Part shown: one piece after another, positions 1 to 64,000 of the stretch
How positions within the stretch are numbered: the first letter of the stretch is position 1
How the letters are laid out: each line of letters starts with the position of its first letter
Assembly (NCBI GenBank): GCA_903902915.1
Contig: CAIUWR010000015.1
Coordinates: forward strand, 1 to 64,000
Reading direction: 5' to 3'
DNA: 64,000 nucleotides
DNA from: an uncultured Hyphomicrobiales bacterium
GTDB lineage: Bacteria > Pseudomonadota > Alphaproteobacteria > Rhizobiales > Beijerinckiaceae
Position numbers and translations under genes: made by a program
Notes under the pieces: generated by a model
What the model saw: only the letters and a program-made list of their open reading frames with translations
Told to the model about the DNA's origin: nothing
Database searches by the model: none

Positions 1-131
1 CTCTCTCATGCGGCTCGTTAGCGCCATCCTCGTCGAAATCGATGAAAAGTGGGGCGCTGACACAAAGGCATATATAAAGTGGGGATGCCAGAATTCTTGA
101 ACAACGCTCAATACAATTTCCAGACGACAGG

Positions 132-731
132 TTGCACAATCAAAATCTGGCGACTGATTTTCGTTGGCTGAAACAGGTGCATGGTTTCAGCGAAGAAAAG
201 GTGAAGCCCTATACCTTTAATCCCCAACCGTTCATCGCTGATGTCCATTCGATCCAGCAAGGCTATCTGACCGCCGAGCCCTTTCAAATCGAAAAGAAAG
301 CAGGCTTCAGGCCTAATGTTTTCTTGTTGGCTGATTATGGGTTCGACAGTTATTCAACCCTGATCGAGACAAGGAAAGATCTCGTCGAGTCGAATCCCGA
401 TCTTGTGCAGCGTTTCGTCGATGCATCCATTCTTGGTTGGCGGCACTATCTGCATGGTGACAACGCTGCAGCCAATGCGCTGATCAGGCAGGCTAACCCG
501 GATATGACCGACGAACAGATCGGTTATTCAGTCGGAAAGCTCAGGGAATATGGAATCGTGGAGTCTGGAGACGCGCTGTCGAGTGGCGTCGGCGCCATGA
601 CCGACGCACGGATTGCAAGCTTCTTCAGGAAGATGGTTGCTGCGAATGTGGTGCCGGAAGATTTGGATTACCGGGCCGCCTATACACTGCGTTTCGTCAA
701 TAAGGGTGTCGGCATCCATCTCGATCATTGA
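132..731 (+). pseudogene. 5'-truncated ABC transporter substrate-binding protein (NMT1/SsuA-like), C-terminal part
   Basis: The frame encodes about 190 residues that resemble the C-terminal half of NMT1/SsuA-type periplasmic binding proteins: the stretch around PYTFNPQPFIAD, then QQGYLTAEPFQIEKKAGF, and a helical tail with VESNPDLVQRFVDAS. Family members are usually about 330 residues with a signal peptide; here the only available start is a TTG at 132 without a convincing ribosome site, and similarity fades around codon 8. The 130 bases upstream contain no in-frame N-terminal half. I infer a remnant left by a deletion or rearrangement. It could be a whole gene only if the true N terminus lay in another frame upstream, which I do not see. 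Confidence 0.7.
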
Positions 732-749
732 GATGAGGAGATGAGCAAA

Positions 750-776
750 CCCCGGTCACCCTTGAGGCGACCGGGG
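750..776 (+). terminator. GC-rich hairpin after the truncated binding-protein gene
   Basis: CCCCGGTC at 750-757 pairs perfectly with GACCGGGG at 769-776 around an 11-base loop, 19 bases after the stop codon. No T tract follows, so this is at best a weak intrinsic terminator. Confidence 0.4.
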
Positions 777-1635
777 CCCAAGCGTCACCCGGGCTTGGGG
801 GCTGGTGAAAGGTGGCGCTCCCGCTTGTTTAGCGCGTCGAATGTGTCTCAATCGGGGCGACCGATAGGTTGCGGCTGGAATCTAGAAAAAATTGTCAAGT
901 CAAAATTCCGTGAGAATTCGACCTGCTGTACTAACGCTAACGTCGAATTTCCCAATATTACCGCCTGTTTTTGCTTGATCAAAGCAGTGGTGCAAGGCGA
1001 TGGTAACTGAAATGTGATCCATATGTCGCTATCATGCGGCAAGGCGCTGCAGTCGCCCGTCTTCGATCATCAGCTATGGCCTGACCGTCGGGGGGCGGTC
1101 AAAAGCGGGGGAGGTTCGAGGTCGGTGAAACCGGGCGTGGCCGTCGGTCTCGGTGCTAGCTGCCCCTGTGGGGTCCTTACGCTTGCCGCAGTAATAAACC
1201 GGGCCTCCATCCTAAATTTTGCTCCTCTGCCGCCGTCACTACCATAGTCGTTCGAAGGCCGCAGTGCCGTAGGTAGCGATCTGTTAAGTATGATAGATCA
1301 AATGCTTGGCACTGGTTGTATGGTTAATGCTAGTCGATAGGGCATATCAGTTCAAGGGCGCTGCATAATTTCCTATTTCGTGGGGTGATCACCTAGAATC
1401 GCGGTGTTTCGCACGCTAACTCGACTACGATGCTGAGCGAAGTTTGTGGGGCGTTGAGGTGGCTGCTATCATAGCATCATCAGGCGCTCGGAAAGGTGCT
1501 ATTTAGGATTTATTTCCTATTACACAGATGCTACACACGCAAAAATGACCCTCAAAAAAGCCCGTCAAATAAGGGTTTCTGGTATTATTGACTACTATTC
1601 GCGCTAATTTTTGCAGCGAAGAAATCACACGCTTT
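777..1635. other. Non-coding or decayed DNA, no gene recognised
   Basis: About 0.9 kb of lower-GC sequence. The open frames here have compositions unlike proteins, no ribosome-binding sites and no recognisable motifs. I see no RNA gene or mobile-element end. Together with the truncated gene to its left it looks like an eroded region. Confidence 0.5.
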
Positions 1636-1671
1636 GGGCTATCGCATGCAAAATGCGGTAGCCCTTTATTT
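1636..1671 (+). terminator. Candidate intrinsic terminator hairpin
   Basis: GGGCTATCGCAT at 1636-1647 pairs with ATGCGGTAGCCC at 1653-1664 (12 pairs, one T-G wobble) and is followed by TTTATTT. It has the form of a plus-strand terminator, yet no intact plus-strand gene lies just upstream, so it may be a relic or may terminate an unrecognised transcript. Confidence 0.5.
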
Positions 1672-1710
1672 ATGGGGCCGGGGCGCGGCGGGTGGGCGCC
1701 GCCCAAGCCT

Positions 1711-1926
1711 TTACGCCAGAATGTCGATGTAATGGAATTCGTGGTCCGAATGCTCCAGATCATCGTGGCGGGCCGCTTTGCCCTTGGTGATCTTGAATTT
1801 GTTCTTGGGTTGGACAGGGTGTCTCAACCCGCCATCATTTAACAGGCGGATCATATGCGCCGTCACGGAGTCTCGTGCGCAGGCCACATGTGAAATGGCG
1901 CTGATGGCTTTGATGCTTTCGGGCAT
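1711..1926 (-). CDS. Small hypothetical protein (about 71 residues)
   Basis: A short minus-strand frame starting at an ATG at 1926, with a GGGGGA sequence about 8 bases upstream as a possible ribosome site. The protein is Lys/His/Asp-rich in its second half (PKNKFKITKGKAARHDDLEH) with no membrane segment, no signal peptide and no motif I recognise. It sits in a poorly coding region, so it may be real, a remnant, or chance. No function is proposed. Confidence 0.25.
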   Translation of the reverse strand: MPESIKAISAISHVACARDSVTAHMIRLLNDGGLRHPVQPKNKFKITKGKAARHDDLEHSDHEFHYIDILA

Positions 1927-2167
1927 GATCAATCCCCCAGGCGGCTCGAGAGGCTTGTCGTCATGAATAAGCAGCTTGCCCCTGGCGGGCCTTGACCTGC
2001 GTCACCTGTCCAAACACGGCCGTCCGTCTGTTTGGCGTTATGGATCAGGAAAATGGAATCTCAAAAATGAAGCCGCCGCCAAATCGCCGATCTTTCGGGC
2101 TTCTGGCGGAAGCAAGTTTGCAACGCATGACGTCTGGCGTAGTCCTCAAAAGAGTATCGTCGCCGAC

Positions 2168-4036
2168 TTACGTTTGCGTGCTGGCGCTCGACGAACTCAC
2201 CAACTGTTGGCCGCCGACATAACCACCAGACTTCACGCCCTGAATCACTTCTTGAACCGTGACCTTTCCATTTGCGTCAGCATCCCAGAAGTTCATGATT
2301 TGCTGAGCTTGCGCCGCAACGTCCGTCGAGGACCGCGTTGGGTCCGCCGAGCTTAAGGCAGCCTCCAGATCAGCCGCGTCAAAATAGCCTTTCCCGGAGG
2401 TGTCATATTGCGACACGATGGATTGCGCCTGCTGGATGGTCTGGATCCCGGTTTGGAGCTCGTCCAAAGTCAAATAGCCATCTTTGTTCGTGTCCCAGGC
2501 GTTAAAGGTGGAAATCGGGTCCGATGAAATCGACGCATCCGACCCGGCGAAATTCAGGAATTCACCAAGGTTGATCTGCCCGTCGTAATTCGTGTCAACC
2601 GCCGACAAAAGCGATACGGCTTGAGATGCTGCGTCAGTTGATGTCGATGCGTTCTGTTGCTTTGCCTGGATCTGATATTTCACGTTGCTCGTTTGCAACC
2701 CGTTCATAATCTCCTGTTGCGTCAGTTCGCCATTATTGTCGGCGTCCCACGACTTAAGCAAATTAACGAAGTTGGGAGCGGCGGACATGGCCGCTACGCC
2801 TGCGGCGCTCAGATCGATGTAGCCTTGCTGCCCAGGGTCGAATTGGGAAAGGATCTGATTGGTCACATCAGTCACCTGCTGACCGTTAATCATCTCGCCG
2901 AGATTAACCTGCCCATTCCCATTCTCATCCCATGCGGCTATGGCGTTCTGCGCCGCCGTAAGGTCGGCAGAGCTCTGATTGCCGGATGAGGCCGAGGTCA
3001 AGTCCGCAGCGACAATATAACCCTTATTCGCCGTATCGTATTTCGACATTGACGTCTGCGCCTCGACGGACGCATTCACCGAACTCACCAACGCCGACAT
3101 TTCCGACAACGACAGGGAACTGGCCTGAATGCCCGAAATCAACTCGGCATTGGTCAGTTGGCCGTTGTTGTCGGAATCCCACGATTTCAGCATCGCCGCT
3201 AAACTGGGCGAGACCCCGGCGATTTGCGCCGGTGCGGACGTCAGATCGATATAGCCCGCGCCATTCGGATCATAGGCGCCCAACAAATTGCTCGCGATGT
3301 CCATCTGTTGGTATCCGGCCACCAATTCCTGCTTGCTCACCTGGCCGTCGCCATTGCCATCGAACTTGGAGATGACAGATTGAGCCTGGGACGCGTCGCC
3401 CAACGCAGGATCATTCGCATAGGCCGACTGGACGTCATTCAGGGTGAAATAGCCCATACCTGCAGTATCGAAGGTCGTGAGCATCGTATTGGCGAAGGTC
3501 GTCGCCGAGGCGGTTTCGGCAACTGACGCGACTGTCGTCAACGACATGGAAATGAAGGTTGGCGTTGCCGCCGAGGCGGTGGCCGAAGTCGAGCCGGTCG
3601 CGTTGCCGGACGAGGTTGAGGTTGAAGTTGAACCGGATCCGGTGGACGAGCCTTGGCCCGTGGTCGTTGGTGCCGGCGTCGTTTGTGCGCCATAGGCTTC
3701 CAGCTCAGCCAAAGTAACAGAGCCGTCGCTATTGGCGTCAAGCGACTTCAGCATCTCGGACGCCTGGTACTGCGCGGCTGCATAATTCGTCGAGTAGCTG
3801 GGATATAGCATGCACTCGAAGATCGTTCGCTTGGTGCTGAAAGTCGTCGGGGCAATGGCGGAATAGGATTGCGCTGGTTGCTCCAGCTGAACCTCGGCAA
3901 AGACTTTCTGAAAGTCCGCTTGACCAATCGAGCCCGTCGAACCCGCCCCGAAGGACGACAGCACGGCCTGCGCCGTCGCCGTCTTGTTTGTGGACGTCTT
4001 CAGTTCAGCAAGAATATTCGTGGCGATGTCGGACAT
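2168..4036 (-). CDS. Large EF-hand repeat calcium-binding protein
   Basis: A 622-residue protein with eight canonical 12-residue EF-hand loops beginning at D100, D226, D287, D370, D431, D481, D515 and D585, each with D/N at positions 1, 3 and 5, G at 6 and E at 12 (for example DANSDGSVTLAE). Five degenerate loops (D190, D256, D334, D400, D545) keep the first Asp and a central Gly but lack Glu at 12; degenerate and canonical loops mostly alternate. Residues 117-160 are a Ser/Thr/Gly/Ala linker. There is one Cys and no signal peptide. Calcium binding is strongly suggested by the loops; the cellular role and any secretion route are unknown. The start at 4036 is chosen over one 39 bases upstream because AAGGTG precedes it at normal spacing. 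Confidence 0.85.
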   Translation of the reverse strand: MSDIATNILAELKTSTNKTATAQAVLSSFGAGSTGSIGQADFQKVFAEVQLEQPAQSYSAIAPTTFSTKRTIFECMLYPSYSTNYAAAQYQASEMLKSLDANSDGSVTLAELEAYGAQTTPAPTTTGQGSSTGSGSTSTSTSSGNATGSTSATASAATPTFISMSLTTVASVAETASATTFANTMLTTFDTAGMGYFTLNDVQSAYANDPALGDASQAQSVISKFDGNGDGQVSKQELVAGYQQMDIASNLLGAYDPNGAGYIDLTSAPAQIAGVSPSLAAMLKSWDSDNNGQLTNAELISGIQASSLSLSEMSALVSSVNASVEAQTSMSKYDTANKGYIVAADLTSASSGNQSSADLTAAQNAIAAWDENGNGQVNLGEMINGQQVTDVTNQILSQFDPGQQGYIDLSAAGVAAMSAAPNFVNLLKSWDADNNGELTQQEIMNGLQTSNVKYQIQAKQQNASTSTDAASQAVSLLSAVDTNYDGQINLGEFLNFAGSDASISSDPISTFNAWDTNKDGYLTLDELQTGIQTIQQAQSIVSQYDTSGKGYFDAADLEAALSSADPTRSSTDVAAQAQQIMNFWDADANGKVTVQEVIQGVKSGGYVGGQQLVSSSSASTQT

Positions 4037-4099
4037 TGAGCACCTTTTCACAGCGCTCAGCAATATATATGCCAAAAGCCTGCATGCGACGTCGGTCGC

Positions 4100-5305
4100 T
4101 TATGACCCATGCGCGGTATTGTATTTTCGTCGAAGGGACAAAAGTGGGCGCTCGAAACAATAATAGGAGGCGGTGGCCACAATCAGCATGCCGATGATGT
4201 TAAAGGGCCATTCAAACGTCAGAAGCTTTTGAAAACCGAAGTCCGAAGGCCAGATGAAGAAGGGTTCTTGCCAAATGTAGAGGCTGAAGGAGATGATGCC
4301 GAGGAAATTCAGAGGCCTTGAATTAAGAATGGTTTTGATCGCTCCCGCTGGGCCGCGCGCGTAGGAGGCGATCAAATAGGTTGCGCCAAACGCCTGAATG
4401 GTTGGACCAAGCATAATTTGCAACGATGCGTGCGGAAACTGCCGCGCGACAATCACCGGCGTCACCAGGATCGCAAATCCACCGCAGCGCGACAAAGTGG
4501 GACGCGTATTGAGAATGCGGTCAAAAAGCGCGCGATGGAGTTTCTGAGCGTAAGCGGCGAGACCGCCGCACATCAGCGTATCTATATTGGACGTCAGCCA
4601 CCAACGTGGCAGGTCCGCGCCCGCCTCGATGAGGCGAGAAACAGGCGCGATGAGAATCGCAGCAATTGCAAGTTTGATCACTGTTCTGGTTGAGCAGAGG
4701 ACGATGACTGCGGGCCAAATTGCGTAGAACTGCAACTCGACCGCCAGCGACCACAAATGCCCATCAATCCATGAGGAACATCCATGATTCTTCGTGAAGG
4801 TCAGAGCAGTCACATATTGGCATGGGGTGATCGTCAGCGCCGTCGTTTGGCTCATGACGAAGAGGAACAGCACAAAAACATATAAAACAGGCCAGATCCG
4901 TAGCGTTCGCCTTATGTAAAAGGTCTTGAGAGAAATTTTCCCGGTCCTGTCTTTTTCGCTCAACAGGAGGTGCGTGATCAGAAAACCGCTGATGCAGAAA
5001 AACATCCGAACGCCAAGGGCGCCGTCGAAAAGGTATCCGTTAAAGAGCTGGGATATGCCGCTGATGGACGATGGCGTGCTGACCGAGGTGGCCAAATGCG
5101 ATCCGATCACGATGATCACGCTGATCGCCCGGAGCCCGTTCAGGGACGCAATCTGTTCGCCAGAACGTGCGGCGGTCGGCGTTTCACGCTGCGCCTCCTT
5201 GGCCGCGAGCGAATCACTCATGGTCCTGGAGGTGGTCTGATCAAGCACGTCCATTACCGTTGGAGCTGAAATCGTATCATTTTCAGTGCGATTCGACTGG
5301 CTCAC
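4100..5305 (-). CDS. Acyltransferase family 3 (OafA/YrhL-like) integral membrane protein
   Basis: A 401-residue polytopic membrane protein. After a polar N-terminal tail of about 50 residues come the family hallmarks: GLRAISVIIVIGSH, with the conserved His, and GVRMFFCISGFLIT, followed by an Arg-rich FYIRRTLRIWPV segment and further helices. The family transfers acyl groups (often acetyl) to cell-surface sugars or lipids in the inner membrane; the substrate here cannot be read from sequence. It starts with GTG at 5305, preceded by AGGAG at normal spacing. The EF-hand gene lies 63 bases downstream on the same strand, so the two may be co-transcribed. A second family member lies at 26.0 kb. Confidence 0.88.
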   Translation of the reverse strand: MSQSNRTENDTISAPTVMDVLDQTTSRTMSDSLAAKEAQRETPTAARSGEQIASLNGLRAISVIIVIGSHLATSVSTPSSISGISQLFNGYLFDGALGVRMFFCISGFLITHLLLSEKDRTGKISLKTFYIRRTLRIWPVLYVFVLFLFVMSQTTALTITPCQYVTALTFTKNHGCSSWIDGHLWSLAVELQFYAIWPAVIVLCSTRTVIKLAIAAILIAPVSRLIEAGADLPRWWLTSNIDTLMCGGLAAYAQKLHRALFDRILNTRPTLSRCGGFAILVTPVIVARQFPHASLQIMLGPTIQAFGATYLIASYARGPAGAIKTILNSRPLNFLGIISFSLYIWQEPFFIWPSDFGFQKLLTFEWPFNIIGMLIVATASYYCFERPLLSLRRKYNTAHGS

Positions 5306-5473
5306 CCGGCTTGCGCTCCTAGAAACGAACTTCGTTCCATCGCAGCCTATGCTTCCAGCTTGGCGGAGCCAAGGTAAAATACCGGGCAGGCCTGCGAAGA
5401 GCCGATCGCGGGCGCCGTCTGATCAGGCGCGTGGGCGGAAGGTCGAACTTGCCCGACAAAGCAGGGCGTTCCG

Positions 5474-6925
5474 CTACTGCGCATCATTCGAGAAGAGGCG
5501 GCCGAGCCTTCGAATTTCGGTCGCCAGCACAATCAGATCCTCGGCGCGTGTCCGGTGATTGGTGATGCAGACGCGAATGACGGTCTTTCCATGAACCGTA
5601 GTTGTCGATGGGGCTGCGACGCCCTCCAATTGCAAGGTCGATACGATTTTCTTGTTCAATGCGGCAATGACATGCTCGGGCGCATCAAGCTTGAAGCGAA
5701 AACAGACGATGTTGAGGTGAACAGGCGCACATAGCTCAAGCTCAGGCGCGTCATTCACGAGCTCCGCCAACATTTGCGCTTGAGAGCAGTTTTGTTCGAT
5801 CAACTGCGCAAGCCGCTCCACGCCATAGGTTTTGAACGTGAACCAGACTTTGAGCGCGCGAAATCCACGCGACAGTTCCGGACCGTAATCACAGAACCAG
5901 GGATCGCCGCCAGCAAGTCCAACGCCGGTGCTGACGAGATATTCCCGACGGGCTGAAAAGGCCGTCCGATGCGCTTCTTCATTCTTGATGAGCACGCAGC
6001 CTGCATCATAGGGAACGTGAAGCCATTTATGAAAATCGAACGCAATGGAGTCCGCAAGCGCGATGGGTTCCAGCTCCGCCCCGAAGCTCTCGGTAAGTCG
6101 CGCCAAACCCCCAAATGCGCCGTCAATATGCAGCCACAGGTTTTCAGCTCGGCAGATGTCGTAAATGGCCGTGAGGTCGTCGATGGCGCCTGTATTCACA
6201 GTGCCTGCCGATGCGATCACCACAAATGGCAAGCAGCGGGCCGCTCTATCGGCGCTGATTTTTTCCCTGAGCGCATCCGGTTTCAGGCGGAAGCGTTCAT
6301 CAACCGGAATCATGCGCAAGGATTCGCGCCCCAGACCCAAGAGATCAAACGCCTTTGAATTGCATCCATGCGCCTCCGCTGAGGCATAGCCCGTCATTCG
6401 TGGGCCTGAGGACATGCCGAGCATCTGCACATCGCGGTCCGCCTTCACATTTCTCGCGACATTAAGCGCGATCATCGTCCCCATGGACGTGCCGCTTGTG
6501 AGAATTCCGCTGGAGGTTGCAGGAAATTTGAAAATCTCCTTGCACCAGTCGAGCACCTGGCGCTCGACATAGGTCGCGATATGGTCGCGACCGCCGACAT
6601 TGCTATTCATGAATCCGGCCAGCATTTCCCCCAGCGCGCCAGCGACAGAGCCGCCGCCATGCACCCATCCCCAAAAACGAGGGTGGGTATTGCCATTCCC
6701 ATAAGGCAGAATGTGAGACTGGAATTCGCTCAGAAGCACATCGAGGTCTTCGCCGGTTTGCGGCGCCGCAGCCTTGAAACGCCTTTTGACGTCATCTGGC
6801 GTAGGCTGCCAAACTGGCCGCTCGCGCACGCCCTGCATTTGAGAAATGCACAGATCCACAGCTGCGTGAAACGTGCGCTTCACCTGCTCCCAATCCGCCG
6901 GATCAAGCGTCAGTTCATCAGCCAT
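5474..6925 (-). CDS. PLP-dependent amino-acid decarboxylase (aromatic L-amino-acid decarboxylase family)
   Basis: A group II PLP decarboxylase of 483 residues, normal length for the family. Visible landmarks are HPRFWGWVHGGG (81-92), SGILTSGTSMGT (139-150), His186 (AEAHGC), the PLP-ring aspartate D268 in LHIDGAFGG, and the Schiff-base lysine K300 in FDFHKWLHVP. These enzymes turn an amino acid into the amine plus CO2; the substrate is not determined. The gene is divergent from the ATP-grasp gene starting at 7103, leaving a 177-base shared promoter region. The ribosome site before the ATG at 6925 is weak. The pairing with a ligase-fold gene suggests amine production for amide formation, but that is inference. 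Confidence 0.88.
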   Translation of the reverse strand: MADELTLDPADWEQVKRTFHAAVDLCISQMQGVRERPVWQPTPDDVKRRFKAAAPQTGEDLDVLLSEFQSHILPYGNGNTHPRFWGWVHGGGSVAGALGEMLAGFMNSNVGGRDHIATYVERQVLDWCKEIFKFPATSSGILTSGTSMGTMIALNVARNVKADRDVQMLGMSSGPRMTGYASAEAHGCNSKAFDLLGLGRESLRMIPVDERFRLKPDALREKISADRAARCLPFVVIASAGTVNTGAIDDLTAIYDICRAENLWLHIDGAFGGLARLTESFGAELEPIALADSIAFDFHKWLHVPYDAGCVLIKNEEAHRTAFSARREYLVSTGVGLAGGDPWFCDYGPELSRGFRALKVWFTFKTYGVERLAQLIEQNCSQAQMLAELVNDAPELELCAPVHLNIVCFRFKLDAPEHVIAALNKKIVSTLQLEGVAAPSTTTVHGKTVIRVCITNHRTRAEDLIVLATEIRRLGRLFSNDAQ

Positions 6926-7102
6926 TTAAACCATCAATCCAGATTTCAGCCTCATCGGCGCCGACCCCGACAGGCTGGTCAAACGCCGCTTCCATCTTCT
7001 CCAAACGCCTCGAATAGTCAAGCTTAACCAGAGGCTTGTCTATGTCGGTCCGTCCTCCTAGAGTTGCGGTGCGTCTCTGGAGAGCGAAGAGGTTACGAAT
7101 CG

Positions 7103-8284
7103 ATGAGCGCAAAGCCCGGGTTGGCTCGGATAAAGATGACCAATTTGCATATTCAGCCGATCCTTTCCCCGGTCGCGATTGGACGCATCGACAGGTCCGA
7201 CATTCCGCGAATGTTGAGCGAGGCGAGCCAGGATCCTGATCCGGCGAATATGTTCATGCGCCTTTCCCTCCTGTTTTATTCCAGCGGTGAGCTGGACCTC
7301 GGACGGGAGATGCATGCAAGAGCTGTCGAACGTCGCGCCACATTTCGTTACAGCTGCGCTCAGGCTCCAAAAATTCGCTTGCTGGCCATCATGGGGCGAG
7401 AGGGCGGTCAGGATAATGCGCCCATCGAATATCTTATCGAACATAGCGACGTTCAGATGGACCTGTTGTTTCTGGACGAACGCGGCGACGTGCCGGAATT
7501 GGTTCCAGACCATGACGTCGCGATCATCGCGCTCGGCGAGTCCCGTAAGGATCGCCTGCTTTTGGAGAGCCTCGTCCTGGTCTTCGCATCCTGGCCGCGC
7601 CCGGTCATAAACCACCCGGAACATGTGCTGAATTGCGCTCGTGATAAAGTTTATCAGCTGCTTGCAGGCGTCCCGAATGTCATCGTGCCCAAAACCTGTC
7701 GGGTTCCGCGCGAGTCAATGCGTCTGACCAGTTTCCCGAAAATTGTCAGACCCGTGGATTGCCACGCTGGCAAAGGTCTGCAGAAAATCGACAATGCGGA
7801 CATGCTCGCCGACTACTTTTCGTCTCAGCGCGAGGCGGCGTTTTATGTCTCGGATTATGTGGATTACAGGTCGCCTGACGGCGCGTTCCGCAAGCTGCGC
7901 ATCGCCCTGATCGACGGTGAGCCATATATCTGTCATCTGGCCATTTCTGATGACTGGATCGTTCATTACATTCCCGCCGGCATGGATTTGTCAGCGTCCA
8001 AACGCGCCGAAGAGCAAGAAATGATGGAAAATTTTGATCGCGGTTTCGCGACCAGACACGCCGCTGCTTTGCGAGGCATTCACGAAAAGCTGCGGCTTGA
8101 TTATGTGGTGCTTGATTGCAGCGAGACGAGCGATGGACGTTTGTTGGTGTTCGAGGCTGACAGTCGCGCCTGGGTCCATGCGGTCGATCCTGTCGATATG
8201 TTCCCCTATAAACCAGCCATCATGCAAAAAGCCTTTGATGGCTTCAGCAGGATGCTTGCGAAGCGTGTCAGAGACGGCGCCTGA
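7103..8284 (+). CDS. ATP-grasp superfamily protein with helical (TPR-like) N terminus
   Basis: A 393-residue protein. Residues about 20-80 look helical and TPR-like (PANMFMRLSLLFYSSGELDLG); about 90-170 form a Rossmann-like region (IRLLAIMGREGG); from about 180 there are features of a RimK/glutathione-synthetase type ATP-grasp domain: PVINHPEHVLNCARDKVYQ, FPKIVRPVDCHAGKGL (a candidate ATP-binding Lys and Gly loop), and a C-terminal LDYVVLDCSETSDGRLLVFEAD in the place of the metal-binding Asp/Glu/Asn. Such enzymes ligate a carboxylate to an amine via an acyl-phosphate. The last metal ligand appears to be Asp rather than Asn. The ATG at 7103 with AAGAGG upstream is preferred; ATG 7136 is possible. 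Substrate unknown. Confidence 0.65.
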   Translation: MSAKPGLARIKMTNLHIQPILSPVAIGRIDRSDIPRMLSEASQDPDPANMFMRLSLLFYSSGELDLGREMHARAVERRATFRYSCAQAPKIRLLAIMGREGGQDNAPIEYLIEHSDVQMDLLFLDERGDVPELVPDHDVAIIALGESRKDRLLLESLVLVFASWPRPVINHPEHVLNCARDKVYQLLAGVPNVIVPKTCRVPRESMRLTSFPKIVRPVDCHAGKGLQKIDNADMLADYFSSQREAAFYVSDYVDYRSPDGAFRKLRIALIDGEPYICHLAISDDWIVHYIPAGMDLSASKRAEEQEMMENFDRGFATRHAAALRGIHEKLRLDYVVLDCSETSDGRLLVFEADSRAWVHAVDPVDMFPYKPAIMQKAFDGFSRMLAKRVRDGA

Positions 8285-8431
8285 GCGCTCTCGCCTTGAT
8301 CGGGGTCGGCGAGCCACCTCTTGCAGCGGTGGTCGCGGCCCAGATGGCGGTGGCCTCGATATCGTTATGCAGATTTGACAAGCTTTTCATAATTGGTAGA
8401 ACTCCTCCACGCGTTTTCGGGAGGAAGATCC

Positions 8432-9496
8432 ATGGCGGGCTTGGGTAATCGAATTTTTGACGACTCGCCTCGCCAGTTCAAGTTCAAGGCCTCCGCGATC
8501 CTGGGCTTTCTCATCGTCGCCAATGTCGTGAGCTGGTTGTGGGCTTATGCGATATTCAAAGATCGGCCCGCGCTTCTGGGCACCGCGCTGCTGGCGTGGG
8601 TCTTTGGCCTGCGCCATGCAGTTGATGCGGATCACATCGCCGCAATCGACAATGTCGTGCGCAAGCTGATGCAGGAAGGTAAGCGGCCGCTCACCGTTGG
8701 ATTCTTTTTCTCTCTGGGCCATTCGACGATCGTGCTGATCGCCTCGATCTTGATCGCGGCCACGGCCTCGATCTTTCAGGATGATCTGGAGAGCTTCAAG
8801 TCGGTCGGCGGTTTGATCGGGACTGTTGTGTCGGCGGCGTTTCTGCTCGTGATAGCCTTGGCTAACATGATGATTTTGAAAGGCGTCTGGCGCTCTTTCC
8901 AGCGGGCGAAATTGGGACATCCCGTCCATGAGGAAAGCCTCGATATGTTGCTGGGAGGCGGGGGACTCCTTGCGCGTCTGTTTCGGCCGGTCTTCGCCCT
9001 CATCCGCCGAAGCTGGCACATGTATCCGCTAGGTTTCCTCTTCGGTCTTGGTTTTGATACGGCGACCGAGATCGGATTGCTTGGGATATCCGCCACGCAG
9101 GCGGCTCAGGGCGTGTCCTCGTGGGACATTCTGGTGTTTCCCGTTTTGTTCGCCAGCGGCATGGTGCTGGTCGATACGGCCGATAGTATGGCGATGGTGG
9201 GGGTTTACGGTTGGGCCTTCGTCCATCCATTGCGCAAGCTCTGGTACAACATGACCATCACAGCCGCCTCCGTGCTTGTTGCGCTTCTGATTGGCGGCGT
9301 TGAGGCGCTGGGCTTGATAGGCGACGAGCTTGGAATGCAGGGCGGTTTCTGGGAGGCCATTGGCGCGCTCAACGACAATCTGTCTGTCTTCGGGCTGGTG
9401 GTTATAGGCGTGTTCGCCCTCGCTTGGATCGTCTCGGCGGCGATTTACAAAATCCGAGGATACGAGGATATGAAACCGGTTTCGGCTGCTCAATAA
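8432..9496 (+). CDS. Nickel/cobalt transporter (NiCoT, HoxN/HupN/NixA family)
   Basis: A 354-residue inner-membrane permease with about eight hydrophobic segments. It carries the family signature RHAVDADHI at 61-69, whose His and Asp residues form the metal-selectivity region, plus FFSLGHSTIV and LGFDTATEIGLL. These permeases import Ni2+ and/or Co2+, driven by the membrane potential. The ATG at 8432 is preceded by GGGAGGAAG, better than the upstream ATG at 8393. No cobalamin riboswitch-like structure or NikR palindrome is evident in the 147 bases upstream, and no nickel enzyme or B12 gene is in the window, so the metal user is unknown. Confidence 0.92.
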   Translation: MAGLGNRIFDDSPRQFKFKASAILGFLIVANVVSWLWAYAIFKDRPALLGTALLAWVFGLRHAVDADHIAAIDNVVRKLMQEGKRPLTVGFFFSLGHSTIVLIASILIAATASIFQDDLESFKSVGGLIGTVVSAAFLLVIALANMMILKGVWRSFQRAKLGHPVHEESLDMLLGGGGLLARLFRPVFALIRRSWHMYPLGFLFGLGFDTATEIGLLGISATQAAQGVSSWDILVFPVLFASGMVLVDTADSMAMVGVYGWAFVHPLRKLWYNMTITAASVLVALLIGGVEALGLIGDELGMQGGFWEAIGALNDNLSVFGLVVIGVFALAWIVSAAIYKIRGYEDMKPVSAAQ

Positions 9497-9865
9497 ACGG
9501 GACGCGCGCTCCCATGTCGATGGCTTGCGTATGGTCATCGAAGTGAGGCGTGGGAGCGTGCGGTCCGGTTAACGGGACTGGCATGAGCCGCGAAACGTCA
9601 ATCATGGCCTGAAATTTTTCTGAAATAATTACAGTTTTAATATACATGTATCGTTTATTATTAGACGCATGTAGTTATGCAGAATCGAAGTGCGATCAAC
9701 AATCGTCGAGCCCTAAAAGTTCCTTTCTCGCCAGATTTCTGTTCTGCCGATGGGTCGTTATATTTGCTAAGTTGATGCAACATTGACGCAGGCGACAAAG
9801 CATATAAACTTTACCTCCCGTAAATGTGCGAGATGGCTATATCGGCAGGCTGAGGACAGGGAACG
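9497..9865. other. Intergenic region with an AT-rich upstream segment, no gene
   Basis: Just after the permease, GCGCGCTCCCA (about 9505) can pair with TGGGAGCGTGC (about 9551), a long-looped terminator-like structure without a T tract. The rest, from about 9600, is markedly AT-rich and probably contains the promoter of the downstream operon; I could not identify convincing -35/-10 elements. No open frame here looks coding. Confidence 0.4.
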
Positions 9866-10576
9866 ATGGGTGACTATACGAACATGTCATCATATTACGA
9901 TGTCATTATGACATCCGGGTATTATGACTATGCGCAGATCGTCGACGATCTCACGCGACATGGTCCTTTCACCAATATTCTGGAGATTGGCTGCGGCACC
10001 GGCCTCATCCTTGAAGAGTTCGGGCGTCGTCACTCCAGCGCGCGGATCACCGGCATAGATCTGACCGAGGCCATGCTGCAATTGGCGCGCAAGCGTCTCG
10101 CGAAATTTCCCACCATTACGCTTGCGACGCAAAATGTCGTCGAACTATCGCTGACCGAAAATTATGACGCTGCGTTCTCCTACGGCGGCGTGTGGTATTT
10201 CGTCATCGACGGCGACAAGGAGCCGTTCATGGTGAGCCATATTTCGGGCGAGGCTGACAATCTCATCGGCTTGAAGAAGCTCGCGGATCGGATAACGTCT
10301 GGCGGAACGCTGCTTCTGGGCATTCAGGGGCCGCATTTCAACTACGAGAAGCCGATTTCAAACGGCATGACCTATGCTCAGGAAGTTGCGCCGCATGACT
10401 ACGGTTTCACCAAACATTACTACCTTATTGACGAAGGCCGCAAAGTGATGGCGCAGACCATCGATTACCGCACCTATTCCTGGGAACGGACGCTCGGCAT
10501 GTTGGGCGATCTGGGCTTCACATTCATTCCCCAATCGGGCGACGCCGGCAAGTTTCTCGCCTTTCGGAAGGCATGA
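9866..10576 (+). CDS. Class I SAM-dependent methyltransferase
   Basis: A 236-residue protein whose SAM-binding glycine motif is ILEIGCGTGL (38-47), followed by the acidic end of strand 2 (ITGIDLTEAML) and a VVELSL/YDAAFSYGGVWYF region. It resembles small-molecule methyltransferases more than RNA or protein ones, but the substrate is unknown. The gene opens a three-gene operon: its last codons overlap the next start by 4 bases, implying translational coupling. An AGGG-containing leader precedes the ATG. Context with an aminomutase-type PLP enzyme suggests a dedicated biosynthetic or modification pathway (inference). Confidence 0.85.
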   Translation: MGDYTNMSSYYDVIMTSGYYDYAQIVDDLTRHGPFTNILEIGCGTGLILEEFGRRHSSARITGIDLTEAMLQLARKRLAKFPTITLATQNVVELSLTENYDAAFSYGGVWYFVIDGDKEPFMVSHISGEADNLIGLKKLADRITSGGTLLLGIQGPHFNYEKPISNGMTYAQEVAPHDYGFTKHYYLIDEGRKVMAQTIDYRTYSWERTLGMLGDLGFTFIPQSGDAGKFLAFRKA

Positions 10577-11493
10577 AATTCCCCATGTCAAAGCCCTCCA
10601 TCCTGTTTATCGGCACCGGCAATATGGGCAATCCCATCGCCGCCAATTTGCTGCGTGCCGGCTACCAGCTCGCTCTGGCGGATCTGGATGAAACCAAATT
10701 TGCGGACTTGCTGCCCCTTGGGGGCGTGAAGGCGCAAGATCTCATCGCCAGCGCGAAGCTTGCCGACGTCATCTTTTTGTCGCTTCCTGGTCCGGCGCAG
10801 GTCGAGGCTCTGCTCTTTGGTCAGGGCGTGCTCGCCGCCATGAAAAAAGGCGCCGGCCTCATCGACACAACGACGAGTTCGGTTGAGCTTGCCCGCCACA
10901 TCGGCGCGCAGGCTGAAGCGCTTGGCGTGGATTATCTCGAAGCGCCCGTCACCAACGCCATTGATGGGGCGCGTGAAGGACGGCTCGGGATTTTCGCGGC
11001 GGGCGACAAGAAAGCTTTCGACGCCTATATGCCGATCTTCGATGTGATCGGCGAGAAAATCTTCCATGTTGGCGCGCATGGAAATGGCGCCACCATCAAG
11101 CTGATCACCAACCTTCTGTGGTTCGTGCATGCCGCCGCTGTCGGCGAAGGCCTGATGCTTGGCGCCAAAGCGGGCATATCGCTTGATATAGTGGCCGAGG
11201 CCATCAAGGCGAGCGCGGGCGCTTCATGGGTGGCGGAACATGATATTCCCTCCATCTTCGCGGGTCATTACGATCCCAGTTTCTCGCTCGATCTCTGCTG
11301 CAAGGATCTGCGGCTGACCCATGAAATCGCCGCTGAGCAGGGGATCGAATTGAAAATGGGCGGGCTTGCGCGCGAGCGTTTTGAAGAGGCGCGAAAGACC
11401 TATGGCGGTGGGGCGGCCGAACTTCATGTCGTCAAATTGATCGAGGACAGCGCGGGCCTGCTCTTGCGTCCGCCATTTGGACAAAAACAATGA
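10573..11493 (+). CDS. NAD(P)-dependent beta-hydroxyacid dehydrogenase (3-hydroxyisobutyrate dehydrogenase family)
   Basis: A 306-residue two-domain dehydrogenase, normal for the family. The dinucleotide fold starts with ILFIGTGNMGNPIAANL (10-26); EAPVTNAIDGAREG (123-136) is the substrate-binding region and K176 in GNGATIKLITNLL is the conserved catalytic lysine. The family oxidises beta-hydroxy acids or reduces the matching semialdehydes and imines. It overlaps the methyltransferase upstream and the aminomutase-like gene downstream by 4 bases each. A second family member at 31.9 kb is only distantly similar. Confidence 0.9.
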   Translation: MKFPMSKPSILFIGTGNMGNPIAANLLRAGYQLALADLDETKFADLLPLGGVKAQDLIASAKLADVIFLSLPGPAQVEALLFGQGVLAAMKKGAGLIDTTTSSVELARHIGAQAEALGVDYLEAPVTNAIDGAREGRLGIFAAGDKKAFDAYMPIFDVIGEKIFHVGAHGNGATIKLITNLLWFVHAAAVGEGLMLGAKAGISLDIVAEAIKASAGASWVAEHDIPSIFAGHYDPSFSLDLCCKDLRLTHEIAAEQGIELKMGGLARERFEEARKTYGGGAAELHVVKLIEDSAGLLLRPPFGQKQ

Positions 11494-12800
11494 ACAGGCC
11501 TGAACAGACGCGACTGCTCAAGGAGGCTCACCGCCATATGCCGCAGGGCGTGGCGGAAAACTATCGTTATTGGGGCGAGGATCGCACGGTCTTCATCAAG
11601 AGCGCACAGGGGTGCGAACTGACCGATTGCGACGGAAAGACCTATGTCGATTTTCGGCTCGGCTATGGCCCGATCATCCTGGGCTACCGCGACAGGCGCG
11701 TCGATCAGGCCGTCATCGACCAGATCAATGCTGTAGGAACGCTATCGGGATTTTCGACGCCGCTCGACATCACGGTCGTCGAGCAGGTCAAGGCGCTCTG
11801 TCCCAATATCGAGAAATTGCGGTTTGCAAATTCCGGAACCGAGGCTGTGATGGGAGCCGTGCGCACCGCGCGCGGCTTCACCAAGCGCAAGCATATCGCC
11901 ATCGTCGAGGGCAGCTTTCATGGTCTTTACGATGAGATGATGTGGAAGTCAGATCTGGAAAACTGGGATCCCCACGGGGCGGCCCAGCCCGCCATCATTC
12001 CCTTCGGCGCGGGCGTTCCCGACAAGACGCGTGATCTGGTCACCTTGATCCGGCTGAACGATTACGAAAGCCTTGAACGCCTATTCCATGCGAGCGGAGA
12101 CGATCTCGCGGCCGTTCTCCTCGAGCCCATCATCGGAAACGCTGGATCCATTTCAGCCACACATGAATGGTTGCAGCTTCTGCGCGACCTGTGCACAAAA
12201 AACGGTTCGATGCTGATCATCGATGAAGTGAAGACAGGGTTTCGCGTGGCGGCGGGCGGCGCGCAACAGCTTTATGGAATCCATGCCGATCTGACGACCT
12301 ATGCGAAAGCGATGGGCAATGGCTATCCTGTCGCCGCCTTCGGGGGGCGCGCCGATGTCATGGATAGCGTCGGCTCGTTCAAGGGCGGCGTGGTGCATGG
12401 CGGCACCTATACCGCCAACCTGATCGCGCTCAGCGCCGCATCCGCGACGCTGGACATTCTCGCCAATACAGATGCATTCGCGACGATCAACGCTGCTGGT
12501 GGGAAAATCGTCGATGTGCTCGGGCGGGTCTTTGCGGCGGCAGGCATCGAGCATTGCTTCGCCGGTCCTCCAGCGATGATCGGGATCCACTTCTCGGAAA
12601 AAGTGCCCGCAAATTACCGGGACTGGCGCGTGACGGATTCGGAGCTTTACGCGAAATTCGCCTGGAAGCTGATCGAATATGGCTTGATGCTTGAGCCCGA
12701 TTCGCGCGAGCCCTGGTTCGTCTGCGAGGCCCACGGAAAGATGGACTTCGGCTGGCTTGAAGATGTTGCGACCCGCGCCATGCGTGCGGCCAAGGGCTGA
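11490..12800 (+). CDS. Class III PLP aminotransferase, glutamate-1-semialdehyde 2,1-aminomutase-like
   Basis: A 436-residue fold-type I PLP enzyme. Landmarks: SGTEA phosphate-binding loop (115-119), GSFHGLYDEM (141-150), D245 in LIIDEVKTGFR, and the Schiff-base lysine K273 in YAKAMGNGYP. It matches the glutamate-1-semialdehyde aminomutase branch (HemL-like) by motif, but its place at the end of an operon with a methyltransferase and a beta-hydroxyacid-type dehydrogenase argues against a housekeeping haem role. It may transaminate, or shift an amino group within, an aldehyde made by the upstream dehydrogenase. The exact reaction is unknown. Confidence 0.85.
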   Translation: MNRPEQTRLLKEAHRHMPQGVAENYRYWGEDRTVFIKSAQGCELTDCDGKTYVDFRLGYGPIILGYRDRRVDQAVIDQINAVGTLSGFSTPLDITVVEQVKALCPNIEKLRFANSGTEAVMGAVRTARGFTKRKHIAIVEGSFHGLYDEMMWKSDLENWDPHGAAQPAIIPFGAGVPDKTRDLVTLIRLNDYESLERLFHASGDDLAAVLLEPIIGNAGSISATHEWLQLLRDLCTKNGSMLIIDEVKTGFRVAAGGAQQLYGIHADLTTYAKAMGNGYPVAAFGGRADVMDSVGSFKGGVVHGGTYTANLIALSAASATLDILANTDAFATINAAGGKIVDVLGRVFAAAGIEHCFAGPPAMIGIHFSEKVPANYRDWRVTDSELYAKFAWKLIEYGLMLEPDSREPWFVCEAHGKMDFGWLEDVATRAMRAAKG

Positions 12801-13154
12801 GCTTTCGTCATCGCCGACCAGTCGTGCGTTGGAGTGGGTTTGCTGATCGGCGCCGCCCCGGCGTTGGGTCGATCATGCCATCCAGATCAAAGTATCGTTT
12901 CATAACATTTGCGAGCATATCGAAATATTTTCAGAAAGAATTTTTCGGGCCGCTCCAAAACGATTCATCAATGCGCTGAAAATCATGTTCATGGCTGATG
13001 GATCGCGTGGAAGGCGGATTTGAGTTCGGATATCTAGAGGGCTCAATTCATCGTTCGCGCAACAAACCGGATGTCGCCGTCATTCGTCATGATCGGCCCC
13101 GCCGCATGGGTGCGCATCTCAGGTTGATACGGTAAAGGTCCAGGAGATCGAGTT
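12801..13154. other. Intergenic region, no gene recognised
   Basis: 354 bases between the aminomutase-like gene and the channel gene. The middle is AT-rich (around 12895-12950) and is a likely site for the channel promoter, but I cannot name elements. AGGAG at 13142-13146 is the ribosome site of the next gene. No coding frame or RNA gene is apparent. Confidence 0.4.
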
Positions 13155-14771
13155 TTGATAGATCCCGTCCCGAACCAGGATAAAGGCGCCGCCGCAAGAC
13201 TGGGCAAGCGCCTTTATTCGTTCTTGCTTGATCCTGATGTCCCGGGAAACTTACAGCGCCCCATCGAGGGTTTTATCGCCTGTCTTATTTTATTGAACGT
13301 CGGCTCGATGCTCATCGAGCGGATTCCGGAGATCTACGAGCCCTTCAAGAAGTGGTTTCACTTCTTCGACACGCTCTCCATCATTGTCTTTTCAGCCGAA
13401 TATGTCGTCAGGCTGGCCCTGTGCCCGTTCGAGAAAAAGTCCGTCGGCCGTCGTTACCCGCGGGTTTCTTACGCATTCTCCCCCTTCGCCTTGGTCGACC
13501 TTCTCTCGATTCTGCCATTTTACCTCTCGGCGTTCGTCGCTCTGGATCTGCGCGTTTTGCGCGTGTTGAGGCTGCTGCGGCTCCTCAAGTTGTTTCGTGT
13601 GCTAATTCCCGCCTGGAAAGAATTTCGGCAGCTGAATGTTGGCCGCACGTTCCGCCAACATGTTCACGCCCTTGTCTGGCCCTCCCGGTTCGGCGGGCAA
13701 ATTCAAAAGTTTTTTGAGTTTTTCATCATCGCTTGGGTGGTGATATCGGTTCTGTCGGTCGTCCTGGAAACGGTTGATGCGGTTCATTACATCCTCGCGA
13801 TGGAATTTGCGGTCCTCGACTCGATCGCGGTCGCCGTGTTCACGATCGAATTCTTGATGCGGATGTATTCCTGCGTCGAGGATCCAAGGTTCAGGGAGCC
13901 TTATGCCGGCCGCGCCCGCTATGGAGTGACGCCGGGCGCCGTGATTGACGTGCTGGCTGTGCTGCCTTTCTTTCTTGAGGCGCTGCTGCATCACCTTTTC
14001 GATCTTCGTTTCCTGCGCATTTTCCGGATGCTTCGCCTTCTGAAGCTCACCCGTTTCAGCGATGCGACAAAACTGGTCTGGGATGGCATCAAGCGCGAAG
14101 CGAGCACCATCGGCGCCTCTTTCTTCGTATTGTTGCTCGTCATCATCCTGTGCGGCAGTCTTGGCTATCTGCTGGAACATGTCGCGCAGCCTGACAAATT
14201 CGAAAGCATCCCGGCGGCGATCTACTGGTCCGTCATCACGCTGGGCAGCGTTGGTTTTGGCGATATAACGCCAATTACGCCAACGGGACGATTTTTGACC
14301 TCCCTGATGGCGCTTTTGGGCATCGCGCTGATCGCGATTCCCTCCGGTATTCTGGCCGCGGCTTTCACCGACCAGCTGCGAATCGAGCGTGAAGCCATCG
14401 GCGGCAAGATAGCGGCGATCATGGAGGGCGCTGAAATTGACGCCGAGGAGAAAGCGCAGCTGGAAGCTGATTCGCGGCGCCTGCACATAACGGACATTGA
14501 GCTTGCTTCCATGATCGAGCTGGCGCAGCGGACCCGCAGCCTGGACAAGGCGCTGCGCACCGAGTTCAATCTTGCGGCGGCCAAAAGCGACCCGCAGCTC
14601 GCTTTTGAACAATTCCGGGGAATCGTCGCAAACATGCGGGAAATCATTGAAGTTTCGAATGAAAAACTGGCGGTCGTGATCGGGCGCGGCGCGAACGTAA
14701 GTCGGCTGGAAAAGGGCATTTATGAGCAAGTGGCCCTGGATTTGGGAACGTCGGCGCCCGACAAGCGGTGA
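13155..14771 (+). CDS. Voltage-gated potassium-type channel with two tandem voltage-sensor domains
   Basis: A 538-residue membrane protein with S1-S4 twice, then one pore. VSD1: S1 37-55, S2 69-90 (F79, E82, R86), S3 109-128 (D115), S4 with R133, R136, R139, R142, K145, R148. VSD2: S1 186-205, S2 216-238 (F229, E232, R236), S3 261-278 (D265), S4 with R285, R288, R291, R294, K297, R300. Then S5 about 318-340, a pore loop with filter TLGSVGFGD (362-370) and S6 about 378-403. The C-terminal 135 residues are soluble and helical, with no RCK or cyclic-nucleotide domain recognised. Potassium selectivity is inferred from the filter. The start is TTG at 13155 with AGGAG 8 bases upstream. A close paralogue is at 29.5-31.1 kb. 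Confidence 0.88.
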   Translation: MIDPVPNQDKGAAARLGKRLYSFLLDPDVPGNLQRPIEGFIACLILLNVGSMLIERIPEIYEPFKKWFHFFDTLSIIVFSAEYVVRLALCPFEKKSVGRRYPRVSYAFSPFALVDLLSILPFYLSAFVALDLRVLRVLRLLRLLKLFRVLIPAWKEFRQLNVGRTFRQHVHALVWPSRFGGQIQKFFEFFIIAWVVISVLSVVLETVDAVHYILAMEFAVLDSIAVAVFTIEFLMRMYSCVEDPRFREPYAGRARYGVTPGAVIDVLAVLPFFLEALLHHLFDLRFLRIFRMLRLLKLTRFSDATKLVWDGIKREASTIGASFFVLLLVIILCGSLGYLLEHVAQPDKFESIPAAIYWSVITLGSVGFGDITPITPTGRFLTSLMALLGIALIAIPSGILAAAFTDQLRIEREAIGGKIAAIMEGAEIDAEEKAQLEADSRRLHITDIELASMIELAQRTRSLDKALRTEFNLAAAKSDPQLAFEQFRGIVANMREIIEVSNEKLAVVIGRGANVSRLEKGIYEQVALDLGTSAPDKR

Positions 14772-14873
14772 GCCTCCCTGTTTTGGCGCGCGTCGGTTTT
14801 TGCCGCCTTGGGCTTATTGTCAGTCGCGTTCAATGGCGCCATCATTGCGAAATTCCAGATTAGGAATTGCGTC

Positions 14874-15446
14874 ATGAAGAAAATGCTTTTCGCTTCGCTG
14901 CTGCTGGCGCTCGTCGCCACGAAGGCCGACAGTGGCTTCGCCGCCGACCCGGTCGAGGCGGGGCTTCAATCCTGTGGGTCGTGCCATGGGGTCGGCGCGC
15001 CGCCGCATGATCCCACGATTCCGATCATCGACGGGCAACAGGTCGGCTACCTGCAAAAGCAATTGCAGGAATTTCGCAGCGGAGAGCGCGAAAGCCAGGT
15101 GATGTCGTCCATGGCGGAGAGCATCAGATCGTCCGATCTGGCGCGCGCCGCTGCGCTCATCGCCAGCAGGCCTTGGCCCAAACGCGCCAACGGGGCGGCG
15201 GCCTCCGAACCTGACGCGATTGCGGCCTGCCGATCTTGCCACGGCGTGGATCTTGGCGGCGGTCAAAGCCCAGAAGGCGTCGCGCCAAGGCTGGCCGGGC
15301 AATCTCCCGAATATCTTGCGGATCAGATGGGCGCATTCGCGCGCGGCGAGCGCGGCAATGGGCAAACGATGATGTCGATCATGCAGTCGCTGGACGCCGA
15401 GGAGCGCGCCAGGCTGGCCACGTATATGGGCGGCCTTTCAAACTGA
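14874..15446 (+). CDS. Dihaem cytochrome c (c4-like), periplasmic
   Basis: A 190-residue exported protein: a Lys-start signal peptide (1 to about 24, cleavage near FAAD) and two class I haem domains with CGSCH at 34-38 and CRSCH at 119-123. The methionine-rich segments VMSSMAES and TMMSIMQSL likely supply the axial Met ligands. Two-domain c4 cytochromes shuttle electrons in the periplasm. It lies 85 bases before a sugar-dehydrogenase-like gene and could be its electron acceptor (inference). The ATG at 14874 with AGGA upstream fits a signal peptide better than the TTG at 14808. Confidence 0.88.
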   Translation: MKKMLFASLLLALVATKADSGFAADPVEAGLQSCGSCHGVGAPPHDPTIPIIDGQQVGYLQKQLQEFRSGERESQVMSSMAESIRSSDLARAAALIASRPWPKRANGAAASEPDAIAACRSCHGVDLGGGQSPEGVAPRLAGQSPEYLADQMGAFARGERGNGQTMMSIMQSLDAEERARLATYMGGLSN

Positions 15447-15531
15447 TGTCGCGTGGTTGACGCTCTCGCGAACTGGGTCGATGATCGCTGCTCAACGCGG
15501 CCAATGAACGCCGTTGACAGGGGAGGTTTTG

Positions 15532-16902
15532 ATGAAGGTCCGTTTGGCTCTTGCGGCGGTTTCGACCGTTGCGCTACTGGCTGGCGTAAGCGCGGCGGCA
15601 GCGCTTGATTACCGGGGCGGCGCTTCCGCCTTCGGCGACTGGCGCACCGACTCGCCTGGTCTGATGCGGAAAATCGGACCGGAGGATGTCGCCGCGCCTC
15701 TGGCGACGCCCTCGGCGGCGAACCGCTCCAAAGTCGTGGCGAAGCCCGATGACGCGCAATTGCATACCATGCCCGGGTTCAAGGTTGAGCCCTTCGCCAC
15801 CGGATTGCAGGGCGCCCGTGTCATCCGCATCGCGCCGAACGGCGATATTTTCATCTCCCAGAGCCGACCGGAAGGCAAGATCACTGTCATCCGCCCGGCG
15901 AAGTCTGGCGACAGGCCCGAGTCGACCGAGACGTTTGCGCAAGGCCTGAAGGACGCCTATGGCATCGCCTTTTATCCTCCGGGACCGCAGCCAAAGTGGG
16001 TTTATGTCGGCCTTGAAGGAAAAGTCGTCCGCTTCGCTTACAAGGCGGGCGACATGAAGGCGACGGGCGCGCCGGAGACGGTGGTCAGCGATCTGGCGAT
16101 CGGTGGCGGTCATTGGACCCGCGATGTGGCCTTCTCGCCCGACGGAAAGTCCATGTATGTGGCTGTCGGCTCGTCGAGCAATGTCGCCATCGACATGGGC
16201 GACAAATCCGACATCCCCAAATGGGAAAAGGAGCACAACCTTGGCTCCGCCTGGGACAAGGAGGAATGGCGCGCCAATGTGTTGACCTATACGCCCGAGG
16301 GGCGGGACAAGAAGGTCTATGCCTCGGGCATTCGAAACTGCTCCGGCCTTACGGTGCAGCCAGGCACGGGGACCGTGTTTTGCGCCACCAATGAACGAGA
16401 CCTGCTGGGCGACAATACGCCGCCTGATTATGTGACGAGCGTCAAAAAGGGCGGTTTCTATGGCTGGCCCTGGTATTACATCGGCGCGAACGAAGATACG
16501 CGCCCCGGAGGCGGCCTGCGGCCTGACCTGAAGGGCAAGGCGATTGTCCCGGACGTGTTGTTGCAGCCCCATTCGGCGGCCTTGGGTCTTGCGTTCAATC
16601 CGGGCGGCATGTTCCCGCCGGAGTGGAAGGGCGATGGCTTTGTGGCGCTGCATGGGTCCTGGAACCGTTCGCTGCACACGGGCTATAAAATCATCCGCCT
16701 GCCGACGAAGGGCGGCAAATTCACGGGCGAGTATCAGGACTTCGTCACAGGCTTCACGGCTGGCGAGGAGAACGTCTGGGGGCGCCCCGTGGACGCCACC
16801 TTTGCGCCGGATGGCTCGCTGCTGTTCAGCGACGACGGCAATGGCGTGATCTACCGCGTCACCTATGGCAAGCAGAAAACGGCTGCGGCGAAGGGCGACT
16901 AA
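15532..16902 (+). CDS. Sorbosone/soluble glucose dehydrogenase-like beta-propeller, exported
   Basis: A 456-residue protein with a signal peptide (LALAAVSTVALLAGVSAAAA) and beta-propeller blades typical of the L-sorbosone and soluble PQQ glucose dehydrogenase superfamily: GFKVEPFATGLQGARVIRIAPNG-type opening, VAFSPDGKSMYVAVGS, YASGIRNCSG, and the closing LFSDDGNGVIYRVTY. The family oxidises aldoses in the periplasm using PQQ, though many members lack proven cofactor use. GGGGAGG precedes the ATG at 15532. The neighbouring cytochrome c is a plausible partner. Substrate unknown. Confidence 0.82.
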   Translation: MKVRLALAAVSTVALLAGVSAAAALDYRGGASAFGDWRTDSPGLMRKIGPEDVAAPLATPSAANRSKVVAKPDDAQLHTMPGFKVEPFATGLQGARVIRIAPNGDIFISQSRPEGKITVIRPAKSGDRPESTETFAQGLKDAYGIAFYPPGPQPKWVYVGLEGKVVRFAYKAGDMKATGAPETVVSDLAIGGGHWTRDVAFSPDGKSMYVAVGSSSNVAIDMGDKSDIPKWEKEHNLGSAWDKEEWRANVLTYTPEGRDKKVYASGIRNCSGLTVQPGTGTVFCATNERDLLGDNTPPDYVTSVKKGGFYGWPWYYIGANEDTRPGGGLRPDLKGKAIVPDVLLQPHSAALGLAFNPGGMFPPEWKGDGFVALHGSWNRSLHTGYKIIRLPTKGGKFTGEYQDFVTGFTAGEENVWGRPVDATFAPDGSLLFSDDGNGVIYRVTYGKQKTAAAKGD

Positions 16903-16924
16903 CTGCTTCGCTCGTCATCGGATC

Positions 16925-16962
16925 GAAAGCGTTCCAGATGTGTGGTCTGGAGCGCTTTCTTT
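16925..16962. terminator. Bidirectional-type intrinsic terminator between convergent genes
   Basis: GAAAGCGTTCCAGA (16925-16938) pairs with TCTGGAGCGCTTTC (16946-16959), 14 pairs with one wobble, followed by TTT. It sits between the stop codons of the convergent dehydrogenase-like and binding-protein genes. Confidence 0.75.
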
Positions 16963-16977
16963 GATCTGTGGCCATAT

Positions 16978-18036
16978 CTACTTGCGGACGTAAGGCCCCA
17001 ACTCTTCAAGGGCGGCGTCCGCAAAGGAGGTGTTGACGGTTTGGTCTATATTCACCGCGCCTTCGATCCAGCCCTGCGTCTTGAAGAATTCGAAATCCGT
17101 GCGCAGGCTGTCCCAGTTCAACCTCGCGTCGGGGTTCGAGCCCTGCGTGTGCATGGTCTTGTAGAGCGCTGGATTTTTCAGGTCGGTGAATTCCATCAAA
17201 ATCTTGATGACCTCATCCGCGTTTGGCCCCTTCAGTCCTCCATCGGCAAGTGCGCCATCATAAAAACGCATGGCCTTGATGAAGGCGCGCATGAAACGTT
17301 TGGCGGCGTCGGGACGCTTCTGCGCGAACAGGGATGAATAGATGATATGGGTTGTGTCGGAATTTGGATAATATTGATCGTTGGTCATGAATTCGACCGC
17401 GATCTTTTGTTCCACCGCATAGGTCGCCGCCGGTTCGGTGGTCAGGCCCGCGTCGACAGCGCCATTGCTGAGGGCCGTGACATGTTGCGGATAGCCCAGG
17501 TAGACGGGTTCGATATCCTTGAACGAGAGTCCAACGGTTTTGAGGCCCTCGTTGATGGTGGACGTTGCGCCGGTTCCTGGGCCCGGCAGCGCAACTTTCA
17601 TTCCCTTCAGGTCCGCCAAAGTTTTATAGCGACCTGAATCCACATGTTGCTTGCGCACGATCAGAACCTCATGGCCATATCCAGGCCGCGCATTGCCGTT
17701 GCCGCAGGCGATCTGGATCTTGATCCCGCGCGCCACTGCGTTGAACAGGGTGGCGCTGGCGGAGCCAGTCGCGATGTCGATGTCGCCCGACCCCAGCGGC
17801 GCGATCATCTTTCCGCCGGAGTCAAAAACAACGCCATGAACATCGAGGCCCTCCTCGGCGAAATAGCCTTTCTTCATGGCGATCAAAATGGCGAAATCGC
17901 CGGTTGAATTCGAGATGGCGATATTGATTCTGTCGGCGGCGAAGGCCGTGCGCGGCGATGCAATGCCTGCGGCGGTCATCGTCAGCATCATGCGGCGGTT
18001 CACTGAAACCAATGTGTTGGCTCTGACGTTTGTCAC
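16978..18036 (-). CDS. ABC transporter substrate-binding protein (NMT1/SsuA/TauA-like)
   Basis: A 352-residue periplasmic binding protein with a Tat/Sec-like leader (NRRMMLTMTAAGIASPRTAFA; twin Arg) and the family pattern NIAISNSTGDFAILIAMKKGYFAEEGLDV, then TLADLKGMKVALPGPGTGA. These proteins deliver small organic solutes (nitrate, sulfonates, pyrimidines, aromatics) to an ABC permease; no permease or ATPase gene is adjacent. It starts with GTG at 18036 behind GGGAGGG. The neighbour upstream is a Bug-type binding protein, 99 bases away on the same strand. Confidence 0.85.
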   Translation of the reverse strand: MTNVRANTLVSVNRRMMLTMTAAGIASPRTAFAADRINIAISNSTGDFAILIAMKKGYFAEEGLDVHGVVFDSGGKMIAPLGSGDIDIATGSASATLFNAVARGIKIQIACGNGNARPGYGHEVLIVRKQHVDSGRYKTLADLKGMKVALPGPGTGATSTINEGLKTVGLSFKDIEPVYLGYPQHVTALSNGAVDAGLTTEPAATYAVEQKIAVEFMTNDQYYPNSDTTHIIYSSLFAQKRPDAAKRFMRAFIKAMRFYDGALADGGLKGPNADEVIKILMEFTDLKNPALYKTMHTQGSNPDARLNWDSLRTDFEFFKTQGWIEGAVNIDQTVNTSFADAALEELGPYVRK

Positions 18037-18135
18037 GCGCTGCCCTCCCTTGCTTTTTTCAGTCTAAGGTTCGTCTGATGTGGCGAGCAAGCTGTCTCGC
18101 CCGGGTCGGCGCCTCAGGTGTAACGGGCTCCCGCC

Positions 18136-19194
18136 TCAGCGTTTTGGCACCGATTCCAGCGTGTCGCTGGCCTTTGGCTGCAGGGCGATTTTCACCCGAT
18201 CACGTACAGCCTGCGGCGCCTCGATCAAATCCCTGACAGTTGTCTGGAGGACTTCGCCCGTCATGGGCCGCACCTCCGCATTTTGCTGTTTTGCGTCGGC
18301 GATGAACTCAGGATCCGCAAGCGTATCCATGAAGGCTTTACGCAGGGCCGCCACCCGCTCTGCCGGCACGTCGGGGGTCGTCGCGACAGGCCGTCCGACC
18401 GTCACCGCCCTCGACATGAAATCGAGCAATGGCTTGTCCTGGGGCTGCACCGGTTGATCGAGAAGCAGCGGCGTGTCGGCAAGCTCTGCTTCACGCGCAA
18501 GTCCAACCTGAATCAAAGGGATAATGAGTTTGTCGGCGAGATAATGCGGCTTGGAGGTTTGATAGCCGGTGTAGGTGTTTGTGCCGCGGCCATCCACTTC
18601 GCCGCGTTCCATCGCAAGATCGACGTCTTGCCCACCTTGATAACCCAGGATGATCTTGAATTTGGTGCCGAGCACATTGTTATAGAAGGCAGGCAGTTGC
18701 ACCGATATGGAACCGGCGCCTGTGGAGCCGATCAGCGTTTCGGTCGCCTTGGCCTCGGCGAGCGTTTTGACTTTGGAGGTGTGCCACACGACGAGCAGCT
18801 GGTTGGCGTTCGCCAGATTGCCAATCCAGTTGAAGCTGCGCAGATCCACACGCAGGCCCGGACTAAGTTGCAACGCCTGATCGACGGGCAGGCCCTGGCT
18901 GACCATGGTCAGGATCGTGCCGTCTCTGGGGGCCACCTGCCCAACATGATTGGCCGCGATGATGCCGCCGCCGCCTGGCATATTGATCGGCGTGATCGTG
19001 GGATTGCCTGGAATATGGCGCCCCATGTGCCGGGCCAGCAGACGCGAATAAGAATCATAATCCCCGCCTGGCGGCGTGCGGATGATGAATTGCATCTGTT
19101 TGCCCCTGTAGAAGTCAGCCACAGGATCGGCGGCCGAGGGCGTCGCAGGGCAGGCCGCGAGCAAGGCGATCAGGCCCAGAACGTGCATCTTCAT
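18136..19194 (-). CDS. Bug/TctC-family periplasmic solute-binding protein
   Basis: A 352-residue protein with a signal peptide (MKMHVLGLIALLAACPATPSAA) and the Bug family layout: DFYRGKQMQFIIRTPPGGDYDSYSRLLARHMGRHIPGNPTI in pieces, then MPGGGGIIAANHV and GQDVDLAMERGEVDG. Bug proteins bind organic acids for tripartite tricarboxylate transporters, or act as orphan sensors. No TctA or TctB membrane partner is nearby. ATG 19194 has GGGGAGG upstream; the open frame continues far upstream but that part is antisense to the crotonase gene and not real. It shares the variant DFYxGK opening with the Bug genes at 28.4 and 58.3 kb. Confidence 0.85.
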   Translation of the reverse strand: MKMHVLGLIALLAACPATPSAADPVADFYRGKQMQFIIRTPPGGDYDSYSRLLARHMGRHIPGNPTITPINMPGGGGIIAANHVGQVAPRDGTILTMVSQGLPVDQALQLSPGLRVDLRSFNWIGNLANANQLLVVWHTSKVKTLAEAKATETLIGSTGAGSISVQLPAFYNNVLGTKFKIILGYQGGQDVDLAMERGEVDGRGTNTYTGYQTSKPHYLADKLIIPLIQVGLAREAELADTPLLLDQPVQPQDKPLLDFMSRAVTVGRPVATTPDVPAERVAALRKAFMDTLADPEFIADAKQQNAEVRPMTGEVLQTTVRDLIEAPQAVRDRVKIALQPKASDTLESVPKR

Positions 19195-19359
19195 CACATG
19201 TCCTCCCCGCATTTTATGCGCTTTGGAGGCGATCATGGCGGCAAGACGCCTTTCAGGCAAGGCGCCTTGCGAAAAGTTATAGGGAGACTTTTCCGGCGAG
19301 CGGCATTGACGGATCAACCGATCCTGGCATTTTATAGGGAAAACAAATGGGAGGAACGC

Positions 19360-20205
19360 ATGTCCGCTGTCGCCGCCGACAACTGGATCAATATCAAAAC
19401 CTGGCCTGAGCTGGTTCTTGACCAGTTGGAGGGCGCAGGGGTCGCCCGCATCACGCTGAACCGTCCCGAGAAGCGTAATTGCTGGAATGAGGCCATGTGC
19501 GAGGCCTTCATGCAGTCTCTTGAAATTGTGCGCGCCGACAAGGAGATCAAGGCGGTGATCACAAGGGGCGCTGGTCCGTGCTTCTCCTCGGGTCTTGATC
19601 TCAACTTCCTCAAGAGCGTCAGCGACGGCCCCTTGCTGGACTGGGATCGGCCAACGCCAACCATTCAGTTGGCTGAGGCCTTGCGCGGCTTTCCGCGCAT
19701 CATGATCGCTCAGGTTCATGGTTATTGCCTTGGCGGCGCGCTGGGCATCATGAATTGTCACGATCTGGTTTTTGCGGCTGAGGACGCACAGCTTGGCATG
19801 CCGGAAATTTTGCGTGGCAGTTTCGGCCAACTGGTGACGTCCACGCTTCTGCATGGCGGCGTGCCGATGAAGAAGCTGTCATTTATCGCGCTGGTGGGCC
19901 GCAATCTGTCTGGCGTCGAGGCCGATCAGCTCGGAATTGTGTCGCTGACGATGCCCGCAGCTGAACTTGAAGCGCAGACCGTCAAGATTGCGCGCGAAAT
20001 CGGATCGCGTCATCTGGCGCCGCTGGAACATCACAAAATCACGGCTCAGATGGGCCGCGACCTGACTCTTTCCCAAGCGATTCAACTGGACCAACTGGTC
20101 GGGCAGCGACTGCGCCGCGCCATGGACCCGCTCGGCGACGTGGGCGCCTATTTGAAGAGCCAGAAGGGTGGCCCGAATATCGATTTCAAACGCGACGACG
20201 TCTGA
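19360..20205 (+). CDS. Enoyl-CoA hydratase/isomerase family (crotonase) protein
   Basis: A 281-residue crotonase-fold protein. The acyl-CoA and oxyanion-hole segments CFSSGLDL (75-82) and GYCLGGALGI (121-130) are present, and E149 in GMPEILRG matches the second catalytic glutamate of hydratases. The first catalytic glutamate (in GGGCEL of the textbook enzyme) is replaced, here Gly129, so plain enoyl-CoA hydration is doubtful; an isomerase or other crotonase reaction is possible. GGGAGGAACGC precedes ATG 19360. It heads a catabolic cluster with the SDR 32 bases downstream. Confidence 0.85.
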   Translation: MSAVAADNWINIKTWPELVLDQLEGAGVARITLNRPEKRNCWNEAMCEAFMQSLEIVRADKEIKAVITRGAGPCFSSGLDLNFLKSVSDGPLLDWDRPTPTIQLAEALRGFPRIMIAQVHGYCLGGALGIMNCHDLVFAAEDAQLGMPEILRGSFGQLVTSTLLHGGVPMKKLSFIALVGRNLSGVEADQLGIVSLTMPAAELEAQTVKIAREIGSRHLAPLEHHKITAQMGRDLTLSQAIQLDQLVGQRLRRAMDPLGDVGAYLKSQKGGPNIDFKRDDV

Positions 20206-20237
20206 TCCAATTGCATTGTATGGTGGAGATTGCCCGA

Positions 20238-21002
20238 ATGTTGTCGAAGCTCAAGATGCAAGGCGAAGCTGTCGTCGTCACGGGCGGAGGCGCAGGCATA
20301 GGCAAGGCCGCCGCAGCGGCATTATGTGAAATGGGCGCCACGTCCGTCATCGTGGGCCGCACCGAAGCGACGTTGAAGGAAACACAATCCGAATTCCTCG
20401 CCAGGGGCTGGAAATGCGAGACCTTTGTCGCGGATATATCCCGCGAGGAGGATGTCAGTCGTCTGTCGAAATGGGCGGCTTCCACCTTTGCCGAGGTGAA
20501 GGCGGTCGTTAATAATGCCGGGAACAATTTCTCGTCGCCGATTCACGAATTGCCGACGGAGCGGTGGCGGGAGCTGATGGCGACCAATCTCGACAGCGTC
20601 TATTTCATGTGCCGTGATTTCATTCCGCTTTTGCTGAAATCGAAGCGGCCGTCCATCGTCAATGTCGCCTCAACCTTCGGCGTCATCGGCAATGCGAAAA
20701 TGCCGGTCTATTGTGCGACGAAGGGGGGCGTTGTGAATCTGACGCGGCAGCTCGCCATAGATTATGGCGCCCAAGGGCTGCGGGTGAATTCGGTATGTCC
20801 AGGCTCAACGCTTTCGCCGCGCTATAAGGGCTATATCGACAAAGGGTTGGTCAAGATGGACGCCGTGAATGCGCGCATCATGCTGGGCCGTCCGGCGGAA
20901 TGCGAAGAAATCGGCGATGTGATCGCCTTTCTCGTCTCCGACGCAGCGTCATTCGTGACCGGCGCGACGATGCTCGTGGATGGCGGTCAAACCATTCATT
21001 GA
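20238..21002 (+). CDS. Short-chain dehydrogenase/reductase (SDR)
   Basis: A classical SDR of 254 residues: TGGGAGIG cofactor motif near the N terminus, NNAG (VVNNAGNNF), catalytic Ser in NVAST and the YCATK catalytic pair, ending with FVTGATMLVDGG. Oxidises or reduces an alcohol/keto group with NAD(P). I place the start at ATG 20238 because GGAG lies 9 bases before it; ATG 20220 would add six residues. It follows the crotonase gene closely and probably acts on the same acyl-CoA or ring intermediate (inference). Confidence 0.87.
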   Translation: MLSKLKMQGEAVVVTGGGAGIGKAAAAALCEMGATSVIVGRTEATLKETQSEFLARGWKCETFVADISREEDVSRLSKWAASTFAEVKAVVNNAGNNFSSPIHELPTERWRELMATNLDSVYFMCRDFIPLLLKSKRPSIVNVASTFGVIGNAKMPVYCATKGGVVNLTRQLAIDYGAQGLRVNSVCPGSTLSPRYKGYIDKGLVKMDAVNARIMLGRPAECEEIGDVIAFLVSDAASFVTGATMLVDGGQTIH

Positions 21003-21041
21003 TCGAGCGGTCGTCGCCTCCCGGTTGGTGGCGGTCGCTGG

Positions 21042-21821
21042 TCAAGGCACCATCACGGCGCCGCCGTTAATAGCGACGCCTTGACCCGTCATATAGGCCG
21101 CGTCTGAACTCACCAGATAGGCTGCGAGACCGGCGACGTCTTCCGGATACCCAATTCGGCCCATCGGGTTGCGCGTTTTGGCATGGGCATGAAGGTCCGC
21201 CTCCGGCGTCGCCGCCAGCGGCATGGCGGTCAAGGATTGTCCCGGAATGATCGCGTTGACGCGAATGCCGTGCTTCGCCCATTCAAGGGCGAGCGACTTC
21301 GTCAACGAGAGGATCGCCGCCTTGGTGCAGGCATAGTTGGCGCCTTTCGCCGCGCCCTCCACAGCTCGTCCAGAGGCCAGATTGATCACGACGCCGCGCC
21401 CTTGTGCGATCATCATGGGGCCAAAGGTTTTTGCGATCAGGAAGGGGGCGGTGATGTTGACTTTCAACGTCAGTTCCCAGTCCGCTAGAGACATGTCGAT
21501 CACCTCTGCGCGCGGGAACACGCTCGCATTATTGATGATGCAATAGGGCGCGTCAAAGGTGGAGACCGTGCTTTGCGCGCACATGGCGATGGACGCGGGG
21601 TCGGATAGATCAACGCGGAAAAAGCCGCCATCTCCGCCATTTTGGCGCACCAGGCGCGCCGTTTCTGCGCCATCATTTTCATTGATGTCCCAAATGGCGA
21701 TGCGCGCGCCCATGCTTGCGAGACGAAGGGAAAATGCGCGGCCAAAACCTCCGCCGCCGCCGGTGACGATCACGACATCGCCTGCCTTCAGGCCATCGCG
21801 TTCAATGCCGTCCATAGCCAT
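21042..21821 (-). CDS. Short-chain dehydrogenase/reductase (SDR)
   Basis: A 259-residue classical SDR on the opposite strand, convergent with the preceding SDR. Motifs: VIVTGGGGGFGRAF, INNASVF, the YACTK catalytic pair, and a C-terminal MTGQGVAINGG. The two SDRs are only family-level similar. The ATG at 21821 follows GGGAGGGCGAA. A 255-base gap separates it from the divergent hydrolase gene at 22077, so both promoters probably lie there. Substrate unknown. Confidence 0.87.
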   Translation of the reverse strand: MAMDGIERDGLKAGDVVIVTGGGGGFGRAFSLRLASMGARIAIWDINENDGAETARLVRQNGGDGGFFRVDLSDPASIAMCAQSTVSTFDAPYCIINNASVFPRAEVIDMSLADWELTLKVNITAPFLIAKTFGPMMIAQGRGVVINLASGRAVEGAAKGANYACTKAAILSLTKSLALEWAKHGIRVNAIIPGQSLTAMPLAATPEADLHAHAKTRNPMGRIGYPEDVAGLAAYLVSSDAAYMTGQGVAINGGAVMVP

Positions 21822-22076
21822 TTCGCCCTCCCATGTTGCGCTCTTCGGGCCGCAGCCTCGCGACGACGCTTATCATTTGCGATGAGATTAGCTCTCAATC
21901 CGACGCCCGGCAATATGGATCTGGAGTGGCGCCGGGGGCGGCGATCAATTCCTCCAATTGGGCGGCCCGCTGGTTCCGGTTTTTCATTTCCAATTGACTG
22001 CCCGGACAAAAAATGAATGATCGTAGCTGCGTAAAAACGGCTGAATGAGAGACCGTCCGCAAAAAGGGGCTGGCCG

Positions 22077-22862
22077 ATGGGTGAGGAAGCGGTTGCATTT
22101 GATATTGGCGGAACGCCGGCAATTGCACAGATTTATGGGCAGGGACGCGATATTCTCTATCTTTCCGCAGGGCTCTGGTTTGCGGATGAAAGCGCATTCA
22201 TTCAGCGACTGGCGCGCAATGGTCGCGTCATAGTTCCCATCGCGCCAGGCTTTGGGGCCGCTCCCGCGGATCGTCGCTGGAATCATGTCGATGATCTCGC
22301 TTATCTTTATCTCGACCTGATCGACCGCATGAAGCTCTCGGAGCTTGTGCTTGTCGGCGCGTCCTTTGGCGGATGGGTCGCAGCCGAGATGGCGATCAAG
22401 TCCTGCGCCGCTTTTTCGTCGATCACGCTCATCGATCCGCTTGGCGTCAAGATAGGCGATCGCTTCACGCGCGACATCGCCGATCTGTTCGGCTTGCCTG
22501 ACGCAGAGCTTCGCGCTCGCGCCTATGTTGATCCATCCGTCTTTGAGGCGGATGTGAAAAAGATCTCCGACGACGAGTTGGCCCGTCGCATGCGCGCGAG
22601 AGAGGGGCTGGCGCGCTATGGCTGGACGCCGTTCATGCATGATCCGAAATTGCTGTCCCGCTTGCGTCGCATCACTGTCCCCACCCAGTTCATTTGGGGC
22701 GCGCATGATCAGATCGCATCGCCAGACTATGGGCGCGCCTATGCGAGCCATGTGCCCGGCGCCGTCTTCACGCAGATCGCGGATGCAGCCCATGTTCCGC
22801 AAGTCGAACGACCGCAAGCGACGCTCGACGCCATTCTCTCCTTCGCCGACGCTCATCGCTAG
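22077..22862 (+). CDS. Alpha/beta-fold hydrolase
   Basis: A 261-residue hydrolase with the nucleophile elbow GASFGG (Ser96), an acid region WGAHDQIASP and a late His (DAAHVPQVE), the usual Ser-Asp-His order. This branch includes C-C bond hydrolases and carboxylesterases of ring-degradation pathways. It is followed 16 bases later by a flavin monooxygenase gene, so the pair is probably co-transcribed and acts in one degradation route. No signal peptide. Confidence 0.85.
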   Translation: MGEEAVAFDIGGTPAIAQIYGQGRDILYLSAGLWFADESAFIQRLARNGRVIVPIAPGFGAAPADRRWNHVDDLAYLYLDLIDRMKLSELVLVGASFGGWVAAEMAIKSCAAFSSITLIDPLGVKIGDRFTRDIADLFGLPDAELRARAYVDPSVFEADVKKISDDELARRMRAREGLARYGWTPFMHDPKLLSRLRRITVPTQFIWGAHDQIASPDYGRAYASHVPGAVFTQIADAAHVPQVERPQATLDAILSFADAHR

Positions 22863-22878
22863 ATCAGGGTGACCCGCC

Positions 22879-24078
22879 ATGCGCATTTTCCACTTTTCAG
22901 AAGAACCCTATCCCGACGCCTGGGGCGCCGAGCGCCCGTCGCTTCGCATCACGCTGCCCAACGAACTCTGCGATCCCGATGTGGCGCACAACCTTTACCA
23001 CCGCTACATCGACGAGTGGATGCTCGCCGATGAACTGGGTTTCGACATCATGCTCAATGAGCATCATTCCACCGCCACATGCCTCACGGCTTCCGCTTCC
23101 GTCATTCTGGCGATTCTGGCGCGCGTGACAAAGCGCGCGCGGTTGCTGATTCTTGGCGTGCCGGTTGGCAATCGGCCCGACCCCATCAGGGTCGCGGAAG
23201 AAATGTCGATGATTGACGTGATCTCGAAAGGGCGGCTCGAATTCGGCATGATCAAGGGCGTGCCCTATGACATCGAGCCGGCCAATTCCAATGCGGTGAC
23301 GCTCATGCCGCGCTTTTGGGAGGCGCATGACCTCATTGTGAAGGCGATGACGACGACGTCAGGGCCCTTCAGTTTCGAGGGCGACTTCTTCCACTATCGC
23401 AACGTGAACATATGGCCGCGCCCGTATCAACAGCCTCGGCCGCCCATCTGGGTCTCGACGGCGACGCCTACGAACGCGGTCGAGATCGGAGCGCGCGGCC
23501 ATGTGATGGCGAGCTTCATGGGCGGCATGGCGGAAACCGTAAAGCTGCATAAAGCCTATGCCCAGGGCTATCGGGAAGGCGGCCATGGGACGCAGGTGCC
23601 CGTCGACCGCTTCGCCTATCTGGCCATGTGCGGCGTCGCGTCTGACGAGGCCGAGGGGCGTCGCCGGTGCGATCTGATCGCAGACTATTTGCGCACCAAC
23701 GCGCAGGTGGCCGACCCTTTCAACAAGCCGCCCGGTTATTTCAGCGTCGAAGCCGCCATGCGCTCCGCGCGGTCGCCCAACCCGCGCGCCTTTCGCACGC
23801 TGATGACGCCCAAGGGCAGGCCTGTCGAGCTTTCGACGGCCTCGCTCGACGATTTCATCGAATGTGGCATCGCCTTCGCGGGCACGCCTGATCAGGTCTT
23901 CGATCAGATCTGCGCGTTCACCGATGGCATTGGGGGGCTCGGCAATCTTCTGTTGATGACGCAGGGCGGACACCTTGGCGCGGCGGACACGACGGACAGC
24001 ATGCGCCTGTTCGCGCGCGAGGTGATGCCGCGATTGCGCGAGCGCCTTGCGCAAAGGCAGTTCTTCGAGGCCGCCTAG
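22879..24078 (+). CDS. LLM-class (luciferase-like) flavin-dependent monooxygenase
   Basis: A 399-residue luciferase-fold oxidoreductase: FDIMLNEHHSTATC near the N terminus, then VGNRPDPIRVAEEMSMIDVISKGR (read in two parts) that is typical of bacterial LLM enzymes, and a C-terminal FAGTPDQVFDQI. These use reduced FMN from a separate reductase to oxygenate organic substrates; no reductase is adjacent. The hydrolase upstream and the Bug protein downstream suggest a small uptake-and-degradation unit (inference). Confidence 0.88.
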   Translation: MRIFHFSEEPYPDAWGAERPSLRITLPNELCDPDVAHNLYHRYIDEWMLADELGFDIMLNEHHSTATCLTASASVILAILARVTKRARLLILGVPVGNRPDPIRVAEEMSMIDVISKGRLEFGMIKGVPYDIEPANSNAVTLMPRFWEAHDLIVKAMTTTSGPFSFEGDFFHYRNVNIWPRPYQQPRPPIWVSTATPTNAVEIGARGHVMASFMGGMAETVKLHKAYAQGYREGGHGTQVPVDRFAYLAMCGVASDEAEGRRRCDLIADYLRTNAQVADPFNKPPGYFSVEAAMRSARSPNPRAFRTLMTPKGRPVELSTASLDDFIECGIAFAGTPDQVFDQICAFTDGIGGLGNLLLMTQGGHLGAADTTDSMRLFAREVMPRLRERLAQRQFFEAA

Positions 24079-24118
24079 AGGTTCTTTTAACATAAGAAAA
24101 ACATTCGGGAGGTGAGGC

Positions 24119-25096
24119 ATGCCGAATTTCGTCGCACGGGTTCTGATATGTCTCGCCTCCTTGATCTGCGTGGCGTCGATGGCGGCGGCGCAGGACAACT
24201 ATCCCTCTCGTCAGGTTCGGCTGGTGATGCCTTTCCCGCCAGGATCCAGCACGGACATCCTCGCGCGCATCATGGCCGATCAACTCTCGCGGAAATGGGG
24301 GCAACCCGTCGTCGTGAACAATGTGGTCGGCGCGACGGGCAACATTGGCGCGGCGACAGTGTACCGCGCCGCTCCCGATGGCTACACGCTATTGTTCTCG
24401 CCGCCGACCTCTTTCGCCACCAATGCGGCCTTGTTCAAAAATCCCGGCTTTGATCCGGAGAAATGGTCGCCTCTGGGGCTCATCGCGACAGTGCCCTATA
24501 TGTTGGCGGTGCGGGGCGGTTTTCCCGGCTCGACGCTGGCGGATCTGATCGCCTACGCGCGGCAAAACCCCGGAAAGACCAAATATGCCACGGCAGGCTT
24601 GGGATCCACCATTCAGCTTGCGGCGCTTGAATTTGGTCGGCGGGCGAACCTCAATCTGCTTGAGGTTCCCTACCGTGGCGCAGCCCCGGCCTTGACCGCC
24701 GTCATGGCGGGGGAGGCGGATTTTCTGTTCGATGTGATTTCAACCTCTATACCCATGTTGAAAGACGGCCTCATCAAGCCGCTCGCAGTAGGATCGTTGA
24801 AGCGGTCCATCTTCCTGCCGGACGTGCCGACGGTGGCTGAACAGGGCCTGCCCGGCTTTCGCGCCGTGACCTGGTTCGCCATTGCCGGCCCCCCGGATAT
24901 GGCGCCTGCCTTGATTGAGAAAATCAACGCCGACATTCGCGCGATTCTCGTGCAGCCTGATGTGATCGAGCGCATTCGCGGCATACAGATGGACCCAGCT
25001 CCCTCGACCCCGGCTGAAACCTACAAATGGTTTCGCGAAGAGGCGGAGCTCTGGGGGCGGATCATCCGCGACGCTGGCATCGCCCCCGCCGATTAA
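24119..25096 (+). CDS. Bug/TctC-family periplasmic solute-binding protein
   Basis: A 325-residue typical Bug protein: signal peptide (ICVASMAAAQ), the classic SRQVRLVMPFPPGSSTDILAR opening, VVNNVVGATGNIGAA, and PYRGAAPALTAVMAGE. GGAGGTGAGG gives a very strong ribosome site. It belongs to the standard Bug branch, unlike the DFYxGK branch represented by the three other Bug genes here. No TctAB permease is close; it may serve a permease encoded elsewhere. It closes the hydrolase/monooxygenase cluster. Confidence 0.9.
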   Translation: MPNFVARVLICLASLICVASMAAAQDNYPSRQVRLVMPFPPGSSTDILARIMADQLSRKWGQPVVVNNVVGATGNIGAATVYRAAPDGYTLLFSPPTSFATNAALFKNPGFDPEKWSPLGLIATVPYMLAVRGGFPGSTLADLIAYARQNPGKTKYATAGLGSTIQLAALEFGRRANLNLLEVPYRGAAPALTAVMAGEADFLFDVISTSIPMLKDGLIKPLAVGSLKRSIFLPDVPTVAEQGLPGFRAVTWFAIAGPPDMAPALIEKINADIRAILVQPDVIERIRGIQMDPAPSTPAETYKWFREEAELWGRIIRDAGIAPAD

Positions 25097-25231
25097 TGCG
25101 CGCCGAACCAATTTGGCGGCTTGATATTTTTGTGAATAACTTCCTGTGGGTGAAGGTGATCGTCATCCTGATCGCTGGAAGCGCAATGCTATGCTATGCG
25201 TTGTTTCCACACGCAATGGCATGATTGAAAA

Positions 25232-25921
25232 GTGGATGACCAACGTCCTGCCTTTCATGTGGAGTCAGTGGCTTCAGCTGGATTGGGGTGGCTCGTGCGT
25301 CTGAATGGCTTGGCTGCCAATGTTGTCGGTGGGTTGATGTGCCTCGCTCTGTCTCATGTCTGCGCTTTTGCGCAGACACAGACAAAGGAGCCGTCGCCTT
25401 TTGATTGGCTAAGACCCGACGCCCCGCCCGTGAACCGGCCATCAACGCCGATGCTCAACTCGCCGGTTCAAAGTGTGGTCGAGGACAGGGCGCCGCCGTT
25501 GGTGGAGCCTTCGGGTCAGGCGGTCAGTCCGACCATGCCGCAGACGCCCGTGGCTCTGGCGCCCGCATCCCCACCGCCATTGGTTTTGCCCTCTGGTTCG
25601 CCCAAGCCTTCGAAAATTGCGCCGAGCCCTGCGCCGAGTCCTGCGGTCCAGCATCGCAAGGCGAAGCCTGTGTTCGACCGGCTTGATGTGACGAATAATC
25701 GTGTGGGGATTTTGAACGAACTCAAGTTCGTCTCGATCAAGCCGGACGGGAAGTCTTTCGTCCTCAAGCCGGGCTTGAAAGGGGGGCAGAGCGTCCAGGT
25801 GGAGGTTCCCAAGGATTTGGGATGTATTTTCGTCGTTTGGGTGCAGGTCGGCGACGACCCGTCCGAACAACATGAGGGCATTGATCTTTGCGATGACAAG
25901 AAGGTCTTCCTGATCAATTAG
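25232..25921 (+). CDS. Hypothetical exported protein with proline-rich linker
   Basis: Up to 229 residues. A hydrophobic leader (LAANVVGGLMCLALSHVCAFAQ) looks like a signal peptide; a GTG at 25295 with GGGGTGG upstream would give it a conventional length, so the true start may be there rather than GTG 25232. Residues about 55-145 are rich in Pro, Ser and Ala; the last 80 residues form a compact domain with a conserved-looking DRLDVTNNRVGILNELKFVSI and two Cys (GCIF, LCDD). No family is recognised. It lies upstream of a membrane acyltransferase. Confidence 0.6.
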   Translation: MDDQRPAFHVESVASAGLGWLVRLNGLAANVVGGLMCLALSHVCAFAQTQTKEPSPFDWLRPDAPPVNRPSTPMLNSPVQSVVEDRAPPLVEPSGQAVSPTMPQTPVALAPASPPPLVLPSGSPKPSKIAPSPAPSPAVQHRKAKPVFDRLDVTNNRVGILNELKFVSIKPDGKSFVLKPGLKGGQSVQVEVPKDLGCIFVVWVQVGDDPSEQHEGIDLCDDKKVFLIN

Positions 25922-26034
25922 CCTCGCGCATGATAGTGCTTGAGCTTGACTTTTTTTCAAAGTTTAAACAGCAAAACAACCTTGCAGGCAGCGGCGATAA
26001 GATTGCATAAGCAGCCCATATCAGGAGAGCTGAA

Positions 26035-27237
26035 ATGGGGGCGGATGCACGTCGTCTGATGTCGTTGGAACCAGTCGCCGCCACAAGATTGGCAATTGCG
26101 GATCTGGTCAGCGCGGCGGAGCGCCAGATGGGCGGTATGGACTTTTCAATAAGCCCGTCGCTCTCGCGCACTCTGGATCTGTTGCGCTCTTTGGCGGCGT
26201 TCCTTGTGGTCGTGAATCATGTCGGCGAGGCGTTGTTTCATTTTGAGGACGGCCTCGACCTGTTCAATCTGTTCGCGTTTCAATTGTTCTACCTCGGTCA
26301 TCAGGGCGTGATGATTTTATTTGTGGTCAGCGGCTTTCTGGTCGGGCGGGCGGCGATGCATTGCATCGCCAAAAGCGGCCAAGGCATGGTCGATTATGCG
26401 GTTGATCGGATGACGCGCATCTATGTCGTGCTCATTCCTGCTCTGGTCATCGGCTTTCTGTCCGATCAGATTTTGGCGCATGTATATTCGGGCCCGGAGT
26501 TTTCTTATGTGAAGGATCGGACCGATCTGTTGATCTTCATGGGCAATCTGGTTGGCTTGCAGACCATGTTCGTCCCGACGTTCGGCAGCAATGGTCCGCT
26601 ATGGAGCCTGGCGTGCGAGCTATGGTATTATCTGATGTTTCCGACGTTTTTGTTGGTCATTTTTGGCAAAGGCTTGCGGGTCAGGTTGGTGGCTCTGGTC
26701 ATTTTATCGGCGTCTCTCGTCACCGTTTCAGATGTTGTTCTCCGTTATGGGGTGATCTGGTGTCTGGGACTGTTTTGCTGGCTGCCCAGACGTCGGTTAG
26801 CGCCCAAATGGGTTGCCTGGACCCTGCTGGTCTGTTGCCTCGCCTCGGCCAACAACGAATACTTATGGTCGCGTGGTTGGGGCTTTACGCATATTGTCGC
26901 CACCGCCCTCTGCGTCGCGCTTATCATCAACAGCTGCCGTCATGATCAGACCATCTCAAAAGCAAAAGCTGGCGCCATTTCAAAATTTTTCGCGAAGTTC
27001 ACCTATAGCCTCTATCTTTACCACTACCCGCCGCTGATGATTGTCGTCGCAATGACGTTGAAAAATAATTTTGTCTCCTACAGTCATCTGGGCGTGACGG
27101 AGGCGATTTCGGCCATAGGTCTTCTGGTTCTTTTATATGCGTATGGTTTCGCGTTTTTCTGGGTGACGGAGCGTCATTATCATCGCGTTCGCGAATTCGT
27201 GAGAGCCCGAATCGCGCCGCTGCGTTTGGGGTTCTGA
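26035..27237 (+). CDS. Acyltransferase family 3 (OafA/YrhL-like) integral membrane protein
   Basis: A 400-residue polytopic membrane protein with the family markers LDLLRSLAAFLVVVNHVGE (conserved His) and GVMILFVVSGFLVGR, then LWSLACELWYYLMFP, where a Glu is conserved, and about ten hydrophobic helices. Probably transfers an acyl group to a surface glycan or lipid. CAGGAGAGC precedes the ATG at 26035. The N-terminal 40 residues are polar and unusual for the family. Only family-level resemblance to the acyltransferase at 4.1 kb. Confidence 0.87.
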   Translation: MGADARRLMSLEPVAATRLAIADLVSAAERQMGGMDFSISPSLSRTLDLLRSLAAFLVVVNHVGEALFHFEDGLDLFNLFAFQLFYLGHQGVMILFVVSGFLVGRAAMHCIAKSGQGMVDYAVDRMTRIYVVLIPALVIGFLSDQILAHVYSGPEFSYVKDRTDLLIFMGNLVGLQTMFVPTFGSNGPLWSLACELWYYLMFPTFLLVIFGKGLRVRLVALVILSASLVTVSDVVLRYGVIWCLGLFCWLPRRRLAPKWVAWTLLVCCLASANNEYLWSRGWGFTHIVATALCVALIINSCRHDQTISKAKAGAISKFFAKFTYSLYLYHYPPLMIVVAMTLKNNFVSYSHLGVTEAISAIGLLVLLYAYGFAFFWVTERHYHRVREFVRARIAPLRLGF

Positions 27238-27254
27238 GATTTTTTCCATGCAAC

Positions 27255-27286
27255 GGCCCGCATCCCTGGCGAATGCGGGCCTCTTT
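27255..27286. terminator. Intrinsic terminator between convergent genes
   Basis: GGCCCGCAT (27255-27263) pairs perfectly with ATGCGGGCC (27273-27281), followed by TCTTT on the plus strand. It separates the convergent acyltransferase and TAXI genes. Confidence 0.75.
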
Positions 27287-27296
27287 CGACAGATTG

Positions 27297-28256
27297 TTAA
27301 ATGATCCCTTGCTCGCGGAACCAGCGTTCCGCGCCCGGGTGCATGGGCACGTCCATGGGCGTCGCGTCGGTTTCGCGGCCAATCTGGGCAAGGCCTTCGT
27401 GGGTGCCTTTCTCCCATGTCATGTTGTCGTGGCGCGCGCCGATGGCTGCGCAGACGTCATAGGCGACCTGCTCTGGCAGATCCGCCCGCGCATACAGCGG
27501 CCAGCCGCTGAAGTCGATGCAGTCATATTCCGGCAGATGGGAGAAGCGGCCCGTGCTCAGCTTCACCTTCCGCCAGCCGATGGCGCCCAGATGTTCGAAG
27601 GCTTCTGGCTCTATATTGATGAGGCTCATGCCCTGGCTGAGCGCCTCGTCGATCCAGATGCTGATGCCTTCATCAAAAACAGCGTCGATGGAGCCATCGC
27701 GAATGCCGGCCATGCGACGCTTGTCGTTCGGCGGGCCTGCGGGATGCACGCCGCCGCCCCAGGATTTGATCTCCGTCAGGCTCATGCCATAGAGGGCGAG
27801 CAACTGGTCCACCAGCACCAGCGTTGAATGGGTCGGGTCTTCGCGCAGTGAAATCTGCAAAGGATAGCGCGCCTTCTTCACATCATGCAGCGAGGTGAAG
27901 CCGAGGCTCGCGCGCATTATGATCACGAAGCGGTCTATGCTGGGGTAATTGGCGATGATGCGCAGGGGCAGGGGGGCGTGGAAGACGCCCGTGCCGCGAT
28001 AGGCCTGTGTCAGCAGCGCGGAGGGGTTCACGAAAGCCATGTCGATATCGCCCCTTGCGACGGCATGGGCCATGATGGCGGAGCCCGTGGAAAAGCGCAG
28101 CCAGGGCTTCATCTCGTCTCCAGCGCCGCTGCCCACCGTGATGCACATGTCACGGTTGCCGCCGTATTTCGTCTGAGGGTTGCCCGCAATGTGGAGCCCG
28201 AGCTCCCATAGAATTTGCGCGCGCTTGAAGTTTGCGCCTGTGGGGAGCGTCGCCAT
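27297..28256 (-). CDS. TAXI-family TRAP transporter solute-binding protein, apparently without signal peptide
   Basis: A 319-residue protein resembling the TAXI subfamily of TRAP binding proteins: ITVGSGAGDE, MAHAVARGDIDMAFVNPSALLTQAYRG in pieces, and IDAVFDEGISIWIDEAL. TAXI proteins normally carry a signal peptide; from ATG 28256 (GGAG upstream) there is none, and the in-frame extension to 28304 is basic and polar, not a leader. It may act in the cytoplasm, or the annotation may miss a spliced-off leader. No TRAP permease is adjacent. Divergent from the Bug gene at 28420. Confidence 0.7.
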   Translation of the reverse strand: MATLPTGANFKRAQILWELGLHIAGNPQTKYGGNRDMCITVGSGAGDEMKPWLRFSTGSAIMAHAVARGDIDMAFVNPSALLTQAYRGTGVFHAPLPLRIIANYPSIDRFVIIMRASLGFTSLHDVKKARYPLQISLREDPTHSTLVLVDQLLALYGMSLTEIKSWGGGVHPAGPPNDKRRMAGIRDGSIDAVFDEGISIWIDEALSQGMSLINIEPEAFEHLGAIGWRKVKLSTGRFSHLPEYDCIDFSGWPLYARADLPEQVAYDVCAAIGARHDNMTWEKGTHEGLAQIGRETDATPMDVPMHPGAERWFREQGII

Positions 28257-28419
28257 CCTTGTCTCCAGTTTCTTGTGTGACTTTGCGCAAGATAGACGCT
28301 TCAACGAGCCATGGAAAGCGACGCGCTCTGGCTTCTGGCGCCCGTCGTCGGCTTGTCATAGATTGCGCTGAGGAAAAGATCGTTCAACGCGATCGCTAAA
28401 ATTCGGGAGGAGACAGGCC

Positions 28420-29433
28420 ATGAAGGCTAAGCCAGTCATCGTCGCGACCTTGCTGGGTCTTGCTGCGGGCGTTTCGGCTGCGCAAGCAGATTCGGTTTCT
28501 GATTTCTACAAGGGCAAGACGGTCTTCGCGCTGGTGGGCGTCAGCGCTGGCGGCGAATATGATTTTCAGTTGCGCCTGGCGGCTCGCCACATCGGCAAAT
28601 ATATCCCCGGCCATCCAACCGTGATCCCGCAGAACATGACGGGCGCCACGGGGCTGGTGATGGCCAATTATCTGTATGCGGTCGCTCCGCAAGACGGGAC
28701 ATATCTTGGCTTGATCCAGAACGGCTTGCCAACCTCGCAGGCGGTTGGCGTCGATGGCGTCAAATTCGACGCCGCGCGGTTTCAATGGATCGGCTCCGTC
28801 GCGCCAACGACGGAAACCATGGTGACGTGGAAAACCACCGGAGTGACGACCATCGAGGAGGCGCGCCAAAAGGACGTGATCGTCGGCGCCGTCGGCTCGT
28901 CCGGAATCACGCTGTCCTTTCCCGTGATGCTGAACGACCTTGCGGGAACCCGTTTCAAGATGGTGCTCGGCTATACCGGGTCCGGGGCGTTGGACCTCGC
29001 CATGGAGCGTGGGGAGGTATCGGGACGCGCGGGTTCCTGGTCGAGTCTGAAGGCCTCGAAGCCCAACTGGGTCGCCAACAAGGACATCAATGTGCTTGTC
29101 CATTCAGGCCCCAAACCTGCGGATTTGCAACATGTGCCTGGAGCTGGCGACTTCATGAGCAATGCCGAGGATCGGCAGGTGCTGGATATCGTCACCATGG
29201 GCGACACGCTGGGCCATCCATTCGCGACCGGGCCGGGCGTGCCCGCTGAGCGGGTTGCGGCGCTGCGCAAAGCCTTCGCCGACATGTTGAATGACCCGGA
29301 CTTCCGCAAGGAGGCGGCCGCCAATAACCTTGAAGTGGATCCGGTGAGCGCGGAGGCTTTGTCGAGCGCCGTCGAACAGGCGTTGGGGGCCTCAAGCGCT
29401 TCAAAGCAGCGGGCGCGCAAATATTTCCAATGA
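28420..29433 (+). CDS. Bug/TctC-family solute-binding protein (DFYKGK branch)
   Basis: A 337-residue exported protein: signal peptide ending near AAQA, then SVSDFYKGKTVFALVGVSAG, IPGHPTVIPQNMTGATG, and LDLAMERGEVSGR. It is the same length as, and by eye very similar along its whole length to, the protein encoded at 58.3 kb; both end KQRARKYFQ. GGGAGGAG precedes the ATG. Function of this branch is undefined; binding of an organic acid is inferred from the family. No TctAB genes nearby. Confidence 0.87.
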   Translation: MKAKPVIVATLLGLAAGVSAAQADSVSDFYKGKTVFALVGVSAGGEYDFQLRLAARHIGKYIPGHPTVIPQNMTGATGLVMANYLYAVAPQDGTYLGLIQNGLPTSQAVGVDGVKFDAARFQWIGSVAPTTETMVTWKTTGVTTIEEARQKDVIVGAVGSSGITLSFPVMLNDLAGTRFKMVLGYTGSGALDLAMERGEVSGRAGSWSSLKASKPNWVANKDINVLVHSGPKPADLQHVPGAGDFMSNAEDRQVLDIVTMGDTLGHPFATGPGVPAERVAALRKAFADMLNDPDFRKEAAANNLEVDPVSAEALSSAVEQALGASSASKQRARKYFQ

Positions 29434-29435
29434 AA

Positions 29436-29468
29436 AGGCCCCGGCAAATGACTTGCCGAGGCCTGTTT
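29436..29468. terminator. Intrinsic terminator between convergent genes
   Basis: AGGCCCCGGCAA (29436-29447) pairs with TTGCCGAGGCCT (29453-29464) with one mismatch, followed by GTTT. It lies between the Bug gene and the convergent channel gene. Confidence 0.75.
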
Positions 29469-29508
29469 GCGCACCCCTGTCAGGGCGGCGATTTAGTCGC
29501 TCATGGCG

Positions 29509-31134
29509 CTAGCCAGGCTCCGGCGCCGTCTTTTGCTGGGCGACCTTCTCGTAGATGGTCTTTTCAAGAGGAGAGGCTTCCCCCTCCGGAATCATCATTC
29601 CAGCCAGCTTCTGGTCAGAGATCATGACCACTTGTTTTATCTGGCTGACAAGGCTGCGGAACTGCTCGAAGGCGAGTTCGCCGTCCTGGCTGGCGGCGTT
29701 CAGGTTGAACTCCGTTCTGATGGCTTTGTCCATCAAACGGTTCCGTTGAGCCATTTTGATCATCGAGTTCAATTCAGTCTCGGTGATGTGGAGCCGCTTT
29801 GCATCATCTTGCAGGAGGGCGTGTTCGTCCGCATTGGTGAACCCGCCTTCCATCAAAGCAGCAATTTTGCTTCCGATTTTTTCACGCTCGATGCGCAACT
29901 GGTCCGTGAAGGCGGCGGACAAGATACCAGATGGAATAGCGACGAGCGCGATGCCCAAAAGCGCCATCAGAGACGTGATGAATCGCCCCATCGGCGTGAC
30001 TGGCGATATGTCGCCATAGCCGACGCTGGAGAGGGTGATCACTGACCAGTAGATCGCCGTGGGAATGCTTTCGAACTTGTCCGGCTGCGCGGCATGTTCC
30101 AACAGGTAGCCAAGGCTGCCGCACAGGATGATCACGAGCAACAACACGAAGAACGAGGCGCCGATGGTGCCCGCTTCACGCTTGATGCCGTCCCAGACCA
30201 GTTTGGTCGCGTCGCTGAAGCGCGTGAGCTTGAGCAAACGCAACATGCGGAAAATTCGCAAGAAGCGCAGATCGAAGAGATGATGCAGCAGCGCTTCCAG
30301 AAAGAAGGGCATGACTGCAAGCGCGTCGATCACCGCGCCTGGCGTGAAGCCGTATCGCGCGCGGCCAGCCCATGCCTCCTTGAACCTTGGATCTTCGACG
30401 CAGGAATACATGCGCATCAGATATTCAGTGGTGAAGACGGCGACCGCGATCGAATCGAGGACCGCGAATTCCATGGCGAGGATGTAGTGAACCGCTTCCA
30501 CCGTTTCCAGAAGAACCGATACGACCGACAACACCACCCATGCGATGATGAACATGTCGAAGAAGCTATGAATCTGCCCGCCATACCGCGAGGGCCAGAC
30601 AATCGCGTGCACATGTTGGCGGAAGGTGCGCCCCTCGTTCAGCTCGCGATATTCTTTCCAGGCGGGGATGATGACGCGGAACAACTTGAGGAGCCGCAAC
30701 AGTCGCAGCACGCGCAGCATGCGCAGATCAAGCGCTATGAAGGCCGACAGGTAGAACGGCAGAATGGAAAGCAGATCGACGACCGCGAAAGGCGAGATCG
30801 CATAAGAGATTCGCGGAAATCGTTTTCCCGCGAAGCCTTTCTGATAGGGCGACAGCAGGAACCTGATGGAATATTCCGCCGTGAAGACGACGATGGAGAC
30901 CGTGTCGAAGAAATGGAACCATTTCTTGTACGGCTCGTAGACTTCCGGAATCTGCTCGATCAGCATCGAGCCGACATTCATTAGAATGAGGCAAGCGACG
31001 AAGTTCTCGATGATTCCCTGGAGATTCCCTTCAACGTCGGGATCCAGCAAATACGAATAAATCCGTTGACCAATGCTGGGACGAAGGGCGCCAGCCTTGA
31101 GGTCGCTGGTGGGTGGCAAGGAGGTCTCGGTCAA
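29509..31134 (-). CDS. Voltage-gated potassium-type channel with two tandem voltage-sensor domains (second copy)
   Basis: A 541-residue paralogue of the channel at 13.2 kb, nearly collinear. VSD1 has F84/E87/R91, D120 and S4 residues R138, R141, R144, R147, K150, R153; VSD2 has F234/E237/R241, D270 and R290, R293, R296, R299, K302, R305. The filter TLSSVGYGD (367-375) carries Tyr where the first copy has Phe. S5, S6 and the helical C-terminal region match the first copy. The gene starts within the stop codon of the 194-residue membrane protein upstream (ATGA overlap), implying coupled translation. Potassium selectivity and voltage gating are inferred from motifs. Confidence 0.88.
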   Translation of the reverse strand: MTETSLPPTSDLKAGALRPSIGQRIYSYLLDPDVEGNLQGIIENFVACLILMNVGSMLIEQIPEVYEPYKKWFHFFDTVSIVVFTAEYSIRFLLSPYQKGFAGKRFPRISYAISPFAVVDLLSILPFYLSAFIALDLRMLRVLRLLRLLKLFRVIIPAWKEYRELNEGRTFRQHVHAIVWPSRYGGQIHSFFDMFIIAWVVLSVVSVLLETVEAVHYILAMEFAVLDSIAVAVFTTEYLMRMYSCVEDPRFKEAWAGRARYGFTPGAVIDALAVMPFFLEALLHHLFDLRFLRIFRMLRLLKLTRFSDATKLVWDGIKREAGTIGASFFVLLLVIILCGSLGYLLEHAAQPDKFESIPTAIYWSVITLSSVGYGDISPVTPMGRFITSLMALLGIALVAIPSGILSAAFTDQLRIEREKIGSKIAALMEGGFTNADEHALLQDDAKRLHITETELNSMIKMAQRNRLMDKAIRTEFNLNAASQDGELAFEQFRSLVSQIKQVVMISDQKLAGMMIPEGEASPLEKTIYEKVAQQKTAPEPG

Positions 31135-31715
31135 AACTTGATCTCCTCGACTTTCACGGCCTCACCCCAGCGATTGCAAACCTGCACCCGCAGCGGCGTT
31201 TCTGTTGCTATGGAATCTTCATTATCGCTCGCAGCGTATGTGACTCCAGTCGTGCCCGCCGAGAACCAGGGCGTGCCTTTTTCAATGGTGATCAGGCCGA
31301 TGCTCTCGTCCGTTCCATCGCATGGCGGGCCGAAAACGGGATTATCGGGTTCAAGCACGTTCACCAGCGCGGCGATTTCAGGAAGGTGGGAAATCTCTTC
31401 CCAACATGGCCCCCATGTCAGTTTGCCGGCGTTTTCTTCGCGCAGCTGACAGTGCGGCAAATCAGATTGTCCGGCCTTGCGCTTCACGCCAATCGCGGTG
31501 AGCGTGTGCGCCACGCTTTCGGCGTTGCGCTTCGCGTTCTCGAGGTGATGAGCGGCTGTGAAGATGTTGCCCGCCAGAACTGCGATGCCAATCATCGAGA
31601 CGACGACGGTCGTGAGAAAAGCGACTGCGCCCACATCCGTCTTGTGTTTCGTTTGGGGTGCGGGCTCCGGGCGCCCTGCATCCAGGTGAAGGTCGAGCTC
31701 TGAATTTGCTGCCAC
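31131..31715 (-). CDS. Single-span membrane protein, candidate channel accessory subunit
   Basis: A 194-residue protein with a polar N terminus (1-27), one transmembrane segment (28-52, VAFLTTVVVSMIGIAVLAG) and a soluble domain of about 140 residues with four Cys (89, 104, 132, 180) that could form disulfides if periplasmic. No family is recognised. Its TGA overlaps the ATG of the channel gene by 4 bases, so the two are an operon; a role as partner of the channel is inferred only from this coupling. The first channel at 13.2 kb has no such neighbour. Confidence 0.7.
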   Translation of the reverse strand: MAANSELDLHLDAGRPEPAPQTKHKTDVGAVAFLTTVVVSMIGIAVLAGNIFTAAHHLENAKRNAESVAHTLTAIGVKRKAGQSDLPHCQLREENAGKLTWGPCWEEISHLPEIAALVNVLEPDNPVFGPPCDGTDESIGLITIEKGTPWFSAGTTGVTYAASDNEDSIATETPLRVQVCNRWGEAVKVEEIKF

Positions 31716-31820
31716 GCGATCTATCGCCCCTGAACGATTTTGGTGTCAAATGTTACCAATAAAACCGTTCAAACTGCAAGAGCAGGCCCCGCTTCTTCTT
31801 GTATGAACAAGTATTTCAAA

Positions 31821-31845
31821 GAAATTACCTAAGTAATTTTTTCTG
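31821..31845 (-). terminator. Weak hairpin downstream of the dehydrogenase gene
   Basis: AAATTAC (31822-31828) pairs with GTAATTT (31833-31839). It is AT-rich and short; a weak terminator for the minus-strand operon ending at 31861, or a chance palindrome. Confidence 0.3.
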
Positions 31846-31860
31846 TTTCTTTTGTTTGTA

Positions 31861-32754
31861 TTATTCGGCGCGAGTTGGAATTTTCTGGGTGAGCGCGTCC
31901 CTGAGGAAGGGGGCGAGATCGCCGATGTCCCGGTCGCCCCAGCCGGCCGCCACGGCGCTTGACAGCACGCCGAGCGCCGCCGCCGTTGCGCCCATGGTCG
32001 CGCCGACGCTTGCGCCCGCCGCCAACGCCGACTGCAGGTCCTTGCGCAGGGTGCGGATGTCGAGGGTGAGAGGCGCCGCCTCGCCCAAAAAGTTGGCCGC
32101 TTTGTTCTCCAGCACCACATTGGCGAGCGGCGAATTCAGGAACACGCCCATCATCTTGTTCAGGTCGAGCCCCTGGGCCGCGCCCATGGCGAGGCCTTCG
32201 CCGACGCCGTTGATGAAGGCGGCCATGGCGAGGTTGAAGGCCAGCTTCATCGCATGGCCGGCGCCCACTGGCCCCATGGGCGCGCATGCGCGGGTCAATT
32301 TCTCAAGCAGAGGCCGGGCGCGTTGAAAGTCGGCGTCGCTGGCGCCCACGAGCCCCACCAGCTTGCCGTCCTGCGCGGCAGGCACAGTGCCCAGCACCGG
32401 ACAGTCCATGATGGCGGCGCCCAAAGGCTCAAGCTGGAGGGCGAGATCGCGCACGGTCTGGGGGCGCAGGGTGCTCATCTCGATGAAGAGCTTGCCGCGC
32501 AGATCAGCCGCGCCAAAGCCGCCCGTCTGGGTGAAGAGGCCGCGCACGCCCGCGTCCTCGGTGATGGAGATCAGGATCAGATCGCTGGCCAGCGCCACCG
32601 CGCAGGGATCGGCGACCACGTTGAAACCCTGCGCTGCGGCATGGATTGACGCCTGTTGGGACTGATCCCAACAGGTCGGGCGGATATCGAAAGTCGACAG
32701 CCGCCTCGCCATGGCGTTGCCCATGCGTCCCAGACCGACAAGACCGACACGCAT
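31861..32754 (-). CDS. NAD(P)-dependent beta-hydroxyacid dehydrogenase (3-hydroxyisobutyrate dehydrogenase family)
   Basis: A 297-residue protein: VGLVGLGRMGNAMARRL at the N terminus, CPVLGTVPAAQDGKLV substrate loop, and the conserved catalytic Lys170 in GHAMKLAFNLA. It lies 41 bases after an MFS transporter gene and is likely in its operon, suggesting import and oxidation (or reduction) of a hydroxy acid. The ATG at 32754 has GAGGAAC upstream at proper spacing; the open frame continues far upstream but only antisense to the transporter gene. Distinct from the family member at 10.6 kb. Confidence 0.88.
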   Translation of the reverse strand: MRVGLVGLGRMGNAMARRLSTFDIRPTCWDQSQQASIHAAAQGFNVVADPCAVALASDLILISITEDAGVRGLFTQTGGFGAADLRGKLFIEMSTLRPQTVRDLALQLEPLGAAIMDCPVLGTVPAAQDGKLVGLVGASDADFQRARPLLEKLTRACAPMGPVGAGHAMKLAFNLAMAAFINGVGEGLAMGAAQGLDLNKMMGVFLNSPLANVVLENKAANFLGEAAPLTLDIRTLRKDLQSALAAGASVGATMGATAAALGVLSSAVAAGWGDRDIGDLAPFLRDALTQKIPTRAE

Positions 32755-32795
32755 GATCATGTTCCTCAAAGGCAAGGCGGCGTCGCGCTCTGGCT

Positions 32796-34052
32796 TCATA
32801 TGGTTCGTGGCGACCGCTCGGGCTCGGTCTGCGGCAGTTTGCGCAGCGCGGGATAGGCGTATGGCCCAAGCCCCACCAACAGCAGGCAAGTGATGGCGAG
32901 CGCCCCCTCGTAGACCATGAAGATGGGAACGTAGGAGTGGAAATAGTCGAAGCTGCGGCCGCTCAGCGCCGGCCCAAGGCCCGTGCCGATGTTGAAGATG
33001 GCGAAGGACAGGCCGTAGATCGTGCCATAGGCCTTCAGGCCGAAATAACGGCTGATGAAAAAGGCCATGAGATCGATCTCCGCGCCGATTCCGGTCCCGC
33101 ATAGGGCTGCGCCAATGAGCGGCCAGGGCATGGTCCAGCCGCTGGCCAGAAGCGCGATTCCCACCATGGGCAGAACGAAGAAACAGGCGGCCACATAGGG
33201 ACCGTGAAACCGGTCGAGGCACCAGCCGCAGATGATGCGCCCGATGATGATGGCCATGCCCGCAGCCGACAACAGGCCTGTGGCCGTCTGCGCGGGCACG
33301 CCCCTGTCCGTCAGCAAGGCGACGATATGGACGATCGTGCCGTTGATGGACATCACGCCGAGGAAGAATCCGATCGTCAGCGACCAGAAGCGCCAGCTGC
33401 GCAGGGCCACGCTCGCCGGGGCTCCCGGCGCCGCGCCGCGCGCCACCGCGCTCTCCTCCGGATTCGCGACCACAGGCTCGCGAACGAAGAAGGCCACTGG
33501 CAGAAAGGCCAGAATGAGGATGGCGCCGCCTAGCCCGAAATAGGCCTCGCGCCAGCCGAAATTCGCGATCAGCGCCCCTGCGAGTTGGGGAATCAGGACC
33601 GTTCCCAGCCCCACGCCCGCCGTCGCCAGGCCCAGCGCCAGACCGCGCTCGCGGTCGAACCATTTGGAGATCGCCGCAGCATAGGGAACCGGCGTCTGTA
33701 TGGTGCCAACGGCGCCAGCGATCGCGAAAATGGCGTAGATCAGCCAGACTGGATCGGCCTCCATGAAGCCGAAGCCCATGACCGTGAGGGCGAAAAGGAA
33801 AATCCCCGGCATCATGACGCGCCGCGTGCCAAAGCGGTCAATCAGCCACCCCACTGCGAGGCAGCCCAACGCCGTCGTCCACGTGCTCACGAACAGCGCC
33901 GATGACAGCTCGCCGCGGCTGACGCCCAGCCCCTCGCTCACCGGCTTCAGAAAGACGCCGAAGGTGAAGATGAGAATAGAGCCCTGTCCCACCATCAAGC
34001 CGCAGGCGGAGGCCACGACGACCCACCATCTGTTCGCCCAGAGTCCCGTCAT
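32796..34052 (-). CDS. MFS transporter (monocarboxylate/oxalate-formate antiporter-like)
   Basis: A 418-residue inner-membrane protein with about 12 helices. The first half contains GWLIDRFGTRRVMMPG, the loop 2-3 signature of MFS carriers, and the opening WVVVASACGLMVGQGSILIFTFGVF is typical of the monocarboxylate/OFA-like branch. AGGAGGAAAAT gives a strong ribosome site for ATG 34052. Paired with a beta-hydroxyacid dehydrogenase gene, it probably moves a small carboxylic acid (inference). Confidence 0.87.
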   Translation of the reverse strand: MTGLWANRWWVVVASACGLMVGQGSILIFTFGVFLKPVSEGLGVSRGELSSALFVSTWTTALGCLAVGWLIDRFGTRRVMMPGIFLFALTVMGFGFMEADPVWLIYAIFAIAGAVGTIQTPVPYAAAISKWFDRERGLALGLATAGVGLGTVLIPQLAGALIANFGWREAYFGLGGAILILAFLPVAFFVREPVVANPEESAVARGAAPGAPASVALRSWRFWSLTIGFFLGVMSINGTIVHIVALLTDRGVPAQTATGLLSAAGMAIIIGRIICGWCLDRFHGPYVAACFFVLPMVGIALLASGWTMPWPLIGAALCGTGIGAEIDLMAFFISRYFGLKAYGTIYGLSFAIFNIGTGLGPALSGRSFDYFHSYVPIFMVYEGALAITCLLLVGLGPYAYPALRKLPQTEPERSPRTI

Positions 34053-34329
34053 ATTTTCCTCCTGATTGATGCAGCCTCTGCGGGCTGTCTTCGTGATGAT
34101 CGCGCTGTTCAACGCCCCAGCGCTGGCGTGGTGCGGCCTTGCGGCTCCCCGCCGGTCGTCATATCGACCTGCGCAGGGGGCGGCGATTGCGGATTGCTCT
34201 GTGCGGACGCCGTCTTGGCCATGCCGGTCCCAACCTCCCATGGCGGCGGCTCTCGTGGGCCATCCGCTTCATGGTCAGCATAGGATCAAACGCGCGTTTG
34301 GCAACCTGGGTCAGGCGGGTTTGGGCGCC

Positions 34330-34938
34330 TCAGAAATGCACGCTGGCGCCAACGCGCAGCATATTGGTGTTTGTGCTCATGGCGCGCGAGGTCAGCGACG
34401 TCACATAGGTCTGGGCGCCGAAATCATAGCGCAGATATTCCGCACGCAGGAAGGTGTTGCGCGTCACGGCGAATTCAGCGCCCGCGCCATAGGCCGACCC
34501 CTTGATCGACTTGTTCGACGTGCCGCTTGCGTCGGTGAATTTCGAGGTGGAATAGGCCCAGCCCAGGGTTCCATAGGCGAGCAGGCCGCCGAAGGCCCAG
34601 CCGGCCTTCGCGCGCGTGGAGGACAGGAAGTTCTGCTGGAAGGAAGTTGTGCTGAGACTTCCGGATTTGACGCCCGAGGTGAGGACATCCGTCTCCGCGC
34701 CGCCAACGAGCTGATTGGCTTGAAAATTATAGCCGACATGAGCGCCGCCGACCATGCCCGAGGCGTTGACGCCGCCCGTCGTGCCAAGGCCTACGCCCGC
34801 ATCGACGCCGAGGCCGACGCCGGAGAAATCCGCCGATGGGCGCGAGGGCGTCGTCTGAAGGTCGAAATCCGCCGCGCGCGCGGCGGAGCCCGCCAGAATC
34901 GTGGCTGCGAGAGCTGTGAGCAGGGGAAGTCTGGTCAT
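34330..34938 (-). CDS. Outer-membrane beta-barrel protein (Omp25/Omp31-like porin family)
   Basis: A 202-residue exported protein: signal peptide ending AARA, then ADF and repeated amphipathic strands rich in Gly and aromatic residues (GGAHVGYNFQANQLVGGAETD, in which the family's internal YNFQ..N.. pattern is visible), and a terminal Phe (VGASVHF) typical of barrels inserted by the BAM complex. Short alphaproteobacterial surface proteins of this type have eight strands. It stands alone, with its own promoter. Confidence 0.85.
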   Translation of the reverse strand: MTRLPLLTALAATILAGSAARAADFDLQTTPSRPSADFSGVGLGVDAGVGLGTTGGVNASGMVGGAHVGYNFQANQLVGGAETDVLTSGVKSGSLSTTSFQQNFLSSTRAKAGWAFGGLLAYGTLGWAYSTSKFTDASGTSNKSIKGSAYGAGAEFAVTRNTFLRAEYLRYDFGAQTYVTSLTSRAMSTNTNMLRVGASVHF

Positions 34939-35052
34939 GTGCGTCGTCCGGTCCAGATTGACCGTGCGATCCTACCGCGTTTCTCGGCCTTCGTTTCGCC
35001 TGCCTTACGACGTGGCTAACACTTGGTAAAAAGCGTGCAGCAAAAGGCGTCT

Positions 35053-35598
35053 TCAAAGTTGTTTGATGAAGCCCGCCAGGCTCATGAGCCCCTCCGGCCA
35101 GGGGCCGTGGCCGGACTCGACGTTGAGATGCCCCGCCTCGCCCGCATCCAGCAGTCGGCTGCCCCAGGCGTAGCTCAGCTCCTCGCTCTCCTCGTAAGGG
35201 GCGTAGGCGTCGTTGCGGCTGGCCACCAGCACCGAGGGAAAAGGCAGGGGATCGCGCGGCAGAGGCGTGAAGGAGGGGCCTGCGGCCTTGATGAGGACCG
35301 AGTCGGCCGGTGGCGCCACGAGGAAGGCTCCGCGGACCACATCGGGGGCGAAGCGCGGGGCTGCATGGGCCACGGCGGTGACGCCGAGCGAGTGGGCGAC
35401 CAGCAGAACCGGCCGCCGCGCGGATTCGACTGCGGCGACGATTCGGTCCCGCCAATATTCCAGACGCGGATTCTGCCAGTTGTCCTGCTCGACGCGGCGC
35501 GCGGTCGACAGTTTCGCCTCCCAGCGACTTTGCCAGTGGCCGGAGCCTGAGCCGCCGAGGCCGGGGATGATGAGGATGTCGAAATCCGAGGAGCGCAA
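35053..35598 (-). CDS. RBBP9/YdeN-type serine hydrolase
   Basis: A 181-residue small alpha/beta hydrolase: IIPGLGGSGSGHWQSRWE at the N terminus is characteristic of the RBBP9/YdeN family, with the nucleophile in VAHSLG and later Asp (SRNDAYA) and His (GEAGHLN) residues. Substrates of this family are poorly known. It uses TTG at 35598 with AAGGTCC upstream. It lies 78 bases downstream of radC on the same strand and may be the last gene of that operon. Confidence 0.82.
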   Translation of the reverse strand: MRSSDFDILIIPGLGGSGSGHWQSRWEAKLSTARRVEQDNWQNPRLEYWRDRIVAAVESARRPVLLVAHSLGVTAVAHAAPRFAPDVVRGAFLVAPPADSVLIKAAGPSFTPLPRDPLPFPSVLVASRNDAYAPYEESEELSYAWGSRLLDAGEAGHLNVESGHGPWPEGLMSLAGFIKQL

Positions 35599-35676
35599 GG
35601 TGGACCTTCAGTGTCGAGAACTGCCAGTGTGCTGGATATGGCCCGGTCGCCCGTCAGGCGCAAGCGTGGCCGCCAA

Positions 35677-36396
35677 TCAGATCAGTTTCAGCCCGCGCAG
35701 GCTCGCATGGCCGTTGCGTCCGATAATGATGTGATCATGCACCGAAATGCCCATGGGACCGGCGATAGCCACGATATCCTGCGTCATGCGGATATCGGCG
35801 TTGGAGGGCGTGGGGTCGCCGGAGGGGTGGTTGTGCACAAGAATGATCGCCGTGGCGCCAACCTCCAGCGCCCTGCGGATCACCTCGCGCGGATAGACCG
35901 GCGTATGGTCCACGGTGCCGACGCCCTGCACCTCATCGGTGATGAGATGGTTGCGCTTGTCGAGAAACAGGATTCGGAACGTCTCGCGATCCGCATTGGC
36001 CATGGCCGCGTGGCAATAGTCGATGACATCCTTCCAGGATCCCAGAACGGGCTTGTCCTGAATGGCCTGACGGGCGAGGCGCCGACCTGCCGCCTCGACC
36101 AGTTTGAGATCGGCGGCGACGGATTCGCCAATCCCTTTCACCTCCGTGAGCCGCTCGCGCCGCGCCCCCAGCACCCCTGACAGGGAGCCGAAGCGGGCGA
36201 TCAGCTCCTTGGCGAGGGGCTTCACATCCCGCTGGGGAATCGAGCGGAACAGCAGAAGTTCCAGAATTTCATAGTCGGGCAGGCCCTGATCGCCTGTCTC
36301 GGCGAAGCGCAAGCGCAGCCGCTCGCGATGGCCCTTGTAATGGGGCGCCTCCTCAAGGCCCGGCGGGCGGGGCTGGTCGTCCGCCCCGCGCGTCAC
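35677..36396 (-). CDS. radC: RadC family JAMM-domain protein
   Basis: A 239-residue RadC. An N-terminal helix-hairpin-helix-like segment ([15 protein letters not shown]) precedes the JAMM metalloprotease-like core with ligands H188, H190 and D201 in [15 protein letters not shown]. Despite the name, a DNA-repair role is not firmly established. GTG start at 36396 overlaps the map stop codon (GTGA), a coupling common in alphaproteobacteria. Confidence 0.93.
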
Positions 36397-37223
36397 GCAG
36401 GCGCGCCAATCTGGGGGTGATGCAGCCCGCCGGGGGAGAGGGTGAAGATTTCGACGCCCGTCTCCGTCACCGCCACCGTATGTTCGAATTGCGCCGAGAG
36501 GGAGCGGTCGCGGGTGACGGCGGTCCAGCCATCGGAGAGGATCTTCACCTGCGGGCGGCCCAGATTGATCATGGGCTCGATGGTGAAGAACATGCCGGGC
36601 TTGAGAACCGGGCCTTCGCCGGGACGGCCGTAGTGGAGAATGTTGGGCTCGTCATGGAACAGCCGACCCAGCCCATGGCCGCAGAAATCGCGGACCACGG
36701 AGCAACGCTCAGCCTCCGCATAGGCCTGAATGGCCGCGCCGATGTCGCCTGTGGTGGCGCCGGGCTTCACGGCGGCGATGCCGCGCATCAGGGATTCGTA
36801 GGTGACCTGCACCAGCCGCTCCGCTCGGCGGGGAACCTCGCCCACCAGATACATGCGGCTCGAATCGCCATGCCACCCATCGACGATCAGCGTGACGTCA
36901 ATATTGACGATGTCGCCGTTGCGCATCGGCTTGTCGTCCGGAATGCCGTGGCAGACGACATGGTTGATCGAGGTGCAGATGGATTTTCGAAAGCCCCGGT
37001 AGCTCAGCGGCGCCGGATAGGCCCGGTGGTCCATGGCGAATTCGAAGGCGCGCTTGTCGATCGTCTCGGTGGTCACGCCAGGCTGGACCAGCGGCCCCAG
37101 CATGTCGAGCGCTTCCGCCGCCAGCCGTCCCGCCTTGCGCATGGCCTCAAAATCAGCGGGGCCATGCAGCTTGATTTGTCCCGTCTTGCGGGTGGGCGCC
37201 AGAGTTGCGTCGACGAAGGTCAT
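36393..37223 (-). CDS. map: Type I methionine aminopeptidase
   Basis: A 276-residue enzyme that removes the N-terminal Met from nascent proteins in the cytoplasm. Metal-site segments are visible: [19 protein letters not shown] with its two Asp, [18 protein letters not shown] with the catalytic His, FTIEPMIN and the final Glu in [23 protein letters not shown] precedes the ATG at 37223, preferred to the ATG at 37250. Four-base overlap with radC. Confidence 0.95.
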
Positions 37224-37322
37224 CTCATCTCCGGAATGGATCATGGGCAAGTTACACCAGTTACTAGGCCAAAGCAGCGGTTATGGAAAGATATGGCGCC
37301 GCGTTGGATGCGAATCGAGGGG

Positions 37323-38897
37323 TCATGGCGCGATTCTGTAAACGCCCGAGGCCGTCAGTTTCTCAAAATCGCTGACCAGCGCCTCGACCGTGATCGTCCA
37401 GTCGCCCGCTGCAGGCAGATAGACCGACGGAATCCGCCAGACCCCGTCATCTGACCGTCGTGCGGTCAGGATGCGCGGCTCGATCCCCAGTTGTGGGGCG
37501 GAGAGGGCGACCGTCACTTCGCGCACGGGAAGCGGCGTCGAGGCATGGTCGAACAACTCGACCCTCACGCTATTGTCCCCCCTCCGTCCCGGCTCAAGCC
37601 GAACCACCGATTTCGTATGGCCGCTCCAGATTTCCAGATCAGTCATGGTCCGCGCCTCGATCAGGGCGCGGGGCGGCGGCGTGAACCGCCACGCGGCGAC
37701 CACGGCGAAGACGCCAAGGAGCAGGGCGATCTCCAGCGCCATCGAGCCTGCGATGAGCCGCGCGGCGCCCTTTTCCGCCGCCAGCACGCGCGGCGTCGCG
37801 ATGCGCCGGTTCCACAGCGCCAGCGCCAGGAGCAGGGCGACGAGTCCCAGTTTGACGCTCAGCAGCCGACCGTAATCGGTCGTGAGAAGGGCGGCTGGCT
37901 CACGCACCTGAAAGATGGCGATCAGGCAGCCCAGGATCAGCAAAGCTTCGACCGTCACCAGCGCCACCGTCGAGAAGCGGCGCAAGGCTGCCTGAAGGGC
38001 GCTGGCGTTGGTCAGAGCCAGCCAGAGCAAGGGCGGCAGGGCGCCCGCCCAGATGGCCGCCGCCATCGTGTGCAAAAACACAGCTGGACGCATCAACCAT
38101 ACAGGGTCAGCCAGCGCCGCGTGGCCGCCAGTCGCTCGCGCGCAGCCGACGCAGAGCAGAGAGGCGCAGGCCAGCGCCTTCATGAGCTTTGCATTTCTTG
38201 TCGTTAGCGTCATTGCGGCGAAGGTGAAGGCCAGCAGCTCGAACAGCGTCATGAGAGCGAAGGACGTGCCGGAGGCCGCGCGCCACGGCGTCGCTTCCGC
38301 AAGCGAGGTCAAAGGCAGGCCCAGCAGATCCAGCCCTTGCAAGCCCACCGAGAGCAAAACCAGCGTCATGCCCGCGCCAAGGGCGGTTGCGCTGATCTTG
38401 CGGAAACCCCGCGTGGGCGCCATCGGACTGAGGAACGCGAAAAAGAACGCCATTCCCGCCCCGCCGAGCTGCAAGGCGAGGTCGAGCGCCTTCGCCGCCC
38501 AGATCCATATGGCCCGCGAGGCGCTTTCGATGGGCGCCTCGGGCGCGCGGCTCCGCGTCCCGATGGAGAAGGACAAGGATGCGCCGACCGGGTGCCCGTC
38601 CAGCGAGACCACCCGATAGCTGAAAATCTGCGTTCCCTCTGGCAGGTCTTCGGGCAGCGCCGCCACCACACGCTCGCCCTGTGATTGCAGGGCGAGGTCA
38701 TGAACCGCGCCGCTCGCGTCGATGAGGCGAAGAACCAGCGGTTGCACCGGCTCGTTGAAGCGCAGCTCGACCTTGCGCGGCGCCTGCTGCAGCGCCGCCC
38801 CCTCGCCGGGCGTGGCGGACACAAGTGCAGCATGAGCGAAGGCGGGGCCCGCAAAAGCGAGGCCCGCCAACACGGCCAGAAGCCGAAAGAGGCTCAT
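37323..38897 (-). CDS. CopC-CopD fusion copper-handling protein
   Basis: A 524-residue protein. Signal peptide 1-21 leaves His22 at the mature N terminus (HAALVSATP), followed by a CopC cupredoxin-like domain to about 115 with D100 and H102 in SLDGHPVG; the N-terminal His plus Asp-His pattern is the Cu(II) site of CopC. From about 128 there are roughly eight helices of a CopD membrane domain, then a soluble C-terminal domain of about 110 residues. Probably imports or traffics copper. It overlaps the YcnI-like gene by 4 bases. Confidence 0.88.
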   Translation of the reverse strand: MSLFRLLAVLAGLAFAGPAFAHAALVSATPGEGAALQQAPRKVELRFNEPVQPLVLRLIDASGAVHDLALQSQGERVVAALPEDLPEGTQIFSYRVVSLDGHPVGASLSFSIGTRSRAPEAPIESASRAIWIWAAKALDLALQLGGAGMAFFFAFLSPMAPTRGFRKISATALGAGMTLVLLSVGLQGLDLLGLPLTSLAEATPWRAASGTSFALMTLFELLAFTFAAMTLTTRNAKLMKALACASLLCVGCARATGGHAALADPVWLMRPAVFLHTMAAAIWAGALPPLLWLALTNASALQAALRRFSTVALVTVEALLILGCLIAIFQVREPAALLTTDYGRLLSVKLGLVALLLALALWNRRIATPRVLAAEKGAARLIAGSMALEIALLLGVFAVVAAWRFTPPPRALIEARTMTDLEIWSGHTKSVVRLEPGRRGDNSVRVELFDHASTPLPVREVTVALSAPQLGIEPRILTARRSDDGVWRIPSVYLPAAGDWTITVEALVSDFEKLTASGVYRIAP

Positions 38898-39430
38898 TGT
38901 CCGTGCGGCTTCGCTGGCAGAAGCTTCAGGCCCGGCGCCGGCGCCTTCACATCATGGGCGCTGGCCCCCTCGGCCGGAATGTCGATCCAGCGTTCTGCGC
39001 CGGTTTCGCAATCCTGCACCGCCGGGAAATAGAGGATGGTCCCCGGCGTCAGGTCGGCGGCGACCGATCCTGTGAAGACGAATTCATCATACCAGTCGTC
39101 CGGAAGCCGCCCGCCGCTCCAGATGATCTCCTTCACGCCTTCGGTCAGGCTGGCATGGGGGCCCTCATAGGTCTTGCCATAGGGCGCCTTGACCGTCTCA
39201 AGGGTCCAGCCTGCCTTGGGCATGGGTTTCACGCCGATAAAGCCCTCTGGAATGCGCACCCGCAGCCGAACGGTCGGCGATCCGGCGCAGCCATGGGGCA
39301 CGCGCAGCACGGCCTTGTAGCTGACGCCAATCTGCGCTTGCTGCGTCTCCAGCGTGACATGGGCGAGGGCAGGGGCGGCGGCGAGCGCCAGCAGCACGGC
39401 CGAAAGGCCGGTTTTCGAGAAAATAGTCAT
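38894..39430 (-). CDS. YcnI/DUF1775-family copper-binding protein
   Basis: A 178-residue exported protein: signal peptide 1-23 leaving His24 (HVTLE) at the mature N terminus, and a domain with CAGSPTVRLRVRIPEG and IIWSGG..DDWYDEF, the YcnI pattern in which N-terminal His, a Glu and a Trp bind Cu(II). Unlike many YcnI proteins it has no C-terminal membrane anchor. Its stop overlaps the CopCD start (ATGA), so the two are co-translated. Confidence 0.87.
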   Translation of the reverse strand: MTIFSKTGLSAVLLALAAAPALAHVTLETQQAQIGVSYKAVLRVPHGCAGSPTVRLRVRIPEGFIGVKPMPKAGWTLETVKAPYGKTYEGPHASLTEGVKEIIWSGGRLPDDWYDEFVFTGSVAADLTPGTILYFPAVQDCETGAERWIDIPAEGASAHDVKAPAPGLKLLPAKPHGQ

Positions 39431-39471
39431 GAATCATCTCCGATGGCGCCCGCAGGCGCGCGATGAGGTCG

Positions 39472-39888
39472 TCAGGTGAAAGTCGTCGGAGCGCGGCTTT
39501 CGGGCGGTCCGCGCTGGCCATGCGCGCGGGTCCAGGCTTCTTTGGGCGGCCCATTTTCGTGGGCGGGCGGAGAAAGGGCGGTTGGGCGCCAGACGAGGCG
39601 CGGCCACGCCGTCAGGATCGGCGTGACGGGAGGCGGGGGCAGATCGGCGCGCGTCAGGCCAAGGCAGCATTCGCCGCAGGTTTGCGATCCATGGGATGGA
39701 AGCCCCTGGTCGCTCCCATCGTTCAGGCACAGATAGTGTGGATCGGCGAGGGCGGCCTCAAGAGAGCCCGGCAGGGCGGGCAGGGGCGCCGCCAGACCGC
39801 GCAGGAGGATCGCATAGGCGAGCAGGACCACGCCGAAGGCCAGGAAGCCCCGCCGCATCCATGATCCCTGAACGAGAGCCTTGCGCAT
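39472..39888 (-). CDS. Hypothetical protein, DUF2946-like, likely copper-related
   Basis: A 138-residue protein with an N-terminal hydrophobic leader (RGFLAFGVVLLAYAILLRGLA) and a middle CLNDG...CGECCLGL segment with a CxxCC-like cluster that recalls DUF2946 proteins of copper operons. It lies 41 bases before the YcnI-like gene on the same strand. The Pro-rich C-terminal third is not recognisable. Family assignment is tentative; the copper link rests on context. Confidence 0.6.
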   Translation of the reverse strand: MRKALVQGSWMRRGFLAFGVVLLAYAILLRGLAAPLPALPGSLEAALADPHYLCLNDGSDQGLPSHGSQTCGECCLGLTRADLPPPPVTPILTAWPRLVWRPTALSPPAHENGPPKEAWTRAHGQRGPPESRAPTTFT

Positions 39889-40017
39889 GGAGCCTTGTTT
39901 AAGCCGGGCGACCGGCTGCGCGCAATAGTCGATGCGAAGGTGGCCCTTGGCCCTTTGGCCGTGCTAAGAGCCCGGACGAACGCGGGCAGGCCCGCTACGC
40001 CCCGGCCGGTATCCAGA

Positions 40018-40860
40018 ATGCAGATCGAGATGACGAGCGACACCACAGGCTACGGCAAGTTCGCGCCGACCGCCTTCATCAGAAGCCTCATCGGCGCCAC
40101 GCGGCGTTGCGACGCGAGCTGGGCAGGCAAGCGCATGGCTTTCTTTCTGCGCGGCGTCGCAGTGCGTCTGCTGGCTGGCAAGCCGGTCGACATCGAGGCC
40201 ATGGGCGCCCGGATGCGGCTCTCGCCCTATAACAACGTCTGCGAGAAGCGCATTCTCTTCACGCCGCAATATTTCGATCCGGTGGAGCGGGCCTTGCTCG
40301 CCAGCCGCATCACGCCGGACTTCGTGTTCCTTGATATCGGCGCCAATATCGGGGGCTATTCGCTCTTCGTGGCGGCCAATGCCGGACCGCGCGCGCGCAT
40401 CGTCTCCATCGAGCCGCAGCCGGAGATTTTCGAGCGGCTCGTCTACAATATCCGGCTGAACGATTTCTACAGCGTCAAGGCGCTCAACTGCGCGGTGGCC
40501 GATCTTGATGGCGAGATCACGCTGTTTGTCGCGGCGGGCAACAAGGGCGAGACGTCCATGCGCATCGTCAACGCGGATTCGGCTGGCGAGCAAATTCGCG
40601 TGCCCTCCAAGACCCTGCTCAGCATCGTCACCGAAGAGCAGTTCGAGCGCATCGACGCTGTGAAGCTGGATGTGGAAGGGGCGGAGGATCTCATCCTCGA
40701 ACCCTTCTTCCGCGAGGCGCCGGAACATCTGCGCCCCAAGCTCGTGCTGATGGAATTTTCGCATGGGCGCTGGGCCGCCGATCTCGGGCGCATCATGGCC
40801 GAGTGCGGCTATGGCGAGGTCATGCGCACCCGCACCAATGTGGCCTACGAGCGCGCCTGA
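40018..40860 (+). CDS. FkbM family methyltransferase
   Basis: A 280-residue protein with the FkbM core: [22 protein letters not shown] (SAM motif, in part), [17 protein letters not shown], and the family-typical [15 protein letters not shown]. FkbM enzymes O-methylate sugars or natural products. The start is uncertain: the frame is open from 39895, but ATG 40018 or 40030 seem more likely, neither with a strong ribosome site. Its 3' end overlaps convergent sfsA by 16 bases. Confidence 0.8.
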
Positions 40861-41564
40861 ACGAAGGCCGCGCGCCGCACAATCTCGATTCCTTCCGGAT
40901 CCACCTTGCACACTGCGGCAATGGCTTCGACGCCCGCCGCATGTGCCTTGGCGAAGGCGCGCGCATAAGCGGGGTCGATGTCGGCGGCGAGGCTGAATGC
41001 GTCGGCGTCCATCTGGATCAGATAGACCATGACGGCGCGTGCGCCGCCCGCCACCATATCCGCCAGCTCATCCAGATGTTTCGCCCCGCGCGCGGTCACG
41101 CTGTCGGGAAATTCGGCGAGGCCCGGCTGGCGCATCATGTGGACATTCTTGACCTCGACATAGCAGGGCGGCCCGTCATCGCGCTCCAATAGAATGTCGA
41201 CGCGGCTGTTGCGGCCATATTTCACCTCGCGGCGCAGGCGCGGCCAGGGGGCGAATTCGGGGAAGAAGCCGCTCGCGATGGCTTGCGCCACGATGGCGTT
41301 TGGATGGGCGGTGTTGATCCCGACATATTCGAGCCCACGCCCGAAATCGGCCTCCACCACCTCCCACGAATGTTTCAGCTTGCGGGTGGGACTGTCCGAC
41401 ACCGAAAGCCAGACGCGCGCGCCCGGCGCCTTCAGGCCCAGCATGGCGCCGGGATTGGCGCAGTGGGCTGTGACGGTCTCGCCGGTGTCGAGCTCGACAT
41501 CGGCCAGAAACCGCTTGTAACGCTGGATCAGGCGGCCTTGGATCAGGGGCTTGGGGAAACGCAT
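40845..41564 (-). CDS. sfsA: SfsA family DNA/RNA nuclease-fold protein
   Basis: A 239-residue SfsA protein: [20 protein letters not shown] at the N terminus, [11 protein letters not shown], and the PD-(D/E)xK-like [11 protein letters not shown]...CYVEVKNV. SfsA was described as a sugar-fermentation stimulation factor and later as a nuclease-like protein. The start at 41564 gives the conserved N terminus; upstream in-frame codons are possible. Confidence 0.93.
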
Positions 41565-41670
41565 GGCCGCAGCCTGCCCGCCCGCGCCCATGCTGGTCAA
41601 TGGACGCTGCGCCTTTTTCCTTGCGAGGCCGCGTTCGTCTCCCTAAACCTTGGGCGAGAGGGAGCCCCAC

Positions 41671-42414
41671 ATGAGCCAGGACACCATCACCGCCGCCCTT
41701 CTCGTCATCGGAGACGAGATCCTGTCGGGCCGGACCAAGGACAAGAACATCGGCTATATCGCCGAATATCTCACCAATATCGGCATCGACCTGAAAGAGG
41801 TCCGCGTGGTGCCGGATGAGATGGAGGAGATCGTCGAGGCCGTGAACCGGCTGCGCGCGCGCTATACCTATCTCTTCACCACCGGCGGCATCGGGCCGAC
41901 CCATGACGACATCACCGCCGACGCGATTTCGCAGGCGCTGGGCATCCCGCTTTATGAAGATCCGCGCATCATCGCGGCCATGCTGGAGCGCCTGAAGCCG
42001 GAGGATCTGAACGAGGCGCGCCGCCGCATGGCGCGCATCCCCGTGGGCGCGGAGCATGTAGTCAATCCCATCTCGAAAGTGCCCGGCTTCCGGATCGAGA
42101 ATGTCATCGTGATGGCCGGCGTGCCCTCCATCATGCAGGCCATGCTGGACGATGTGGCCCCGCGCCTGAGCACCGGCGCGCGCATGATGATGGAGACGGT
42201 GGAGGCCACAGGCATCCCCGAAGCAACCTATGCGACCCCGTTGTCCGAAATCGCCAAGGCGCATCCCGACACGATCATCGGCTCCTATCCGCAGTTCGTG
42301 GAAGGGCGCTTCCGCAACCAGATCGTGGTGCGCTCCAAGGATGGCGCCGCCTTGCAGGCGGCCCTGGAGGCGGTGGACGCCATGTTGAAGTCCATGACGC
42401 CCACGACCCCCTGA
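41671..42414 (+). CDS. CinA/MoaB-type molybdopterin-binding domain protein
   Basis: A 247-residue protein consisting of the MoCF-binding domain of CinA: ALLVIGDEILSGRTKDKN and LFTTGGIGPTHDDITAD. The C-terminal amidase part of full CinA (about 400 residues) is absent, as in many alphaproteobacteria. Possible roles are nucleotide pyrophosphatase or a competence/damage-related function. The ATG at 41671 follows GAGAGGGAG. Confidence 0.88.
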   Translation: MSQDTITAALLVIGDEILSGRTKDKNIGYIAEYLTNIGIDLKEVRVVPDEMEEIVEAVNRLRARYTYLFTTGGIGPTHDDITADAISQALGIPLYEDPRIIAAMLERLKPEDLNEARRRMARIPVGAEHVVNPISKVPGFRIENVIVMAGVPSIMQAMLDDVAPRLSTGARMMMETVEATGIPEATYATPLSEIAKAHPDTIIGSYPQFVEGRFRNQIVVRSKDGAALQAALEAVDAMLKSMTPTTP

Positions 42415-42560
42415 GCGGGTCGTGATCGCGCCGATCCAGCTTCCGTCCACAAGCCAGCGCGGAATCGTGCGGCGCATGGACGCGGCACATGGGGATGAAC
42501 GCGGCGGCGCGCTTTCCCCTGCGCGCCCAGCTTGCTATGACGCCCCATCTGGAGGGCATC

Positions 42561-43049
42561 ATGACCGAGCAGGCACCCAAGGCGTTTCCCGTTTCCTGGG
42601 ATCAATTTCATCGTGATTCGCGCGCCCTGGCGTGGCGGTTGTCCGGTCAGGGCGCGTTCCGCGCCATCGTCTGCATCACGCGCGGGGGTCTCGTGCCAGC
42701 CGCCATCGTCGCCCGGGAGCTGGGCACCCGCGTGATCGAAACCATCTCCATCGCCAGCTATAGCGGCGGTCGGCAGGGCTCGCTGAGCATCCTCAAGGGC
42801 ATTTCGCCGGAAATCCTCGCGGAGGAGGGCGCCGGAATCCTCGTGATCGACGACCTCGTGGATACGGGCGCGACCATGAAGGTGGTGCGCGAGATGCTTC
42901 CCAAGGCCCATGTGGCCACGGTCTACGCCAAGCCGCTTGGTCGCCCGCTGGTCGATACATTCGTGACGGAAGTGTCGCAGGACACCTGGATCTATTTCCC
43001 TTGGGACCTCGAACTGTCCTACGCCAAGCCGATCATCGGCAAGGAGTGA
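42561..43049 (+). CDS. gpt: Xanthine phosphoribosyltransferase
   Basis: A 162-residue purine salvage enzyme converting xanthine (and guanine) with PRPP into the nucleotide. It has [18 protein letters not shown], where the Arg-Gly-Gly turn is typical of Gpt, and the PRPP loop [21 protein letters not shown] precedes ATG 42561. Confidence 0.93.
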
Positions 43050-43117
43050 TTTTCCTTGCAGTTTCAGGTGGTTCAGACAACATGACCGCAGCTTTCTCCA
43101 AAGTCGCGTGAGTGCTT

Positions 43118-43564
43118 ATGGCCGGACCTGAACCTACCGTCATCCATCGTCCGGCCCCCGGCGTCGCCCTGGGCGTCACCGAGGCGATGATCCACGCGCT
43201 CGTGCATGGTTTCTATGACCGTATCCGGGCCGATGCGGAACTGGGCCCGATCTTCACGGCGCAGATCGAGGACTGGGAGCCGCATCTGGCCAAGATGTGC
43301 GACTTCTGGTCGTCCATGCTCCTGATGACCAAGCGATACGATGGGCGCCCGGTACCCGCCCATCTCAAGATTCCGGATCTGGATCGCCCGCATTTCGAGC
43401 GCTGGCTCGATCTGTTCTCGAGGGCGGCGCGCGAGCTTTGCCCGCCCGACGCCGCCGCGCTCTTCATCGACCGCGCGGAGCGGGTCGCTCAATCCTTGCA
43501 GCTGTCCCTCGATTTCCATCGCGGCCTGCCGCCGCCGCTGAAGGCGCCGATCCGGGCGGGGTGA
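43118..43564 (+). CDS. Group III truncated haemoglobin
   Basis: A 148-residue globin of the group III (P) type: FYDRIRADAELGPIF with Tyr33 at B10, EDWEPHLAKMCDFWSSMLL, and a candidate proximal His92 in RPHFERWLDLF. Group III haemoglobins bind oxygen or NO, role unclear. ATG 43118 preferred over GTG 43112. Confidence 0.9.
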   Translation: MAGPEPTVIHRPAPGVALGVTEAMIHALVHGFYDRIRADAELGPIFTAQIEDWEPHLAKMCDFWSSMLLMTKRYDGRPVPAHLKIPDLDRPHFERWLDLFSRAARELCPPDAAALFIDRAERVAQSLQLSLDFHRGLPPPLKAPIRAG

Positions 43565-43570
43565 CGGGGG

Positions 43571-44413
43571 TTAGCGCGTCCCCTCGCCAAGCCCCTTCGA
43601 GGCGCCCGCCGCAAGGCCGGGCCAGGCCGCAGGCGCGCAGCCGGGCTCGGCGAGCGGGGCGGCGGGGTCGAAGTGCTGCGCCACGAAGCGCTTGCCCGTG
43701 ACGCCATCCGACAGATCGCTCGCAAGCCAGGCCATGGGCGCCGCCATGGCTGACGGCGCCACCAGCTTCGAACGGTCAGGCATGGATTCGGGCGGGATCA
43801 TGCCCGTATCCGCCGCGCCGCCGGGGATCAGCACATTCACGGTGACGCCTGTGCCCGCCAGATCATCCGCCCAACTGGCCGAGCCCGCCTCCAGCCCCGC
43901 CTTGGTCTGGCCATAGGGCATGTTGCCGCCACGCATCATGGTCGAGAAGCTCGTCGTGACATTGACGATGCGGCCCCAGCGCTGCGCGACCATATGGGGC
44001 GCCGCCGCGCGGGCCAGCAAAAACGGTCCGCGCAGATTGACGGCGACCATGTTCCACCAGCGATCCGGGTCCGCGTCCCAGAAGCGCAGGGGCTCCTCGA
44101 TGAAATTGCGCTTCATGTAGACCGGGCCAAGGCCCGCGCAGTTCACGAGCACATCCAGACGCCCGAAGGCGGCGATGGCGCGGGCGACCGCCGCCTCGCA
44201 TTGGGCGGGCTCACGCACGTCCAGATGGTGAGCGAGAATGGCGCCCTTCGCGCCTTTCGCCAGAGCCTGCGTCTCCATTAGCCCCGCCTCATCAATGTCG
44301 GCGGCCAGAACGATCGCGCCCGCCTGCGCCAGGCCCAGCGTCATGGCGCGCGCAAGGCCGGTTCCAGCGCCGGTGATCAGGCACGTTTTCCCGGTCAGAT
44401 TGATCGAATCCAT
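43571..44413 (-). CDS. Short-chain dehydrogenase/reductase (SDR)
   Basis: A 280-residue SDR: CLITGAGTGLARAM cofactor loop, LVNCAGLG, and the YGQTK catalytic pair, with a catalytic Ser likely in NVTTSFS. The C-terminal 30 residues (LAEPGCAPAAWPGLAAG) are an Ala/Pro-rich extension unusual for the family. GGAGCGG precedes ATG 44413. Convergent with the haemoglobin gene, 6 bases apart. Confidence 0.86.
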   Translation of the reverse strand: MDSINLTGKTCLITGAGTGLARAMTLGLAQAGAIVLAADIDEAGLMETQALAKGAKGAILAHHLDVREPAQCEAAVARAIAAFGRLDVLVNCAGLGPVYMKRNFIEEPLRFWDADPDRWWNMVAVNLRGPFLLARAAAPHMVAQRWGRIVNVTTSFSTMMRGGNMPYGQTKAGLEAGSASWADDLAGTGVTVNVLIPGGAADTGMIPPESMPDRSKLVAPSAMAAPMAWLASDLSDGVTGKRFVAQHFDPAAPLAEPGCAPAAWPGLAAGASKGLGEGTR

Positions 44414-44653
44414 GAAACCGCTCCGCTTTTTTTTCCAGAGTAAGGGGTCTTTCACCTGCCGGGCAAGCACGCGCGCTACACCCCTTAAATAATTCTGACC
44501 ACCACTAGCAGTTGTATTTTTTTGCTGGTACACGTAAGCGTAACGGTTCGAGATATAAGTGCTTCCGATGCGGACAGTATCTGGCGCTTAAAATCAGATC
44601 GTTGCTGTTTACGTTACGTAATGCCGTAGCGTTTTTTTACGGGAGTTGAAATA

Positions 44654-44926
44654 ATGGCAATCTCAAATCGCGGCTTTGCTTCCATGTCTGCTGAACGGCG
44701 CCGGGAAATCGCCCGGCTCGGGGGCAAGTCGGTGCCGCGTGATTCTCGCAGCTTCGCGCGCGATCCTGATTTGGCCGCCAATGCCGGCCGCAAGGGCGGC
44801 GCGAACGTGCCCAAGGCCAAGCGGTCCTTTTCGGCGGATAACCAGCTGGCCATGGACGCTGGCCGCAAGGGTGGTCTGGTGGCGAGCGCGCGTCGGCAAA
44901 AGGCTGCGGAAGATCAACAGGTCTGA
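44654..44926 (+). CDS. KGG-repeat stress-induced small protein
   Basis: A 90-residue, basic, hydrophilic protein with repeated KGG-type units: IARLGGKSVPRDSRSF, NAGRKGGANVPKAKRSF and DAGRKGGLVASARR. Proteins with this motif (GsiB/YciG-like) are induced by general stress or stationary phase; function is undetermined. Upstream is a 240-base AT-rich gap likely holding its promoter; GGGAG lies before the ATG. Confidence 0.88.
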   Translation: MAISNRGFASMSAERRREIARLGGKSVPRDSRSFARDPDLAANAGRKGGANVPKAKRSFSADNQLAMDAGRKGGLVASARRQKAAEDQQV

Positions 44927-44941
44927 GCCATCACCCGATTT

Positions 44942-44978
44942 GCTGCGTCGAGGCGCCTTCGCAGAGCCTTGACGCAGC
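44942..44978 (+). terminator. Hairpin after the KGG-repeat gene
   Basis: GCTGCGTCGAGGC (44942-44954) pairs with GCCTTGACGCAGC (44966-44978), 13 positions with one mismatch, 16 bases after the stop codon. No T tract follows. Confidence 0.55.
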
Positions 44979-45072
44979 GCACCTCTGCTCAAACGTCGCT
45001 ATCGCCGGGTTTCAGTTGCGCGAACGCCGCCTCTCGGGCAAATAGTGTCTGGCTGGCGTTTTTCCGGCGGTT

Positions 45073-45156
45073 GCGGACGTGGCGAAACTGGTAGACGCAA
45101 GAGACTTAAAATCTCTCGGGACTCCCGTGCGGGTTCGACCCCCGCCGTCCGCACCA
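45073..45156 (+). tRNA. tRNA-Leu (UAA)
   Basis: Acceptor arms GCGGACG (45073-45079) and CGTCCGC (45146-45152) pair perfectly, then A and an encoded CCA. The anticodon stem AGAGA/TCTCT encloses loop CTTAAAA, anticodon UAA. A long variable arm (GGGACTCCCGTGC) and T-arm GCGGGTTCGACCCCCGC fit a class II leucine tRNA. Confidence 0.95.
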
Positions 45157-45193
45157 GATATGGATCAGCTTGAAAGTCCCGCTGATCTCTTTC

Positions 45194-46399
45194 TCACCGT
45201 TTCGGCTTGTAATCATACAGCCAATCCAGCCGAGACATCATCAGATGCGGGCTGAGGCTGCGCATGGTGAGGTCGCGAGCGAAGGCCATGGGGCCGCTCA
45301 TATGGTAGATCGCGCCCTGCCTGCGCGAGGCGATGACCACGTCGCCCGCCCGCTTCGCGCGCGCGCGCTCATAGTCAGCCAGGGCTGATTTTATGTCGGA
45401 CATGCGCGTGAAGGCGCGGCCGAGCGCGCCTGCATCCTCGATGGCCTGCGCCGCGCCCTGCGCGAAGAAGGGCAGCATGGGATGGGCGGCGTCGCCCAGC
45501 AGGGCGACCCGGTCCAGCGTCCATCGGCGGACAGGCTGGCGGTCGAACAGCGGCCAGCGCTTCCATGCCTTCGCCGCGGCCACAAGATTGCGCGCATCGC
45601 GGTGCCAGCGGTTGAAGCGCGGCGAGACATCTGTGGACTTGCCGCTGATGGACCACAGATCGGCTGCTGCGTCGTCACGCCACCCATCCTGCGTGATGGC
45701 CACGATATTGATCAGCTCGCCATGCCGCAGCGGATAGTGGACCAGATGGGCCTTGGGGCCGAGCCACAGGCTGGTTTCGAGTTTAAGGGCGCTGGCGGGC
45801 GCCTTGTTGGCGGGCACAAGGGCGCGCCAGGCGGTGCGGCCTGACCAGACCGGCTCATCGCCCAGACCCAGCCCCAGCCGCGCGCGAATGGTGGAGCGCA
45901 ACCCATCGGCGCCGATCAGCAAATCCGCCATCACCCGGCGCGCGCCATCGTGCTGCTTGATGGCGATTTCGACGCCTTGCGCCGATTCGGCGAATCCCGC
46001 CACCGTGGCGCCGGTCTCGACGGTGATCATGGGCGTGGCCGCGCAGCGCTCCAGAAGCACGTTCTGCAAATCCGCGCGATGGATCACCGCGTAGGGCGCG
46101 CCCCATCGGGATTCGGCGATGACGCCGAGGGGAAAATGCGCGAGCTCAATGCCGTCGCTGGCCCTGCGTATGCGCAGATGTTCCGGAGTCAGCGCCGCCT
46201 GCATCGTGCGTTCGAGCAGGCCAAGTTCCGCCAGTACGCCTGTCGCGTTTGGCGCGAGCTGGATGCCGGCGCCCGCCTCGGCGAGCTCGGGCGCGCGCTC
46301 CAGCACACTGACGCGCAAGCCCGCCCGCGCGAGCGCGATGGCGGCTGTGAGCCCACCAACGCCAGCGCCCGCTATGACCGCGTGCGGCGGTTGCGCCAT
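45194..46399 (-). CDS. FAD-dependent monooxygenase (salicylate hydroxylase-like)
   Basis: A 401-residue class A flavoprotein monooxygenase: VIAGAGVGGLTAAIALARAG dinucleotide motif, DGLRST (the DG motif, LLIGADGLRST), and LLGDAAHPMLPFFAQGAAQAIED in parts. It hydroxylates aromatic or quinone-like substrates with NAD(P)H and O2. It lies 23 bases after a CHCC zinc-finger gene on the same strand. Substrate unknown. Similar in family only to the one at 55.6 kb. Confidence 0.87.
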   Translation of the reverse strand: MAQPPHAVIAGAGVGGLTAAIALARAGLRVSVLERAPELAEAGAGIQLAPNATGVLAELGLLERTMQAALTPEHLRIRRASDGIELAHFPLGVIAESRWGAPYAVIHRADLQNVLLERCAATPMITVETGATVAGFAESAQGVEIAIKQHDGARRVMADLLIGADGLRSTIRARLGLGLGDEPVWSGRTAWRALVPANKAPASALKLETSLWLGPKAHLVHYPLRHGELINIVAITQDGWRDDAAADLWSISGKSTDVSPRFNRWHRDARNLVAAAKAWKRWPLFDRQPVRRWTLDRVALLGDAAHPMLPFFAQGAAQAIEDAGALGRAFTRMSDIKSALADYERARAKRAGDVVIASRRQGAIYHMSGPMAFARDLTMRSLSPHLMMSRLDWLYDYKPKR

Positions 46400-46422
46400 T
46401 CAGTCAGTCCTGTTTGAGAGGA

Positions 46423-46671
46423 TCAGGCGGCCGCCTCGGGCGTCCATTCGCATTCGGCGGGGTCCGAACGCCCATGCAAGGCTGCGTCGTGGATATAGAG
46501 CGTTGAGCAATAGGGGCAGATCGCCTCTTCCGCATCGCCCATGTCGATGAAGATATGGGGATGGTCGAAGGGGGGCAGCGCGCCCACGCACATGAATTCC
46601 TTGGCGCCGACGCGCACGGAGCGAACCCCCGGCTGATTGTGGAAATGCGGTGTGGCGTGATCAGCGGCCAT
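46423..46671 (-). CDS. CHCC zinc-finger protein (NDUFS6-like)
   Basis: An 82-residue protein with the pattern FMCVGALPPFDHPHIFIDMG followed by AICPYCSTLYIH: Cys, His, Cys and Cys ligands of the small zinc-binding domain shared with the NDUFS6 subunit of complex I. In alphaproteobacteria it is small and stand-alone. The start at 46671 gives the conserved length; the frame is open upstream. Confidence 0.87.
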   Translation of the reverse strand: MAADHATPHFHNQPGVRSVRVGAKEFMCVGALPPFDHPHIFIDMGDAEEAICPYCSTLYIHDAALHGRSDPAECEWTPEAAA

Positions 46672-46856
46672 GCTCTGTCCCCGAAATCTGCGGAAGTTGC
46701 GCCGCACCATAATGAAGGCGCGGCGGTTTGGGTAGGGGGAGGGACGCAACGAAGCCTCACCTGCTTTTGCGGGAGGGCGGCGGGCTCACCCCCCGGCCGC
46801 TTCGCGGTCGGCCCGCCCCGTGTTAAATGCCGCGCATGGATGAGAGGTTCAGCGCC

Positions 46857-47264
46857 ATGACAGTCACATTCGCCCCCCGCGGCGCCAAACATGAGCTTGA
46901 AGAAGGCGCTGGCTTTGCGCCAAAGTTCGATGCGGATGGCCTCATCGTCTGCATCGCCACGCTGGCGTCGAGCGGCGAGATTCTCATGGTCGCCTATATG
47001 AACCGCGAGAGCCTGTCGCTGACGCTGGAGACCGGCGTCGCCCACTACTGGTCGCGCTCGCGTCAGTCCCTCTGGCGCAAGGGCGACACTTCGGGCCAGG
47101 TGCAGAAGGTGGTGGAGATGCGCACCGACTGCGATCAGGACGCCATTTTGCTTAAGGTCGAGGCGGGCGGCGATGGCAAGGCCTGCCATACGGGGCGACG
47201 CTCCTGCTTCTACAGGCGCGTGGACGCCGCAGATGGCTTGCGTCTGGTGATCGACGAGGACTGA
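46857..47264 (+). CDS. hisI: Phosphoribosyl-AMP cyclohydrolase
   Basis: A 135-residue HisI, histidine biosynthesis step 3. Asp91, Asp93 and Asp95 in RTDCDQDAI bind Mg2+, and Cys92, Cys110 and Cys117 (ACHTGRRSC) bind zinc. It lacks the HisE part seen in some bacteria. GAGAGG precedes ATG 46857; the ATG at 46836 has no ribosome site. Confidence 0.94.
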
Positions 47265-47331
47265 CGCTCCCACCGCGCTTCCATCTGGAACCCAAGGCTG
47301 AGCTGAGCATTGTTCGGCATTGGGGGACCAG

Positions 47332-48306
47332 ATGCTCTCTTTTGTCAGATCAGCTCAGGAAAAGCCGGACGAAGACCTGACGCCGGGCAGGCGACAGCCG
47401 ACGCTGGGCCTGGCGCTGGGCGCCGGCGCCGCGCGGGGCTGGTGTCATATCGGCGTGCTGCGCGAACTGGCGGACCATGGGATCACCCCCCATGTGATCG
47501 CGGGGACGTCCATCGGCGCGGTCGTCGGCGGCTGTTACGCCGCCGGACGGCTCGATGATCTGGAGAGTTTCGCCCGCGCGCTGACGCGCCGCCGGGTCTT
47601 CGGCCTCCTGGACCTCACGCTCTCCGGGCGCGGCCTCATTTCCGGCGGGCGATTGCGCGCGCGCCTCGAGGCGGCGGTAGGCGATCGCCGGGTCGAGGAT
47701 CTGCCCATCCGTTTCGCCGCTGTCGCAACAGCGACCGGTTCGGGCCATGAGGTCTGGTTGACGCAGGGCGATCTGGGCGAGGCGATCCGCGCCTCCTATG
47801 CGCTGCCCGGCATTCTGGAGCCGGTGCTGGTTGGCGGGCGCTGGCTCGTGGATGGCGCTCTGGTCAATCCCGTGCCGGTGACGCTGTGCCGCGCTCTTGG
47901 CGCCGACATGGTCGTCGCCGTGAACATCTTCGGCGACACCCTGTTTCGCGGCACGGTGATGATGCAGCCCGACGCGCCCGAAGTCATCGAGGCCGCCGCG
48001 GAGTCGGCGGGCGTCCGGGGCGCGCGCCGGGCCGCTCTGTGCAGACGGACGAAGGAAGGCGCGCCCAGCATGGCGACCGTGATGACCGACGCCTTCAACA
48101 CCATGCAGGATCGCATCTCACGTTCCCGCCTTGCGGGCGATCCGCCTGACGTCATGGTGAAGGCGCGGCTCGACGGCATGGGCCTGTTCGATTTCCATCG
48201 CGCGGACGAACTGATCGCGCTTGGACGCGACGCAGCCCGGCGCGCCATTCCCGAAATCGTCGATCATCTGGCGGCCACGCCCGCCGTCATCCAGCCAGCG
48301 CGCTAA
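47332..48306 (+). CDS. Patatin-like phospholipase
   Basis: A 324-residue protein: GAGAARGWCHIGVL (oxyanion loop), GTSIG with nucleophile Ser60, and the dyad Asp in WLVDGALVNP. Close to the NTE/RssA-like cytoplasmic patatins. GGGGG precedes ATG 47332. Confidence 0.9.
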   Translation: MLSFVRSAQEKPDEDLTPGRRQPTLGLALGAGAARGWCHIGVLRELADHGITPHVIAGTSIGAVVGGCYAAGRLDDLESFARALTRRRVFGLLDLTLSGRGLISGGRLRARLEAAVGDRRVEDLPIRFAAVATATGSGHEVWLTQGDLGEAIRASYALPGILEPVLVGGRWLVDGALVNPVPVTLCRALGADMVVAVNIFGDTLFRGTVMMQPDAPEVIEAAAESAGVRGARRAALCRRTKEGAPSMATVMTDAFNTMQDRISRSRLAGDPPDVMVKARLDGMGLFDFHRADELIALGRDAARRAIPEIVDHLAATPAVIQPAR

Positions 48307-48310
48307 ATGC

Positions 48311-48742
48311 TCAGGCGGTCGCTATATATTCACGAAGCGCGCGATGTTCGGTCTCGATCTCGGCGATCCGGTGCTTCACCACATCCCCGATCGAGATGAG
48401 CCCCGCCAAGCGCTCGCCCTCGACCACCGGCACGTGACGAAAGCGGCTATGGGTCATCCGCTCCATGATGTCATGGATGCATGTGCTGCTGGAGGCCGTG
48501 AAAACCTCGCTGGTCATGTGGCTTGAGACGGCATCGTCAAGCGCGGGCGCGCCCCCTTCGGCCAGAGCGCGCACAATGTCGCGCTCCGAGATGATGCCCA
48601 GCACCTGGCCATCGGCGCCCGTCACGACGACCGCTCCAATGCCCTTGGAGGCGAGCAGCCGTGCGGTCTCCTGCAAGGTGCGGTGTGGTTGGGTAGTGAA
48701 GACGTCGCGGCCTTTAACCGCGAGTATGCGCGCAACGGTCAT
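48311..48742 (-). CDS. Tandem CBS-domain protein
   Basis: A 143-residue protein made of two CBS domains: VARILAVKGRDVFTTQP through ISERDIVRALAEG, and VSSHMTSEVFTAS through LIGSI-type LISIGDVVKH. CBS pairs bind adenosine nucleotides and regulate partners. It is a stand-alone form, convergent with the patatin gene 4 bases away. GGAGCTCC precedes ATG. Confidence 0.92.
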   Translation of the reverse strand: MTVARILAVKGRDVFTTQPHRTLQETARLLASKGIGAVVVTGADGQVLGIISERDIVRALAEGGAPALDDAVSSHMTSEVFTASSSTCIHDIMERMTHSRFRHVPVVEGERLAGLISIGDVVKHRIAEIETEHRALREYIATA

Positions 48743-48823
48743 GAGGAGCTCCCTGATCTCCGCGTCGTTTTGTCGCCAGATCTGAGGATAGTCCCGCTCG
48801 GGCCGAAAGCAAGAGCTGATTGT

Positions 48824-49597
48824 TCACGTCGCGCGGCGAAGGTGCGGCGGATCAAAGAGCGGAAACATCAAGAGCCCCGCCACGAAACCGCCCGCATGCG
48901 CCTCCCAGGCGACCGGCCCCTGCGAAAGGCCAAGCGTTTGCGACATGGCGCCGAACACGAAATTCACGCCAAACCAGAACAGCAGAAACGTCAGCGCGCG
49001 TGAATCGCTCAATACGCCTCGCAGGGTCAGCGCCGGTTGCCGATAGGCCTCTTCGCCCGGCGCGGTCCAGGAATTTCCCAGCGGGCCATGGGGCTGGAAC
49101 ACGAAGCGCAGGCAGGCGCCCGTCATGCCCGAGACGGCGGCCGAAGCGCCAATGACGGGCAGGCATTCATAGCGATGCAGCAGGTAATGCGCGGCTGCGC
49201 CCGTCACCGTCGCCACAAGGGAAAAAATGATGAAGCGAAAGGCGCCGATTCTGCGGGCCAGCGGCGTTCCGAAGGCCACAAGCCACAGGGCGTTCATCCC
49301 CAGATGCGTCCAATCCGCATGAAGAAAGCCATAGGTGACGAAGGTCCACCATTGCGGCTCGCCATCGCCCAGAAAGAACATGGCGGCGCCGGTCTGGCTC
49401 AGCTGCCCCAGCGCTGCGGCCAGCCCCTCCGGGTCGTAGCGAAGCGTGAACCGCCCGGGCACGAAGGCGAAGGTGGCGAGCGCCCAGGCGTCCTCTTGAT
49501 CGGTGATCAGATAGTCCCGCACGCCGTGAATGAGCGCCAGCAAGGCCACCGCCGCGACGATCACGCCGGGCACATTGAAAATCGGCTGCCGGTTCAC
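48824..49597 (-). CDS. Rhomboid family intramembrane serine protease
   Basis: A 257-residue membrane protein with six helices. HLGMN (H98, N102) matches the HxxxN motif, the nucleophile is probably S152 in VIGASAAVSG, and H234 (EAHAGGFVAG) completes the dyad. It cleaves membrane-anchored proteins within the bilayer. The residue after the serine region departs from the common GASG. GTG start with GAGG upstream. Confidence 0.88.
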   Translation of the reverse strand: MNRQPIFNVPGVIVAAVALLALIHGVRDYLITDQEDAWALATFAFVPGRFTLRYDPEGLAAALGQLSQTGAAMFFLGDGEPQWWTFVTYGFLHADWTHLGMNALWLVAFGTPLARRIGAFRFIIFSLVATVTGAAAHYLLHRYECLPVIGASAAVSGMTGACLRFVFQPHGPLGNSWTAPGEEAYRQPALTLRGVLSDSRALTFLLFWFGVNFVFGAMSQTLGLSQGPVAWEAHAGGFVAGLLMFPLFDPPHLRRAT

Positions 49598-49641
49598 TCG
49601 ATAACCTCGATTCGCAAAGGTCGCGTTTGAAAGCCGCCGAC

Positions 49642-50172
49642 TCAGTCGATGCGCGTCAGCCCCTTCGCGAACCGTTTCCAGTTCCGCACATAGCCTTCGG
49701 CCGATTTGCCGAGCCGCGCAATGGCCGCTTCATCGAGTTGGCGCACGACTTTCGCCGGGCTGCCGACGATGAGGGAGCCGTCAGGAAATTCCTTCCCCTC
49801 GGTGACGAGGGCATTGGCGCCCACCAGACAGTTTTTGCCAATCCGGGCGTTGTTCAGAATCGTGGCGCCCATGCCGATGAGCGTGTTGTCGCCAATGGTG
49901 CAGCCATGCAGCATGGCGCGATGGCCGATGGTGCAGCCCTCTCCGATGTCGAGGGGGGAGCCCATGTCGGTGTGCATCACTGTGCCTTCCTGCACATTTG
50001 TGCGGGCGCCGATGCTGATCCACTCATTGTCGCCGCGCAGCACGCAGCCAAACCAGACGCCGACATCCTCCGCCAGCCGCACCTTGCCGATCACCTGGGC
50101 GTCGGGCGCGATCCAGTAACGGCCATCTTCGGGCAAATCCGGCTTTTCGCCGTCGAGTGAATAAACAGGCAT
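49642..50172 (-). CDS. Gamma-carbonic anhydrase family (hexapeptide-repeat) protein
   Basis: A 176-residue left-handed beta-helix protein: [27 protein letters not shown] and IGHRAMLHG provide the metal-binding His residues of this family, with repeated I-G-x-x units. Often called YrdA-like; carbonic anhydrase activity is not assured. Start at 50172 follows the conserved MPVYSLDG. Confidence 0.9.
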
Positions 50173-50285
50173 GCGAGGGGCGCTCCTCATGAATGTCTCA
50201 ATATGGCACATGCCGACACGCTGAGAAAGTCTGCCGCCAAGTCGATTGAGCTTTGCGCCTTCGCGCGGTGAGGGCGCTCAGTCCC

Positions 50286-50681
50286 TCAGAAATCCTCAAG
50301 ATCGAAATCAAGGATGGCGATCTGGAGCGTGTAGCTCTTGCCCTTCGGATCGTCGGCGGAAATGATTCCGAGGAAATCCTCGCCGTTGTTCAGCTCGACG
50401 GAATCATTCTTCTTCATGCGGGCGGCGATGGTGAGCTTCTCGGTCTCGAAGAGGCGACGCAGATATTCCTGCAACACTTCCCGCCCCACCGGCAGCTTCA
50501 TCTCCAAGGAGAAGGAGCGGTCGCCGTCTTCATCGTCGACGATGATCTTGCCGATCTGCCGCTCGCCAAAGGTCACGACGGCGGCCTCGATATCCTTCGG
50601 ATCAAGGCTTACGCGAATGCCTTCGTTGTCGAAAGCGTGACGCACGAAAGCCTGAAGTTTGCGAAGTTCGGTCTTGTCCAT
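50286..50681 (-). CDS. Tandem DUF3126-like protein
   Basis: A 131-residue protein whose two halves resemble each other: LRKLQAFVRHAFDN..VVTFGERQIGKIIVDDEDGDRSFSLEMKL in the first 64 residues, and LQEYLRRLFETEKLTIAARMKKNDSVELNNGEDFLGIISADD..LQIAILDFDL in the second. The DUF3126 family normally has a single copy of about 65 residues. Function unknown. Start at 50681 gives MDKTEL, the usual family opening. Confidence 0.85.
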   Translation of the reverse strand: MDKTELRKLQAFVRHAFDNEGIRVSLDPKDIEAAVVTFGERQIGKIIVDDEDGDRSFSLEMKLPVGREVLQEYLRRLFETEKLTIAARMKKNDSVELNNGEDFLGIISADDPKGKSYTLQIAILDFDLEDF

Positions 50682-50958
50682 AATGGTCCCGTCAGCCTCA
50701 TGCGATGAGACGCTGGAGTGCCAGAAAAGCGGACGCGCCGCAAGGCGGGCGCAATACTGACAGTGGATGAGTTGGCGTCCGAGCGACCTTGACCGCAGCT
50801 TGTGCGCGTCCTCCCGTTTGCAGCGCCAGAGCGAAAGCGGATTGTCTCGCGCTCGCGATCGACGCCCGTCCGCTCCCTGGCGCCACGGCCTCTTGGAAAT
50901 CCGGGAAATTGACGTCGAAAACACCTCTTTGAAACGCAACAGATTTGCGATTTTGCGG

Positions 50959-51016
50959 TTGACTAAACGCGAGCTTGGCATTACTGAGTGTTATACGGAT
51001 GTCAAAGAGTAATACT
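50959..51016 (+). promoter_or_regulatory. Candidate promoter/operator before the TetR gene
   Basis: TTGACT (50959-50964) is followed 17 bases later by TACTGA (50982-50987), a poor -10. ATTACT (50980-50985) and AGTAAT (51008-51013) form an inverted repeat centred near 50997, within reach of autorepression by the adjacent TetR protein. Weak evidence. Confidence 0.35.
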
Positions 51017-51018
51017 AA

Positions 51019-51609
51019 ATGAGAAAGGACGTTCGACCGTACCGTCAGGTGGCCCGCGCGGCGGCGACCGAAGAGATGCGCAGTCGCGTTGTCGTGGCCT
51101 TTGACGCAGCAATGCGGGATCGGCAGATGGAGGACATCACGCTTGATCAGATCGCCGCGGCGGCAAGGACGACACGACAGACAGTGATCCGACTTTTTGG
51201 TGGCAAGAACGGCCTCGTGGAGGCCTTTGTCGATCATTTCGCCCAGGGCGTGAAACGCCGTCGCGTCATGCCGACCACTGCATCGCCTCAGCACGTGACC
51301 GAGGCCTTGTTCGAGGATTACGAGGAGGTCGGCGATTTCGTCATCCGAATGCTGGCGCAGGAGGACCGGCATCCGGTCCTGAGCATCTGGCACAACCTCG
51401 GACGCGCGACGCATCGCGGTTGGATCACAGATGTTTTCGCCAAGGCGCTGCCAATGGAGGCGCAAGCGCAAGAAACCATGGTCAGCCAGCTCGTGATCGC
51501 GGGCGATGTTTACACTTGGAAGCTGCTCCGACGGGACTTCAAACTCTCTGTCGACGCCGCCCAGCGTGTCATGTCCTCGATGTTTTCAAAACTGTTAAAA
51601 GAGGAGTGA
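51019..51609 (+). CDS. TetR family transcriptional regulator
   Basis: A 196-residue regulator with an N-terminal helix-turn-helix (ITLDQIAAAARTTRQTVIRLFGGKNGLVEAF) and a divergent C-terminal ligand domain. It lies 7 bases before a glycosyltransferase gene and probably controls that unit, with the palindrome just upstream as a candidate operator. The ribosome site is weak. Confidence 0.88.
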   Translation: MRKDVRPYRQVARAAATEEMRSRVVVAFDAAMRDRQMEDITLDQIAAAARTTRQTVIRLFGGKNGLVEAFVDHFAQGVKRRRVMPTTASPQHVTEALFEDYEEVGDFVIRMLAQEDRHPVLSIWHNLGRATHRGWITDVFAKALPMEAQAQETMVSQLVIAGDVYTWKLLRRDFKLSVDAAQRVMSSMFSKLLKEE

Positions 51610-51616
51610 GTGTCCC

Positions 51617-52915
51617 ATGCCATATGAATTCCTTTTCACGAATCTGGATGCTGGCGGCAGCGTGCCGACTTTTGCAACGGCCATCCGCAGGCTCAAGGCG
51701 AGGGGGCATACTGTTCGGATCCTCATCGACGACACCGCGCGATCCGAAGTGGAGGCTGCGGGCGGCATCTTCTTGCCCTGGACCTCGGCGCCGAACAAAC
51801 GCAATCACAGCATAGAGGAAGATACGGTCAAGGATTGGGAGCCGAGCGAGCCCGGTGGGGACCTTTTGCGGGTTCTTGACCATATCACCATCGGCCCCGC
51901 CGCCGTTTATGCGGCGGACACGCTGGCCGAATTACGCCGTAAACCCGCCGACGTCGTCGTCTCGCTCGACCTGCTGTTCGGGCCTTTGATCGGCGCCAAG
52001 GCTGCCGGCGTGCCCGTTGTGAGCCTCGCCACCCAGGTCAGCCTTTTCGTTCCAATTCCCGGCGTGCCGCCCGTCGGTCCCGGATTGCCGCCAGCGACGT
52101 CAGAGGAGGACAAAGCCATGGCCGCCGGCGTCGCGGCATGGTTTGCAAGCCAGATCAACGAACGACTGCCCGTCCTGAATGAAGCGCGGGTGAAATTCGG
52201 ATTGCATGCCCTGACTGACGGTCTGGAGCATCCTCGCATGGCCGACATGCTGCTGGTCGCGACCAGCAGCGCCTTTGATTTTCCGGCGCAGAGTCTTCCC
52301 GACAAGCTCAGCTATGTCGGCCCGCTGCTGGATCCGCCGATATGGGCGACGGAATGGATCTCGCCCTGGGCTTTCGACGACGTTCGTCCATTGGTGCTTG
52401 TGGCCATGAGTTCGACATTCCAGAATCAGGCGCCAACCATTCAAGCGCTTCTGACTGCGGCGGCGGACCTGCCAGTGCGCATGCTTGTCACCCTCGGTCC
52501 GGGACTTGATGGCGCAACCTTCGACGCGCCCGAAAATGCCGTCGTGGTCGCATCGGCGCCCCATGACCAGGTGATGCGGCAGGCCGCTGTCGTGGTCACC
52601 CACTGCGGTCATGGCACTGTCATGCGCGCGCTTGCGAATGGCTGCCCAATGCTGTGCCTGCCGATGGGGAGGGACCAGAACGACAATGCGGCGCGCGTCG
52701 CCGCGCGGGGCGCTGGCATTCGCCTGACCCGGGACGCGGATGGTGCGTCCTTGCGGACAGCATTGGTGACATTGCTCGACGATCCGTCATTCGCCCGGTC
52801 AGCCAAAAAGCTTGGCGAGGCGATCGCCCAAACGGAGCCCCGGGACGCGCTTGTCGAGGCGCTGGAGCGGCTGGCCTTCAACGCCTCTGCGCAACCAAAA
52901 ACTGTCCATTCGTGA
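51617..52915 (+). CDS. MGT-family (UGT-like) glycosyltransferase
   Basis: A 432-residue GT-B enzyme: N-terminal NLDAGGSVPTFATAIRRL, C-terminal donor-binding segment VVVTHCGHGTVMRALANG and PMGRDQNDNAARV, as in macrolide and other small-molecule glycosyltransferases. Transfers a sugar from a nucleotide donor to an unknown acceptor. Its place behind a TetR gene suggests a drug- or metabolite-induced detoxification function (inference). Confidence 0.87.
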   Translation: MPYEFLFTNLDAGGSVPTFATAIRRLKARGHTVRILIDDTARSEVEAAGGIFLPWTSAPNKRNHSIEEDTVKDWEPSEPGGDLLRVLDHITIGPAAVYAADTLAELRRKPADVVVSLDLLFGPLIGAKAAGVPVVSLATQVSLFVPIPGVPPVGPGLPPATSEEDKAMAAGVAAWFASQINERLPVLNEARVKFGLHALTDGLEHPRMADMLLVATSSAFDFPAQSLPDKLSYVGPLLDPPIWATEWISPWAFDDVRPLVLVAMSSTFQNQAPTIQALLTAAADLPVRMLVTLGPGLDGATFDAPENAVVVASAPHDQVMRQAAVVVTHCGHGTVMRALANGCPMLCLPMGRDQNDNAARVAARGAGIRLTRDADGASLRTALVTLLDDPSFARSAKKLGEAIAQTEPRDALVEALERLAFNASAQPKTVHS

Positions 52916-52963
52916 TGAGGCGGGCGGCGGGTTCGAATCCCTCGAGCGGCGTCGCCCCCATCT

Positions 52964-53791
52964 TCACCCTTCCTGCTTTTCCGCCAAAATCTGGTCCATG
53001 CTGCGCGCGGGCTCGGCGCAGCCCGCTTCTCCCACCACCCGCGCGGGCACGCCCGCCACGGTCTTGTTGTGGGGCACGGGGCTCAGCACCACGGAGCCTG
53101 CGGCGATTCGCGCGCAATAGCCCACCTCGATATTGCCGATGACCTTCGCGCCCGCGCCGATCAGCACGCCGCGCCGGATCTTCGGGTGGCGGTCGCCGCG
53201 CTCCTTGCCGGTGCCGCCCAGCGTCACCCCATGCAGGATCGACACATCGTCCTCGATGACGCAGGTCTGTCCCACCACCAGGCCCGTGGCGTGGTCGAGG
53301 AACACGCCCTTGCCGATGCGCGCCGCCGGGTTGATGTCGGTCTGGAAAACTTGCGAGGAGCGGCTTTGCAGCCACAGCGCGAAATCGCGCCGTCCGGCTT
53401 TCCAAAGGGCATGGGCGAGACGGTGGCATTGCAGGGCGTGGAAGCCCTTGAAATAGAGCAGGGGCTCGATGAAGCGCATGCAGGCGGGATCGCGGTCGGC
53501 CACCGCGATGAGATCGGCCCGGAACGCCTCGCCGATGGAGGGATCGCGCGAGATGATCTCCAGATAAGTCTGGCGGATCAGATCGCTCGCGATGTCCTGA
53601 TGGTCGAGCCGCGCCGCGACCCGGTGCACGATGGCGCTTTCCAGCGTCTCGTGGTTCAGCACCGAGGACATGAAGAATCCCGCGAGTTCAGGCTCGTTGC
53701 GAACGGTCTCCTCGGCCTCCTGACGGATGCGCGCGAAAATCGGATCCACCTTGCCCAGACCGATCACTTTTGCGGATTGCATTTGCGCCAT
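52964..53791 (-). CDS. cysE: Serine O-acetyltransferase
   Basis: A 275-residue CysE: an N-terminal helical domain with SVLNHETLESAIVHRVAARLDH in parts, then a hexapeptide-repeat helix containing the active-site segment AARIGKGVFLDHATGLVVG and DVSILHGVTLGGTGK. First step of cysteine synthesis from serine; forms a complex with CysK. ATG 53791. Confidence 0.95.
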   Translation of the reverse strand: MAQMQSAKVIGLGKVDPIFARIRQEAEETVRNEPELAGFFMSSVLNHETLESAIVHRVAARLDHQDIASDLIRQTYLEIISRDPSIGEAFRADLIAVADRDPACMRFIEPLLYFKGFHALQCHRLAHALWKAGRRDFALWLQSRSSQVFQTDINPAARIGKGVFLDHATGLVVGQTCVIEDDVSILHGVTLGGTGKERGDRHPKIRRGVLIGAGAKVIGNIEVGYCARIAAGSVVLSPVPHNKTVAGVPARVVGEAGCAEPARSMDQILAEKQEG

Positions 53792-53845
53792 GCGCTCAAC
53801 TCCATCAATCTCGCGACTATAGCACGGCCGAAGGCCCGCCAGAAG

Positions 53846-54634
53846 TCACGGCCGCACGGCCAGAAATTCCAGCACGCCCTGCTTGTAGACCTTGTCGCCC
53901 ACCGCAAGATTGTGGTCGCGGCCTGGAATGTCGAGGGCGACGCCCTTGGGCAGCATGGCCGCCAGCTCGTGCGGATCGCCCGCCACCGCATCCTTGTCGC
54001 CCACGGCCACCAGCGCAGGCGTGAGGATCGCGCCCAGCTCCTCGGCGTCCAGCGTCTGGCGGGAACCTCTGATACAAGCGGCCAGCGCGCGCAGATCGCT
54101 CTTTGTCTGTTCGGCGAAGGCGCGGAACATGCGCTGCATCGGGTCGGTGAGGCTTTCCAGCGCGGGCGCGTCCATGGCGTCGGCGATGCCGATGGGCAGG
54201 CCCACACCGGCCACCAGATGATGGCCCAGCCCGCCCAGAATCATCGCGCGCACCCGGCCCGGATGGTTCAGCGCCATGAAGGCCGTAATGCGGGCGCCCA
54301 TGGAATAGCCCATGACGTCAGCCCGCGCGACGCCCAGATGATCGAGCAGGGCGCAGGCGTCCTGCGCCATCACGGGGGTGGCGTAATCTTCTGGCGCATA
54401 GAGCTTTTCGCTCTGCCCATGGCCCCGGTTGTCGAGCGCGATGACGCGCCGCCCCGCCTGGGTCAGGGTTTTCACCCAGAGCGTGTTCACCCAATTCACC
54501 GCATGGGTGGAGGCGAAGCCGTGGATGAGCAGGATCGGCTCATGCAGATCCGGCCCGGTGGGGGCTACGTCGATATAGGCGATCCGCGCCGAGGGTCCGT
54601 CAAAGAAGTGCATGGTGTCCATCACGTCGAACAT
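53846..54634 (-). CDS. Alpha/beta-fold hydrolase
   Basis: A 262-residue hydrolase: LLIHGFASTHAVNW, ALDNRGHGQSEKLY, nucleophile elbow GYSMGA, later Asp (VAVGDKDAVAG) and His (PGRDHNLAVGDK). AAGGTG precedes the ATG at 54634. Divergent from a lytic transglycosylase gene, 130 bases apart. Substrate unknown. Confidence 0.85.
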   Translation of the reverse strand: MFDVMDTMHFFDGPSARIAYIDVAPTGPDLHEPILLIHGFASTHAVNWVNTLWVKTLTQAGRRVIALDNRGHGQSEKLYAPEDYATPVMAQDACALLDHLGVARADVMGYSMGARITAFMALNHPGRVRAMILGGLGHHLVAGVGLPIGIADAMDAPALESLTDPMQRMFRAFAEQTKSDLRALAACIRGSRQTLDAEELGAILTPALVAVGDKDAVAGDPHELAAMLPKGVALDIPGRDHNLAVGDKVYKQGVLEFLAVRP

Positions 54635-54763
54635 TCGCCGCACCTTAGCGGTCAGATCAGGCGGATCAAACCGGCAATTTTCACCATGTTCACCAGATTT
54701 CAGGCATTGGGCGGCAACTTGCGCCCGCCCGCAGGGTTCCTTGCGCAGCAACCGGAGCAGCAT

Positions 54764-55579
54764 ATGCCGATCAATCTCAAACATCTCGCCCTCGCAATGA
54801 GCCTGCTGTCCAGCCCGGCGCTGGCGGCGCCCCTCTGCCAGACCGGCAATTTCGACACATGGCTCGACGGCGTGCGGCAGGAGGCTTCGGCGCAGGGCGT
54901 TTCGAAAGCGGCCATCGCCTCGGGCCTTGCGGGCGTCGCCTTCGATCAGGGGATTTTGCGCCATGACCATGGCCAGAAGGTTTTCCATCAGACCTTCGAG
55001 GAATTCTCATCCCGCATGGTCAATCCCCGTCTGACGCGCGCCGCCAATTTGCTGCGCAAACATGCCGGCCTGTTCCAGCGGATCGAGGCGCAATATGGCG
55101 TGCCCGGCGAGATTCTCGTCGCCATCTGGGGGCTGGAGACGGATTTTGGCTCCTTCAACGGCAGTTTCCCCACGATCCGCGCTCTGGCGACGCTGGCCTA
55201 TGACTGCCGCCGCTCCGAGATGTTCCGCACGGAGCTGATCGACGCCTTGAAGATCGTGGATCGGGGGGACATGAAGCCCGCAGCCATGAAAGGGGCCTGG
55301 GCGGGGGAGATCGGCCAGACCCAGTTCATGCCCTCGTCCTATCTGAAATTCGCGGTGGATTATGATGGCGACGGGCGGCGCGACCTGGTCGCCAGCGTGC
55401 CTGACGTGTTGGCGTCAACCGCTAACTATCTGAAAGGATATGGCTGGCGGCAGGGCGCCGGCTGGGAGCCGGGTCAGCCGAACTACGCCGTCATCAAACA
55501 GTGGAACAAGGCGGAAGTATATTCTAAAACAATCGCCTATTTCGCGACGCGACTGGCGGGCGGCGGCGGCTTTCGGTAG
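54764..55579 (+). CDS. MltB-type lytic murein transglycosylase
   Basis: A 271-residue exported protein: signal peptide (LALAMSLLSSPALAAP), C25 near the cleavage site, catalytic Glu125 in AIWGLETDFGSFNG, and AGEIGQTQFMPSSYLKFAVDYDGDG in parts, the family's late motif. It cleaves peptidoglycan glycan strands in the periplasm. CGGAGCAG precedes ATG 54764; the frame stays open far upstream but that part is antisense to the hydrolase and cysE. Confidence 0.92.
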   Translation: MPINLKHLALAMSLLSSPALAAPLCQTGNFDTWLDGVRQEASAQGVSKAAIASGLAGVAFDQGILRHDHGQKVFHQTFEEFSSRMVNPRLTRAANLLRKHAGLFQRIEAQYGVPGEILVAIWGLETDFGSFNGSFPTIRALATLAYDCRRSEMFRTELIDALKIVDRGDMKPAAMKGAWAGEIGQTQFMPSSYLKFAVDYDGDGRRDLVASVPDVLASTANYLKGYGWRQGAGWEPGQPNYAVIKQWNKAEVYSKTIAYFATRLAGGGGFR

Positions 55580-55626
55580 CGCGCTCGAGCCTCTCGCCAG
55601 CATTGCGCAGCTCGCAAGGGGGAAAC

Positions 55627-56826
55627 ATGTCGAAGGATCTCGCCATCTATGTCGTGGGCGCCGGGCTTGGCGGCGTGGCGACGGCGCTGGGCCTCGCCCG
55701 CAAGGGTTGGAAGGTGCGCATCATCGAGGCGACGCCGGAGCTGGGCGTCATCGGCTACGGCATTCAGCTCGGGCCGAATGTCTTCCCCATGTTCCGGCGC
55801 CTCGGCGTCGAGGAGGCCGTGCTCGAACACGCGCATTTCCCGCCCGACGTGCTGATGCTTGACGCGCTGAGCGCGAAGGAAATCACCCGCGTTCCGGCAG
55901 GCGACAGTTTCCGCGCCCGTTTCAAGGATCCCTATGTGGCGATCCACCGGGTGGATCTGCACGGGGTCTTGCTGGACGCGGCGCGCGCCCTGCCCAATGT
56001 GGAGATCCTGCCCTCCACCGAATTCGCCTCCTACGAGAACGTCGAGGATCGCGTCCTCATCACGACCACGGACGGCCGACAATTCGAGGCCGCCGCCGTC
56101 ATCGGCGCAGATGGCATCGGCTCGGCGGTGCGCCGCCAGATGATCGGCGAGGAGACGCCGCGCCCCATCGGTTATGTCGCCCATCGCACCATCGTGCCCA
56201 TGGAGCAGGTGTCGAAGGAGATCGGCCGCGACGAGGTGATCCTGTGGGGCGGGCCGGGCTTCCACATCGTGCAATATCCCCTGCGAAACCGCAGCCTGTT
56301 CAATATCGTGGCGGTGTTCCAGACGGAAAATCTCTATGAGCGCGCCGATGAGGAGACCTATCGCCGCGTCTTGATGGAGACCTACGCCTCCGCCCATCCG
56401 CTCATGCATGAGATGCTGGCCATGATGGATCTGAAGCGGCGCTGGGTCATCGCCGACCGCGATCCCATTCGCGGCTGGAGCGATGGTCGGGTGGCGCTGC
56501 TGGGCGACGCGGCCCATCCCACCCTGCAATCCTTCGCGCAGGGCGCCTGCATGGCCATCGAGGATGCGGTGGTGCTGGCCGAGTGCATCGACATGATGAA
56601 GGGGGATTTTCCCCGCGCGTTCAAGACCTTTGAGCGCGCCCGCAGCCTGCGCACCGCCCGCATCGTTCTGGAGAGCCGCAGCCTGTGGGAATTCTACCAC
56701 CTGCGCGGCCTCGCTGCCGATGTTCGCAACGAGGCCTGCGCGGACAAGACGGAGGAGGACACCTTCCGCTGCCTGGCGTGGATTTATGACGGGGTGCGCC
56801 TGCCCGAGGTTGCGGGCGGCGGGTGA
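55627..56826 (+). CDS. FAD-dependent monooxygenase (3-hydroxybenzoate 6-monooxygenase-like)
   Basis: A 399-residue class A flavoprotein: VVGAGLGGVATALGLARKGW, IGADGIGSAVRRQM and LLGDAAHPTLQSFAQGACMAIED in parts. Hydroxylates an aromatic substrate; the exact one is not visible. AAGGGGGAAAC precedes ATG 55627. Convergent with folE. Confidence 0.87.
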   Translation: MSKDLAIYVVGAGLGGVATALGLARKGWKVRIIEATPELGVIGYGIQLGPNVFPMFRRLGVEEAVLEHAHFPPDVLMLDALSAKEITRVPAGDSFRARFKDPYVAIHRVDLHGVLLDAARALPNVEILPSTEFASYENVEDRVLITTTDGRQFEAAAVIGADGIGSAVRRQMIGEETPRPIGYVAHRTIVPMEQVSKEIGRDEVILWGGPGFHIVQYPLRNRSLFNIVAVFQTENLYERADEETYRRVLMETYASAHPLMHEMLAMMDLKRRWVIADRDPIRGWSDGRVALLGDAAHPTLQSFAQGACMAIEDAVVLAECIDMMKGDFPRAFKTFERARSLRTARIVLESRSLWEFYHLRGLAADVRNEACADKTEEDTFRCLAWIYDGVRLPEVAGGG

Positions 56827-56839
56827 CCAGACGCCGCGC

Positions 56840-56866
56840 ACAAAAATGCGCCCTTTCGGGGCGCAT
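56840..56866 (-). terminator. Intrinsic terminator of folE
   Basis: ATGCGCCC (56846-56853) pairs with GGGCGCAT (56859-56866) and is followed on the minus strand by TTTTTG, placing it right after folE; it may also stop the convergent monooxygenase transcript. Confidence 0.75.
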
Positions 56867-56888
56867 GATTTGTCTTGAGACGGCCAGT

Positions 56889-57530
56889 TTAGCGGAAGCC
56901 GCGCACCATGGCGAAGAAGCGCGCCTGCTCGGCGGGGTCGTCGCGGAAGGCGCCGGTGAAGCGTGTGGTGATCGTCGAGGCGCCCTGTTTCTGCACGCCG
57001 CGCATGGACATGCACATATGCTCGGCCTCGATCAGCACCGCGATGCCGCGCGGCTTCAGCGCATTGTCGATCGTGTCGGTGATCTGCGCCGTCATGGTCT
57101 CCTGCGTCTGGAGACGGCGGGCGAAAACCTCGACCACGCGGGCCAGTTTCGACAGGCCCACCACGCCATCAGCCGGGAAATAGGCCACATGCGCCTTGCC
57201 GACGAAGGGCACCATGTGGTGCTCGCAATGGGAGGTGAAGGGAATGTCCTTCACAAGAACCATGTCGTCATAGCCTTCGACCTCTTCAAACACGGTCGAA
57301 AGCTGTTCTTCGGCGTTCTGATGGTAGCCCTTGAAGAGTTCTTCGTAGGCTTTGACGACGCGCTTGGGCGTGTCGCGCAAGCCTTCGCGGGAGGGGTCGT
57401 CGCCAGCCCAACGGAGCAGAACCCGCACCGCAGCCTCCGCCTCTTCGCGGGACGGCCGTATGACGGGGACCGCAGTTACGGCGGACTTGGTCGATGTATT
57501 GGGGTTCAAGGTCTTAACCACCGCATCCAT
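56889..57530 (-). CDS. folE: GTP cyclohydrolase I
   Basis: A 213-residue enzyme making dihydroneopterin triphosphate for folate. Zinc ligands C102 and H105 (SHCEHH) and C173 (EHMCMSMRG) are in place. AGGAGGCGCCAC precedes ATG 57530. Divergent from the scaffold protein gene, 190 bases apart. Confidence 0.95.
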
Positions 57531-57720
57531 GTGGCGCCTCCTGCTCTGTTGACTGACTGAACATGTTACGGGATCAAGCCGAAGCCGGACCACAGTCGCC
57601 ACGTCATTATTTTCAGCTGCTGTTTTCGGGCGAATTTTGATCGTAAGGCAGGGCTTTTCTGGCCTGACGGGTTCGAAACGCCCGTTTCTCACCTATATAC
57701 TAAGCACAGTTCCCGCCTGA

Positions 57721-58212
57721 ATGCGAATGTCTGCGAAAGAGCCTTCGAACATGCTGAACGACGTCTACAACAAGCGCATTCTGGAGTTGGCGGCGGACAT
57801 ACCGCATCTTGGCCGTCTGCCGCATCCCGACGCCACCGCCACCGCCCATTCGAAGCTCTGCGGCTCGACCGTGACGGTGGATCTGACGCTGCGCGATGGC
57901 CATGTGACCGATTTCGCCCATGACGTTAAAGCCTGCGCGCTGGGTCAGGCCTCGTCCTCCATCATGGCGCGCAACATCGTCGGCTCGACCCCGCAAGAGC
58001 TGCGCGCCCTGCGCGACAGCGTGCGCCGCATGTTGAAAGAAAACGCCCCGCCGCCGGACGCCGCCAAATGGGCTGATATAGCCGTGCTTGAGCCGGTGCG
58101 CGACTACAAGGCCCGGCATTCGTCCACCCTGCTGACCTTCGATGCGGTGGTGGACGCGCTGGGGCAGATCGAGGCCCGCGCGGGCGACGCCAAACAGACG
58201 CTCGCCGAGTGA
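57721..58212 (+). CDS. Iron-sulfur cluster scaffold protein (IscU/NifU-like)
   Basis: Up to 163 residues. LNDVYNKRILELAADIPHLGRL, SKLCGSTVTVDLTL and KACALGQASSSIMA give two of the three Cys of IscU-like scaffolds; a third Cys at the usual C-terminal place is not seen, so the protein may be a specialised variant. Start could also be ATG 57751. Adjacent to folE, a common alphaproteobacterial arrangement. Confidence 0.82.
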   Translation: MRMSAKEPSNMLNDVYNKRILELAADIPHLGRLPHPDATATAHSKLCGSTVTVDLTLRDGHVTDFAHDVKACALGQASSSIMARNIVGSTPQELRALRDSVRRMLKENAPPPDAAKWADIAVLEPVRDYKARHSSTLLTFDAVVDALGQIEARAGDAKQTLAE

Positions 58213-58274
58213 CCCATTCGCTCGACCCTTCGCTTTCGATTGTGTAAAGCGGAACGAGAAATGGGAGAAACGCT

Positions 58275-59288
58275 ATGAAGATTTTGACGCCGCTGCGCCT
58301 GGCGGTCGCCTTGAGCGCGGCCCTGACCTGCGCCGCCCGCGCCGATGCGGTCGAGGACTTCTACAAGGGCAAGACCATTTACGGGCTGGTGGGCGTGAGT
58401 CCGGGCGGGGAATATGATTTCCAGCTGCGCCTCGTGGCCAAATATCTGGGCAAATATATCCCGGGCCATCCCAATATCATCGCCCAGAACATGACCGGCG
58501 CCACCGGCATGGTCATGGCCAATTATCTCTACAAGGTGGCGCCCAGGGACGGTACCTATATCGGGCTCATCCAGAACGGCCTGCCCACGTCCCAGGCCGT
58601 GGGCATGGAAGGCGTGCAGTTCGACGCCTCCAAATATAACTGGATCGGCTCCATCGCCCCCACCGTCGAGACCATGGCGGTATGGAAGACCACGGGCGTG
58701 AAGACCATCGAGGACGCGAAGAAGACCGAAGTCATCGCGGGCTGCGTGGGCTCCTCCGGCATCACCTTGACCTATCCGGTCATGCTGAACGACTTGCTGG
58801 GCACCAAATTCAAGATGGTGATGGGCTACACCGGCTCCGGGCCGCTGAACATCGCCATGGAGCGCGGCGAGGTCTCGGCCCGCAACAATTCCTGGTCAAG
58901 CTGGAACGCCTCCAAACCGGATTGGGTGACCAACAAGGATATCGAGATCCTCGTCTATTCCGGCCCAAAGCCCGCCGATCTCAACGGCGCGCCCTCGCTG
59001 GATGAACTGGTGAAGGATCCCGAGGATCGGCAGGTGGTGGACGTTGTGACGGCGGGCAACGGCCTTGGCCATCCCTTCGCCATGCCGCCGGGCGTGCCGC
59101 AGGAGCGGGTCGAAGCGATCCGCAAGGCCTTCGCCGACATGCTGAACGACCCCGACTTCCGCAAGGATGCGCAGGCCGCCAAGATCGACATAGAGCCCGT
59201 GAGCGCGCAGGCGCTGGAAAAAGCGGCGCTGGGCGCAATCAACGCCTCCGACAAGGCGAAACAAAGGGCGCGGAAGTATTTCCAGTAG
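58275..59288 (+). CDS. Bug/TctC-family solute-binding protein (DFYKGK branch), paralogue
   Basis: A 337-residue exported protein nearly collinear with the one at 28.4 kb: AVEDFYKGKTIYGLVGVSPG, IPGHPNIIAQNMTGATG, LNIAMERGEVSAR, and the same KQRARKYFQ ending. GGGAGAAA precedes the ATG. Like the others it lacks an adjacent TctAB permease. Confidence 0.87.
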   Translation: MKILTPLRLAVALSAALTCAARADAVEDFYKGKTIYGLVGVSPGGEYDFQLRLVAKYLGKYIPGHPNIIAQNMTGATGMVMANYLYKVAPRDGTYIGLIQNGLPTSQAVGMEGVQFDASKYNWIGSIAPTVETMAVWKTTGVKTIEDAKKTEVIAGCVGSSGITLTYPVMLNDLLGTKFKMVMGYTGSGPLNIAMERGEVSARNNSWSSWNASKPDWVTNKDIEILVYSGPKPADLNGAPSLDELVKDPEDRQVVDVVTAGNGLGHPFAMPPGVPQERVEAIRKAFADMLNDPDFRKDAQAAKIDIEPVSAQALEKAALGAINASDKAKQRARKYFQ

Positions 59289-59327
59289 GCGAGGCCGGGC
59301 GGGTCCGGGTGGACTCGTTAACCGATT

Positions 59328-59379
59328 CATTGCAAAGCTTGTGTTGAAACGATAACTTCAACACTGAGCCTTTGCAATG
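59328..59379 (+). promoter_or_regulatory. Nested inverted repeat spanning the start codon of the MmeI-like gene
   Basis: CATTGCAAAG (59328-59337) is the exact reverse complement of CTTTGCAATG (59370-59379), and inside it GTGTTGAA (59341-59348) is the exact reverse complement of TTCAACAC (59357-59364). The right arm contains the ATG at 59377-59379. No ribosome site is visible before that ATG. In RNA the structure would bury the start codon; in DNA it is a candidate regulator-binding site. Confidence 0.65.
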
Positions 59380-62300
59380 AAGCCCTCCGCCGCGCCGCCC
59401 GCCATCGAGCACTTCATAGCGAGGTGGCAGCGGCGGCACGGCGGGCAGGAGCGGGCGAATTACGCCATGTTCCTGTGCGAGCTCTGCGATGCGTTGGACC
59501 TGCCCCGGCCTGATCCGGCGGGCCATCCCGGCCAAAACGATTACGTCTTCGAGCGCGCGGTGAAGGAGGTCGCCCGCGACGGCTCCGTCTCCACTCGGCG
59601 CATGGACCTCTACAAGCGCGATTGCTTCGTGCTGGAGGCCAAGCAGTCGCGGCAGATCAAGGATGGCGCCAAGGAGGTCAAGGGGCAGATGAGCCTCGCC
59701 CTCGCACCCGACCAGCTCGGGCGCAGACCCGTCAGCGGCGCCTGGGACACATTGATGATGAACGCCCGCGCGCAGGGCGAGAGCTATACGCGCCTGCTGC
59801 CGCAGGCCCACGAGCCGCCGCCCTTCCTCATCGTCTGCGATGTCGCCCATTGCTTCGAGCTTTACGCCAACTTTCGCCGCGACGGCAAAGCCTTCGACCA
59901 GTTCCCCGACCGCCGCGCCTTCCGCATCTATCTGGAGGATCTGCGGCAGGAGCCCATGCGCCAGCTCCTCGCAGACATCTGGACCGATCCGCTCTCCCTT
60001 GACCCCGCCCGCCGCTCGGCCCGCGTGACGCGCGAGATCGCGGAGCGTCTGGCCGCTGTCTCCAAAGCTCTGGAGGTCAAGACATATCCGGCGGAAGATG
60101 TCGCGATGTTCCTGATGCGCTGCCTCTTCACGATGTTCGCGGAGGATGTGGGCCTGCTGCCGGAACATTCGTTCAAGCAGGTGCTGGAACGCTGCGAAAA
60201 AGACCCGCAAACCTTCCAGCATGATGTCGGCCAGCTCTGGGAGGCGATGGACATGGGCCTCTATGCCCACGCCATCCGACAGAAGGTGCCGCGCTTCAAT
60301 GGCGAGTTCTTCAAGCGGCGCACGGTGCTGGCTCTGGGCGCCGAGGAGATCGGCGAATTGCGGCGGGCCGCCAGCTACGACTGGCGCGAGGTGGACCCGT
60401 CCATTTTCGGCACGCTGCTGGAACAGGCGCTGGACCCGGACGACCGGCGCAAGCTGGGCGCCCATTACACGCCGCGCGCCTATGTGGAGCGGCTGGTCAT
60501 CGCCACGCTCATCGAGCCGCTGCGGGGCGAATGGAGTACGGTTGTCGGCGCCATCGAGCGACGCAAGGGCGAGGCGGCCATGCTGGGGCCGCAGGATCCA
60601 AGGCGCGAGACCCTGTTTCGGGAAGCGCGCGGTTTCGCCATGCGCTTTCATGCGCAGCTCTGCGCCACAAGGGTGCTGGATCCGGCCTGCGGCACCGGCA
60701 ACTTTCTTTATGTGGCGCTGGAGCTGATGAAGCGGCTTGAGGGCGAGGTGGTGGATGCGGTGGAGGCTCTGGGCGGGCAGGAGGAATCCACCTGGTTTGA
60801 GCGGCAGAATGTCGATCCCCATCAGTTTCTGGGCATGGAGGTCAATCCGCGCGCGGGGGCCATTACGGAGCTGGTTTTGTGGATCGGCTTTCTGCAATGG
60901 CATTTCCGCAGCCGTTCCGATCCGCCGCCCGAACCCATCCTGAAGGCGTTCAGGAACATCCGCGTGATGGATGCGGTGCTGGAGGCTGACAAGGCCTTGG
61001 CCCGGGACGAGCGCGGCAAGCCGCTGTCGCGGCCGGGGGCGGATGGCGCGTTGATGGAGGTCTATCGCTACGACAAGCCGCGCCGTCCGCAATGGCCGGA
61101 GGCGGAGTTCATCGTGGGCAATCCGCCGTTCATGGGCGGCAAGGATTTGCGCGCGCGGCTGGGCGATGACTATGTGCAGGCGCTCTGGGCCGCTCATTCG
61201 CATATGAACGAAAGCGCCGATTTCGTCATGTATTGGTGGGACCGCGCGGCGGAGCTTTTGACGCGCAAGGACACGGTGCTGCGGCGCTTTGGTTTCGTCA
61301 CCACCAATTCCATTTCGCAGGTGTTTCAGCGGCGCGTGATGGAGCGCCATCTGAAGGGCAAGCCGCCCCTGCGCCTGCTGATGGCCGTGCCCGACCATCC
61401 CTGGACCAAGGCGACGCCAGACGCCGCCGCCGTGCGCATCGCCATGACGGTGGCCGAGGCGGGGGCAGGGGAGGGGCGCTTGCTGGAGGTGACGCGCGAG
61501 AAGGGCCTGGAGACGGACGCGCCTTTGATCGAATGCGCGGAGCGATGGGGCGTGATCAATTCGGATTTGACGGTGGGGGTGGATGTGACTGCGGCGCAGG
61601 CCTTGAAGGCGAATGATGGCCTGTCATCGCCGGGGGTGAAACTGCATGGCGCGGGCTTCATCGTCACGCCAGAGGAAGCCGCGAATTTGGGGCTCGGCAC
61701 TATTCCCGGCCTAGAGAAACATATCTGGCCTTATCGCAATGGCAAAGACTTGGCAGCTCACTCGCGAAACGTCCTTGTGATCGATATGTACCCACTTCAA
61801 CCAGAAGAAATCCGCCGTCGATTTCCCAAAGTTTATCAGCACCTTTTGGAAAAGGTGAAACCCGAGCGCGATAAAAACAATATGGCGTTTCGCCGAAATA
61901 ATTGGTGCTGGTTCGGCGCTACCCATGAAATGTACCGGAGCTTCATAAAGGGCGAAGCTCGATCAATCGCGACGCCAGAGACGTCCAAGCATCGTTGGTT
62001 TATTTTTTTGGATAATTCAATCAGAGCAGACAACATGATTGTGTCTATCGGTCTCTCTGACGCTTTCGCGTTGGGCGTCCTGTCGTCGCGAACCCATACC
62101 GATTGGGCGCTACGCACAGGCGGCTGGCTGGGCATGGGCAACGACCCGCGTTATTCGAAATCCCGATGCTTCGACCCCTTCCCCTTCCCCCTCGCCAGCG
62201 CGGCGCAGAAGAAGCGCATTGGCGTCATCGCGGAGGAGCTGGATGGGCATCGCAAGCGCGTGCTCGCCGATCACGCCCATCTCACCCTCACCGGCCTTTA

Positions 62301-62859
62301 CAATGTTCTGGAGCGCCTGCGCGCAGGCGCCTCCGCTGCCGAGCTTGACCCCACTGAGCGTCGCATCTTCGACGATGGGCTCGTGCTGATCCTGAAAGAG
62401 CTGCACGACGAACTCGACGTCGCGGTGGCGCAGGCCTATGGCTGGCCCGCAGAGCTTCCCGCCGAGGCGGTCCTCGCCAACCTCGTGGCCCTCAACAAGG
62501 AGCGCGCGCAGGAGGAGGCGCGCGGCCTCGTCCAGTGGTTGCGGCCCGACTATCAGATCCCGCGCTTCGGTTCGGCCAAGGACAAGGCGGAACTCGATCT
62601 GGTGGGCGGAGCCATGGCGCCGGGCCTGCCCGTCGCCGGTCCCAAGCCGGGCTTCCCCGCCGACGATGTGGCCCAGACAGCCGCCATCATCGCGGCTCTC
62701 GCCGCCGCCCCGCGCCCGCTGGACGCCATCATGCTCTCCAACGCCTTCAAACAGGGCCGCCGCATCGCCCCAAAGGTCGACGCCACCCTCGCCGCCCTGG
62801 TCCGCGCCGGCTATGTGGCCCGCGCCGACGTGGGAGGGGGCTTCGTGCTGCACAGGTGA
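59377..62859 (+). CDS. MmeI-like (type IIL) restriction endonuclease/DNA methyltransferase fusion
   Basis: A single 1160-residue protein. N-terminal nuclease: D77 followed after nine residues by E87-A-K89, the same D-x9-ExK spacing as the MmeI nuclease. The central gamma-type N6-adenine methyltransferase has motif I LDPACGTGNF (434-443) and catalytic motif NPPF (582-585). The region from about 640 includes the target-recognition part, and the last 250 residues are helical. Such enzymes cut DNA 20 bases from the site and methylate one strand. Residues about 772-908 are encoded by clearly AT-richer DNA than the rest. No separate methyltransferase is needed, and none is nearby. Confidence 0.88.
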   Translation: MKPSAAPPAIEHFIARWQRRHGGQERANYAMFLCELCDALDLPRPDPAGHPGQNDYVFERAVKEVARDGSVSTRRMDLYKRDCFVLEAKQSRQIKDGAKEVKGQMSLALAPDQLGRRPVSGAWDTLMMNARAQGESYTRLLPQAHEPPPFLIVCDVAHCFELYANFRRDGKAFDQFPDRRAFRIYLEDLRQEPMRQLLADIWTDPLSLDPARRSARVTREIAERLAAVSKALEVKTYPAEDVAMFLMRCLFTMFAEDVGLLPEHSFKQVLERCEKDPQTFQHDVGQLWEAMDMGLYAHAIRQKVPRFNGEFFKRRTVLALGAEEIGELRRAASYDWREVDPSIFGTLLEQALDPDDRRKLGAHYTPRAYVERLVIATLIEPLRGEWSTVVGAIERRKGEAAMLGPQDPRRETLFREARGFAMRFHAQLCATRVLDPACGTGNFLYVALELMKRLEGEVVDAVEALGGQEESTWFERQNVDPHQFLGMEVNPRAGAITELVLWIGFLQWHFRSRSDPPPEPILKAFRNIRVMDAVLEADKALARDERGKPLSRPGADGALMEVYRYDKPRRPQWPEAEFIVGNPPFMGGKDLRARLGDDYVQALWAAHSHMNESADFVMYWWDRAAELLTRKDTVLRRFGFVTTNSISQVFQRRVMERHLKGKPPLRLLMAVPDHPWTKATPDAAAVRIAMTVAEAGAGEGRLLEVTREKGLETDAPLIECAERWGVINSDLTVGVDVTAAQALKANDGLSSPGVKLHGAGFIVTPEEAANLGLGTIPGLEKHIWPYRNGKDLAAHSRNVLVIDMYPLQPEEIRRRFPKVYQHLLEKVKPERDKNNMAFRRNNWCWFGATHEMYRSFIKGEARSIATPETSKHRWFIFLDNSIRADNMIVSIGLSDAFALGVLSSRTHTDWALRTGGWLGMGNDPRYSKSRCFDPFPFPLASAAQKKRIGVIAEELDGHRKRVLADHAHLTLTGLYNVLERLRAGASAAELDPTERRIFDDGLVLILKELHDELDVAVAQAYGWPAELPAEAVLANLVALNKERAQEEARGLVQWLRPDYQIPRFGSAKDKAELDLVGGAMAPGLPVAGPKPGFPADDVAQTAAIIAALAAAPRPLDAIMLSNAFKQGRRIAPKVDATLAALVRAGYVARADVGGGFVLHR

Positions 62860-62901
62860 ATGGCTGGAGAAACTGCAATTATCAAGGCGAAGCGCCCGCC
62901 A

Positions 62902-62934
62902 ATCCCGCACCCCTTGTGGGGAGCGGTGCGGGAT
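62902..62934. repeat. Palindromic intergenic element
   Basis: ATCCCGCACC (62902-62911) is an exact inverted match to GGTGCGGGAT (62925-62934) around a CCTTGTGGGGAG core. The core recurs in the larger palindrome at 63.5 kb, suggesting a repeated intergenic element family. Confidence 0.6.
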
Positions 62935-63022
62935 GCGGGTCCACGCGACTTTGTCGTTAGCGCTCTTGGCGACAAGCCAAAACGCAAGTTGCATAAGCAA
63001 AGCTTTAATCGAGGCCGACCAC

Positions 63023-63445
63023 ATGCCCATCGGCAAGCCTCCGCACGACCGCCCCCCGCTCCGCCAGCGCACTTTCGCCCGCCGCATGCGCGCCTCGCTG
63101 ACGCAGGCTGAGAAACGGCTCTGGTGGGAGCTTCGGCATCGGATCGAGTTGAAGGATACGCATTTCAGACGACAGCTAGCGATTGGCCCCTATATCGCCG
63201 ACTTCTGCTGTCTTGGTTGCCGCCTTGTGATCGAAGCAGATGGCGGCCAGCATTATTCGGATGAGGCCGAGAGGCGAGACGGCGAGAGATCCCGTTTGTT
63301 GGCTGAACATGGCTTCGAGGTGCTGCGATTTACCAACACAACCATTCTGACGGATATGGACAGCGTAATCGCAACCATCGTCGCCGCCGTCAGCCGAAAG
63401 CTTAGCGGAATGTCTGCTGGCGTATCGCGTAACCATTTGAAATGA
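63023..63445 (+). CDS. DUF559-family endonuclease-like protein
   Basis: A 140-residue protein of the DUF559 family, related to Vsr-fold nucleases: ARRMRASLTQAEKRLWWELR, FRRQLAIGPYIADFCC and LVIEADGGQHYSDEAERRD, with the Asp, Glu and Gln-His active-site residues. ATG 63023 preferred; no strong ribosome site. It follows the restriction-methylation gene on the same strand by 163 bases; DUF559 genes often sit near mobile or defence DNA. Confidence 0.88.
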   Translation: MPIGKPPHDRPPLRQRTFARRMRASLTQAEKRLWWELRHRIELKDTHFRRQLAIGPYIADFCCLGCRLVIEADGGQHYSDEAERRDGERSRLLAEHGFEVLRFTNTTILTDMDSVIATIVAAVSRKLSGMSAGVSRNHLK

Positions 63446-63456
63446 AGCGATTTTAT

Positions 63457-63600
63457 ACCCTCCCCCCTGTGGGGAGGGTCGGCCGCGTCAGCGGACGGGG
63501 TGGGGGTCGGGGAATGCTGATCGTGGGCGCGGTTGCAAAGGCGCTAACGACGGAGTCGCGTGGACCCCCACCCCGCACCCCTCCCCACAAGGGGGAGGGG
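63457..63600. repeat. Composite intergenic palindrome
   Basis: ACCCTCCCC (63457-63465) pairs with GGGGAGGGT (63471-63479); CGGGGTGGGGGTC (63496-63508) is an exact inverted match to GACCCCCACCCCG (63563-63575); a third C-rich/G-rich hairpin follows at 63577-63600. The C-rich ends share the CCTCCCCACAAGGGGGAGG core of REP-like elements. Confidence 0.65.
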
Positions 63601-63679
63601 AAGTGGCCGACGTTTCGCCCTTATAATTCAGGTCATTAGCCGCATAGCCTTCGCACAGGGGGGAGGTATGCAGAGCCCC

Positions 63680-64000
63680 TTACGGCAGCAGCACCACCGG
63701 CCCCGCGTGTTGCGCGGCTTCCGCGTCGCGGTGGGCTTTCATGGCGTCTTGCAGGGGGTAGGTGCGGGTGGCGGCGGTTTTCAGCACGCCTGCGCCCACC
63801 AGCGCGAACAGTTCCGCGCAGAGCGCCTTGAAGCGCGTGGGATCGCCGAGGAAATGGCTGACGCCCGGGCGCCACATGGAGAGCGTGCCCTTCAGCGACA
63901 GCAGCATGATGTCCACCGGGGGCACATGGCCCGAGGCGTTGCCGTAATTGACCAGCGTGCCGAAGGGGGCGGTGCAGTCCATGGAGGGAATGAACGTGTC
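63680..64000 (-). CDS. Zinc-independent quinone oxidoreductase/MDR family protein, C-terminal part (runs off the window)
   Basis: The C-terminal 107 residues of a medium-chain dehydrogenase: CTAPFGTLVNYGNASGHVPPVD, LSLKGTLSMWRPGVSHFL, and the ending YPLQDAMKAHRDAEA..AGPVVLLP typical of quinone oxidoreductases. It continues past base 64000, so its N terminus is not visible here. Confidence 0.8.
   Translation of the reverse strand, partial: DTFIPSMDCTAPFGTLVNYGNASGHVPPVDIMLLSLKGTLSMWRPGVSHFLGDPTRFKALCAELFALVGAGVLKTAATRTYPLQDAMKAHRDAEAAQHAGPVVLLP

Follow-up and report, generated by a model that had tools for sequence, protein, structure and literature searches.

Bacterial K+-type channel genes with two or three voltage sensors in series ahead of one pore: an apparently undescribed domain order

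Two channel genes in the window

The window, which is the whole 64,000-nucleotide stretch analysed here (contig CAIUWR010000015.1 of an uncultured Hyphomicrobiales bacterium, assembly GCA_903902915.1), carries two paralogous genes with the order VSD-VSD-pore, that is, two voltage-sensor domains (VSDs) followed by one pore. Copy 1 is found at 13155–14771 on the plus strand and encodes 538 aa from a TTG start; copy 2 is found at 29509–31134 on the minus strand and encodes 541 aa, with 74% identity to copy 1 (alignment A1). The Pfam family PF00520 (Ion_trans) matches twice in copy 2 and twice in copy 1, where the scores in the genome search are 58.4 bits at 13260–13601 and 101.6 bits at 13707–14372, each above the curated cut-off of 25, and the pore family PF07885 matches copy 1 once. 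No NCBIfam model exceeded its cut-off for either copy; NF040645, the model for hyperpolarization-activated voltage-gated K+ channels, gave 56.1 and 63.2 bits against a cut-off of 300.

The first voltage sensor of copy 1 (residues 16–152, 13200–13610, plus strand) is delimited by the HMM domain, the sensor residues, a profile of first sensors and the structure model. It has a pre-S1 segment, E55 in S1, D72, F79, E82 and R86 in S2, D115 in S3, and the S4 charges R133, R136, R139, R142, K145 and R148. A linker of residues 153–165 (13611–13649, plus strand) follows, with the motif RTFRQ (residues 164–168), typical of multi-sensor members, straddling its end. The second, pore-proximal sensor (residues 166–304, 13650–14066, plus strand), supported by the HMM domain, residues and model, has E205, D222, F229, E232, R236 and D265, together with the S4 charges R285, R288, R291, R294, K297 and R300. 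The preliminary description had placed F79/F229, E82/E232 and D115/D265 at a fixed offset of 150, and these pairs are where it put them; the S1 glutamate (E55/E205) and the S2 aspartate (D72/D222) are likewise duplicated. It had also given both S4 helices six charges, one every third residue, and this holds for both, but the offset of 150 does not extend to S4, where it is 152.

The second sensor is followed by the S4-S5 linker helix of the model (residues 303–314, 14061–14096, plus strand) and by S5, pore helix, filter and S6 (residues 316–424, 14100–14426, plus strand), assigned by Pfam, the model and the filter count. The filter, S365-V-G-F-G-D370, lies at 14247–14264 on the plus strand. 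The rest of the protein (14427–14768, plus strand) is a C-terminal helical region of no known family by Pfam and the model; the sole Pfam hint there was TerB, below threshold and in a single member (E 0.11). In copy 2, the HMM domains place the first sensor at residues 21–157 (30664–31074, minus strand) and the second at residues 171–308 (30211–30624, minus strand). The S4 charges and the charge-transfer Phe, Glu and Asp are present in both sensors of both copies, and the filter is of the K+ signature TxGYG type with Ser for the first Thr, being S-V-G-F-G-D in copy 1 and S-V-G-Y-G-D in copy 2.

Structure model and fold comparison

The AlphaFold monomer of copy 1, built from a 34-sequence alignment, has a mean pLDDT of 86.2 and a pTM of 0.70, and within residues 11–310 every ten-residue block has a pLDDT of 83–96 except 281–290 (77). 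Two S1-S4 bundles are formed in it, and the S4 of the first continues into the second sensor. The helices of the first sensor are S1 34–54, S2 58–92, S3 110–127 and S4 132–160, those of the second are pre-S1' 166–174, S1' 181–205, S2' 208–242, S3' 260–277 and S4' 284–301, and the pore part comprises the S4-S5 helix 303–314, S5 316–341, the pore helix 352–364 and S6 376–424. The two sensors are thus joined with no intervening pore, the first S4 being a single helix that is followed by the pre-S1' helix and then by the next S1; together with the single PF07885 match, this agrees with the earlier statement that no pore follows the first sensor. The model is a monomer, and the position of sensor 1 around a tetramer cannot be safely read from it.

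In a Foldseek search of the PDB, Kv4, KCNQ, Kv1 and Kv2 channels were among 111 matches at E ≤ 0.001, of which Kv4.2 was the best; for example, 7uk5_A aligned over 266 columns with a TM-score of 0.75 (by target length) and an rmsd of 3.6. None of the best 50 of the 111 carries a title naming a double-sensor single-pore protein, and a viral fold library gave no match at E ≤ 0.001. By sequence, the best PDB match was KCNQ5 for the copy 1 protein and KCNQ2 for the profile. A profile of first sensors alone (A3, 14 chosen rows) matched 165 distinct PDB chains at E ≤ 0.01, with E reaching 6.6e-17, and among the best 60 of the 165 are the S1-S4 regions of Cav, Nav, KCNQ, Kv4 and Kv2 channels of solved structure. 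No double-sensor single-pore precedent was present among the best 60 sequence matches or the best 50 fold matches.

Conservation and selection of the first sensor

The residue table covers 28 non-redundant double-sensor genes and 7 three-sensor genes with complete domains, giving 42 N-terminal sensors. Contig-end fragments (the first ORF of L074, L081, L096 and L098), second copies of the L109/L114 type and the divergent Gemmobacter gene described below stand outside the 28, of which 25 come from one alphaproteobacterial family and 3 from single-contig genomes of another class. The S2 Phe, Glu and Arg, the S3 Asp, R133, R136 and R139 are kept in all 42 N-terminal sensors. The R142 position (R in 39, K in 3) and the K145 position (K in 39, R in 3) show R/K exchange only, while at the R148 position 39 sensors have R, one has H and two have a gap. 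The S1 Glu is missing from one sensor of the 42, and the S2 Asp position carries an acidic residue in 41. The mean entropy of the N-terminal S4 charges is 0.15 bit, compared with 0.85 bit for the remaining S4 columns, and none of 20,000 random 12-column sets was as conserved as the 12 key columns of the N-terminal sensor.

In 13 gene pairs, the first sensor has a dN of 0.03–0.16 and a dS of 0.72–1.79; because this dS is near saturation, only the direction, dN below dS, can be trusted. By identity, the first sensor is more variable than the second in 10 of the 13 pairs. The profiles, the conservation, the selection and the confident monomer model support the central claim of the preliminary description, that one K+-type pore is preceded by two complete sensors. 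As a separate observation, identity between the paralogues L030 and L031 of one genome (G015) is 94% over sensor 1, 86% over sensor 2 and 47% over the C-terminus, a pattern for which gene conversion of sensor 1 is a possible explanation.

Distribution and sensor number

Full or nearly full double-sensor genes are present in 11 of the 37 genomes of the window genus; the other 26 are without a full double form, and several of those genomes are incomplete. In the sample of the taxonomic family, 23 of 248 genomes and 5 of 43 genera matched at E ≤ 1e-110, some of the matches being contig-end fragments. In the order sample, 9 of 397 genomes matched, with multi-sensor genes in two (the own genome and G365) and only one-sensor relatives, judged by the matched range, in seven; in the class sample, the single match among 240 genomes was the own genome. 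The phylum sample gave 23 matches among 398 genomes, with the double form in the own genome and in G771 and only one-sensor relatives, again judged by the matched range, in 21. In the family of G771, 3 of 200 genomes matched, all from one genus, each a single contig and each with one double-sensor and one one-sensor gene, and in its class the one match among 274 genomes was G771 itself. All these counts are lower bounds, because E cuts of 1e-75 to 1e-110 may miss divergent double-sensor genes.

Beyond the phylum, the distribution is drawn from one contig scan and from tblastn against phage and plasmid records. The contig scan, with close-relative patterns and including GenBank MAGs, returned six loci, of which three are double-sensor loci in records titled Beijerinckiaceae bacterium. 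Among 5 phage and 56 plasmid records, none had a place covering 80% of the double-sensor query, and none of 98 plasmid records had one covering 80% of the three-sensor query; the best plasmid match, with 71% of the query covered, is nonetheless a double-sensor gene. The gene (L174, 3722–5197), whose plasmid is complete and comes from Gemmobacter aquarius HYN0069, a named, cultured freshwater strain of the Rhodobacterales, widens the double-sensor family to another order. It is divergent, encodes 491 aa with sensor domains at 45–178 and 194–328 and a single filter TLSSIGYGD, and its annotation reads simply "ion transporter". Inspected by eye, the first sensor carries Leu where the charge-transfer Phe is expected and retains roughly three S4 arginines, and the second sensor is without the first two S4 charges. 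This degraded first sensor indicates that the first sensor can decay and persist without the full set of sensing residues.

Genes with three sensor domains and one pore, 692–726 aa in length, are present in 7 of the 12 genomes of the sister genus g32. In one of them (L041), Ion_trans matched at three stretches, and every position of the residue table is kept by all three sensors in 7 of 7 three-sensor genes. The preliminary reading as VSD-VSD-pore was too narrow, since sensor number in the family takes the values 1, 2 and 3 and one subfamily is accompanied by an abutting accessory-like gene.

Several loci deserve separate mention. On a 6936-base IMG/VR contig (L098/L116), a plus-strand double-sensor gene is truncated by the contig end; next to it, on the minus strand, are P22-like portal and phage lysozyme genes, with a UPF0114 gene on the plus strand, and the channel reads as carried by a phage or prophage. 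Many K+ channels of this group are found on further IMG/VR contigs (L117–L159), with 54 loci matched and 37 distinct one-sensor proteins besides L116; PHROG 7872, of unknown function, matches channels of this kind. In L074 (G975), three channel-like ORFs of 427, 302 and 175 aa stand in tandem at the contig start, the third having a sensor and no filter. In genome G981, a contig-end channel gene (L082/L113) has one in-frame stop in the matched stretch, and a three-sensor gene is present on a separate contig.

History of the sensors

The filter is S-[VI]-G-[YF]-G-D in 37 of 37 multi-sensor rows, with L074 and L098 entered as double by hand in this count and in the pore tree. Its first residue is Ser in all 37 of these rows; of the 36 one-sensor rows, 32 have Thr, and the four with Ser are L071–L073 and L082. 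The inter-sensor motif is found in 29 of 32 two-sensor rows (the exact motif is absent from L050, L069 and L070), in 7 of 7 three-sensor rows and in 3 of 39 one-sensor rows, again L071–L073.

In a VSD tree of 68 chosen rows, the pore-proximal sensors (dV2, tC) fall together with the one-sensor channels, and a single branch (SH-aLRT 93, not starred) separates all N-terminal sensors from them. In the three-sensor genes, sensors A and B form a group of their own (93), which is nested among the N-terminal sensors of subfamily II (98). With a root among the one-sensor channels, this topology corresponds to a single gain of one N-terminal sensor with a later doubling, and it is most likely, as far as the sequences can tell, that the N-terminal sensor was gained once and doubled again for the three-sensor form. 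In the pore tree, the 37 multi-sensor rows and five one-sensor rows make up a single group of 42 (94/85), and a grouping of the 37 without the five nested rows is rejected (p-AU 0.018). Because of this rejection and of the motif and the Ser filter in L071–L073, these three rows look like losses of sensor 1. Another of the five is L082, the contig-end gene with the in-frame stop. L074c forms a long branch in the pore tree and its placement is unsure.

An accessory-like gene upstream of the channel

Directly upstream of copy 2, at 31131–31715 on the minus strand, is an intact gene of 194 aa with one predicted membrane helix, whose TGA overlaps the TTG start of the channel. Upstream of copy 1, a remnant of this gene is left (13123–13158, plus strand), consisting of the last 11 codons (VDTVKVQEIEF) and the stop, which overlaps the channel TTG start, as if codons and stop had been kept because they are needed for translation start. 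By eye, a start-like stretch near 12997 is also left of the copy 1 accessory gene.

Across subfamily I, the gene stands directly upstream of the channel and its products are 186–317 aa long, counted from the first start codon. One hydrophobic segment was found in the three members tested, and four cysteines are invariant in 11 aligned members. By tblastn, 20 of 21 subfamily I upstream regions matched, of which 12 had themselves supplied the queries and one (G1158) matched weakly (30%, E 1.7e-11); the exception is copy 1 of the window. In 15 of the 21 loci, the accessory gene ends in a range from 14 bases before to 3 bases past the annotated start of the channel; in four further loci its stop is about 36–45 bases inside the channel, counted from the first possible channel start. 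No match was obtained in 12 other upstream regions (subfamily II, three-sensor, one-sensor and the broken L113), three of them shortened by locus ends, and the region upstream of the Gemmobacter gene gave no convincing match (best E 0.003). In a separate profile search of 61 genomes, the accessory gene was present in 11, and these are the same 11 that have a full double-sensor gene. In Pfam, with 4 of the 11 aligned members scanned, no cut-off was reached, the closest family being FtsL_2 in one member (19.6 against 24.6 bits).

On the basis of this genetic linkage, the product is probably a dedicated, co-translated accessory subunit; to our knowledge, it would be an early candidate for such a subunit of a bacterial voltage-gated K+ channel. 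Accessory subunits such as KCNE, Nav beta and DPP6-type proteins have one membrane helix and a further domain. The accessory-like protein shares this layout, but the four members scanned reach no Pfam cut-off, and its tie to the channel is known from gene linkage.

Comparison with known systems

Voltage-gated channels are taught as having one sensor per pore unit. The present proteins resemble Kv-type channels (KCNQ/Kv7, Kv4, Kv2 and bacterial six-helix Kv) in that sensor 2 and the pore align with them and the filter is of the K+ type; they differ in having two sensors in series (28 tabulated genes) or three (7). Two-pore channels (TPC) also have two S1-S4 units per chain, but in these a pore follows each sensor, giving two S1-S6 repeats, whereas here no pore follows the first sensor and PF07885 is found once. 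Hv1, the voltage-sensing phosphatase and TMEM266 likewise contain a sensor with no pore attached directly to it. Here, such a sensor precedes a second one and a K+-type pore in the same chain, and the protein as a whole has the S5-S6 pore that a lone-sensor protein is without.

The preliminary description knew of no VSD-VSD-pore channel, and none came to light among the papers listed from the accessible full-text literature, mostly outside subscription papers, or in the PDB matches given above. Neither of the findings that it had named as refuting it emerged in these searches: an already described family with this domain order, or a structure in which one of the repeats is not a membrane-inserted sensor. 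The passages available from the 2024 review Voltage sensors (PMC13095418) do not mention two or four VSDs, or tandem or duplicated sensors, and in the part available of PMC3439648, the phrase "three voltage sensor domains" denotes the other subunits of Kv1.2/2.1. The order is genuine, conserved and apparently undescribed in the voltage-gated K+ channel superfamily.

Proposed mechanism and alternative explanations

In the proposed mechanism, each subunit would present two S1-S4 sensors in series (three in the sister genus) followed by one S5-P-S6 pore, and four subunits would assemble into a K+-conducting channel with 8 (or 12) sensors per pore. Gating would be driven by the pore-proximal sensor via its S4-S5 linker, as is usual. 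The N-terminal sensor, intact in most members, should sense the same field and would act as a modulatory sensor in series, affecting the gate only indirectly; because the first S4 is one helix into pre-S1', its movement would most likely act on sensor 2. In subfamily I, the one-helix, four-cysteine accessory protein would join the channel. The steeper or dual-range gating suggested in the preliminary description for a tetramer with eight sensors would be a possible consequence. That these are K+-type channels with serial sensors, in which the N-terminal sensor modulates the pore-proximal one, is considered somewhat probable. The fuller proposition, a K+ channel family with a variable number of functional serial sensors (8 or 12 per pore), with inter-sensor action before the gate and with its own accessory subunit, is advanced tentatively, at slightly under an even chance.

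The conserved sensor residues could instead be kept for folding, and the first bundle may be a structural or docking module for assembly, clustering or partner binding, which looks like a sensor and is irrelevant to voltage gating. The first bundle is indeed unjoined to the pore, its S4 passes into a linker, it is the more variable sensor in most pairs, and Gemmobacter retains it despite degraded sensor residues, a case that slightly lowers the likelihood of the serial-sensor reading and raises that of the structural one. However, the S4 charges and the Phe, Glu and Asp are among the most conserved columns of the 42 N-terminal sensors, and the changes at R142 and K145 preserve the charge, so a purely structural role is judged unlikely. 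It has also been considered that the first sensor is an accessory-dependent switch, whose main role is to bind the one-helix subunit and thereby determine inactivation or another voltage range. The abutment of the two genes and their occurrence in the same 11 of 61 genomes would fit such a switch, but the subfamily II and three-sensor loci examined and copy 1 are without an intact upstream accessory gene, and nothing convincing precedes the Gemmobacter gene, which makes this explanation quite improbable.

An isolated VSD can conduct in Hv1, and by this precedent the first bundle might carry a proton or omega current of its own while fused to a K+ channel; against this, the six-charge S4 is uninterrupted and, by eye against the Hv1 signature, there is no mid-S1 Asp, and own conduction is regarded as highly improbable. 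An artefact of gene fusion, frameshift or chimeric assembly, conceivable for a window genome assembled in 102 contigs, is rejected as next to impossible, since the same order recurs across many genomes, including three single-contig genomes of another class, GenBank MAGs and a complete plasmid.

If the serial-sensor reading is true, the family would amount to an experiment by nature on the effect of sensor number on voltage gating: its one-, two- and three-sensor members would let nature vary sensor number, coupling and gating charge without engineering, and would show how a pore can be steered by sensors that are not attached to it. One member comes from a strain that is named and in culture, Gemmobacter aquarius HYN0069.

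Gene neighbourhood

By eye, the genes around the window copies look metabolic. The neighbourhood partly recurs in loci of the same genus, and some multi-copy gene families recur elsewhere as well. The one-sensor channels of G771-type genomes and a double-sensor channel of G1066 (L102, L104, L105 and L108) have acetate kinase, phosphate acetyl/butyryl transferase and enoyl reductase genes as common neighbours; a PhaC-type gene is also present in L105 and L108 (by clusters, with Pfam on L108 only). Multi-sensor channels are found near flagellar motor and export genes in two classes, with MotB and FlhB in G771-type genomes and L100, L101, L109 and L114 among the loci. The G1066 channel is near MotA, MotB and a FlgE-type hook protein, and the G1008 channel likewise by cluster membership. 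This proximity is at most a lead to control of membrane potential or motility. In L114, a one-sensor channel is located about 2 kb from the multi-sensor one.
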